NCBI RefSeq assembly: GCF_964204645.1
Contig: NC_134027.1
Coordinates: 24,416,485-24,480,484 of the forward strand
Direction of reading: 5' to 3'
From: Tubulanus polymorphus
Lineage: Eukaryota > Nemertea > Palaeonemertea > Tubulaniformes > Tubulanidae
DNA: 64,000 bases
How positions within the stretch are numbered: position 1 is the stretch's first letter; each line of letters starts with the position of its first letter. A program made the translations under genes and the position numbers. Of the stretch, positions 1 to 64,000 are shown piece by piece. Under the pieces are notes generated by a model. The model did not search any database. It worked only from the letters and a program-made list of their open reading frames with translations, and had not been told where the DNA came from.

Positions 1-3000
1 ATGGAACCGGGCCCAGATCCCGGTTACCTGTTGTATACGATAAGTAGAAAGCGTTGACTCGGTCGAACTTGCGTATATTTAACGAGAGTTGTCGTTTTTC
101 CAGTTCCTAAAAATCATAAGTTACTCGTTAAGCCAGTGGTATATCAAACGGTCACATTGACATTCATCACCATCAATCGTTTACTCATTTACATCAGTTC
201 TGCTCTTCTAAATTCGAATTGGATCGGTTAAAACGTACAACAATTCAACAAAACTTAACAGAATTCAACAGAACTGAATTCGTTCCACATTCCTACCTGC
301 GAATGCGACTATTTTGATAGTTTCTCCCGCGTCGATGTTGTGATTTACGATTCTCATCTGCTCGTGAGTTAGACGTAGTCCTTTTTCCGATTGGCTAAAA
401 TTCGATGAAAAATCTTTCGTTTTTGGGAAGGCTTCATTCATTGACCAATTTTATGTATCAACATACTACATAAGAAACCCTGCACAGTATACTGGGCCCA
501 GTTCCGTAGATCTTGGTGCAAATGTGACTCTAAATTAGGTATTAAATATAGTCAAACTAAACCGTAAACGATGAATAAGGGTCCAATGCTGGTTCCATAG
601 TCATTGCTTGGACTTAAGACCAGTCTACGACTATTCAGTTCATAGCCAATATCACAACTTAAGACCGGTCACAAGATTTAAGACCACCTATAGACTTAAG
701 TCACAATTATGGGACTGATTTGGATTTAACCCTTTCAGTGCTGGCTAATTTAATACCCTATAGTGCTGAAGATAATTTGAAAATTCTGAAAAATTCCACC
801 CTAGTGTGTTGAATAACGGGAATAGCACTATAGCGCGTCTATACCCTGGCGTGGTATATCGTTAGTTACTAATATTTCACTATGTTTGACAGGTGCTGCC
901 ACCTCTGAAAAGAGATAATTAGTAATAACTAATAAAATCAATACACCGCAATGCGTTGTACTAGCAAAATCTATCACTGATTCGTACACCACACTGTGGT
1001 GTAGACACACTGAAACGGTTAAGACCAGTCCTAAGATCAAGACCAATCTTAGGATATAAGACCACTTTTTGACACCAGTGATGAATGCGGAACTGGGCCC
1101 TATGGCGCGGCACTGGACAAATCGCTTACACTCGATGACATGACTGAAGTAAAGGGGTTCCTATGGAGGAGTTAAGGTCCTTAACACCTCAATACCGGGG
1201 TAGGTACCCCTTAACTCCTTAGGGGTAGGGATATAAACTGACCTGTACTGCAGTATCGTCTGTTGACCTTTGTTACTAGAGAAAGCCGTCTGCAGCTGAT
1301 CGACCGACGAACGCGACGAATTCTCGTATAAATACAACGCGTAGTAAACTCTATAGTGAATACTGAAATGAAAGATTACCATTTCATTTAATATCGAATT
1401 TTTGAAGCCATTTTTTCCGAAACCAATTTTTCTTATGAATTCACACCTGACAACTGTCTCTAGATTGGGTCCAAAACTTTGTCTTTTATTTCTAATTCTT
1501 GACTAATAAATTTCATCTATAATATTTTAAATCTATGTATAAAGTAAAGTAGGTTTTAAACTAATTATCCATTCTCTTTGTTAGAGTGCGGCCTATCTAC
1601 TATGACTGAGATTGTTTTATTTCGGTCATCCTTCTAGACATTATATCAATAGAGGCAAATTTATCAAAACATACCCAAACGGTGCGGTATCTGACGAGTA
1701 AAGGCTACTCAATTATGAGAATCCTTTGTGGATAAATGAGTATTGGTTTTTGTTGCAACGAATATGGCCTGTCGGCCATTTTCTTTTCTCGCGTATACTC
1801 AGCGTTACCATGCTCTTGAGCATGGTAAAGCAAGTACAGTACTCAAAATTGAGTATACCTTTGGATAAAATGTGCCGAGTACATTCGTCAATAAACGCGC
1901 AGTTGGGGTACTCAAAACTTGAGTACGTTTCGATGACTACCCCTTTGGAAATACGACGAACCTGTTCCACACGCCGACATTTTTAATGCGTTTAAACATC
2001 AGCAACATCGTCGCGATGCAGTACAAACATTCCAGAACCTCCATGATCGTGCACTGCGACCGCGCGCACGTTAAACACGCGATCACTTCTTCCACGTCGG
2101 AGACGGTCTTCGAGATGACGACGAGCGCCGCTATCAGACACCACGGGTTCATGTTCTACAAACAACGAATTTGTTATCGATCTGTTGTCTCATCTATGTT
2201 TGTGAAACTCTTTGGATTCATAGTTTCCGAAAATTACTGATCCGAATGCATTTAAACACGGTCTGAAGCAAAGCCAACAGTTGTTGATATGCGTAGTAGT
2301 TTATAGTATACTGAAAGTTTTGAGGTTAATTTTCATTTTTTTTCAATTCATTCCTTAGATGATTCAGTTATGAAGTTCAGTAATATAGTAAAACTTCGAA
2401 ACTCTCAGAACAAACTTTTTATATCATCAACTGTGGGTTTTGCCGCGTCAGCTATATCATCTACAGAATATGACAGGAATACCAGGGGCCTGTTCCATAG
2501 TCATGGCTTGGACTTAAGACCTGTCTAAAACTATTTTAGTTCTATAGCTAATCTAACAACTTAAGACCAGTCTTAAGATTTAAGACCACTTTCCGGCTTA
2601 AGTCTCGACTGAGGAACCGGCCCCAGGAGTGTCTTTCTAGAGATATACATACCCCATCCTCGATACAATCGTCTAATCGTTCAGCAATCAACGCTCGAGC
2701 CCACGAGTATTTCTTGTGTTTCGCCAGACATTCGTTCATATTTTTCGACGAAACGCGCTTGAAATCTTTCATAAATCTGTAAAAATTTTGGAACGATTGT
2801 AAATTTCAATCGAGTCAAATCTACCTCGCGCTACTTAATGGGATACCGGCAAAACTACCGAGGGAAACGAGGATTTTGCAATAATCCGCCAGGATCGCTA
2901 GCGGTTACTCAGTTACCGCGCTTCAATTTTCTTCAAAATTCAAGTCAACCTTTCTGATTAGTTTATCAATTTTCAGTGAAATCAATACCATACAATGAGT

Positions 3001-5614
3001 GGGAAAAGGAGTCTTATATCTATCCGACGAATCATTTGATAACTTTCGTATTTGGAGGCCTAAAAATTCGAATTTTATTGAAAATGAACTGATTTTCTCT
3101 ACGAATAACCCTGTATTTTGTTGCACCATCTGGTGTTGCTTACCTGATCAGTTGTGATAAGAAATCTGACGGTAATTTTATACCGCATTTCTCGCGAATG
3201 ATTCCATTCATGTAAGCGGCTTCGTTACCGATTCCGGCTTTCAATTTGTGATACCTCTTCTTCCACGGAACAAACTTAATTTAAATATCAAAAATTTGGT
3301 TACGCATCTATAATAATACGAGTCTCACGATAGCTTCAGGGCTGACAACCTCTGCAAAGTGCTATTGGTAACAACTTGAATTTCTTTCAGTAACATTTCA
3401 TTTAAATATGAAAGAAAATGATCGAATTATAAGTAATCGAAGCAATGACCCTCAGTAACAGCTTTCACATTTCTGTACGCATCTAACAAATCATATCAGT
3501 ATTTTTTGAGAACTTGACAAAATACATGTCCTTCTGAAGGAGAAATTAGGCGAGATCATAACAAGGTATTGCTGCTCCAAATTCACAACTGCTATTCAAT
3601 GCCACATTGCGAATCCATTTTCAATACACTCAAACTTTGAACCCATTAGATTTCTTGCGGGACCTTTTTTTATTTATCTTACCTTTTCATCGGACAAAAT
3701 ATCGTTCCACTGTAAACAAACGCGATTACTATTCAAACACAAATCCAACATCGGCAGTTGACAAAATATCAACTCCAAAACTTCGCGCGGCAACGATTCG
3801 AAATAGTTCACATCGATCGTCTGCCGCTTCGCCGTCTGCACGTCGGCGCTGTCGCCGAATAATCCGAATTGCGCCTGACTCAAAATCATCGCGTCCGTAT
3901 CGCTGTCGTCGTTAATTGTGGTCAGATCGACGACGTGCGTCGGTGGCAAACCGTTCAAACCGCGAGACGTTTCCGCGTTCAGCGCCGCGAGCGAGAACGA
4001 CGTGCGCCAGCCGCCGCCGACGCTCAAGCGGTTATTCGCCGTCGTTTTTTTATCGATCGTTTTTCGTCGTTTTTTTCGTTTCGTCGTTTTTTTGTCCGCG
4101 TTCTGACTTTTCTGATTCGCGATCATCATTTCGAACACGTTTTTCGGCGGCGTCGATTCCGCCTTTTCCGGCGGCGGCGGATTTCGAACGGACGGACTCG
4201 TCGACGGCACGTCGCTTAGATAACTACGTAAAGAATTTTTCTGAGGCACCGGAGCGACGGAATTTTTTTTCCATCCGATGCTAAAAGTATTCGAAACATT
4301 TCCGACGTGATCGTCGACTGGTAGAGCTATTCTAGTTAAACTGCTCGCCGACTGGAATCCGAAATTAACCCCGGGCCCGGCCGCAGGCGCGCTCGGACCG
4401 CAGTAATCGCCCGGCTTCGACCGCGGATACAGACCGCGGTTCGGATCTTTCGAACTGGTTTCGACGCGCGCGGGATCGGTCAATGCCTGCGAACCTGACG
4501 CGGTTCTCGCGTGGTCGACGCAAGCGTTCGAATCCATGTGGATTCGTCGGCGTTTCATCGTCGATTCTTCTGATTCGTGAGATTCCCGATCCACAGAAAA
4601 GATATCCTCGTCTGATTCAGTATTATCACTGTTTTCGACAAGAGGACTAACTCCAGGTACTAAATGACTAGCTTCAGCACTAATTACTCCAATTTTAGTC
4701 TTTTCCTCTGTAAGTGATTTTTCTAAATCCTGGCTACTACGCAAAAGTTCTTCATCAGAATCAGAATTACCAATGACTACAGGACTAACTCCAGTGACTA
4801 AATCACTAACTTTGACATCACTAGTTACTCCGATTCTAGTCTTTTCCTCGATACAATGTAGAAGTTCTTCATCAGAATCAGAATTACCGATGACTACAGG
4901 ACTAACTTCAGTGACTAAATGACTAACTGCAATATCAAGATCACTAGTTACTTCGATTCTAGTCTTTTCCTCGGTAAATGATTTTTCTAGATCCTGGCTA
5001 CAACGTAGAAGTTCTTCATCAGAATCAGAATTACCGATGACTACAGGACTAACTTCAGTGACTAAATGACTAACTGCAACATCGAGATCACTAGTTACTT
5101 CGATTCTAGTCTTTTCCTCTGTAAATGATTTTTCTAGATCCTGGCTACAACCCAAAAGTTCTTCATCGGAATCAGAATTACCAATGACTACAGGACTAAC
5201 TTCAGTGACTAAATGACCACCTGCAACATCAAGATCACTAGTTACTTCGATTCTAGTCTTATCCTCGGTAAATGATTTTTCTAGATCCTGGCTACAACGT
5301 AGAAGTTCTTCATCAGAATCAGAATTACCGATGACTACAGGACTAACTTCAGTGACTAAATGACTAACTGCGACATCGAGATCACTAGTTACTTCGATTC
5401 TAGTCTTTTCCTCTGTAAATGATTTTTCTAGATCCTGGCTACAACGTAGAAGTTCTTCATCAGAATCAGAATTTCCAGCCACTAAATGACTAACAAACAA
5501 ATCAAGATCAGTAGCTACACCAGATTTAGTCTTTTTCTTATTTGGAAACGACCGATTTTCGAGTTCCTGGCTGCAACGCAGAAGTTCCTCATCGGAATCT
5601 GAACCAAATTCCAT
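1..5614 (-). CDS. FBH1: FBH1: F-box DNA helicase 1, 5' part of the gene (partial, runs off the left edge)
   Basis: FBH1 is a UvrD/SF1-type 3'-5' helicase that also acts as the F-box subunit of an SCF ubiquitin ligase. It removes Rad51 from DNA and limits recombination at stalled forks, in the nucleus. Coding exons by splice consensus and frame are 5614-3683, 3274-3144, 2776-2653, 2155-1962, 1362-1243 and 394-297, all minus strand. Each junction keeps the frame. Exon 1 has a lineage-specific repeat array (residues 48-328), a DPNRGLYP stretch shared with vertebrate FBH1 and an F-box at about residues 604-640 (ESLPREVLELIF). Exon 2 reads FVPWKKRYHKL, exon 4 NPWCLIAALVV, exon 5 IHYRVYYALYLYENS and exon 6 LRLTHEQMRIVNH...IKIVAFAG, all close to the vertebrate order. 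The last codons lead into the Walker A motif (TGKT expected), which lies outside the window together with the helicase core. The start ATG at 5614 opens the first repeat-like unit. The family assignment is secure; splice sites are unverified by RNA. Confidence 0.95.
579..1100. mobile_element. MITE remnants of the CTTAAGACCAG family, interrupted by a piggyBac MITE
   Basis: Left and right remnants carry the internal motif cttaagaccagtcttaag and outer ends resembling GGTTCCAT / gggccc. The intact 140-bp relative is at 2485-2624. The two halves here probably come from two copies, split by the TTAA insertion at 726-1022. The first bases of the window (atggaaccgggccc) look like the end of another family member. 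Confidence 0.55.
726..1022. mobile_element. piggyBac-type MITE (copy 1)
   Basis: A 297-bp element is bounded by TTAA on both sides (726-729 and 1019-1022), with terminal inverted repeats CCCTTTCAGTGC / CACTGAAACGG. The TTAA target site and CCC-starting termini are typical of piggyBac. There is no transposase ORF, so it is non-autonomous. The same sequence recurs at 44255-44543 in the same orientation. It sits inside older MITE material in an FBH1 intron. Confidence 0.8.
2485..2624. mobile_element. 140-bp MITE of the CTTAAGACCAG family
   Basis: The ends GGGGCCTGTTCCATAGTC and its near reverse complement (gaggaaccggcccc) form terminal inverted repeats of about 30 bp, and the centre holds cttaagaccagtcttaag. 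It lies in the FBH1 intron between exons 3 and 4. Diverged relatives are at 579-1100, about 38030-38330, 44886-45003 and about 57200-57310. Confidence 0.65.
4631..5614 (-). repeat. FBH1: Tandem coding repeats in FBH1 exon 1 (147-bp units; SUMO-interaction-like motifs)
   Basis: After a diverged first unit (residues 1-47) come four 49-residue repeats, then shorter fifth (39) and sixth (46) units, ending near residue 328. Each begins NSDSDEELL and most end SPVVIG, so five junctions read VVIGNSDSDEELL: a short hydrophobic run followed by acidic and serine residues. That is the layout of a SUMO-interacting motif with casein kinase 2-type sites. A separate VVDLTTINDDSD at residues 561-572 is an even more typical SIM. 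The repeats are almost identical in DNA, which implies recent expansion or homogenisation. SUMO binding is inferred from sequence only. Confidence 0.85.
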
Positions 5615-6243
5615 TGCGATCTTCTATTTGCCATCATTAGCAGTGATCATCAAAACCTTGAAATAAAAGTTGTGAAAGTTAAATTTTTTAATTCCACCAT
5701 CGATGAGGTCTCACACAGAACCCCTTATATTACACATATCAATGTTTATAGACATTATTGTAACGGTTTTCATCACAAAACATGTCTTATCAACTCACCC
5801 ACCTGTGGTGCAAACATTTTTTACGCACTAACAACATTTTTAGGGTCAGGTTCAACTAATTTATTACTTTCAACCCTCTCAATCGGTACATTTCAAGTCA
5901 GGCATAAATGTAATTCAACCCGTAACAAACCTTAGATAACCAGGTGTATCATCGACATCTCTGCCCCACGTTTAGGTCAAGGCTATTTTGTATGTTTCAA
6001 TATGAAATAAGAACTAAGTTGTACACTCCTACAGTTAATGAAGACAATTAGCTAGGTCGACAAATGCCACCACTTTCGGCTCTGTAGCTGAATGAAAGGA
6101 TTATCTACAGTCTCCTACAGGGTGATGGCCACATCTATTTGACTTGCTTTTTCCGACTATTCCCTGACATGCACATTGCTTTCCCCGACTAGATCAGCTA
6201 TGAACCCAATCAATTAACACAAATTGAATACGCAAAACATAGC
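5615..6243. other. Intergenic, upstream of FBH1; no gene seen
   Basis: This contains the FBH1 5' flank and AT-rich unique-looking sequence. No convincing exon, TATA box or repeat stands out. The FBH1 transcription start should fall in the first few hundred bases, but nothing in the sequence fixes it. Confidence 0.5.
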
Positions 6244-6749
6244 CTACTGTCCGTCACACCTACTCTCCGTGCGACGTTTTGGTCCGTAATTTCGTTAATA
6301 ATCGGTTTATCTACCTTTATTATGCATCAATTTGTTAAGTGAGGAATTTGCATTCAGAAATAAACAACAATTTTCACTTAAGTTGTTTTTGTTTTCATTT
6401 ATGAGCGATAGTTTACTCAGCATACGCTCGCGTAATGCTGAAAAAACCGCTCCGCGGACGCTCGGAAACGTTACAGTGACGTCATCACCTGCTCATTAGC
6501 ATATCAAAATACAGTAGGTGGCGCCACGTGACGGGCCATAAAAGCCGTTTTTCAGCATTACGCGAGCGTATGCTAGGTAAACTATCGCTGATAGAAGAAA
6601 ACACAAACAAATTTCTGCCAGTTCATGATTTATTTCTGAATGCAAATTCCTTACTGAACAAATTGATGCATAATATTTACAGATCAACCGATTATTAACG
6701 AAATTACGGACCAAAACGTCGCATGAAGAGCATGTGTGACAGACAGTAG
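6244..6749. mobile_element. Fold-back element with roughly 210-bp inverted arms
   Basis: The sequence starting ctactgtccgtcacac at 6244 reappears as its reverse complement ending at 6749. Pairing continues through the arms (ttttggtccgtaatttcg, atgcatcaatttgtt, gcgataGTTTAC, agcatacgctcgcgtaat) to a loop of about 80-90 bp at roughly 6450-6545. The arms are about 85% alike by eye. There is no ORF. The loop holds a perfect TGACGTCA (6477-6484), a CACGTG (6525-6530) and cataaaag. This is a fold-back or long-TIR MITE; the superfamily is unassigned. Confidence 0.8.
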
Positions 6750-9131
6750 ATGGAAACTGTTTGATTTTTCATGGCGCTCTCAAAAAATTTCCATGTACCT
6801 TTAATGTTTTTAACGAAATTCCCTGACTCTGCGTTCAACTGAGGAAATCGAAGATTCCAGTCGTGACAATCGAGGTTATTCCAGGCAGCGCTAGTGTATA
6901 CATTCAAATAATGACAATGAGGCCTTTTTCTCAAGACTCAATCAAAATCCACCCATAACCGGCCACAATTTCAATGACAAATACTAAATTGCCCTATACA
7001 TTTGAACCCTTAAAATCAAAGTGAGTTTACCAAGAGATGCCATTTGCTTAAGTTCTGATGTGGGAGGCTAAAGGTCTTACAGAGCACAGTGTCTTATATT
7101 GTAGACTGCCTTATTAAGAATTTTTTTTGATAAAGGCCCTATTTTGATGTGATTGCTATTGTTACTACCAAATAATCATCATACACATAGTACGAGTTGT
7201 CTATTGAAATTTCTTGTAGGGCCTATACTGTCATCAGTTTTCAAATATCCAATTAAGAGATTATATGTTTGCACAGAGTCAGAGAGAGAACAGGGTTTGT
7301 AGTAAGTAATCAGATAGCAAGTCGGTAAACAGGATTTTACCTGAAAAAGTAAGCCCTATAATCAGCACCCTAGCCTGAAATGTTTCTATAAATACAGTAA
7401 AACAAAAATAATACCTTGTTTTGCCTAAAAATAAAATTGGTCGTGTCGACATTTCGTAGACGTAGAATGCAAAAAAATTGTACACCTAATCAGTTAATTT
7501 CGAAAACTGCCGGGTCTGTTATTTATGATCATTGTAGCCAGGTAACAAAACATTTCATCCAAATGTAACAAATTTGATCGGTAAGATTCGACGCGTTCTA
7601 TTTAACAAAATATGTCAATATAGTAATTGAAATTGAATTTGTTGGGATTCCCCGATTTTCGAAGCCGATTTTGATCTTAAAATAGGGATAGTCCCTGTTG
7701 TTTATTTGCCAATTTGGCTTGTAAATTTCGTTAGATTTTTTGATTGAGTGTCCCTTACAGTTACAGACCCACCACACCTGCCGGGAGCGAAACAGGGGGT
7801 TTCGAAGCCGATTTTAACGAACTTACACAAATTAACAGCGGTCACCAACTATCCACCAGTATCACCAATATCACCAGCATCTACCTCGAATCTTTTAAAA
7901 CAGCGCAAAACAATCAGTAATCACTTGAACACGGTGGAAAATACAAATATCCGATTCAAAGATTTAAAAACATAACTTTCCGAATTCCACTTTTTCTGCT
8001 CCACCAATTCGATCAATCGCGCAATCACTCACTTCCCAGTGCTAGTCTTCCAATGGCACAGTCAACCAGTCTAGAGTTCCGAAATCAATGCGCTCCAAAA
8101 CTAAATGACCAGACCTCCAGCAACATTGAACATTGAAGCATTGTAGATATAGGGGTGCCTACTAATTAGATCATTAGTCATAGTTATGTTATTAATCTTA
8201 CTGAATTAATTAGCAATTTTTTGGGAAATTTTGTTTTGACGCGCAGAATCAAATATAGAGGAGAGCTCCGAGATTATCCCACGAAACTTAACAGCGGCAG
8301 GCGGACCGTGCCCGGCTGCCCGGCATCGTTTACGTTGCGGGATTGATGACGTTCTATTTTTCATCTTGTTCCATCCGACGACATTCATTTTTCGTATAAT
8401 AAATTCTGAAATGTGTGAATCAGATTCCATGTATCCATTGCGTTTTTCGGATCAACGGGGATTACCCAGATTCCGGCGTGCCGCAGCCTACTGGCTTCAG
8501 AAGCATTGCACAACAAATGTTATTCTTCTGCATCGCTAGTTGAAGTTATTGTATTAAACGGATCAAAATTGCTTGAATGAAATTCAGAGTGGTTTACGGC
8601 ATCCAATGTGAGGTAGAGAAATATCACAAATTTGTCAGGATTGAATTTCGCAGGGCATTTTATGTTAGCAAGTAAATTCTACGACAATGGAAGCAGAATT
8701 CTGAATCCCCGAATTCACATTTCTTAATTCACCGGTTTTGCTAAATAAGCGCAGAACATGAATAATAGAACGATTTGGACGTTGCTGATGTATACCAACC
8801 AATGAATCGTCTAAGCCACGAAAATTTGTGCGTATAACACTTATTTCAAATGAGAATTCAAAGAAATTAGATTTACATACGAAGTTTTGATAAAAGAACA
8901 TCAAACTATGGCTGGAAAACTCTTGTTAAACCGTCAATGTAATTTGATTCAGTGCAGAATTTCGGTGAATGTTTTCTGTGATGAATGGTTCAAACTTAAT
9001 CAAAACTACGACGACTGAAAAGATACAAAAGCTGATTGAATTCCATTTTGTATTCACTAGACTTTTCGTGGTTCCGAAAAGAACAACAATCGACCTGTTT
9101 TTACAGAGATTGCGGCATAGTACCTTATGAG
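6750..9131. other. Intergenic AT-rich sequence; no gene seen
   Basis: Short open frames here lack splice-bounded coding character or any recognisable family match. No tandem repeat or mobile element is clear. The segment just before 9132 is open in the GPCR frame but has no upstream ATG. A possible acceptor (tttttacag) near 9103 means an upstream non-coding exon of the GPCR cannot be ruled out. Confidence 0.45.
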
Positions 9132-10196
9132 ATGTCCGATAGCAACATTACTAGCACGACTTTCGCATCGACAGCGCTGCAACTCAATCTATGTCAGCGA
9201 ATTCAAACTCGTCCTGTTAAATGGATCAACAAATTCTGCGTATTCGTGTATTTATGCTGGTATCTACCGGCGTCTGTAGTGGGTTTAATATTCAACGCAT
9301 TCACGTTGTTAGTTCTGAAACGATTTAAATCTGATGTTTATTTTCTAATCAAAATTCTCGCTTTAAACGATCTTACGTTTATGATCGCTACATTCATTCT
9401 GTATCCGCTGAGAACTGCGTACATTTACGCAGTTTTAGGGGATATTGTGTTTCGCAGGAATGACTGGTATTTTGGTTTGATTTTCATCTCAGTTTCTTTG
9501 CCATTTTTCTACATGTTTCAGATGACGCGTAACTGGTGCACTGTACTGCTCAGTCTAGAGCGGTTAATCGTCGTATTGTTTCCGATAAAATCTCGTAGAT
9601 TTCCCATGAAGTTAGTATCGGTATGGGCGATGGTGTTGATTTCGCTGGTTAGTTTTTGTGGTCATTTCATTCAATTCCTACCGAACAATCGTCTCGAATT
9701 CATGAATTGTCCCGATCACTGGCCCTATATTACGATGCGTAAGGGTCGGTACTGGCGCAGTTGGTACCGCGGTTTCTTATGGCGTTACATAGTTTCAGAG
9801 CGATATCTCTTCATGTATCTCACTGTTATGATCCCAATTTGCCTTTTGACTCTAATCAACGTCATTCTTATTTGCGCGATATTTGTGCGTCGGGTTAATC
9901 GACGTTCAGAGCTCGGTGTAACTGATGAATCGTCTAGAAGGGAAATGAGGGTTTTAAAGATGGTTTTATCAGTAGTTTCGTTATTTATTATTTGCGAAGG
10001 TTTTGGTTTTATCGACCGTCTTATGGGTTTAAGATACATTCCGATGCTCGTGGGCGGGTCTATGAGACAAATTGCGATGGGATTTTCTATCGTCGATTCG
10101 TCATTGAACTTCATCGTGTATTGCTCGACGAATGGTAAATTCAGAAAAATAGCTATCGATATCTTTAACAAAGCCCGCACCAGGCATTCCAAGTAA
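9132..10196 (+). CDS. Rhodopsin-class G-protein-coupled receptor, single coding exon
   Basis: This is a 354-residue membrane receptor with seven hydrophobic segments at about residues 35-62, 69-92, 118-149, 159-183, 223-252, 273-297 and 306-331. The N-terminus has a glycosylation site (NIT, 5-7). TM3 ends in ER (143-144) in SLERLIVVLFP, a variant of the DRY motif. TM7 ends NFIVY (326-330), a variant of NPxxY. Cys193 is present in the second outer loop, but the usual partner at the top of TM3 is absent. The overall style resembles the peptide-receptor-like orphan GPCRs common in invertebrates; the ligand cannot be read from sequence. The frame stays open upstream to 9036 but only with non-ATG codons, so I chose the ATG at 9132, just before the glycosylation site. 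No intron is needed. It lies head to head with FBH1. Confidence 0.85.
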   Translation: MSDSNITSTTFASTALQLNLCQRIQTRPVKWINKFCVFVYLCWYLPASVVGLIFNAFTLLVLKRFKSDVYFLIKILALNDLTFMIATFILYPLRTAYIYAVLGDIVFRRNDWYFGLIFISVSLPFFYMFQMTRNWCTVLLSLERLIVVLFPIKSRRFPMKLVSVWAMVLISLVSFCGHFIQFLPNNRLEFMNCPDHWPYITMRKGRYWRSWYRGFLWRYIVSERYLFMYLTVMIPICLLTLINVILICAIFVRRVNRRSELGVTDESSRREMRVLKMVLSVVSLFIICEGFGFIDRLMGLRYIPMLVGGSMRQIAMGFSIVDSSLNFIVYCSTNGKFRKIAIDIFNKARTRHSK

Positions 10197-10859
10197 CTTT
10201 GCCGTCTGTAATGGTTGTGAAAAATTGATAGAGCCACAATGTTGCTTATCAATTTAATTGATGGGAATTGCGGAGTCAGATCAAACAAGTATGTACATAT
10301 TCATTGATGGGCACATTTTACGATAAATCTAATACGATAATCGTAATCCAAGAATTGCATTAGGAAGGCAACTCACCCGAATATAAATCTCAGGAAATGA
10401 GACGTATGTACGATAATGATGGTATACCAGAAACCACCGGATTTGATCAGTCTTCGCAGATACGATGCACACTAGCAAACATCGCCTTTAGACCCGGGGC
10501 CTACCCTTTTTTTTCAGAGTTAATCCTTCCCAGCGTCCGTCCGTCGCATCAGAGTAATCGTACGAATCGATACATAAGGCGTACCGGCGATCTCTGTCAG
10601 TCTCGTCAGGCAATTTGATCTTACAAAAGAAATCCTATTTCGAAAGTAGCAAAGACTCTTGATATTCAAAACCAATTAAATGATATTTTCTACTCCCCGC
10701 CTAAAGAATCCGCGCTTACATATACGTGTCATATATTTGTACACACGATCCTAAATCGATGTGAAATGTCACCAAATTATGAGTCTGTTGTCAACTAATC
10801 ACAAAGCACTGAAAAAGTGAAAATACTCTAATACTTTTCTTCAATGCCGAGACTAAATC
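10197..10859. other. GPCR 3' flank and spacer; nothing recognised
   Basis: There is no clear AATAAA in the first few hundred bases after the GPCR stop, and no other ORF or repeat is convincing. Confidence 0.4.
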
Positions 10860-11006
10860 ATGAGTGCCGAGAATAGTCACAGATACAACGACAAAGTAGC
10901 CGTCGATCATACCGAGCTAGCTTTAGCCCGGGCCAACGACCCGGCGACTCTGTGCGCGAGTACCCCGCAAGATTCCGGCCTATGGAGTTTACAATGTTTC
11001 GCAACT
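10860..11006 (+). CDS. Probable first coding exon of an unrecognised gene (49 codons)
   Basis: An ATG at 10860 opens 49 codons (MSAENSHRYNDKVAVDHTE...), ending exactly in frame at a good donor (aact|gtaagt at 11006/11007). The exon is more GC-rich and CpG-rich than its surroundings, as the proven exons of this window are, which supports it being real. There is no signal peptide and I do not recognise the protein. No downstream exon was found that clearly joins it. If real, its first intron may span the duplicated block from 11.5 kb onward. It could also be a stranded exon of a broken gene. Confidence 0.45.
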
Positions 11007-11534
11007 GTAAGTACAGTAAGATGGATACGTGAATGGGTGGAATTCCAAATCGGTTAGGGTCGGGCTATGGGTCACGTGTTTGGTAGGTGGGGTCGGGCTA
11101 AATGGGGTGATACGGCAGGGTGGCGGGCCATGTACAGGGGTGTCCCGGGTTCGAACCCAGTAATTACTGACACTGATTCAGAGTTGTCCTTATTCCGAAG
11201 AGATGATGTACAGTCCCGGGTTCGAACCCAGTAATTATTGGCACTCATGAAATAGACGTGATGCCACACTACACCGTCTGGTGCTGCCGCTATGCTCAAC
11301 ATTAGCGGATTTTTTATACACTAACGTGAATTGTCTCTGGCAACCAAGGCAGAGAGTCTACTGCCAGAGTCAGTTCGTGTTAGTTTATGCAAAGGTTCAG
11401 AGTGGCTCTGACGCTAAATGCAAGATACAGGGTTCCCGGGTTCGAATCCAGTGGGACGATTTACTCATGGGCATGCCCGGGCTTTCTTGGGGTTCCTGGA
11501 AGGGATCGGGCCTGTAGGTGATTTCTGGGCCATG
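11007..11534. repeat. tRNA-derived SINE fragments (three B-box-like motifs)
   Basis: Three copies of a Pol III B-box-like string (cccgggttcgaacccag, cccgggttcgaacccag, cccgggttcgaatccag) occur near 11146, 11215 and 11430, in repeated context (cagtaattactgac / cagtaattattggc). I could not fold complete tRNAs, so these look like SINE heads or fragments. Confidence 0.45.
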
Positions 11535-12006
11535 GCAACCAGTCAACAGGTGCGCACTATTGGACAGGCAACCAGTCTAGCGGTGGCGCGGCAATCCCAT
11601 TGCAATACAATATCAAAATGGCGTAACACGAAAAGCGAAAACCTCACCTAATTCCAAACATTGCCACCCTCCTTTCCGACCCCTGAAGTCAGTATTTTAA
11701 TATTTGGTAAGTGTTCGTAACATTGGTTTAAATTGCGAAAAATATTCCATCTCAGATATTGTGGGAAATCATTATTTCAGAGGCACATCGTACAACGAAC
11801 GGTGCACATGGTGGTGCTCAGTCAAGCATATCGTCATTCCATCCTGATATTTCTAGACCCTTCCTTTACCCTGCTGTGTTGTAATGAATTTGTTCTTAAA
11901 TGATTCCATCCACTGATTACATCGAAGAATGAAAACGGTGTGAGTTTATTTCATCTTTTAAATGTGTTCTTCATCGGTTTCTGAAATGAAAGAATATAAT
12001 ATTTAA

Positions 12007-12844
12007 GGCAATGGATATTTTGCCAATGCGGCATTATTTTAGTGAATGCTATTTTGCCAATGGCTATATACAATAAGATATAGTAATAAAATATAACAAT
12101 AACATCATTATATTGGTTTTAACTTTTAGGGTTAGGGTTTCGATAGGGTTGGGGTCTAGAGGGTTAGGGTGAGGTTTAGGGTCCGTTTTTACCCCTAGGG
12201 ATAGGGTTAGGGTAAGGTGAGGCTATAGTATATGTAGTGAAAATTTACATCAGGATTGCAAGAATCTCGGTGGTCAAGTAGGAAGACTTTATGCTAGCAT
12301 TTTACTGGTCCGGGTTTGAGTCCCGCTCTATGCCCCTATTTTCTGTAAATCTGTTCTCCACACTTTCCTTGAATTTTTTAAGTCACGCACCTCAGTGCGC
12401 ATACGCCGGGTCAATTAACCAATCAGAACGAACCATTGGCAAAAAACAAGAATAATCCCGCATTAATGGCATTGGCAAAATATCCACCACTGCCTTTATT
12501 TTAGCACCGCTTCTTATTGTGTGACAGAAAATTTTGAATGATGAAATAACCCCCGACAATCCTGACTTTTGAGGTGAGGGTAAACTGAAATCCTTCTTAC
12601 TCCAATAGCCTGGGCCCTCTGCCTACCTGGGTCGCCGGATGATGACGTTAGACTAGCAATCCGCTGATCCGGGTTCGAATCCCGCTCTATGGTCCTAATT
12701 TCTCTAACTCTATTCTCCACACTTTCCTTGAATCTTTTAAGTGACGCACCTCTGTACGCATGCGCGTCGTCAATTAGCCAATCAGCGTCGTTGGCAAAAT
12801 AGCGTTAACAGGAATAATGCCGCATTGGCAAAATATCCACTGAC
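12007..12844. mobile_element. 838-bp inverted-repeat element with 9-bp target duplication, only in copy A
   Basis: The element starts ggcaatggatattttgcc and ends ggcaaaatatccactgac; termini pair over about 30 bp (…gccaatgcggcattatt). It is flanked by direct repeats aatatttaa at 11998-12006 and 12845-12853. Copy B has a single aatacttaa at the matching site (about 19491), i.e. the empty site. Inside are degenerate TTAGGG-like runs (12126-12225) and two related tRNA-like modules with B-boxes (gggtttgagtcccgc about 12312, ggttcgaatcccgc about 12672). There is no transposase ORF. A 9-bp target duplication is typical of Mutator-like elements, but the superfamily is unproven. Confidence 0.85.
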
Positions 12845-13084
12845 AATATTTAAACTATTCATGTTTCTTCATTACTTTCTTGTTTATATTTCATGTTCAA
12901 CTCTAGATGCAAAATCTAAAGCGTGGATAGAAAAACCCCGTGAATAAATGAACTGCAGATTGGAGCGGACAATTTGATATGTAAGTTTGAATTCTATATG
13001 TGATATTTCTTCAGTTATTTCTAAGGAAAGAAAAAACAATCTTAGATTTGTCTATTTTAGGTATCACTTCAACATGTTCAATGG

Positions 13085-13290
13085 GAATTTTGATTCAGCG
13101 CAGGAAAACAAGGAATCACCCTCGGATTCTGCACAGGACATCAAGGAATCAGTGAACTTCACAATCAGACTTTTTTGTTTTCGCACCGGACATCAGGAAT
13201 CACTATGGATTCGGCACAGGACATCAAGGAATCAGTGTTTCACAATCAGACTTTTGGATTCAGCACAGGACATCGGGAATCACTATTGGT
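13085..13290 (+). repeat. Degenerate minisatellite of about 48 bp (ggattcagcacaggacatcaagg)
   Basis: Four to five imperfect units read gattcagcacaggacatca-aggaatcagtgtttcacaatcagactttt. The second duplicate has the same array at 19725-19970 with one unit re-arranged. Open frames across it (DSAQDIKES-like) are a by-product of the repeat. Confidence 0.7.
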
Positions 13291-13800
13291 GGAAATTCAA
13301 GATAAGTTGCATTTATCTTTATATATCGGTTGTTGACTTGATTTTAAGGGACCAGTTTCATAGTGTTTGATATAAAACCATGTTTTGAAGTGAAATCACA
13401 GAAACCTGTTGCACTTATTCTATCATTTCAAATTTCTATTACATGATTAGTACATGGTTGGGATTGTTATTATTTAAGTTAAAGCGATTTAAAGGTTTTC
13501 TAAATTGTGATCAGCTCAAATGTTATTTCTAATCAATATGAAACTGGTTCCTGATGTCAATTTTACAGCTGTTATCAATCATTTTCCTTCGTGACAATCA
13601 GATCATAGAGTAAATTGCTGTAGGCCTACTTATTTCATACTGATTGAACAGTGACAGATCCATGTAACATTGTGTACAGATACAGGGTACAGATCACTGC
13701 ATTACTTCATCCTGTGATTGAACAGTGATTTAATGTTCTCTCATCTTCACTAGATTCCCATTTGTCTTAACTAAAACATCATTACATTTTAACTCATCTA

Positions 13801-13916
13801 ACCGTGGGGTTCGGGGAGGGTGGGTAGGGTTGGGGGGAGGTAAGGGGTAGAGGGAGGGTGGGAGGGAAGGCGGGAGGGAAGGGGTGAGGGAGGGCGGGAG
13901 GGATGGGGCGAGGGAG
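13801..13916 (+). repeat. G-rich minisatellite, first block of copy A
   Basis: Runs of ggg separated by a, t or c (gggagggtgggagggaagg) form a potential G-quadruplex tract on the plus strand. It abuts the hAT-like MITE starting at 13917 and resumes after it at about 14075-14115. Confidence 0.75.
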
Positions 13917-14074
13917 CAGTGTTTTCAATAAGAAATTAGCAAGCCAGGTCCCTTTGAAAAACAGGAGGGTCCCCCCTATGTCACAGTCCCTGAAACAAAA
14001 GCTGGTTTGAAAAACAAGCGGGTCCTTTACAAACAACAGACGGGTCTGGGACCTGGCTCTTATTGAAAACACTG
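13917..14074. mobile_element. 158-bp hAT-like MITE (copy A)
   Basis: The termini are CAGTGTTTTCAATAAGAA and TTCTTATTGAAAACACTG-like, with a second inverted match (agccaggtccc / gggacctggct). CAGTG ends fit the hAT superfamily. The target duplication is blurred by the surrounding G-rich repeat. Other copies are at 20622-20786 and, inverted, 40953-41111. Confidence 0.7.
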
Positions 14075-14235
14075 TGGGAGGGTGGGAGGGATGGGGTGTG
14101 AGAGGGATGGGTTCTCGGAGTGAGGTTGGGATGTAGGGGTCTAAGTGGGGGGTTGTTTAATGTCGGGTACAGATGGTTTAGGCAATGGGCCTAGTCTTGG
14201 AAGTTCAGGATATTTCAGAAAATGTGTCCCATCTT

Positions 14236-14388
14236 CATGATTGATAGAACACTATTATATCCGTGTTGACTGTTGACGCGATGAGGAGAGAATCCCACAA
14301 TTATAACGAAAAAGTCCGAAAATGTAACTTCGAGATAGTAGTTTATTTCAACGTTTCGACTATATCCTAATTGTCATCTTCAGGAATA
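14236..14388 (-). mobile_element. 153-bp retroelement fragment with hammerhead-like motif (copy A)
   Basis: It is flanked by 14-bp near-direct repeats (atgtgtcccatctt at 14222-14235, atgtttcccatctt at 14389-14402). The inverted relative at 40808-40821 has only one, an empty site. On the minus strand it reads CTGAAGA-T-GAC...GTC-GAAACG (14383 to 14353), then ttcgttataattgtggg. This is close in layout to the element at 51072-51240. A long target duplication suggests target-primed reverse transcription; a Penelope-like origin is an inference. Copy B has it at about 20941-21076. Confidence 0.65.
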
Positions 14389-16268
14389 ATGTTTCCCATC
14401 TTTTTATTATTCTAAGAAAGGATTAATCATTATGAAACACATCATGCGGCCACACGTGACTGAAACATGTCATGTTTCATGCTGTATAACCACCGGTCAA
14501 TTGGATTACCGGTAGTTCTATTTTACTGGTTGTTATTTCTATCAGACCCGGGTTTGATTCCTCGGTGAGTGCGCGCGTAATTTCAACGTCACTTCTCTCA
14601 GTCGTTATGAGATAATTGCCCCCAGATTTTTGAACAGGGGCGTTTCAATTTTTGGGCCATCAAAAGTGGTCACGAATGAGTGTTATTTTTCGAATGATCA
14701 CAAACTGCTCTTTGGCTCCGATCAAAATACGGCTTAATGAACAATTCAACAACAATCATACGTAATAATTACTGTGGATATCTGGCGGTTACTGCTTCTT
14801 TTTGAATACATTCAGCTGAAAGATGTATTTTATTTTCTTCTGTGCTATTTTAGAAACTGCTGTAAATACTGGTTCTGTAGCCTGACGACTTACAAAATTG
14901 TTGACGAGAGTCGAGATGCAGTCACATTCATCGCTGCTTCCTCTTTTTCTGCAGATTCTTAGACGGAGACCTATACTCTTCATTTTTTGAAGAAGAGTAT
15001 ATAACTAATTAGAAAAGTGATATGTTTTGTAATCACTTTTATGGATTTTCAGACACGCTTCATTTCGTGGAACAGCAGTAAATGGCACATTATATGTCCA
15101 TTCATAGATATCCTTAATAATTAGTTGAATCCTTTTCGAAAAGAGATAGGACACATTTTCTGAAATAAACTTAACAGTTTATATGTGGGATGAGATTGAC
15201 ACGGAGAGACTATTGTTCTATTATTATATTCAGGATATTCTATTGATGATAGTATATTTCTACCTGTGACTTGTAATTCTATTCTAGACAGAATTTCAGG
15301 GGCTGTGAACTAATTATACTTATATCAGGAAATATTTTACTGAATTTAAAAGTTGTAAAAAGTTTAAGACATGATATTCAACCAGATATAGTTGTAGTTT
15401 TCGCAGGCTACCGCGACCTTCCTACTACATTGAGACTACATGAAAGCCACTTGAAATATCTGAAATTTCGCTTGCCCCCTCCAAAAGCTACTTGCCCTAC
15501 ACAAGCGGTTTGATTGGTGGCACTATCATCCGTTGTATCAAATGGGAAAAAAGCTTCGTGACATAAAACTGCAAGCCCTGTTGACAAGTGATAATGATAA
15601 CCTTCTTGCCCTGATGAGAATATACTTGTCCCGGGCAATCGGACAAGTACTCTTAGATTGGACCCTGCTTTATACAAGATTAGTCCAATTCCTCTATTAA
15701 AAATATGCAACACTCAATTTCTCATGTTACGTACGTTTGCTCGTACAGCAGTGACAATTTGATGGCTAAAAACTGCTCCATGTATGAAAATTCATCTCTA
15801 GTGCCACATAGTTACTGAACTATGGTCATGAACTAAACTTTGCTTATCAAACTAGGGCCATAAAACTGACCCACCTTTAATGAGGGCCGCCAAATTTATA
15901 CTCGTGTTGTTGAGCTACCCTGCTAGTCACCTTATCAGAACCATGGACCAAACTTTAACTCTTTGCTCACCAAAACAGGGCCATGAATGAAAAGTTGTAC
16001 AAGTTATTTATGTTGTCTTCACAACTCTGTATATGAGAATGAAATGATTTATGTGGAACTAATGACAAAGTTAATGAAAGATTCATCTGTATCAGTGTTG
16101 CTGCTGGTGCTGCTGGTGCTGGTGCAACTTACACAACTTTTTGCTGTTTGTCTCTTAAAGATTAAACTTGATCCCAGTCGGAACTGATGAGAGTTCTAGT
16201 GAGACGATAAATAAAGAAAAGCCATATGAAAAGAAAAAGTATCAAGCGAACTGATATAAATGCTGATA

Positions 16269-16458
16269 CAAAGAGTGGGGTCCGAGAGCAATTCGAAGGT
16301 TTAGTGTCCTGCACGCTTAGCGAGTGGGCAGGGGTCTATACCTACCTCGACTCAAAAAAGAAAATGAAATATAAAGAGTGGGGTCCGAGAGCAATTCGAA
16401 GGTTTAGTGTCCTGCACGCTTAGACGGCGGGCAGGGGTCTATTACCTACCTCGACTCA
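16269..16458 (+). repeat. Two tandem 109-bp units (copy A)
   Basis: The string aaagagtggggtccgagag...cctacctcgactcaa occurs twice in a row with few differences. Copy B holds the same pair at 23272-23458, so the doubling predates the large duplication. On the minus strand each unit has tRNA-like features (ccttcgaattg as a weak B-box), which hints at a SINE origin. Confidence 0.65.
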
Positions 16459-17039
16459 AGTGCTCAAAGTCAGAGAAAAGAGCAAAAACGAAAAATGGCA
16501 ACGAAGGAAAATGGCTGTTTGAGTTTGATTCGTTCCACTGGGTTCGAGTGTTAACTTGAAAAGACAATCAAATTATAGTCAAACGGATTATCTATGATTA
16601 TCTATTTAGTAAACATCAGCAGTTCATAATCAACGATTGATAAATCTTATGAATAAGGTTCCATAAAACAACTTGCTTATATAAAACCTCTAGTAGAGAG
16701 TATAGAAATATCTAATCTAACTATCAACTGTCATTGGTCCACAACAGTTTCATAATAAGAGTGACGACGTGAATTCGTGAAGCAACATAAATAGCCATCA
16801 TTCGTGTCCTTGGTTTGTGGTTGCCCTTCTCACAACATTTTGTGGTGAGTGTGGAGGTTTGGTTTGGGCTTGTTTCCTCGGTTCAGGTGAACCCTCCGTG
16901 TACATTATTGATTAAGTTCGTTAAGTGCAATTGATTGAGGTTTTCAATTTATATATGAAATTGATATGATCGTGAAAAATTGCAAATCGTTTTGTAGTTA
17001 TTGTACAGATGAGCGGTGTCTGAGGAGGAGACAAGTGAG

Positions 17040-17365
17040 TTGAGGAGGCATTGAGGGAGGGCTAGGTGGGAGGGCTAGGTGGGAGGGCATTGAGGGAGGG
17101 CTAGGCGGGAGGGAATTGAGGGATGGGGTGCGGGAGGATGGGAGGGAAGGGGTGCGGGAGGGTGGTAGGGATGGGGTGAGGGAGGGTGGGAGGGATGGGG
17201 CGAGGGAGGGCGGGAGGGAAGGGGCGAGGGAGGGCGGGAGGGAAGGGGCGAGGGAGGGCGGGAGGGAAGGGGCGAGGGAGGGCGGGAGGGAAGGGGCGAG
17301 GGAGGGCGGGAGGGAAGGGGCGAGGGAGGGAGGGTTGGGTATGGGAGGGTCGGGTCGGGAGGTTA
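17040..17365 (+). repeat. G-rich minisatellite, second block of copy A (24-bp unit)
   Basis: The most regular part repeats gggagggaaggggcgagggagggc about six times (17185-17330), preceded by looser gaggg and gctagg units. Long open frames in two phases (REGGREGA- and GKGRGRAG-type) come only from the repeat. It is a strong G-quadruplex candidate. Copy B has a diverged version at 24055-24356. Confidence 0.85.
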
Positions 17366-17639
17366 GGTGAGTCGAAATGTTCTGATGTTTTAGTTAGACG
17401 GATGGGAATCTAGTGAAGATGAGAGAACATTAAATCACTGTTCAATCACAGGATGAAGTAATGCAGTGATCTGTAATCTGTATCTGTACACAATGTTACA
17501 TGTATCTGTAATCAGTATGAAATAAGTACAGCAGTTTAATCTACAGAAATCCTGTACTGTTTCTGTCTGATAGATTGATAACTTTTGAGATGTTACATTC
17601 TGCTCTATTGTCACTGATTATTGTTTCTTTTTCTTTTAG

Positions 17640-18890
17640 TTAAACAGGCTCACTCATTAAAAAGTTAGGTAAGTACAAAACTCATAATGAATTTTTCTAC
17701 AGAATTCTTCACAGTCTTTCTGTTATTGTTTTACTCTCATTTACAGGATGAGATACACACTGCAGCACCAGCAGCACCAGCAGCACCAGCAGCACCAGCA
17801 GCATCAGCACCAGCAGGTAAAACCTGTAAGAAATTTTTTTTTTAGAGAACTGTTCTATATAAAATATTATATCTGTTTATGTTTCCAGCATTCAATCACT
17901 CAAAGATCACTGCTTAGTTTGAAGTGAGTTTTCAATCGTTAAAACTCATTTATGCCCTGATCAAAGTTGGAATTATCGAGATCTTTATGTTTTTCATCAT
18001 ACATATTTTCAGTGAACAGAGCTATGGAGGTTTTTGCACCCAACAGTCAATCTCAAATACCGCTGGCTTGAAACATTAGTGAAAGTGGTAAGTTTTTGAT
18101 TTGGTGTGAAACTGCTCTTATTTCGAACAGCTTAACTGACTATTTCTAACATTTGTTTTTAGGAGCTGAAATAAGTGGAACCCTTGACAGAATCTGTGAA
18201 CAGTAAACATTGGGAATTCACTTCACATTTGTTAAAGATGGACATCACTTTAGATCCTCAAAACAAAAACAGTACCGGTAAATATCTCTACAGATTCTAG
18301 TCTCTTTTTGACTGTAAATTTATAAACTCATTTCCTGATTAGAAGCTATGTTAATGAGTGAAGGCGAATTTTCAATCACTTCTATTCTTGTCAAAGTTCA
18401 AATCATCAAAATTATACAACTTCTTTATTCCAGGGCCCAAAATGGAGCAGAACTTGCAGTAAACATTGCGCTCTACAAATCAAACACAAGTCATAAGTGG
18501 TTAGTTTTATATCGATTTATTGCAGTAATTTGTGATGATCTTCAAATCAAGTCCAATAAATGATGTGTTTTTGATCGGTCAATGTTGGCAGGTTTCAACG
18601 TTTTACTAGAAGACGCAGTCTAAAGCTACGATCAAACACCTCAGAAATCTGCATACACTCAACACATTGTGATAAATTACTCATTAACCTGGTGGGTTTT
18701 CTGTTAATCGAACACAAACAAATTGCTGTTTCTATTTATTTCATTAACCATATTCTGGCATAATTTTCTCCTTCCAGAATGCAATACACCCAATACTAAT
18801 TGGAGCTGGAGAAATTAAGAATGTTCACCTTCAAAGAGTGAAGAAGCTCTAGTTGTTGCTGAAGCTGCTATACTTTTAAGAAACAAAGTA
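17640..18890 (+). pseudogene. Series of exon-like blocks with splice-like borders, copy A (unrecognised)
   Basis: At least seven short segments have pyrimidine-AG on the left and GT on the right, separated by 100-250 bp AT-rich gaps. Examples are after ttacag at about 17747 (with an expanded cagcagcac run), after ttttcag at about 18012, after tttttag at about 18163, after ttattccag at about 18434, and after ttccag at about 18779. Joining them does not give a continuous open frame in any phase I tried. Relative to copy B, one block lost a T (gtctaaag against gtcttaaag). They may be exons of a gene I cannot recognise, or its decayed copies. Confidence 0.35.
17760..17816 (+). repeat. CAGCAC trinucleotide-type microsatellite, expanded in copy A
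   Basis: This is a run of gcaccagca units within an exon-like block. Copy B at about 24740-24760 has only two units, so the tract expanded or contracted after the duplication. Confidence 0.8.
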
Positions 18891-19724
18891 ATTTTCTCTA
18901 TATCCCGGTTCTTACTTGATATAAAACTTAACAGTTCAATTATTTATATATGTTTATTTTCTCTGAAAATCATCAGTGCTGCAGTCTGATTCGCAGTCAG
19001 GTAGAGACCGGCAACCAGTCTACATGTGCGCAGTATTGGACAGGCAACCAGTCTAACGGCGGCGCGGCGATCCCAATGCAATACAATATCAAAATGAAAT
19101 GGCGTGCTTTACCATAACAGGAAAAGCGAAAACCTCACCTAATTCACCAAACATTGCCACCCTCCTTTCCGACCCATGAAATCAGTATTTTAATATTTGG
19201 TAAGTGTTCGTAACATTGGCTTAAATGGCGAAAAATATTCCATCTCAGATATTGTGGGAAATCATTATTTCAGAGGCACATCCTACAACGAACGGTGCAC
19301 CGCACATGGTGGCGCTCAGTCAAGCATATCATCATTCCATCCTGATATTTCTAGACCCTTCCTTTACCCGGCTGTGTTGTAATGAATTTGTTCTTAAAGT
19401 GATTCCATCCACTGATTACATCGACCAGTGAAAACGGTGTAAGTTTATTTCATCTTTTAAATGTGTTGTTCATCGGTTTCTGAAAGAAGATAATACTTAA
19501 ACTGTTGATGTTTCTTCATTACTTTCTTATTTATATATGTTCAACTCTAGATGCAAAACCTAAAGCGTGGATAGAAAAACCCCGTGAATAAATGAACTGC
19601 AGATTGGAGCGAACATTTGATTTGTAAGTTTGAATTCTATATTTTATATTTCTGCAGTTTAAGGAAAGAAAACAATCTTAGATTTGTCTATTGTAGGTAT
19701 CACTTCAACATGTTCAATGGGAAT

Positions 19725-19970
19725 TTGATTCAGCGCAGGAAAACAAGGAATCACCCTCGGATTCTGCACAGGACATCAAGGAATCAGTGAATTTTCACAA
19801 TCAGACTTTTTGGTTTCGCACCGGACATCAGGAATCACTATGGATTCAGCACAGGACAACAAGGAATCAGTGTTTCACTATCAGACTTTTTCATATTCAA
19901 CACAGGACATCAGGAATCAGTCTTAGATTCAGCACAGGACATCAAGGAATCAGTGTTTCACAATCACTAT
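19725..19970 (+). repeat. Degenerate 48-bp minisatellite (copy B)
   Basis: This matches 13085-13290 in copy A, with one more or re-arranged unit (cacaggacatcaggaatcagt). Confidence 0.65.
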
Positions 19971-20534
19971 AGGTGGAAATTCAAGATAAGTTACATTTAT
20001 CTATATTTATCGGTTGTTGAATTGATTTTAAGGGACCAGTTTCGAAGTGTTTGATATGAACCATGTTTTGAAATGAAATCACAGAAACCTGTTGCACTTA
20101 TTCTATCATTTCAAATTTCTTAATATCGGTGAATATTTGGCTAGAATTAGTTGATGCCTCCCAAGGTTGGGATTGTTATTCTTTAAGTTTAAGCGGGTTT
20201 AAAGGTTTTCTAAATTGCGATCGACTCAAATGTTATTTCTTATCAATATGAAACTGGTTCCTGATGTCAGTTTAACAACTGTTATCAATCATGTTCCTTC
20301 TGACAATCAGATCATGTATATCTTTAGAGTTAGAATTTCTGTAGATTAAACTGCTGTACTTATTTCATACTGATTGAACAGTTACAGATACATGTAACAT
20401 TGTGTACAGATATTGAGATACAGATCACTGCATTACTTCATCCTGTGATTGAACAGTGATTTAATGTTCTCTCATCTTCACTAGATTCCCATCCGTCTAA
20501 CAAAAACATCATTACATTTCAACGCATCTAACCG

Positions 20535-20621
20535 CAGGGTTTGGGGAGGGTGGGTAGGGTTGGGGTGAGGGAGGGCGGGAGGGAAGGGGTCCGGGAGGGT
20601 GGGAGGGATGGGGCGAGGGAG
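20535..20621 (+). repeat. G-rich minisatellite, first block of copy B
   Basis: This is a shorter counterpart of 13801-13916 with the same gggagggtggg units, ending at the hAT-like MITE. Confidence 0.7.
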
Positions 20622-20786
20622 CAGTGTTTTCAATAAGAAATTAACAAGCCAGGTCCCTTTGAAAAACAGGAGGGTCCCCCTATGTCACAGTCCCTGAAAC
20701 AAAAGCTGGTTTGAAAAAACAGGCGGGTCCTTTACAAACAACAGACTGGTCTGAGACCTGGGACCTGGCTCTTATTGAAAACACTG
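20622..20786. mobile_element. hAT-like MITE (copy B)
   Basis: The ends are CAGTGTTTTCAATAAG and its complement, as at 13917-14074. It was carried along by the large duplication. Confidence 0.7.
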
Positions 20787-20940
20787 CAGGAGGGTGGGTG
20801 GGATGGGTTCTCTGAGTGAGGGTGGGATGTAGGGGTCTAAGTTGGGGCGTTGTTTAATGTCGGGTACAGATGGTTTAGGCAATGGGCCTAGTCTTGGAAG
20901 TTCAGGATATTTCAGAAAATGTCCCATCTTCATGATTGAT

Positions 20941-21076
20941 AGAACACTATTATATCCGTGTTGATGCGATGAGGAGAGAATCCCACAATTATAACGAAAA
21001 AGTCCGAAAATGTTACTTCGAGATAGTAGTTTATTTCAACGTTTCGACTATATCCTAATAGTCATCTTCAGGAATA
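20941..21076 (-). mobile_element. Retroelement fragment with hammerhead-like motif (copy B)
   Basis: This is the counterpart of 14236-14388, about 17 bp shorter. It is flanked by gtcccatctt on both sides. The minus-strand motif CTGAAGA...GTCGAAAC lies at 21071-21041. Confidence 0.6.
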
Positions 21077-22497
21077 ATGTGTCCCATCTTTTTATTATTC
21101 TAAGAAAGGATTAATCATTATGAAACACATCATGCGGCCACACGTGACTGAAACATGTCATGTTTCAAGCTGTATAACCACCGGCCAATTGGACTAGTTC
21201 TTTTCTACTGGTTGTTATTTCTATGAGACCCGGGTTTGATCCCCGGTGAGTGCGCGCGTAATTTCAACGTCACTTCTCTCAGTCGTTATGAGATAATTGC
21301 CCCCAGATTTTTGAACGAGGGCGTTTCAATTTTTGGGCCATCAAAGGTGGTCACGAATGAGTGTTATTTTTTGAATGATCACAAACTGCTCTTTGGCTCC
21401 GATCAAAATAGGGCTTAATGAACAATTCAACGACAATCATACGTAATAATTACTGTTGATATCTGGCGGTTACTGCTTCTTTTTGAATACATCCAGCTGA
21501 AAGATGTATTTTATTTTCTTCTGTGCTATTTTAGAAACTGCTGTAAATACTGGTTCTGTAGCCTGACGACTTACAAAATTGTTGACGAGAGTCGAGATGC
21601 AGTCACATTCATCGCTGCTTCCTCTTTTTCTGCAGATTCTTAGACGGAGACCTATACTCTTCATTTTTTGAAGAAGAGTATAGAACTAATTAGAAAAGTG
21701 ATATGTTTTGTAATCACTTTTATGGATTTTCAGACACGCTTCATTTCGTTGAACAGCAGTAAATGGCACAGTATATGACCATTCATAGATATCCTTTATA
21801 ATTAGTTGAAGCCTTTTCGAAAAGAAAGGACACATTTTCTGAAATAAACTTGACAATTTATATGTAAAGATTGAAACGGAGAGACTATTGTTCTATTATC
21901 ATATTCAGGATATTCTATTGATGACAGTATATTTCTACCTGTGACTTATAATTTTGTTCTAGACATAATATAAGGGACTGCGAACTAATTATACTTATTA
22001 TCAGGAAATATTTTACTGAATTTAGAAGTCTTAAAAAGTTTAAAACATGATATTCAACCAGATATAGTTGTAGTTTTCGCAGGCTACCGCAACCTTCCTA
22101 CTACATTGAGACTACATGAAAGCCACTTGCCCATGGGGCAAGCATATCTGAAATTCCGCTTGCCCCCTCCAAAAGCTACTTGCCCTACACAAGCGGTTTA
22201 ATTGGTGGCACTATCATCCGTTGTATCAAATGGGAAAAAAGCTTTGTGACATAAAATTGCAAGCTCTGTTGACAAGTGATAATGATAACCTACTTGCCCT
22301 GATGAGAATATACTTGTCCCGGGCAATCGGACAAGTACTCTTAGATCAGACCCTGCTTTATACAAGATTAGTCCAATTCCTCTATTAAAAATATGCAACA
22401 CTCAATTTCTCATGTTACGTAGGTTTGCTCATACAGCAGTGACAATTTGATGGCTAAAAACTGCTCCATGTATGAAAATTCATCTCTAGTGCCACAT

Positions 22498-22807
22498 TAG
22501 CCGCGATCACACGAGCATTTTTGGAACAACTGTTCACACGGGTGCCAAATGAGGCCTGAGCCAAATTTGGCCCGACCAAAAATGTCGGACCAGGCCCGAG
22601 CCTAATTTTAGCACCAGACAAATGATTGTGTTTGAATTGCAACTAGCACCGGAAATGATCCACTTCGCTTTGTTTGAGCATTGTTTAGTATCAAGTGAAT
22701 GGTTTGCGTGTGAACGCGCTCTCTAATTAGGCTCGGGCCAAATTTGGCCCGAGCCTGATCGGTGCCAATTTGGCCCGGGCCAAATCTTCTCCGTGTGATC
22801 GCGGCTA
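22498..22807. mobile_element. 310-bp MITE present only in copy B
   Basis: The ends tagccgcgatcacacg and cgtgtgatcgcggcta are 16-bp inverted repeats. Further inside are subterminal palindromes such as gggccaaatttggccc-like strings. The matching position in copy A (about 15811, cacatagttactg) is uninterrupted, so this is an insertion younger than the duplication. The flanking TA fits a Tc1/mariner-type target, but one extra T at the left edge leaves the exact duplication unclear. Confidence 0.85.
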
Positions 22808-23271
22808 TAGTTACTGAACTATGGTCATGAACTAAACTTTGCTTATCAAACCAGGGCCATAAAACTGACCAACCTTTAATGAGGTCTGCAAAATTTATAC
22901 TCGTGTTATCGAGCTATATTTACCCTGCGTGGTCACCTTATCAGAACCATAGACCAAACTTTAACTCTTTGCTCACCAAAACAGGGCCACGAATGAAAAG
23001 TTGTACTGTAAGTTATTGCTGTTGTCTTCACAACTCTGTATTTGAGAATGAAATGATTTATGTGGAACTAATGACATAGTTAATGAAAGATTCATCTATC
23101 AGTGTTGCTGCTGGTGCTGGTGCAAATTACACAACTTTTGGCTGTTTGTCGCTTAAAGATTAAACTTGATCCCAGTTGGAACTGATGAGAGTTCTAGTGA
23201 GACGACAAATAAGGAAAAGCCATATAAAAAAAAGAAAAAATATAAAGCGAACTGATATAAATGCTGATATA

Positions 23272-23458
23272 AAGAGTGGAGTCCGAGAGCAATTCGAAGG
23301 TTTAGTGTCCTGCACGCTTAGCGAGTGGGCAGGGGTCTATTCCTACCTCGACTCAAAAAAGAAAATGAAATATAAAGAGTGGGGTCCGAGAGCAATTCGA
23401 AGGTTTAGTGTCCTGCACGCTTAGAGGGCGGGCAGGGGTCTATACCTACCTCGACTCA
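23272..23458 (+). repeat. Two tandem 109-bp units (copy B)
   Basis: Same pair as 16269-16458, again ending in cctacctcgactcaag. Confidence 0.65.
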
Positions 23459-24054
23459 AGTGCTCAAAGTCAGAGAAAAGAGCAAAAACGAAAAATGGCA
23501 AACGAAGGAAAATGGCTGTTTGAGTTTGATTCGTTCCACTGGGTTCAAGTGTTAACTTGAAAAGACAATCAAATTATAAACGGATTATCTATGATTATCT
23601 ATTTAGTAAACATCAGCAGTTCATAATCAACGATTGATAAATCTTATGAATAAGGTTCCATAAAACAACTTGCTTATATAAAACCTCTAGTAGAGAGTAT
23701 AGAAATATCTAATCTAACTATCAACTGTCATTGGTCCACAACAGTTTCATAATAAGAGTGACGACTGGAATTCGTGAAGCAACATAAATAGCCATCATTC
23801 GTGTCCTTGGTTTGTGTTTGCCCTTCTCACAACATTTTGTGGTGAGTGTGGAGGTTTGGTTTGGGCTTATTTCCTCGGTTCGGGTGAACCCTCCGTGTAC
23901 CTCCCCCTTCCTTACAACATTATTGATTAAGTTCGTTAAGTGCAATTGATTGAGGATTTCAATTTATATATGAAATTGATATGATCGTGAAAAATTGCAA
24001 ATTGTTATGTAGTTATTGTACAGATGAGCGGTGTCTGAGGAGGAGACAAGAGAG

Positions 24055-24356
24055 TTGAGGAGGCATTGAGGGAGGGCTAGGTGGGAGGGCTAGGCGGGAG
24101 GGCATTGAGGGATGGGGTGCGGGAGGATGGGAGGGAAGGGGTGCGGGAGGATGGGAGGGAAGGGGTGCGGGAGGGTGGGAGGGAAGGGGTGCGGGAGGGA
24201 AGGAGGGCGGGAGGTAAGGGGTGCGGGAGGGAAGGGCCGCGGGAGGGAAGGGGCGAGGGAGGGCGGGAGGGAAGGGGCGAGGGAGGGCGGGAGGGATGGG
24301 GTGAGGGAGGGCGGGAGGGTTGGGGTTTGGGAGGGTCGGGTCGGGAGGTTAGGTGA
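24055..24356 (+). repeat. G-rich minisatellite, second block of copy B
   Basis: gggagggaaggggtgc- and gggagggaaggggcga-type units are less regular than in copy A. It is again a G-quadruplex candidate, with open frames that are a repeat artefact. Confidence 0.8.
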
Positions 24357-24619
24357 GTCGAAATGTTCTGATGTTTTAGTTAGACGGATGGGAATCTAGT
24401 GAAGATGAGAGAACATTAAATCACTGTTCAATCACAGGATGAAGTAATGTAGTGATCTGTAATCTGTACACAATGTTACATGTATCTGTAATCAGTATGA
24501 AATAAGTACAGCAGTTTAATCTACAGAAATCCTGTACTGTTTCTGTCTGATTGATTGATAACTTTTGAGATGTTAAATTCTGCTCTATTGTCACTGATTA
24601 TTGTTTCTTTTTCTTTTAG

Positions 24620-25800
24620 TTAAACAGGCTCACTCATTAAAAAGTTAGGTAAGTACAAAACTCGTAATGAATTTTTCTACAGAATTCTTCACAGTCTTTC
24701 TGTTATTATTTTACTCTCATTTACAGGATGAGATACACACTGCAGCACCAGCACCAGCAGGTAAAAAACCTGTAAGAAATTTTTTTTTTAGAGAACTGTT
24801 CTATATGAAATATTATATCTGTTTATGTTTCCAGCATTCAATCACTCAAAGATCACTGCTTAGTTTGAAGTGAGTTTTCAATCGTTAAAACTCATTTATG
24901 CCCTGATCAAAGTTGGAATTATCGAGATCTTTATGTTTTTCACACATATTTTCAGTGAACAGAGCTATGGAGGTTTTTGCACCCAACAGTCAATCTCAAA
25001 TACCGCTGGCTTGAAACATTAGTGAAAATGGTAAGTTTTTGATTTGGTGTGAAACTACTCTTATTTGAAACAACTTAACTGACAATTTCTAACATTTGTT
25101 TTTAGGAGCTGAAATTAGTGGAACCCTTGACAGAATCTGTGAACAGTAAACATTGGGAATTCACTTCACATTTGTTAAAGATGGACATCACTTTAGATCC
25201 TCAAAACAAAAACGGTACCTGTAAATATCTACAGATTCTAGTCTCTGTTTGACTGATCATGTTAATGAGTGAAGGCGAATTTTCAATCACTTCTATTCTG
25301 GTCAAAGATCAAATCATCAAAATTATACAACTTTTTTATTCAAGGGCCCAAAATGGAGCAGAACTTGCAGTAAACATTGCGCTCTACAAATCAAACACAA
25401 GTCAGAAGTGGTGAGTTTTATATCGATTTATTGCAGTAATTTGTGGTGATCTTCAAATCAAGTCCAGAAAATGATGTGTTTTTGATCGGTCAATGTTGGC
25501 AGGTATCAACGCTTTACTAGAGGACGCAGTCTTAAAGCTACGATCAAACACCTCAGAAATCTGCATACACTCAACACGTTGTGATAAACTATTCATTAAC
25601 CTGGTAGGTTTTCTGTTAATCGAACAAAAACAAATTGCAGTTTCTCTTTATTTCATTAACCATTTTCTGGCATAATTTTCTCCTTCCAGAACGCAATACA
25701 CCCAACACTAATTGGAGCTGGAGAAATTAAGAATGTTCACCTTCAAAGAGTGAAGAAGCTCTAGTCGTTGCTGAAGCTGCTATTAGTTTAAGAAACATAG
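24620..25800 (+). pseudogene. Series of exon-like blocks, copy B (unrecognised)
   Basis: Blocks correspond to those of copy A: 24956-25030, 25106-25220 and 25345-25410, plus blocks starting near 25500 and 25689. Individual blocks read like protein (for example VEPLTESVNSKHWEF in 25106-25220, GINALLEDAVLKLRSNTSE near 25502). Phases between neighbouring blocks do not match, and stops appear when they are joined. A further candidate block at about 25887-25973 (MTLGSEILLDGTELIRYKF) lies at and just beyond the duplication edge. I cannot name the family. A diverged gene with an exon structure I mis-read is possible. Confidence 0.35.
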
Positions 25801-25890
25801 TAATTTTCTCTCTATACCTGGTTCTAGCTTGTTTTAAAACTTCACACTTCAATTATTTATATATGTTTATTTTCTCAGAAAATCATCAGT

Positions 25891-28620
25891 TCTCTTAACT
25901 TCATGACATTATGACTCTTGGAAGTGAAATTCTGCTAGATGGCACTGAGCTAATCCGATACAAGTTTAGAAATGGTGAGTTTTTCATCACTCCACTGCTC
26001 TAAATTGATAATATTCGAACAATAAATTATTCTGTACCGAATTTTATGTGTGATTATCCGGAAAGAAGTGCGGCTGCTGCTGATGCTGCTGCTGATGCTG
26101 AATCCTCAATCAATTCTGCTCAACACTAGTTTGAAAACGATTGATTTTCTAATTGAATTTAGCCCCAATTTCTGACTGCTATAATTTTCTTAATACGTTG
26201 CTAATTCTTTTCATAGTATAATGATTTATTGCAGCATGAAATTTGTCAAATAGAATAATTTGAAAACTGATCAGAGATTGAATATTGGTGTTGGATTATC
26301 AAGAATTATAAGGTAATTATTCATTCTAGTTTCCGAAATATTTCATGAAAACAATTCCCACTTGCCTGTTAATTCAATCGAACATTTTCAACATAATATT
26401 TGCAGACGCAAGTTTTCTCTCCCTTTCTAGGACGAAGTGGGGACCAATATTCCATTTGACAAGGACAGGGACTAGCCATCTAGCTGGAGATTGATATGCT
26501 GCCACTCATTTCCGAGATGTGTAATTTTAAAGTTTAAAGTCAAATATATTACCGGTATTATATTGTGCTGGCTGGCACGGGATGGTGACTGTTGTTCTGT
26601 TTGTGATGGTTTCATGGACTGCGTATCACATATCCATAAAAACAATTGAGTTATCCCCTGATTTGTCTCACAAAGCTGTAACGTAATTTTTGCTAACAAA
26701 GCCCGTCTCGGGCATAGAATAATGATTTAAACCTCGCTATATGCAAATTTAAAAGATTCAGAATCAAGAATCAGAATCAAAATAGTGAAAGCAAATGAAG
26801 AAATAACTAGAACAACCTATGCCTAAAATAACAAAACCTCTCAACAAGCACTTAAACACCCTCTAGCTTTACTTTCCACTATTAACTTTTTTTCCCTCTC
26901 TATTTTTCCCTGTTTTGGTTATTTCTTCAGACTTGACGATGGTCTCTAGAGACTCTTACTTATTTTGTCGTCTAATACTTTTAAATTTGTGTAAAGTGGG
27001 TTTTACTGAAAATTAATTAGTTTAATTTTGGAGTGAATATAGCTGTAAAGCAGCGATAATGGGTTTTCTGCCTTGCCAAGCTAATCACAATTGAGGGAAT
27101 TGGAGAAAATTGGAGCTTTCTGAGATGGATCAAGGGCATGGGATAATTTACGCACTCCATGTAACTGCATTAGTTTGTAATTGTTTGTACCTCTGGACCC
27201 GGTTTCATTGGTTTGGTTGTATTAGATTTATATGATACACATGTATGATGTAAATGGACATATTTTAAGTCACTCAATCAATGAAACCAAAACTTGAATT
27301 TGTAAATGTATGAACTTGTGTGATATTGTAAATGGACATATTTTGTTAAATGGATATATTTTGTATGACTGTAAGTCCCACAATCAATGAAACCAAAAAG
27401 TTGAATATCGACAGGTTTTCTTTATTTATTATGGGACAATAATATTTCGTGCGAACTGACGTTTCTGCTTTATTATTTGAAATAAAGATGAATTTTCTGT
27501 GTTGTTCTAGTTATGAATACAGACGCCAGCAGTTTCACACACTCAGTGCGTCACATCCCACTGGTTCAGTTTCATAGAAATGATTTACTCAAAAAGTACC
27601 GGTATATTCATTCATTGAGTCGGTAAACTCGAATTGAGTAATTGGTTTTTTTAAGAAATTGAGCCGAGGGTCCAGTTTCACAAACCAAGTCTGAATCAAA
27701 GTGAAGTTTTATGAAATTTAGCCGAGGGTCCTTTCGACATGGAATTGTTGAATTGCAGTTGACCCTATGTACCGGTTTGTGAAACGGATCACGTGGACCC
27801 GGTTTCATAAACATAGTTTAACTCTAAAATTGATTCAAACTGAATTAAATACCGTACTAACTCGCTATTTAGTGTGCGAAACTGCAGCATTTAAAACTGA
27901 TTGAAATCCTTTCGCATAAAAAGCCAAATCCTACCTAGGGCAGCTCAGGGGCGTAGCCACCTAAAATTCAATGGTGCGAGAATCCGGAGCGCACATCCAA
28001 ACGAGCGCGTAAGGCGCGATGTCCAGAAGGGTGGTTGAGGGGCCCTCCCAAGAAAATTTCGATATATGTCGCAGTTGTCGCTCCGGTGGCTACGCCCCTG
28101 TGGATACGGTTTCACAGATATGATTAACTTAAAGAGCAGATGAAAAAATTAATCGACATGTACTTGGCCTTTTGTCAGACTTGATCCCGCTTGAACACAA
28201 ATTTCTTCACAAATTCAGTTTTAAAGTTGATTGTGTTGTGAAACTACGGTCCCTGGTGTTGGGCACATGAAATTGTTCATTTAGTCTTCGCGAGGATTCA
28301 TACCCTGGCATTCGAGGATTCATTGACTTTACCCTGGGTGGTGAAGCTTTCATTTTCCGTTTTCATAAGTAACGCGCATAGCTTTAGTATTTGGTGTGGC
28401 CAAAGCTTTTTATGACAAATACATGTTAACAAGGTTGTAAAACAATGCTACAAAATAAAGAGACAAATGTTGCTGTTTGCGTCTTGTTATTTAAACATTT
28501 TTCGGAAAAAAAGCCAGACTATTCGGGGTGAAACCGGGGCACCCCTGGTTCATCCTCAGCATCAGGACCACTGAAATCAGGAGTCGTAATTTCTGGGATC
28601 GAACCCGGGACATCCGCCTA
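25891..28620. other. Intergenic; dispersed repeats, no confident gene
   Basis: A ctgctgatg run is at about 26070-26103. Two related stretches at 27230-27420 contain gtaaatggacatatttt. Between about 27660 and 28250 several copies of a ggtttcata/ggtttcaca motif suggest an old dispersed repeat. At about 28590-28612 the minus strand has a good B-box (gggttcgatccc), apparently a tRNA-derived head leading into the hairpin at 28621. No coding exon is convincing. Confidence 0.45.
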
Positions 28621-28880
28621 GTTTATCAACGATGCTATGATCGCCATCTATTGGAATTTGGCTGAACTGACTAGACAGCTCTTACATGTCCCACTGACTT
28701 TTATCCGGTAAAATCACACTCGCCATCTGGTGGATATAACCATCATTAGACTGTAGTTGCATAGGAATCCACCAGGTGGCGAGTGTGATTTTACCGGATA
28801 AAGTCAGTGGGACATGTAAGAGCTGTCTAGTCAGTTCAGCCAAATTCCAATAGATGGCGATCATAGCATCATTGATAAAC
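28621..28880. repeat. 260-bp near-perfect inverted repeat (hairpin)
   Basis: Arms of about 115 bp (28621-28735 and 28767-28880) differ by only about three changes, one of them a 1-bp indel, around a loop of about 31 bp. Landmarks are gatgctatgatcgcc, agacagctcttacatgtccc and taaaatcacactcgcca, with their complements. There is no ORF and no obvious target duplication. The nearby tRNA-like B-box on the left suggests a SINE inserted as an inverted pair, but this is inference. Confidence 0.9.
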
Positions 28881-30642
28881 AGAAGTTAGCACATAACAGA
28901 AATGACTTATTTTGACTATGCATGGAGATTCAAAAAAAAAACTATAGCAAATACTTATCAGAGTAATCATTCTGACAACTGCAATCATTAATTGCCACTT
29001 TTCAGAGTGAAAATTTATCGAAGGCGAAGTGCGTTGAATGCGCGCGGCCGTAAAATGCCTGCGGTTATCTGGGTATTCTCGGAGCCAACCCGTTATCGCC
29101 TTCATTATAATAATCCAAATAAATTCAAATTGAATTGTATTGTTCCAAAATGAATCATCGAAGATTTGACGCCCGAGCTTTTCTATAAACAATTACTGGA
29201 TTATTTACCCACTCGGTAAGCTTAATTGATAAGATCATTTGATGAATATTGTGTAACAACAACCCCACCCCAACTGGTGGCAACTAATTACTCTGTCTAA
29301 CGAACGTTAAAGTAGTAAATGAATGGTCACTTCTTCCACAGCTTCCTTATCCTTAGTTAGTTACCTAATCGTTGGTGGTAAGCTTTTTATAATCGGATGG
29401 GCTTATACCAACGTTAGGGATGACAAGGACCAAAACACGGTTGAAAAAAGTAACACTTCAAAAATATATTTTCTATTCACTTCAGTCCACAATTAATGGC
29501 TTTATTCACAAACTAACACAGGTACCTTTCGAAATAATCCAATTTTATGTATGTTTCGAGTGATTAATCAACATTATTTTGAGAAATTAATTAAATTCTC
29601 CACAAATTTCGCCATTGGCCGCCATTTCTCTGTATTGCACATGTGGCATGATAAGACAAGGGGACCTACAAGGATTTATATAAAACTTCCAAGACGAAAC
29701 GACAATTTTTATTTTTGATGGTTTTCCAACTTTCATTTCAAGTCTTCGTGTTTTCCATAATAAATAATAAAATAATAAATTTCTGGTATAAGAAAAATGT
29801 GAATAAGTGTTGATTTTTTAATTTTTTTAAATTTCGTCGTTTCGCTTTGTTAGTTTGTGCTGTTGTCCTGGCCTCAGTCCACAGGTGCCAGTATCTCCAG
29901 TAATTTTCAAAATGGCAGCTGTTGACTGGACGGAAATTTACTCTCACTTTACGGCCGATTTGCACATGGATTAAGATCGTCAGGTGAGGTGTTATAGGTA
30001 TCAGACAAACTACTAATCTGTTGTGCGTCGATTACAACAAAAATGAGACAGATATCTTAAGAGACAATGAAATGCCAGGCAAATTACTCGTCAGTCAAAT
30101 TGGCTGACGAAGATTTCATACAAAAATGACCTTCCCATTCCTGACTGTGGTTTGTGAAAATATCCGATCGTGAAACTAAACCACAGTCAGGTTACTGACT
30201 ACCTTATCCTGTTCTTCATTCTCTTCATTCATCAACCAACCAAAACCTCTTGCCAAACTCGGGTCTGATTTGATCATTGGCGATTCATTCTTAAATAAGA
30301 AAACTTATCTCGATATGTTAGGTTGAGGCGGTGATTCGGTCAAGACTCGTTTGTCGGATTGAAGGACACTTTTTTTGCTGACGAGGGCTCTGCCTACGCG
30401 CGGGGGGTTGATGATGATATACGATATAGGGTTTAACTGCGGTTTAATTTGGTCATCTTTCCACTGTGTGGCGCTAGTATTGCTAAAGAATAGTGTTATA
30501 GTTAGGTAATGGTTAGGTAAACCGAAGGGACGCCTCAACTGCTCGCTCTTGACCCAAGAGCAGAAATCAGGTGCTGTGGAAATTGTTTACATTTTGTCAG
30601 ATTTTTTACTTCTAGAAGCTCGGTGCCCGCTCATCAATCATC
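28881..30642. other. Intergenic, upstream of the two-exon gene; no gene seen
   Basis: A short plus-strand ATG frame at about 29911 (MAAVDWTEIYSHF...) has good start context but only 20 codons and no clear donor. Near 30110-30190 a small imperfect inverted repeat (cctgactgtggttt / aaaccacagtcagg) is visible. Otherwise the sequence is AT-rich with no assigned content. The promoter of the gene at 30643 should lie at the right end. Confidence 0.4.
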
Positions 30643-32567
30643 ATGGCCGCTCGGCACGAGATGAAACGAACGCACAAATCAGCAGCGACGCGTGGCGATC
30701 GTCTGAACGTGATCGCGCGATTCTGGAGTAAACCTACCCCGCATCGGATACACATCGTCGACAAGGGGCCGAAATCGGGCGTCGTCATCGTCGCCGAATC
30801 GAAGGACATCGCCGCCTGGTGGATCAGTACGTTCAAGACGGCGTACCCGCAGGATAAAGGCGCGGAGTCGGGCTCGATTGTGAAGCTGCGCCCCGAACCG
30901 GGTGTGTCGTTGAAAGTCAACTCGAAAGACGGTAGTTTGTGCATCGGCGGACGGAATCATTGGGTTTGGTTCACGGAGAATTTCGAAACGATTCTCGACA
31001 GCGGTTTGTACATCGACGCCGTCGACGGTCACACCGGTCAGTTCCGGTACAGCGAGTTGATGGAGGTGCTCGATAAAGAGTTGGATATGGGAGACGATAT
31101 GGAGGTATGTCTATAGGGGTGGAGTGAACCAAAACATAGGCAATGTGAATATCAAAGGGTTCATAGTGGTCCTTGAAAGTCATGAAATGGGAATGGGACA
31201 ATTCAAGGCCTTGAGTCATGGAGTGGCCTCTAAAATCCTTGAATCAGAATGACATCCTTACCCCACTAATATATTTTGAAAACTTTTGGTCAAATACAAT
31301 CGATTGTAGAGGCCTGCATTATAGGCCTATCAGATCTTGGTCATTGTATCATTTGGTCTAGTTCACTAGTCTGGTAAGAATTTGGTTTAGTTCACACTAG
31401 TCTGGTAAGAATGATAGTCATTGGAGAACAGAGGTAATTCTAAAGCGGTCATTTTAATTCAGTCAAGGATGTGTCCTGGGACCTGATTGATAGACAGTAC
31501 TTATATGTATATTAACAGTTAGTACAATTCAAATCGGGTCATGTAATTTGGATCAAAATGAAATGGGGTCAAAAGGTCTTTGAAAGTCATGGAATGAGAC
31601 TGGTCATGTAGACTATGAACCCTGATATGAGAATAATCAAATTCATTTTTTGCAGATGGTGATGCTGATTAAAGATCTGCCGCGGGCCGGGGCCGTGCGC
31701 AACGGTCCGAAATACATCTACATATTCTGGAAAGCGTTGCTGCACCGGTGGATGACGCAGAGCGCCGAGATCACGATCGCGACGCCGAAACTTGACGCGC
31801 GACGCCTCGCCGAGATCTACCTGCTCGCGATACGCAACCACCTGGCATCGTTCCGGGCGCGTCTCGTCACGCAGAAAATCTGCGACGGCCGGCTGCACTT
31901 CAAACGCGTGCAGAAAGACGCGATCGCGATCATGCAGAAAGTGCGCGGCCTCTCGGGCAAAAAGGGCTTCGTGACGAACGAGAAGATCAAATGGGCGTTG
32001 AACGCCGTGCGCGTCGCGTTCATGACGTTCAATTGTAATTTCATCTCGGGGGCGGTCAGCGACGAACGCAACGAGATCCTCGTCACGTCGGCCGCTTTCC
32101 ACGCCGACAACTTCGCCGTCAACAAACGCGACTCGGTTTGTTTCTCGCGTATGACGCGTCGCGGACTGTCCGAGTTTTACCTGCAACCGTTGGGCGTCGA
32201 GCCGATCACCGCGCAGACCGGGCGTCTGCCGCGTACGAACGAGCCGCCGATTAATTACGACACGATCAAAGCGTCGTACGCCTCGAACGCGTCGCTCGCG
32301 TCATTCGACCCGGACGCGATGGCCAGTCACCAGATCAGTTTCGACACCGAGTGGTCGGGCTCGACGGCGACGCGCGACGACGCCGACCTCGCCGACTGCG
32401 AGACTATCGACCGGAAACTCGAGGCGAAGAAGCTCGCCGCCGATTTAGAACTCGACGAAGTGAACAAGTTTTCGGCGGAACTCGACGCGAAGTTGGTGAA
32501 AAAACGAACCCATTCGTTTTCGTCGTTTAAACTGGCGCAATCGATGGGTTCTTTAGATTCTATCTAA
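30643..32567 (+). CDS. Unrecognised conserved-looking protein, two exons; possible phospholipase-D-like fold
   Basis: Exons 30643-31104 and 31656-32567 join in phase 0 (atggag|gtatgt ... tttgcag|atggtg), giving 456 residues. Both exons are GC-rich against AT-rich flanks, a strong coding signal. There is no signal peptide or membrane segment, so it is probably intracellular. Residues 191-250 read like a PLD-superfamily half: AEITIATPKLDARRL followed by H235-x-K237-x4-D242, an exact HxK(x)4D. A second such motif is not clear (FHADNFAVNKRD lacks the spacing), so catalysis is doubtful. The N-terminal 154 residues (KPTPHRIHIVDKG..., WISTFKTAYPQD...) match nothing I know. The C-terminus ends in the first unit of a 37-bp tandem triplication. 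Function unassigned. Confidence 0.85.
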
Positions 32568-32641
32568 ACTCGCTCAATCGATGGGTTCTTTAGATTCTAT
32601 CTAAACTCGCTCAATCGATGGGTTCTTTAGATACTATTTAG
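32531..32641 (+). repeat. 37-bp tandem triplication across the stop codon
   Basis: Three copies of actcgctcaatcgatgggtt-ctttagattctatctaa follow one another. The stop codon of the gene lies in the first copy and the other two are in the 3' UTR. The third is slightly diverged. Confidence 0.9.
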
Positions 32642-33487
32642 ATGTGAAAGAGTTGAAGTATATATTTTAAACCCCATGGTGCAGTCTCAAGAAAAATTCT
32701 AGCATTCCTTCATTGGTCTAGGGTCGGGGAAATATAGAGGAATTTTCAAATTCCTGATCTGTAAGAAGCCTGAAACTCTTATTGTGGAGTCCAAAAATGG
32801 TAGTCGTACCATAAGCTATTATTCTAATGCCTTAAGACTTAAGTAAGATTTAAGGATTGAAAATCAGTTCAGGAGAAAAACAAGTTTGAATCAGGTTGTG
32901 TCAATAGTGAGTCTCTACAATATCATATTCATACACAAATTTATGCAAACTGAATAAATTTTAAACTCGTACAGTAGACTCTGCTTATCTCGGGATATTT
33001 ATTGGAATATTTTTTTCTCATGTGTAGGGAGGGTATCATCCAACTCGGATATTCTCGAGATACACAGTGAAAATTTGCACTGTCCAAAAAAAATCATACT
33101 CGAGCGCGGTCTACATTGTATTCGTCCATCTTAAACAAGGCACATTCCAATTATCATGAATAAAATTGATGTTCGTCCACAAGTTTTCATCCACTGATCA
33201 CTAAAATATGCGGTGTCACCTTTTCAGGGTCAAATTCCATCCAAACTTAGATGAAAAATGGCGGTTTGTCCCTCCCTTGTTTGTCCAATGAAATTTTCGT
33301 CCACTGATCACACAAGTATATGAATGTATTTTATCAGTTTTATTTATACGTGCTATATTGGTAATATATTCTATACACTTCGATGTACATTTTAATGTTT
33401 ATGTAAATCTATGTATGCGTCTATGGATGTTTTGTATATTTTGCTTCCGATCCATAGTTTTATGATGCGAAAGTTTTGGTAAATAAA
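32568..33487 (+). other. 3' UTR of the two-exon gene, with poly(A) signal
   Basis: AATAAA at 33482-33487 is followed by gcattcctacatatag, a plausible cleavage region. This gives a 3' UTR of about 0.9 kb. A stretch at about 32970-33080 resembles pogo-type repeat ends (cagtagactctgcttatctcgg). Confidence 0.55.
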
Positions 33488-33659
33488 ATATTGCATTCCT
33501 ACATATAGTAAACTTGTATGTCATTGACTTTTGATGTGGATGCAGTTTCATCAGTTACGAAGATCGTCTCTGGAACCATTTAATTCATGATTATCGCGAC
33601 TGATATCATTCCTCCAAGTACGGACAGAAAGCTCGACATGTCTGCAGAAATTGATTAAT

Positions 33660-34335
33660 TCAGTGGAACCTCGTTACAACGAACTTCAGGAGACCAGAAA
33701 ATCTGTTCGTTATAACCGATAGTTCACTGTTATATCCAGTATGAAATTACAATGGAACCTCGTTACAACGAACTTCAGAAGACCAGAAAATCTGTTCGTT
33801 ATAACCGATAGTTCACTGTTATATCCAGTATGAAATTACAATGGAACCTCGTTACAACGAACTTCAGGAGACCAGAAAATCTGTTCGTTATAACCGATAG
33901 TTCACTGTTATATCCAGTATGAAATTACAATGGAACCTCGTTACAACGAACTTCAGGAGACCAGAAAATCTGTTCGTTATAACCGATAGTTCACTGTTAT
34001 ATCCAGTATGAAATTACAATGGAACCTCGTTACAACGAACTTCAGGAGACCAGAAAATCTGTTCGTTATAACCGATAGTTCACTGTTATATCCAGTATGA
34101 AATTACAGTGGAACCTCGTTACAACGAACTTCAGAAGACCGGAAAATCTGTTCGTTATAACTGATAGTTCACTGTTATATCCAGTATGAAATAACAGTGG
34201 AACCTCGTTACAACGAACTACAGGAGACCAGAAAATCTGTTCCTTATAACCAATTGTTCAGTTATATCCAGTATGAGATTACAGTGGAACCTCGTTAGAA
34301 CGAACTTCAGACCAGAAAATATGTTCGTTGTAACT
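33660..34335 (+). repeat. 89-bp satellite array 1 (about 8 units)
   Basis: Units start tggaacctcgttacaacgaac and include ctgttcgttataaccgatag and actgttatatccagtatg. Starts fall at about 33663, 33752, 33841, 33930, 34019, 34108, 34197 and 34284. The first five are almost identical; the last two or three decay, as expected at an array edge. The same unit in reverse orientation forms array 2 at 53985-55855. The sequence resembles ends of pogo/Tigger-like transposons. Confidence 0.95.
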
Positions 34336-35377
34336 GACGGATCACTTTTATCCAGGATGGAGTTACTGGCAAGTAAATGGGTTCCAACCCAGTATAGTAC
34401 CTCCACCAAAGCTGGTTCTTGGGTCTCACCCATCATAGCCCAGTTTATCGGTCATCAGTCCTCTGATGCCTCTCCTTGTAGGTTCTGCAAAACTGTCGAT
34501 AACCAGTGATGTTATCAGAAATAGAAACAGGAAAATTTCAGTAAACGATTACGTAGATGGAATGATAAACAAGATTCTGCCAAAAGAACTGAAGAGGAAA
34601 ACGTTTCGTAGTAAATTTTCTACAAAGGTATACAGTAGCTTTATTTGCAAGTCGATCATGATTATTTATTTACAAAGTTTTTGAACACAATTCGGGATAT
34701 CTCTCACTTCATACAAATATAATCAACAGTCAGTTCCAATATCTTCTACAATCTACACTAGCGACTAATAAATGCATATTAATTGAATATACATAAGAAA
34801 TGCACAATTGTTTCACACAATTTTAAGTACATAGATCATCACCTGAACACTATCGGTAACAATATACAAAATGCAAATTGTGTTTATTTCAAAAATATGA
34901 GGTACATACCGGTAGGTGCAATTATCGAGGTATCAAAGTCTTTACCTTACTCAGTGTAGTCGAGCACTAATTCAAGTACAGTTCAAAGTAAATTACAATA
35001 CAGAGATGATTTTCCCGGACCAGATCATACCTGCAGGTCGCAAGACGTCACCTCTGGTAATCACCCACAATAATTTGACCCGTGCTTAAATTTTCGACGT
35101 TAACTGTGGGACCAACTTTGTCCCGCGTCAAAACAAGCATTTGGAAACGGTGTAAACAGTTGGCCTGGGTCAAAAACGTTCGCGTGATCACGAATAGTCT
35201 GAACACAATATTCACGCAAATATTGACTCATAAAAGACCGAACTTTACACAGAATATTCCTTAAAGTGCGAAACAGTTTTTTTTAGAAATGTCTTTCGTA
35301 ATCCTTAGTCCGAGTGAGGAGGATACGCTTTGGAAATTCTTCACAGATCGAGCTCGCTCCTCCGTCTAGAGTGAATC
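34336..35377. other. Spacer holding the MCM2 3' UTR
   Basis: Minus-strand AATAAA candidates occur at 34645-34640 and nearby, so the MCM2 3' UTR probably runs about 0.7 kb from 35377. MCM2 and the two-exon gene are thus tail to tail, with satellite array 1 between them. No other gene is seen. Confidence 0.5.
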
Positions 35378-45297
<9,920 letters not shown>

Positions 45298-45651
45298 AAT
45301 TAACGAGATACAATCTCTTCTTTCGCTTCAATTTCTCGTTTACTTTTCCCGAACTTTTTCCGATCAGTTATTTCCGCATGTGGCGCATGTCGGAGTTAAA
45401 TGTCGCGGGAAAATTTCTGGGTCACGGAACAAACTTTTCACAATCGAAAATGTATCAAATCATAATCTAATCAATATTTTAACTTCAACGATTAAGTTAA
45501 GGTTTAACTTGGATATATGACTAAGCGATCGCCTAATTTGAGTTGTATTTTATTTTTTTAGTATTTTTGGAAGGTCTTGTTTTGTCGTTTTCCTGTTCAA
45601 AATGGCGGCGCCCATGAGTTTGACAGTTCAAACGTAAACAAACTACATACT
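45298..45651. promoter_or_regulatory. Divergent promoter region between MCM2 and the fructosamine-3-kinase gene
   Basis: The two start codons are 354 bp apart and face away from each other, so both transcription starts and 5' UTRs must be here. I see no TATA box at a useful distance on either side. The kinase side has aaaatggcggcgcccatg, an out-of-frame upstream ATG and a YY1-like string. Confidence 0.7.
45405..45412 (-). promoter_or_regulatory. E2F-type site upstream of MCM2
   Basis: The minus strand reads TTTCCCGC(GACA), matching the E2F consensus core, about 110 bp upstream of the MCM2 start codon. MCM2-7 genes are known E2F targets in animals, so the placement is meaningful, but binding is inferred. 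Confidence 0.6.
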
Positions 45652-48600
45652 ATGGAAAATATAGATGAACTGACTAAACATCTAAGGTCGACTCTAGGGA
45701 ATGAAGACCTGGTCTATATACGGCCTGTTACGGGTGGATATATCAACGAAGCGGCTCTTTACGGTGACCGGGAGGTGCCTGGTACAGAAGCGTCGAAAAA
45801 ACTGTTCGTGAAATACAACACACGAAAAGAGGTAGGCCCAAGTTGGTTGGATTAGATAAACAGGTCATACATAGTGAATGATAGTGAACGATTACTCCCA
45901 AGATAGAACTCACCAGAATTGGTTGACCCATGGAAATGAACTGTATTCATAACTTCGACAGCCTACAAAGGACCTCCAATTGCAGGGAATAGTTCAATTC
46001 AGTTAACTGTAATTATTGTAAAGCAAAAATCGGTTTAAAAAATCTATTTTTGTTCCCATCATAGATAAGGTCAGAATACTATTGCTCAACAGAATTTGGA
46101 TCCTAGATTCATGTCACACTGTGTGTTTTATCTGACTAGCTTGTAGTGTGTAAGCGTAAGCCTTATGTGTTTGTTTGCCCCAAATTATAATTATGTTACT
46201 AAATATTGGTCATCAATTGCAGACTAAGTCCGTGTTCTATTGTGAAAGAGAAAGTTTATCGTTGATCAAACAAACAGGTGTCATTAGAGTTCCACAAATA
46301 TATCAGGTATTTCGAAATCATATCTACATATTACACCATGAACAATATTGAAGGCTAAATTAAATGATACATTGTTTCTCCTAATCGGCCGGGTCATTTT
46401 TGTAAACTGCAATAAAATTTATGATTAGTTCATCTATAGCTGCCCGGATCTGTTATGATAATTAGCTTGATCATGATTAGAAAAAAAAACTTATGTAGTA
46501 GATAGGCGGCCAGCCTGGTCAACTTTTAAACTCAGCAGAGATGAGAAACGAAAGTATCAATTTCTAGCCTGATATGATACAAAAACTAATTAATCATTTT
46601 CATTTTGTGTTTTAATCTAAACCATGATTATTAAGTTTTGATGAATCACCCTCAGTTCAGCTGTTGCAGCAAAGCTAAAAAGAAATCCCGCACTTTGAAT
46701 AAAAAATGTAATCAGATGTTTTCTTGAGCTAATATTTATTAGGCGATCCTATAGTCAACGCGCAGGAGCATCCTATGGTAGCGGGGCCGGGTGTGGACGA
46801 CCCCTTTTTCAAGCGCATGCAGTGCCCTTTCTACAAATGAGGAAGATTACGTCTTTTCCTCAAACGCGATTTTATACAACAATTTATATTTGAAGTCGTA
46901 AATTCTATAACGGTACATCTACATCTATACAATTTCGTATTTATAGGGACTGGGCTGCTTAGAATCAGAAGATATTCTAGGTCAAGGAATAGTGGAGGAA
47001 ATTCTTCGAAACCTTTTTATTGTTTGGTTGGGATTTTATATCAACTTTGATGATGTTTTTGATTTACTTTTGTGTTACGTCCTATATGTTTTAACTCTAT
47101 ATAGAAATGCGCTATTTAGATTAATATAGTTAATGTATCGTGTAATGATTATCATATTTATCATGAAGGTATTGGATTATCCGGTCGATAGCGATGATGG
47201 TGCTCGTCGTGATGGAGGAGTAATCGTCGGTGAATACCTCGAAAATTTGAGACCAGTCGGCGAATCCGACGATTGGAGAAAATGCGGTGAAAAAATTGCG
47301 AAGTCAGTTGGGATTAGAGCGGGATCTGGTTTCAGGGACGGGTCCAAGGGGAGCGTGCAGGGTGCTCACCCCCATCCCCCAAAGTGTCTAGTTGCCCAGA
47401 CATTTTACGGGAAAATGAAATTTTGTATCAAACTGAAACCCAAAGATTTGAATTCATACGCTTGATCTTTGTATTTCCAAAAATGAGATAATGTTTTCCG
47501 ATGAGCTTGCGTATAAGTTATTTTTCAAGGCATCCTCGCTTGCCAGGGTATGGTTGCAGCCCGCCAAAGCACACGCCAACATACGCAAACCCTTCATCGG
47601 TCCGATGAAGGGTTCGTGGCTAGGGTTTATCGCATATTTTCGAGGTGGCAATTAACTAGGTTAAGTTAGTTTTCTTGTTTATTCTTGCTCTCATGTTGCA
47701 GGTTACACGCTGATAATTTGCATAAACTAGAAAAATGGCGGCTGAATGAAGAGTCTTCCATACACGCAGAAAACCGACGCTGTCGACCTGTCGAAAAGTT
47801 CGGTTTCCATTGTCGCAGTTATTTCGGTCATTTCGGTACCGAGCCGATGTGGTCTGATAGCTGGACTGTAAGGACATAAAACTACAGGATGAAATAGTAA
47901 TCCAACAATTTTGAGAATTTAAAAAAAAAATTCATCTTTAAAAGTAGAGAAATAGTTCGGCCATTTAATACTTTTCGAGTTAAATCATTTTAATCATTCT
48001 TAAGCGGGATTATACTTTCCTTTTCATGGTTATTTTGACATCGTTGTTTACTAATTTTTCATTTAAAGATTTCGAATTCGACATCAGTTTGTTTCGTGTT
48101 TTGTCTTGAACTGACGGCAGTAGTTCGGGCATCTATTCATTTTTCGTTTTGTTTATTCGGCAGGAATATTTATCACGATTCTGTCTCGAACCGCTATTTA
48201 GATACGCGATCAACGAGGTAAATGGAAATGGGTTGAGCTCCAGACAGTCTCAAGTGGTCGGTCTCATGTGTGACGACATAAAAAAATAAACGAGATTTCT
48301 GATTCATCTCCTAAGTGTATTTGGTCCAAACTCTTGGATTATGGGCCGCTAAATAACTGCATTGCATGAGAGTTTCTTTTTCTTCAATTCAGTTCCGCGA
48401 TCGGGAGATTGCAGAATTGTGGTCCGAATTACGACTTAAACTCCACACGTTTTTCGACGATGACGTCATTTGTCCTTCGTTGTTACACGGAGATTGTTGC
48501 AGCGCCAACATCGGCATTATCCCAGAAAATGGTGAAATCGGTATGAGTCGCCTTAACAATGATCTTTAAATAATAAATCTCTTAATTAGCATTATCAGTG

Positions 48601-49315
48601 TAAGCTATTCTGACAAGCCATTGACCGATGGCGGAAAAATTTTACGATGAATTTGATGGGTTTTAAAAAAACTTCTTAATCTACCACAAAAATGGCACCC
48701 TCCTTAATCCCCACGCGTGACATCACCGAATTGCCGACTACAGAAAACTCCGTTTGTCTCGGAAACGATTGTTTGCCTCGCTTGCTTTCATCTATTGCCA
48801 CATGCCCGTCGTGATAATGACCTATCCCTGCTCCACCTATCACTGAATTCGCGTACCTCGGATCACGGATTCACTGAAACCTCAAGATCCGAGGCAAGCG
48901 GTGTCGAAATGATTAGACAAATAAATCTCAGTCACGCATTTTCTGGAAGCATCTATTGATCACTAACAGCAGACGATCAATTCTATGGTGTCATACGGGG
49001 ATGTCTGTAAGCAGCCATCCTTCACGGAACAATCTAAGACCTCTTTTCTTTCCAGTAACGTACGATGCCCAGTCTCGATACGGCCATCACGAATTGGATT
49101 TTGTCGCTAATTTGGTCGAACGGAAATTCCCCGACAGTTTTTTCTCCGGTTATTTCGAAGTTTTGCCGATCACGGACGCGTCGTCTGTAGCAGCAGCCGA
49201 TCACGAGCGACGCCGTCTGCTTTACAGAATGTTCGGGTATTTTCTGTATTGGACTCACGGCGGAGGAGAAGAATACAGAGAGAAAACGATTCGAGACCTG
49301 AAAACTTTATTATGA
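45652..49315 (+). CDS. FN3K: Fructosamine-3-kinase / ketosamine-3-kinase family, 7 exons
   Basis: The enzyme phosphorylates sugar adducts (fructosamines, ketosamines) on proteins, which destabilises and removes them; it is cytosolic. Exons are 45652-45831, 46223-46306, 47169-47302, 47702-47867, 48164-48217, 48393-48540 and 49056-49315. All borders are GT..AG and phases fit, giving 341 residues against about 309 in human. Marks of the family are PVTGGYINEA and KKLFVKYN near the N-terminus, YCERESLSLI and VPQIYQ in exon 2, LHADNLHKLEKWRLNE (exon 4), the kinase loop LHGDCCSANIG with D240 and N245 (human HGDLWGGN), and the metal-site Asp in TYDAQSRYGHHELDF (D259). The first in-frame ATG is 45652; the frame is open upstream to 45577 but without an ATG. 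Nothing vital is missing. It shares its promoter region with MCM2. Confidence 0.96.
46352..46570. mobile_element. 219-bp MITE with GATAC-TTGTTTCTCC ends, in kinase intron 2
   Basis: The ends aggctaaattaaatgatac...ttgtttctcc and gagaaacgaaagtatcaatt-tctagcct pair as inverted repeats. Inside is cggccgggtcatttttgtaaa. The same element in the opposite orientation is at 52683-52903. Confidence 0.75.
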
Positions 49316-49403
49316 TCAAAGCGAGTATATCAATCTAGTGCAGCTTGGAAATAGTGAGAGGTGTGGATGATCACTTTTGAAAGGTCGCCGATAAAAGTGT
49401 TAT

Positions 49404-49552
<149 letters not shown>

Positions 49553-49572
49553 TGTTGTTTATCGTTCATTTC

Positions 49573-49578
49573 AATAAA
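49573..49578 (+). terminator. Candidate poly(A) signal of the kinase gene
   Basis: This AATAAA lies about 260 bp after the stop codon. If used, the (TA)n tract is transcribed in the 3' UTR. Confidence 0.45.
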
Positions 49579-49707
49579 GCGATCAATTTGTGGAAGATCC
49601 AGATCCTTGGGTTCGAACCCTCTAATTCTGACTATGTGCCCTTTTGAAAATCACGAGCATCCCGCCTGCGGCGCTTGCCGGGACGCGAGTATAAAGTCCC
49701 CTTTTAT

Positions 49708-49780
49708 AAAGTGTGTTGATAAAATGTCTGCGTCTGATGTTTGACAAACATCAGACATAGACATTTTATCAACACACTTT
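49708..49780. repeat. 73-bp palindrome (35-bp arms)
   Basis: Arms aaagtgtgttgataaaatgt-ctgcgtctgatgttt and its complement differ at about two positions around a 3-bp loop. The right arm is related to the tandem units at 63300-63670 (aacatcagacattagacatt-ttatca). Confidence 0.85.
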
Positions 49781-50454
49781 CGAAGTAGTTGGTTTTCAAA
49801 AAACTGAACATGTGAGGTCTGGAGATCAAAAATGGGGTGACAAATTATCGGTGTGTATTTAGTGAGTGCAACCGGGCAGCCAGCAGATTGACATCATGAA
49901 ATATTATCTTATTTGCGCAGATGTTCAAAGACTTTTTTCAGATAACAGGAAACAAAGAGGAAGAGACTTATCTATTTGAGATGAAATAAATATGTCGTTT
50001 TTGTGCATAATTTCACTTCCGGGGAAAACGGACGTTAACGAGGTCACATCCTGGTGACGTGCCGATTATATTAGGTGTGCCAATATTTGCTTCCCGGGTC
50101 GTATCAATTTAGAATCCATAACTGAATGAAAATATATAACTGTATGAATTTGTCGTTGTTTCACGCGCGGATTTTGGATTCAGGTAATGATTGAAAATAT
50201 ACGGAGGAGACGTACAGGATTTTCCTTTTTCAATTTTGGAATTTTTTTCGGGGGTTTTTCACATCCCGCTGAAGAACTTGAGAGTGCCTTTTTTCGGAGG
50301 AATTCTCTGAGAATGTTCCTCAATCGATTTCTCCTAAAGAATCCTTAATTTCTGGGTCATGAATTTTATTAACAAAACTTTTTTCAAATTGTTTTCGCTG
50401 AAATAAATGAATCAATTTTTGTCAAGTAGGGAACGTATTTTTCCACCTTGAATC
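49781..50454. other. Spacer; nothing recognised
   Basis: AT-rich sequence with no convincing exon or repeat. It ends at the poly(A) signal of the small minus-strand gene. Confidence 0.4.
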
Positions 50455-50472
50455 TTTATTTCTCACAGAAAA

Positions 50473-50790
50473 CTAGAAAATCATATGATTAATTCTATTT
50501 CCGACGGTAAAGAGGTAGGACTTATCGTGAATTAAAAATTCACCAGGAATTTCCTGTGAATAGAATTCACTGAAAATTATTGTTGTTACGACGCACTTTT
50601 TCCCGTATGACCGCAGGCTTACACGACTATATTGTGGAGAACATTGTTTTTTTTTACGATCATTATCATATAAGAATTGCCTCAGACCCTGTTTAGTAGA
50701 ATAACCGCACTCGATGATCGTAGAGAATAGACGATAAACCAAACACGTACACAGATTTAAAAGTATTAAAACCATGATTTGTTTATTCAT
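50473..50790 (-). CDS. Small secreted protein, possible neuropeptide precursor (105 residues)
   Basis: A single open frame starts at the ATG at 50790 and ends at 50473. A minus-strand AATAAA follows at 50460-50455, only 12 bases past the stop codon, which favours a real transcript. Residues 1-23 (MNKQIMVLILLNLCTCLVYR...) look like a signal peptide. Later come a basic cluster RKKK (45-48), then QCSPQYSRVSLRSYGKK (49-65). This has the layout of a peptide cut after RKKK, an N-terminal Gln able to form pyroglutamate, and a Tyr-Gly-Lys-Lys end that would be amidated. Other cysteines are C28, C50 and C66. I do not recognise the peptide family. It may instead be one exon of a larger secreted protein, or chance. 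Confidence 0.45.
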   Translation of the reverse strand: MNKQIMVLILLNLCTCLVYRLFSTIIECGYSTKQGLRQFLYDNDRKKKQCSPQYSRVSLRSYGKKCVVTTIIFSEFYSQEIPGEFLIHDKSYLFTVGNRINHMIF

Positions 50791-51019
50791 TACACCTTTA
50801 AAATGACACGACGTTGGATCACCTAGGGTACTTGCTGGTATCGAGTCGCCATCTAACTTCGCGCCGCCCGGTATTGCTCGTCTCGGTACCGATCGTCATG
50901 AGTCGAAAAAGGAACCTGAAATAACCTGTCATTCGCGAACAAAATAGTCTTATTCTAGAGCGTGTTTTAATTGTGTTTATTTTACGTATCATATTTTACA
51001 TATCATCATATATTTTAGA

Positions 51020-51244
51020 CTGATGAAGGATGGTAGCAATTTTACCACCTGCCGTACGTTACAACTATCGAGAGAAATCCCACAATAACGAACCACGAGA
51101 CGCCTGATGATGGCTAACAGTTGTTAGCCGAAACATCGCTCCTCAAATATAATCATTCTGATATAGAATTTTTCAATCTTGGCTTCGTTATTGTGAGATT
51201 TCTCACGTTATCATCATACACGGATATTGTGTATCTTCTTGTGT
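51020..51244 (+). mobile_element. Retroelement-like segment with hammerhead-ribozyme-like motifs
   Basis: CTGATGA at 51104-51110, one extra T, GGCTAAC (51112-51118), loop AGTT, GTTAGCC (51123-51129) and GAAAC (51130-51134) reproduce the hammerhead core with a perfect 7-bp stem II, apart from the extra T. A weaker CTGATGA with a partial stem lies 84 bp upstream (51020). The strong motif sits between inverted repeats gagaaatcccacaataacga (51072) and its complement ending at 51204 (20 of 21 match). Tandem hammerhead motifs in repeat termini are typical of Penelope-like elements and retrozymes. Self-cleavage is not shown. Confidence 0.6.
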
Positions 51245-52682
51245 TACAACTATTTGTAATAGTTTGATAAACTGTTTATTCAACGGTTGTGAGATTTTAT
51301 TTTCAAATTGTTTCATCACAGATGTCTAGTCTAATATCTAGCCGTTGTTGATAGGGGACAGACTACGCGAATATTGTGATCTCAGAGTCTCGGCCACATT
51401 CGTGTAGGCTGTTACATGAAGCAGTCCTCTACTATTCAGCATTGCCAAAATCATTTACACCGAAAAGGACGACACTTGTTCTTTAGATTAGCCGATTTTG
51501 TGAGTGAATGTTTATAACAGTTTTTCTCTTATTGTCATTTCTATATTGTGTTCATCCCGTGTCCGTGTTGTTTGTACTCATTGCGGATCATTACGAATCA
51601 ATACGGATCGAGTATTTTCAATGTGAATTGAAGTAGATATATCAATGAGTTGTGGAAAATCCCATCACGCTCCCAGCCTATCACTGCGCGCGCCTCGCAA
51701 TAAATGGAAATCTGGTTACTTTGAAGAGCTGCTATTGAATGTAATTTTCTCTAGAGACCTTGCAATCAAAAGTTCACAGTTGATAGATGACAGCTAGCAA
51801 GCAAGGTGGGTCGAAATTATGATTACTTTAATATATACGCTTTGCCTTTATAGCATTAAAGTATTACGAGTTCTAGTGTTGGTATTTTGGTTACTGCTTT
51901 TTTAAATTTTTCCTAAACCAAACCCTACGCTCTCCTCCCGTTGCCGAGTGCCTTTATCAGGACTAGGCGACTCGCCAACTAACAATACACTAACAGTCAC
52001 AGAAACAGCACGGTACCTTTTATCGTGATTAACCCTATTTTGCCGACCTCTATGTAGAAAAAAATTTGTTTTCCTGATACTTATATCTATTCTTTTTCGC
52101 GCGCACCCGAAAACTGTAATATTCATCAATAAGTCGATGCCGACAGTGTACGGATGAAGAAGAAGAAGATAAGATAAAGATGTTGGGTGGAGAGAGTTCA
52201 AATAGTTGAAAATCCATAAAAGCAAAAACGGTACACATCTCATTTTCTATGAGTATAGAAATCTATTCTAGCAAACATTTTCGGGTGATTTCGGCCCTCC
52301 TCAGACACAGCGCAAGTGATGAAATTTTCATATACTGGTATTTATTTACAAATTTATTCAACTTCTAACTACTAATTCAATCCGAAAACTCAGATCTGTT
52401 GGAAGATATTTGATTTCAATGTTCAGAAGACGGAGAATGCTTCGAGGCGACGAAACCGAGTAAATATAGCTACGCAATCAACTTGATTTTTTTTTCTCAA
52501 TATGTAAATTGTATCAAATTATTTTGTTAAGATTCGTAATTTTGATTATCTGTCATACAAATGTAGTACACACATTGATAAAGAATAAACTACTTCTACT
52601 ATAATAAGATAAAACCCACTATCAACAGATTAAAAGAATTTTAAAACCAAGTTTTTATTTATTCGAACAATCTAAATATATA
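51245..52682. other. Spacer; no confident gene
   Basis: A purine-rich run (gaagaagaagataagataaag) is near 52158. Open frames on the minus strand near 51902-52243 have no recognisable domain. An AT-rich block lies at 52450-52680. Confidence 0.4.
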
Positions 52683-52903
52683 AGGCCAAAAAAATTGATA
52701 CCTTGTTTCTCCGCTCTGCTGAGCTTAAATGTTGACCCGGCCGGCCGCCTATCTACCCTATACATTACTTTTTAAAAAATCGTGATCAATTTCACCATAA
52801 CAGACCCGGCCGCTATAGAAATGAACTGTTTATAAATTTTATCATATTTTACAAAAATGACCCGGCCGCTGCGGAGAAACAAGGTATCATTTTTGTTTAG
52901 CCT
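52683..52903. mobile_element. 221-bp MITE, same family as 46352-46570, opposite orientation
   Basis: The ends aggccaaaaaaattgatacc-ttgtttctccgc and gcggagaaacaaggtatcat-ttttgtttagcct are about 32-bp inverted repeats. Inside are two cccggccg strings and tttacaaaaatgacccgg. Confidence 0.8.
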
Positions 52904-53292
52904 AAAATACACGACGTTTCGATCTCGCCCTAGAGATCATCGTCAGGTGTGTCAGGTTCACAGTAGCAGTTTAGTTATTTAAATAAGCTTGCATTGGGAA
53001 TAAATCCTTTTTTTGTGGGAGGGTGTTACGTATTCGATGTTTGTCTAGCATCACTGGTTTTCAAGTTCCTATTTCGTCGCATGTCATTGTTCATTGTGAA
53101 TATTGTAAGCTTTAATCTCTGTCTGTATTCTTCTATTGTTGTTTCCTGTATATATATGTTCGTACTGTTGATATTCAGCAGTTCAGTTGAGTTCTGTTTA
53201 ATAAAGCAGTTGGTGTTATGTAGATGGCAGTCTTCCGAGTTGTGTTTGTAGTTTGGCTTTTTCTGGCCGTAACAGAGGGCCACTAGAGGCAC
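52904..53292 (-). mobile_element. 3' end of a retroelement with hammerhead-like motif (minus)
   Basis: Read on the minus strand, an 88-codon open segment (53292-53026, ending MRRNRNLKTSDARQTSNT) is followed about 80 bp later by CTGACGA-T-GATCTC-TAGGGC-GAGATC-GAAACGTCGTG (52946 to 52916 and beyond): a hammerhead-like core with a perfect 6-bp stem II. The open segment has no reverse transcriptase motif, so the class is inferred from the 3' end only. It abuts the MITE at 52683-52903. Confidence 0.45.
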
Positions 53293-53459
53293 TCATCAAT
53301 TTTCGTCCTTGCAGCCCTCCATCGCAAATCTGTCCTTTTCAAATTAAGTTTCAAGTCCAATTTTCAGGTCCCCCGATTCAAAGAATCCTTGATCCGCACT
53401 TGATCCCCTACCAGTTGAGTTAATCCTCACTCACCCTTTATATTCCTTCATAGCTTCCT
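53293..53459. other. Short spacer, nothing recognised
   Basis: No repeat or exon is visible. Confidence 0.4.
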
Positions 53460-53790
53460 GGCACAGGCAGGAGTTGGGTTTAGGGTCTTTTTAGCGCTAT
53501 TAAAGATAGGGTTAGGTTGAGTTGGGCAAGTTTCAGCGAGCCTCGGTACTCTAGTGGCAAGACGCTGTGCTAGTCATACTCTGGACCGGGTTCAAATACT
53601 GCTCCGTCCGCTCTATTTCCTCTACATTTTTTTCTCCACACTTTTCTTGAATTATCGAAGTCATGCACCTCGGCACACATGACTATAAGATATGTGCATC
53701 TGATATGTGGGCTAAATTAGCCAATCAGAACGAGTTATCGACAAATTGGCAATTCACAGGCAAAATATCACCTGCCTTTCATGGATCTAC
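53460..53790 (+). mobile_element. tRNA-derived SINE, relative of the modules in the 838-bp element
   Basis: A tRNA-like head (gcctcggtactctagtggca, ending accgggttcaaatactgctc with a B-box) is followed by a body shared with 12262-12500 and 12545-12800: tctccacacttttcttgaat, agtcatgcacctcgg, agccaatcagaacga. It is preceded by the same tagggttaggtt-type sequence as in the 838-bp element, so it may be a diverged copy of that whole element. Confidence 0.65.
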
Positions 53791-53984
53791 GTCAGACGAA
53801 GAGGCCTACAATAAACTGATAACTCTTATGAACTTTATCAGATAACCAGCTGGCTGGCTGGGAAACGACAAACCAAAGCATTTCTCCTGAATGATATGAG
53901 AGAAGATTTGACCATTGACCTACTTTTCATATACTTTAAAAAAGACATCGGTATCGAGGACAATTTTATCGATTATAACTAACA

Positions 53985-55855
53985 GATTTTCTGGTCTGAA
54001 GTTCATTGTATTAAGAGAATCCACTGTAATTTCATACTTGATATAACAGTGAACTATCGGTTATAACGAACAGATCTTCTGCTCTTCTGAAGTTCGCTGT
54101 AACGAGGTTCCATTGTAATTTCTTACTGGATATAACGGTGAACTATCGGTTATAACGAACAGATCTTCTGCTCTTCTGAAGTTCGCTGTAACGAGGTTCC
54201 ATTGTAATTTCTTACTGGATATAACGGTGAACTATCGGTTATAACGAACAGATCTTCTGCTCTTCTGCAGTTCGCTGTCACGAGGTTCCATTGTAATTTC
54301 TTACTGGATATAACGGTGAACTATCGGTTATAACGAACAGATCTTCTGCTCTTCTGAAGTTCGCTGTAACGAGGTTCCATTGTAATTTCATACTGGATAT
54401 AACAGTGAACTATCGGTTATAACAAACAGATCTTCTGCTCTTCTGAAGTTCGCTGTAACGAGGTTCCATTGTAATTTCTTACTGGATATAACGGTGAACT
54501 ATCGGTCATAACAAACATATTTTCTCGTCTCCTGAAGTTCGTTGTAACGAGGTTCCACTGTAATTTCTTACTGGATATAATAGTGAACTATCGGTTATAA
54601 CGAACAGATTTTCTGGTCTCCTGAAGTTCGTTGTAACGAGGTTCCATTGTAATTTCTTACTGGATATAATAGTGAACTATCGGTTATAACGAACAGATTT
54701 TCTGGTCTCCTAAAGTTCGTTGTAACGAGGTTCCACTGTAATTTCTTACTGGATGTAACAGTGAACTATCGGTTATAACGAACAGATCTTCTGCTCTTCT
54801 GAAGTTCGCTGTAACGAGGTTCCATTGTAATTTCTTACTGGATATAATAGTGAACTATCGGTTATAACGAACAGATTTTCTGGTCTCCTAAAGTTCGTTG
54901 TAACGAGGTTCCACTGTAATTTCTTACTGGATATAACAGTGAACTATCGGTTATAACGAACAGATTTTCTGGTCTCCTAAAGTTCGTTGTAACGAGGTTC
55001 CACTGTAATTTCATACTGGATATAACAGTGAACTATCGGTTATAACGAACAGATTTTCTGGTCTCCTAAAGTTCGTTGTAACGAGGTTCCACTGTAATTT
55101 CATACTGGATATAACAGTGAACTATCGGTTATAACCAACAGATTTTCTGGTCTCCTAAAGTTCGTTGTAACGAGGTTCCACTGTAATTTCATACCGGATA
55201 TAACAGTGAACTATCGGTTATAACGAACAGATTTTCTGGTCTCCTAAAGTTCGTTGTAACGAGGTTCCACTGTAATTTCATACCGGATATAACAGTGAAC
55301 TATCGGTTATAACGAACAGATTTTCTGGTCTCCTGAAGTTCGCTGTAACGAGGTTTCATTGTAATTTCATACCGGATATAACAGTGAACTATCGGTTATA
55401 ACGAACAGATTTTCTGGTCTCCTGAAGTTCGTTGTAACGAGGTTCCACTGTAATTTCTTACTGGATATAACAGTGAACTATCGGTTATAACGAACAGATT
55501 TTCTGGTCTCCTAAAGTTCGTTGTAACGAGGTTCCACTAATTTCATACCGGATATAACAGTGAACTATTGGTTATAACGAACAGATTTTCTGGTCTCCTG
55601 AAGTTCGTTGTAACGAGGTTCCACTGTAATTTCTTACTGGATATAACAGTGAACTATCGGTTATAACGAACAGATTTTCTGGTCTCCTAAAGTTCGTTGT
55701 AACGAGGTTCCACTAATTTCATACCGGATATAACAGTGAACTATTGGTTATAACGAACAGATTTTCTGGTCTCCTGAAGTTCGTTGTAACGAGGTTCCAC
55801 TGTAATTTCATACTGGATATAACTGTGTACTATCGGTTATAACGAACAGATTTTC
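53985..55855 (-). repeat. 89-bp satellite array 2 (about 21 units, opposite to array 1)
   Basis: Units read atttcatactggatataaca, gtgaactatcggttataacg and gttcgttgtaacgaggttcc. Two main subtypes exist. Early units have agatcttctgctcttctgaa-gttcgct; later ones have agattttctggtctcctaaa-gttcgtt. They interleave around 54580-54870. Two units lack 'tg' in cactgtaatttc (about 55541 and 55714), with matching neighbours, which points to a multi-unit duplication. It is the reverse complement of array 1 at 33660-34335. Confidence 0.95.
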
Positions 55856-55970
55856 AGGGAAGGTTCAACCAAATATTTATCGGGATTTTTACTTCTTATC
55901 TAAATAGAGTGAAATTATGACGTAAGCGTCGTGGTGCTGAAAGATGGAATAGAATGGATATTTCCGAGAA

Positions 55971-58187
55971 ATGTATTTTCTGACTGCGAGGAGCTGGTTG
56001 GTATCTGCTGCATTGGTGATGGTACAAATAATCGTAAATGGCATCGTCGTCAGTGGCGCGTCATCGTCGCCGTATGTCCAAGAACAGACGTGCGGCCACA
56101 AATACAATGACGTATTAGACTGTTCAAAAGACTCACTGGTAAGTTTTACTACTGTAAAACCCGAATGAGGTAAAAATCCCCCCCAAGTTCAGTTTTCTAT
56201 CAAACTTAAGTATAAAACCTAAATGAAATAGATAATACTTTTAAGGATACATAATATTTAGGGTACCTAGATATTTTGATATTACTTTTACGTTAGATTT
56301 CCTCATAGAAACTTTCAAAACTACCATAATATCATTTTTTTACACGTTGCTCGCTAAAAGTCACAGACTGATGTCATTTTTTATGCACTTGATAAAAGTC
56401 ACAGATCAACCAAGGTGAATATCGTGAAAAACACCACGGAAAATTTGAAATGTTTGATGTTTTTCAAGATGAGAATATTGGAAGTATTTTATTTGATTTT
56501 GCTGTGAAATCCAAATTGGGGGATTTTTACCTAGGGGGAATTTTTACCTGTTACCGTTCGTTAAACCCCTCTTAAGTCAACACCTTTATAGGACCGAGCA
56601 AATAAATGATTCGCCCTCAAAAATTAGGTGCGGCAGCCGACTTAGTGGTTTTGAAATGGATTTCAGCAAAAAAGAGCCGCGAAATGTTATATCACAACTA
56701 CTCGTTATAGACCCGGTTCTGGTCTTCACGATGATACTAGCACCTGGAGTATGAAAGCTTCCCGCGTAAAAACTGCCCGTAAATTTGATAGAAACGTTTT
56801 GTCGTCGATATTTTTGAATAATAACCCTTGACAATATGATTTACGGCGAACGCGATAAAGGCCTTTTTCTTATCGATGAACTCGGTTCTCTTATAGTCAC
56901 GTTTTGGCGAGATAAGATTGTCATTCGGCAGTAAATAAGCATGGGTATCACGAAGGGACTGGGTGCTCCCATTGGTATATCAATATGTAGAACTATAATC
57001 CTGGTTTTGAACTATAAGAAATCGAGAAATTTTATGCCAGTCCGTAGTCATTTCTATTTTATAATGATAATAATAGTAATTAATGAAAATCATTGTCAAT
57101 TGTGAAGGTATCCAAACTAGAGTCTGTTCAGATGCGCTCCAAACTCGGTATTAGCGGCGGTAGCGAACTTGGTGGTAGCCCACGCCACTATTTTATCGTA
57201 TAGTCACAATATAACAACTTAAGACCAGTCTAGGCACGTTTTGGTTCTACTTAAGACTAGTCTAAGCTCAGCTCTCTTTGGTTCTATCCAAGCAATCTAA
57301 GCTGGTTTAGAACAACGAGACTAGCTATTTTGAAGCTTATTTTGGTTTTCCAGTTAAATCCGCGTGATCCGGATCCTGATAGACTGACGATTTTTGGCCA
57401 GATTATCTTGAAATCCGGATTACTTGAATAAGGAAACTTTCACCCAAAATTTGAAAAATCTGGTTTTAAGAGTATGGTCAGACAAGGTCGGCACTGGGAC
57501 GTAGACCTTTCAGTATGAAACATACCAAGTCTCCATCGTGAGAAGATAAGGTTTTTAGAGCTCACTTCTCAAAATTGCGACATGAGTATCTGACTGGGAA
57601 CATTACATGACATGACCACAGAAAGAACTTCACTTCCCAGAACAATCGAAGTCAAAAAAATCATCTTTCATTCTTCATGAAAATGGTATTCTCTAATTTT
57701 GATTCGCTTCAACCTGATAAAAGTACTTTAAAAAGCGACATTTGGACTATAGAATTACAACGCAATACGGATTAACAATATTGGATTAACTGATGATTCC
57801 ATTAGAAAAATGTATTGAAAAGAACTGGGGCTAAACATATGTTGGCATAAACGGAAAATCCGGATTACGGATTAACCCAATATGGATTAAGTGGATTTGA
57901 CTGTCTGGTCAATTCAAAGAACATACGAAATACCAGTCTCAGATTCTCAGATTTTAGATCATCTTTCTACTGAAGATACGACTGGTTGAGATTTAGATTT
58001 CAAAATCTCAAGGCTGGTTCGTTGGCAAGTTGTTAGATCGGCTATAGAACTAGGAGATGGTTGGAACCAGTCCCCGAGTCTTAATTGTAAACTGAGTGCT
58101 CGGCTGTTTTGTCTTTATTTATCATCCTAGTCATTTATCTTGTCTTTCAGCCTCACGTACAGTGTACCGTTATACAGGACAGTAACT
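55971..58187 (+). CDS. 5' exons of an unrecognised secreted protein (partial)
   Basis: Exon 55971-56138 codes 56 residues, starting MYFLTARSWLVSAALVMVQ: a short basic start and a hydrophobic run, probably a signal peptide or membrane anchor. It ends in phase 0 at actg|gtaagt. A 37-bp segment at 58151-58187 (tctttcag|cctcac...aact|gtgagt) continues the frame as PHVQCTVIQDSNC. Together they give a cysteine-containing mature start (TCGHKYNDVLDCSKDSLPHVQC...). No later exon was found with confidence, so the gene either continues in 58-64 kb or beyond the right edge, or is false. The family is not recognised. Confidence 0.45.
57200..57310. repeat. Diverged CTTAAGACCAG-family remnant
   Basis: caacttaagaccagtctagg and acttaagactagtctaagct match the family centre at 2485-2624. 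Confidence 0.5.
57351..57903. mobile_element. 553-bp pogo-like non-autonomous element
   Basis: The ends cagttaaatccgcgtgatcc and ggattaagtggatttgactg are imperfect inverted repeats starting CAGT, and subterminal aatccggattac motifs recur in both halves. There is no transposase ORF and no clear TA target duplication, so the assignment is tentative. Confidence 0.5.
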
Positions 58188-58519
58188 GTGAGTAATAATT
58201 ATTATATGGCATTTTAAACTAGGTATGCGCGTATTTCATTCGGCATATCTATGACAGAGTTCGGGTTTTTAGTGCGGTTAATTATTACGCTATTAACGGT
58301 GGACTTTGTTGATATGTGCGTAACATAAAAACCCACCGGTTCTGATGATGATATCCAAGTGACATAAAATGACTATTAGTGACGCATGAATCAACGAGTG
58401 CTGTTGCTCTTCTGCTCAAATACATGATTGAACTCAAAATGCAGAATCAGAAAATAAAACTGGGCCTGGTTGTTCTGTAGTTGTCGTTTTGATCTAACCA
58501 TTTCAGTATGTGCCCCGCT

Positions 58520-59012
58520 ATGCGGTGTATAGTCAACCTACCCTAATTCACACCTAACCCGTGGTGCAATGTACAATCCACCCACCCTATATTGCACTTA
58601 CCCTGTGGTGCAATGTAAAATCCACCCACCCTGTATTGCACTTACCCTGTGGTGCAATGTAAAATCCACCCACCCTGTATTGCACTTACCCTGTGATGCA
58701 ATGTAAAATCCACCCACCCTATATTGCACCTTACCCTGTGGAGTAATGTACAATACACCCACCCTATATTGCACTTACCCTGTGGTGCAATGTAAAATCC
58801 ACCCACCCATTATTGCTCCTTACCCTGTGGTGCAATGTAAAATCCACCCACCCTATATTGCATATACCCTGTGGAGTGATGTACAATACACCCACCCTAT
58901 ATTGCATATACCCTGTGGAGTGATGTACAATACACCCACCCTATATTGCATATACCCTGTGGAGTAATGTACAATACACCCACCCTATATTGCAACTACC
59001 CTATGGTGCGAT
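58520..59012 (+). repeat. 44-bp minisatellite (about 11 units)
   Basis: Units read tgcaatgtaaaatccaccca-ccctatattgcacttaccctgtgg. Later units change to tatattgcatataccctgtg-gagtgatgta. Open frames across it are artefacts. Confidence 0.9.
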
Positions 59013-60539
59013 GCATAATGAAATATACCATAGTGGTCAGTTGAGTTTGACTTTGTAGTTGAATTGCTTTTTTTCAAATTTTCTAAACCTTGGTTCAGAA
59101 AGCGTTGGTAATTTCAAAATCTTGGAAGCTATTTTGTCCCTCAGAAATATATTTCGTATAATTTGAGCCGGCGTGTACTCTTCGTTTAAGAATCCACACA
59201 GGTATCCGGAGGGTTGTAACCCAATATTCCATTCTCCCCCAAAAGCTAGATCCACCCCTGATCCGTGTTTGAACCAAGTGCGTTGAGAGTTGCAAAAATT
59301 CTGACCGATTATCTGACCGGCTTTCTTAGTTCATTATAGACTATACTGTGCGATTAGATTGTACGTGCTGAATACGTAATACCGGTATATCAGGCCCGAA
59401 AGAAATCAATCTTTGATTTAACGATGTTTTTCATGATCTATATAAACCGTGATATGATTAAAGCGCAGTTGATTAAACTGGAATGAATGATATGTACGCA
59501 GTGTGCCGTTATTGAAAAAGATAAGATTAGTACATCATAAAAAGACGAAATTACCGAAACCCAAAGTTAAATCTTCATTATCTTATGTCGTGATTAAAAC
59601 ATTTTACGGTCGCATGCTGCCAGGGGGACTGAAGGTTGTTTTTTTTAAGCAGTAATTTGACGAATTTCACGCGTGATTTTGCGAAATCAAGGGAAGTTTT
59701 CCCGTTAGACATGAATTTGAGAAGTACTTTGTGAACGTGAATTTTGATGAAAATCTGTGTGATTTCACGAATCGCTTGCTATATTGATTCTCATGCTTCC
59801 AATGCATTATTTTCTTTATTATAGAAAAAACTATTTTCACGAATTTCACGCATGAATTATGAATTAGTCAAAATATGGTCGTGAAATTGTTAATTTCTTC
59901 ATTTTCTTGCCTGAAAACATTTATTCTTACCCTATCGTCCCCCTGATCTTATGTTGGGTGATATTATTGTCAGTTAATTTAATTCAATATTTCTCATTAT
60001 CTATATGCTACGAGGAAGAGGCTTATATGTCTCGCAAGGGAGGAACATGGTTTCATGATGCCAGCAGTTTCAAATCTCTGTGAAGGAGGAACATGCCAGA
60101 GTCTCACAACGCCTTCAGGCTCAAATCCCTGACAAAGAGAAATGAGGCTATCTAGTTCATTTGGGATGTTTTGAAGATACTTCAATTGATTGTCTTGATA
60201 TTTGGTTTATACATGTATCTACCCTATAAAGCACATCTTCAGTCCAAAACTGGCCCGATCAGATTTAAGATTGCCGACTGGCAGCCATTTTAGTTTGCTG
60301 AAATCAGCACTTAATACACATTTTTGAAGTTTAAGGGAAAATTTGAAGATTTGCTTCGATCAATTATCTCGACCTTTCACGGATGTTTGTTTTACTCCAT
60401 GGCCCATAGGCATGAGTAAAATGCGGTCGACAGGACTTTTTTCCTGAATTCCAAGACCTGTAGCTTCCTTTTATAGTTTTTGGCACTTACCATGAAAATT
60501 CATGATGGGTATACTTAGGGACGGGATTGTAAACATATC
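59013..60539. other. AT-rich intergenic; weak SINE-like fragments
   Basis: Between 60030 and 60130 two degraded relatives of the SINE at 60540 are visible (ggtttcatgatgccagcagt-ttcaaatctct and caacgccttcaggctcaaatccctg). A few cgaatttcacgc motifs repeat at 59650-59890. No gene is seen. Confidence 0.4.
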
Positions 60540-60612
60540 AGTCTAGTATGGCAGGGTTTCATACCGTGGCGAGTCTCGGTGCCATCAGGTTCGAATCCCG
60601 GCAAGCAGGGGT
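60540..60612 (+). repeat. tRNA-derived SINE fragment
   Basis: gtctagtatggcagggtttc, then ataccgtggcgagtctcggtgccatc and aggttcgaatcccggc with a perfect B-box. Same family as 43846-43925 and 44050-44140. Confidence 0.6.
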
Positions 60613-62830
60613 TGGGGTTACCTATCTTTTTGTTCTTGTCACCAAGGCGAGTTGAATATTGAATTATGTACAATTTGTCTATATATATCATGGTAGCTGG
60701 ACATATCTTGTTACCACAACCAATGACATTTTTTATGTTGTGAGTTTCAAGGTCATTGGTTGTGGTACATGGTCACCAGGGGGCGCTGAATAGCCAAATA
60801 ACTTGATATTATTTTTCGTATGGTATGTACCTGAGCATATTTTGTAACCACAATCAATTGCAAAATTTTAGCTGGTGACATTGTCTATGATTATGATGAT
60901 TATAAGGTCATTGGTTTTTGTATATGTTCACCAGGGGGCATTGAATATTAATATTTTCTGATTGTTGAGCATTTCAAACCACTTAACAAGTGGGCGTGGT
61001 GTCCCTGGACCCCCTGTACCCCTAATTCGTAAGCCAGAATGAATGTTTTCTATGGGATCAGGGCAATAAAACATTATTCCTGTTATCAATCCTTTCATCT
61101 TTATATTTAAAGTCTGTAAACATGGTACTCTGTATACTGATGGCAGTGATGGTTGGCCTCTTAAACCGAGGGAATTGAAACTGTTACCATATCAACACGA
61201 GTATAAAGAAGGAGGCATTGTTCGTTTAGTATCAACTGTTATTATTCAGTGGCAGCCTTCATATAATGGTAAGTTATCAATATACGGCTAAAAGCTTCCA
61301 AGATAATTTCAACCCACTTAGGGAGGGCATAGCCCCAGAGGGCTGTTGCGTCCATTGTTCGCACTTATTTCGGGAAGTTTTGAACATGCTTCAATGGATT
61401 GTTTTTAGCCCGCTTGGTCAGAGGCCATCATTCGTGCTTATGCTTTACCCCTGTGTCAGGTTTCTTGTGAACATTACAGACCACAAATTTTTGTCTTCAA
61501 TTGGATTCGGATATATTGTGTATGACCCAAACATCTGGGACAAGACTGATACTTGTGGTAAACGGATCCAAGATGGCTAATAGGTGGCCATCTTGGTTTC
61601 TGAAAATGCACTTTTTGGCTATCAATTGATATGATATTCCATACGTAGCTTTCATTTTTCATATGAAGATGTGAAATGGAGACCAAACTAGGTCATGATA
61701 TCCTCCAATATGGCAGACTGGCAGCCATCTTGGTTTCTGAAAATGCACGTTTTGATACGATAGGACTGATATATTCCATGTTGAGCTTTCATTTTTATAT
61801 GAGGATATTATGGCCGACTCGCGGCCATGTCTAATTCAGAAATAAATGTTTTGTTCATCAACTAAAAAATCCTCCAGTTAGAACCATCATATTTCATAAT
61901 TCAACTGAAGTGACCTATTTCATGACTAAACTAGGTCTTGATGTCATCCAAAATTGCCGAATGGATTCTGAAATTATACATTTTGGTCATCAACTCGAAA
62001 CGTTTCGCAGATAAAGCTTTGATATTTCATATAAATTAGTCACTTGCGTGACCTGTCAAATGACTAAGCTAGGATGGCCGAATGGCTGACTGCCTTCACT
62101 TTAGCACCTCACCAAGCGGGCTTAGATGCATTCGTATCTTGTTCCAAATTTTCTGCATGAGTGTTGAGTTTCAAGGTCATCTGTGTTCTGCGTGTTCACG
62201 AGGGGGCTTTGAATTTTGAAACTGTCAGATTGTCAAACATTTCGCCGAGTGGGCACAGTGTCACAGGACCCCGAGTTCAAATACCCAATTATAGAAGATC
62301 TGCTATTTTTCTAAAATTCCAGCTAATTTGCGGATGTTGCGAGGATACGAAATCAAACTAAGCTCTGGCAATGAAACGCTCTGTAGAACGTTTCATTTCG
62401 GTAATGAGACCTGGGTGAGAGATGGCCGCAGGTTGCTGAATTATAGAGAAAAGGTCGTTATCTTCCCAATATACGGCATTCCAGATACCAGAGCATAACA
62501 TGAACTGATTATAAAAATTGTTTACGTGCTTCGCAGATATTTACGTACGATTGCCTGCTCAAACTTAAAAGCAAGAAGAACTGGGAAGTAACTGTTACGA
62601 GTTTACCCATTTACAAGGCTGAAAGACACCAACAAGAGACATCTTTAACGTTCTATTCACAGCTATCAGCTCGTATGTATAAACTGACGATACACGTTTC
62701 ATCTTTTGTCCCAGTCGATAATTAAGGTCAATATTCTTTCAGATTTTGGTCATCTAAACTTGTGTTCAGTTCTTCACCTGAGAGGTTTTTAACAAGTTGA
62801 GTGCCAGTTACGAATTAACTCCAGGGTCCC
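60613..62830. repeat. Block of diverged dispersed repeats
   Basis: Phrases recur at spacings of a few hundred bases: gagtttcaaggtcattggtt-gtgg with tcaccagggggcgctgaat (about 60745, 60900, 62170), gtgggcgtggtgtccctgga-cccc (60993, 62250), and atggc...gcagccatcttggtttctga-aaatgca (about 60285, 61580, 61725). It looks like several degraded copies of one longer repeat. No reliable gene is seen; the open frame at 61266-61580 crosses this repeat. Confidence 0.5.
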
Positions 62831-63185
62831 TATGACTATTTGAATCCTTGAAAACTCCATCCAAACCAATAATGTTTGTCAAGGTCCTTGAATATCCTTG
62901 AATTTGAGAAAAATGCCCAAAAGTCCTTGAAAAATCCTTGAATCTTGAGAAATTTACAATTACAAAATGTTTAGGTCTTAGACCTGTAGTCATAGGCCAT
63001 ATACACACAGATTCTACCTATATAAATGGTTTATCGAGATACGCAGTACCAATTTAGGAGTAATTTACAGTAATGGGGATATGAAAGTGATAAATACACT
63101 CCTCGAAATTTGAAATTTCCTCCTTGAAAACTCCTTAAAAAGTCCTTGAATTCTAGAATGACTGATCTATAGGGACCCTGTAACT
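62831..63185. repeat. ccttgaa-rich dispersed repeat
   Basis: Repeated tccttgaaa and tccttgaat strings. Similar text occurs in the intron of the two-exon gene (31165-31250 and 31570-31625, with agtcatgaaatg). Confidence 0.5.
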
Positions 63186-63299
63186 CGTGCAGATTCTTCA
63201 TATTTACAATAAGATATTTTGCACACAGTTCCGGATTAGCTGGCAATATAAACGTATCATTCATTGTACGTATTAACGCACTCGGATGGTAAAAAACAT

Positions 63300-63680
63300 G
63301 TTAATGGGAATTGATCTGCAAACTCCAGACATAAGACATCAAAAACTGTCATCCACATTTCACATGTGTTCAGCACTTCACCTTTCAGGACATTTCTAAT
63401 TGAAAAAAGAACTATAAACATCAGACATTAGGCATTTTATCAGCAAACTTTCAAAATCTGTTCATCCATGCTTCACATGTGTTCATTACTTCATCTGAGA
63501 CATTTTTTAATTGAAAAAGAACTACAAACTATAAACATCCGACAATAGGCATTTTATCAGTACACTTTCAAAAAGTATTCATCCATATTTCACATGTGTT
63601 CAGTACTTCACATGAGACATTTTTAACCGAAAATGAACTAGGAACACCAGACATTAGACATTTTATCATCACATTTTCAA
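63300..63680 (+). repeat. Tandem repeat of about 115 bp (3-4 units)
   Basis: Units contain aacatcagacattaggcatt, ttatcagcaaactttcaaaa, catccatgcttcacatgtgt and tcattacttcatctgagaca. The unit start matches the right arm of the palindrome at 49708-49780. The rest of the window to 64000 shows nothing further. Confidence 0.85.
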
Positions 63681-64000
63681 TTGAAAATGCGTTGTAAAAA
63701 TTGTTGAGGATTCCTAAGCCCTTTTTTGGGAGAACGAATTTAAAAAGACTGCTAAACTTAACATTTTCACCGTTTGTTCAGAAGGTGGCAACCAGTGGTT
63801 TGAAGCAATCTTGGGATATCCCCTTTAAAAGGAAATTGATTTTCATTCATTTTGGTAAAGGCTTTTACAAAATGTATGAAAATCAAAGGATCGTTTGTGG
63901 CAAGATTTAAAAGAAAGGCTCTTTGTATCTATCTGCAGGTGGTTCTCAACGTATAAAGAGTTCCAAGGATTGGTATACGTGGATCATTTTCAAAAGGCTC

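Follow-up and report, generated by a model that had tools for sequence, protein, structure and literature searches.

Gene identity and layout

On the minus strand of the window, the whole 64,000-nucleotide stretch that was analysed, an open reading frame runs from an ATG at 5614 to a stop at 3674. Within it lies the earliest coding exon identified for FBH1, a helicase that keeps DNA recombination in check. The N-terminal part of this exon encodes a tandem array of acidic repeats, its end encodes the F-box, and the helicase exons follow, partly outside the window. The features of the gene, apart from the repeat units, are as follows.

3683..5614, minus strand: FBH1 coding exon with the array; 644 codons, ATG at 5614, donor GAAAAG/GTAAGA after 3683
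4556..4558, minus strand: Met353, possible alternative start; the human FBH1 N-terminus aligns from about here
4424..4447, minus strand: DPNRGLYP, matching DPNHGLYP near the human FBH1 N-terminus
4217..4240, minus strand: KNSLRSYL, PIP-like without the leading Gln (regular expression)
3899..3934, minus strand: VVDLTTINDDSD, single classical SUMO-interaction motif (SIM) candidate before the F-box (pattern scan)
3686..3802, minus strand: F-box, residues 605-643 (Pfam F-box-like PF12937, 24.7 bits against a cut-off of 24.3)
3144..3274, minus strand: next FBH1 exon, FVPWKK... (tblastn with human FBH1 and in-frame junction)
1961..2152, approximate ends, minus strand: FBH1 exon, NPWCLIAALVV... (tblastn, E=1.3e-9)
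27..113, approximate ends, minus strand: helicase Walker A exon, GTGKTTTLVKY (tblastn with human FBH1)

The array exon splices in frame to the next exon (SDEK/FVPWKK). Walker A lies at window position 107, and further motifs of the helicase follow in order within 10 kb to the left of the window (tblastn with human FBH1); the UvrD-type motifs GTGKT, DEAQD, QQIY and VAATRAKK are on one strand, in order and in the same gene as the F-box. Exon pieces joined by hand match the F-box DNA helicase 1 of PDB 9xzj at E=1.6e-88, which bears out the original prediction's assignment. Judged by its F-box and UvrD-type helicase exons, the gene is FBH1. One FBH1 gene was found: a search of the genome with a helicase piece returned three matches, all of them exons of this gene. 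Scans of the window with Rfam (gathering threshold) and ARAGORN gave no matches, and mitochondrial COX1 had no match in the assembly.

Human FBH1 (PDB 9xzj, 9xzl, 9xzm) has the F-box, Walker A/B and later helicase motifs in common with the protein described here, and 211 of 440 aligned residues (48%, a few residues being counted twice) are identical over the nine HSPs of E≤1e-3 whose start lies beyond human residue 200. Of the human sequence used here, residues 75-249 are identical to the PDB chain. Because the human protein aligns from about Met353 on (E=2.2e-7 over human residues 2-249, F-box included), the array constitutes an N-terminal extension relative to human FBH1. Residues 1-74 of the human sequence contain a PIP-type match, QRCIPEFF, that is a full PIP box, whereas the exon here has only the PIP-like KNSLRSYL. 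According to PMC13200063, human FBH1 is recruited to damage through its PIP box and APIM on PCNA. If the genome is that of an invertebrate, for which its size and the 48% identity to human speak without proving it, FBH1 with F-box and helicase in one gene would here lie outside the pombe and vertebrate range given in that paper.

Composition and history of the repeat array

The array consists of seven tandem units (window 4634-5602, minus strand), in which SDSDEELL begins at residues 5, 49, 98, 147, 196, 245 and 284; every unit length is a multiple of 3 nt.

5471..5602, minus strand: repeat unit 1 (44 residues); begins 4 residues after the start Met, without PVVIG
5324..5470, minus strand: repeat unit 2 (49 residues); ends PVVIGN (5341-5324)
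5177..5323, minus strand: repeat unit 3 (49 residues); ends PVVIGN (5194-5177)
5030..5176, minus strand: repeat unit 4 (49 residues); ends PVVIGN (5047-5030)
4883..5029, minus strand: repeat unit 5 (49 residues); ends PVVIGN (4900-4883)
4766..4882, minus strand: repeat unit 6 (39 residues); without SQDLEKSF, ends VSDLVTG/VSPVVIGN (PVVIGN 4783-4766)
4634..4765, minus strand: repeat unit 7 (44 residues); ends SPLVE, PVVIG degraded
4604..4633, minus strand: NSDNTESDED, probably the decayed start of an eighth unit (translation)

Five of the junctions read PVVIGNSDSDEELL. The string VVIGNSDSDEELL occurs exactly five times, as originally predicted, with VVIG at residues 93, 142, 191, 240 and 279 of the frame that starts at 5614; PVVIGN follows units 2-6 only, the junction after unit 1 reading HLVAGNSDSDEELL and the stretch after unit 7 SPLVENSDNTESDED. 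The description of the array as near-identical 49-residue repeats holds for units 2-5 and has to be amended elsewhere, since there are seven units and not five, only four of the seven have 49 residues, and units 1, 6 and 7 are divergent.

The repetition as such greatly exceeds chance: Tandem Repeats Finder scores the 147-bp period at 1139, and a DNA pattern for DSDEELL has seven matches in the window against 0.00 expected. The coding frame is free of stops over all 327 codons, whereas the remaining five frames have 6, 22, 24, 42 and 71. In tblastn of the 49-residue unit against the 267.8-Mb genome (E≤10), all seven matches fell in the FBH1 array exon. The DSDEELL pattern has four further matches elsewhere in the genome, in frames of 24, 72, 99 and 83 residues, and the reversed-pattern control has three. 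No relatives were found in the viral and prokaryote collections. Pfam matches within the array, all under their cut-offs (e.g., DUF4148, 21.7 against 27; P53, 17.2 against 27), were set aside as chance. Many other tandem arrays are present in the window (42 overlapping Tandem Repeats Finder rows).

The array is a real coding repeat expansion in FBH1 that is absent from human FBH1. The human protein, the one orthologue compared, is without a repeat array, and its residues 1-212 gave no match under any SIM pattern used, in keeping with the original prediction, whose author knew of no such array in vertebrate FBH1.

Changes among the units were counted by minimum change on a codon alignment. SDSDEELL is identical in all seven units, with five synonymous and no nonsynonymous changes, and the longer core SDSDEELLxCSQ[D/E]LE has eight synonymous and four nonsynonymous changes (ratio 0.13). 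The middle of the unit has 12 and 29 (ratio 0.69), and VSPVVIGN two and three (ratio 0.53). The ratio of 0.13 for the core against 0.70 for the rest gives a Fisher p of 0.042 on small counts from related, non-independent copies, and this marginal contrast suggests selection on the core as a pointer, not proof. Unit 1 differs from units 2-7 at pS 0.46-0.50 and pN 0.19-0.25, and units 2-5 differ from one another at pS 0.03-0.18. Over all unit pairs, nonsynonymous changes per site are fewer than synonymous ones; pairwise dN/dS ranges from 0.07 to 3.25, the pairs 3-6, 5-6, 3-5 and 2-6 exceeding 1 on few changes.

The ends of the units offer a plausible history. Unit 1 ends VSHLVAGN, without PVVIG, and unit 6 ends with two heptads, VSDLVTG and VSPVVIG, that have 16 of 21 bases in common; a 21-bp repeat at this very place (4770-4811) was picked up independently by Tandem Repeats Finder. 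On the simplest reading, a 7-codon microduplication made VSPVVIG, which the expansion of the units would later have copied and spread passively. An ancestral acidic motif at the start Met (MEFGSDSDEELLRCSQELE) may have been duplicated in tandem, lengthening a probably disordered N-terminus relative to human FBH1, and the tail SPLVENSDNTESDED after unit 7 looks like a decayed further copy.

The acidic core and the SIM candidates

We take the serines of SDSDEE to be CK2-type sites. An SQ is present in six of the seven units (unit 6 is without it), each time with D or E directly after it. Residues 1-327 thus hold six SQ against a shuffle mean of 1.3, and 0 of 5000 shuffles reach six; one unit taken by itself gives P=0.22. 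An SQ/TQ cluster domain is defined by at least three SQ/TQ in a stretch of 100 residues, and residues 15, 59 and 108 form such a cluster, all as copies of one site.

The core is probably helical. The α-helical moment of DEELLRCSQDLEKSF, the version in units 2, 3 and 5, is 0.55 against a shuffle mean of 0.25 (P=0.01), and that of the unit 1 version, SDEELLRCSQELENRSF, gives P=0.16. A single-sequence AlphaFold2 model, of low mean pLDDT (52.5), has a core helix in all seven units (of only 4 residues in unit 6), and a second model, run on two units with an alignment made of the units in the window and likewise low (47.9), has it in both. Outside the core the two models disagree, the first having a helix and strands and the second only helices. 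A folded solenoid was considered and rejected in view of the second run and of a Foldseek search of the PDB with the first model, which gave no matches at E≤0.001. We treat the array, as modelled, as probable disorder with a helical core.

The original prediction took the five junctions for SIMs. The SIM consensus cores in PMC8616421 are hXhh and hhXh, and PMC12751080 gives a looser, three-of-four description. Neither PVVI nor VVIG (by its glycine) fits the former cores; both strings fit the looser description. Nor is PVVIG the segment that every unit has retained. An acidic, phosphorylatable flank is present at PVVIGN, as SDSDEE follows two residues downstream. The suggested use of a SIM predictor, run as a pattern scan, found one strict SIM-like core with an acidic flank in the array (IGVI, unit 7), where shuffled sequences average 4.5. 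For loose aliphatic triples beside an acidic flank there were 10 overlapping matches (5 sites) against 5.7 (P=0.08; P=0.23 for one unit), and ELM-style SIM patterns gave none over the array. Given the array's composition, the junctions are not clearly more SIM-like than expected by chance. The word 'multivalent' in the original prediction draws on one sequence recently copied five times rather than on independent signals, because PVVIG is non-classical and absent from some units; microduplication can produce a SIM-like string, and this cautions against treating its copies as independent evidence.

The prediction had also pointed to VVDLTTINDDSD before the F-box. This string is present at residues 561-572, outside the stretch on which that prediction was placed, the Pfam F-box lying at 605-643. 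Its VVDLT (VVDLTTINDD, residue 561) has an hhXh core and an acidic flank; it is matched by the strict-core, ELM-parallel and hhDLT patterns but not by the antiparallel and loose-triple ones. Among shuffles of residues 328-602, hhDLT occurs in 0.17% and any strict core in 16%. On the pattern scans of the array, of VVDLT and of human residues 1-212, VVDLT is the stronger SIM candidate, and the array would be at best a set of weak SIMs. Should FBH1 here bind SUMO at all, the site is likelier to be VVDLT, next to the F-box, than the array. Of the proposed phosphorylation-tuned, multivalent SUMO reader, the acidic flanks with CK2-type serines and a classical core in VVDLT are supported, and the junctions as SIMs are not. 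In the literature searches made for FBH1 with SUMO-interacting, no title or abstract contained either term.

Candidate functions and docking precedents

The reading that we tentatively favour, while giving it somewhat less than an even chance, is a recently expanded, multivalent and phosphorylatable acidic docking array. Each core would be a short, probably helical docking motif open to phosphorylation (CK2-type SDSDEE; ATM/ATR-type SQ), and seven weak copies would jointly keep FBH1 close to a repair partner that offers a basic groove. A first guess for this partner would be RPA70N, by analogy with the acidic repeats of WRN, the alternatives being a SUMO-type partner or a platform for checkpoint phosphorylation. 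The single open in-frame array, the invariant SDSDEELL, the core ratio of 0.13, the helical core, the WRN precedent and an RPA70N-type domain piece encoded in the genome (36.1 bits against a cut-off of 26.7) speak for docking; the marginal, non-independent selection contrast, the lack of SQDLEKSF in unit 6, the unit pairs with dN/dS above 1, the weak similarity to WRN and the low pLDDT speak against it. The array could instead be a neutral coding minisatellite, a 147-bp unit in unequal exchange within a disordered tail that tolerates changes in length and without function beyond, perhaps, the ancestral motif. We hold this to be somewhat unlikely. In its favour are the near-identity and recent origin of units 2-5 (pS 0.03-0.18), the 10 residues by which unit 6 falls short, the degraded end of unit 7, the many other tandem arrays of the window and a ratio near 0.7 outside the core. 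A frame held through seven units and a SDSDEELL with no amino-acid changes against five synonymous ones are harder to reconcile with neutrality.

That the PVVIGNSDSDEE junctions are five weak, CK2-tuned SIMs, which with VVDLT bind poly-SUMO or multi-SUMO proteins (e.g., SUMO-PCNA) and so concentrate FBH1, seems quite doubtful. The hhXh core of VVDLT agrees with this idea, as do the three aliphatics of PVVI ahead of SDSDEE, within the loose definition of PMC12751080; so do the CK2-regulated Daxx motif IIVLSDSD and the association of Srs2 with SUMO-PCNA, both described in PMC8616421, the unit being slightly like the Daxx SIM (P=0.041). It is countered by the failure of VVIG at both consensus cores, by the two-residue GN gap between core and acid, by the absence of PVVIG from unit 1 and its decay after unit 7, and by the strict and loose counts given above. 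We consider it less probable still that the six SQ form a cluster that ATM/ATR phosphorylates in order to recruit a phospho-reader or switch FBH1 off; the excess over shuffles, the spacing of residues 15, 59 and 108 and the acidic residue after every SQ are as expected for such a platform, but the excess consists of copies of one SQ, and unit 6 has none. Least probable, and very much so, is that the array lies outside the main protein, with translation from Met353, where the human alignment begins, or an alternative promoter that skips the array. Were the exon to begin at the acceptor-like TTTCAAG, three ATGs would precede that of the array: those at 5637 and 5634 are out of frame, and that at 5650 is in frame but closed by a TAG just before 5614. 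Against such a start stand the one open frame with its deficit of nonsynonymous changes over all unit pairs, the context of ATG 5614 (GCAATGG, with the in-frame TAG just upstream), and the patterns used for splice donors and acceptors, which had no match inside 5614-4500.

For the proposed docking array, WRN offers a precedent. It belongs to a different helicase superfamily from FBH1 and is, like it, a repair helicase with a tandem, acidic, Ser-containing motif (27 residues, twice, RPA-binding); by eye, its VIESDEDLE and the VIGNSDSDEEL of the array are similar in layout. The WRN protein has two units as against seven and no convincing sequence homology to the array (P=0.043). According to the respective papers, the two tandem acidic repeats of WRN bind RPA70N and RPA70A (PMC6768877) and contain damage-induced phosphoserines (PMC3927811), and aromatic residues are needed for RPA70N binding by FANCJ. 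In the array, no unit has more than one Phe around its core, a point against docking through RPA70N. The letters cannot name the partner, because the unit shows equally weak similarity to the WRN repeat (P=0.043 against shuffles) and the Daxx SIM (P=0.041), and non-significant similarity to an RPA70N-binding ATRIP analogue (P=0.09) and the PML SIM (P=0.13). By analogy with WRN, RPA would be as good a guess as SUMO.

Two further systems offer partial parallels. Srs2, like FBH1, is an anti-recombinase helicase, and it reaches PCNA via short motifs; PMC8616421 describes it as SIM-containing and associated with SUMO-PCNA, whereas a working SIM in FBH1 here is no more than a prediction, which concerns VVDLT and not the array. 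RNF4 resembles the array in having several short motifs in its N-terminal region; its SIMs are closely spaced (PMC12751080), in contrast to the array spacing of 39-49 residues and non-classical core.

A broader proposal, which we regard as unlikely, is that FBH1 is a multivalent reader in which seven CK2/ATM-phosphorylatable acidic helices (for RPA-coated ssDNA or SUMO) combine with a classical SIM by the F-box, such that an SCF anti-recombinase would gather cooperatively at damaged forks, the length of the array serving as a gain control open to evolution. If the docking array is borne out, a multivalent N-terminal module would provide a recruitment route beyond PIP box and APIM, and the locus would be a natural experiment in which an anti-recombinase is tuned by repeat number.

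FBH1 and a repeat between two of its exons

The F-box DNA helicase 1 gene (FBH1), which spans window positions 1-5614 and extends into the 10 kb left of the window start, joins the F-box and the helicase in a single gene of this 268 Mb genome, and its product shares 48% identity with human FBH1 (211 of 440 aligned residues). According to a review, homologues with both activities are restricted to S. pombe and vertebrates (PMC13200063). Further left, at ~2.7-3.2 kb from where the window begins, the stretch separating two exons of the gene contains a short tandem repeat, two frames of which translate as GRDIRYQE and EISGTRRV.

Open frames and repeats in the window

Window features
9036-10196, +, single-exon ORF of 386 aa, rhodopsin-type GPCR-like by eye
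33657-34366, 89-bp tandem array, 8 copies (Tandem Repeats Finder)
38847-39314, -, open frame, MCM2 AAA region-like by eye
53967-55855, 89-bp tandem array, 21 copies (Tandem Repeats Finder)

By eye, the 386-aa ORF looks like a rhodopsin-type GPCR, and the minus-strand frame resembles the MCM2 AAA region. Inspection by eye also revealed CCCGGGTTCGAACCCAGT-like strings recurring at ~11140-11450 (+), suggestive of tRNA-derived SINEs; ARAGORN found no tRNA in the window, this stretch included. The two 89-bp arrays appear to share one common unit in opposite orientations.
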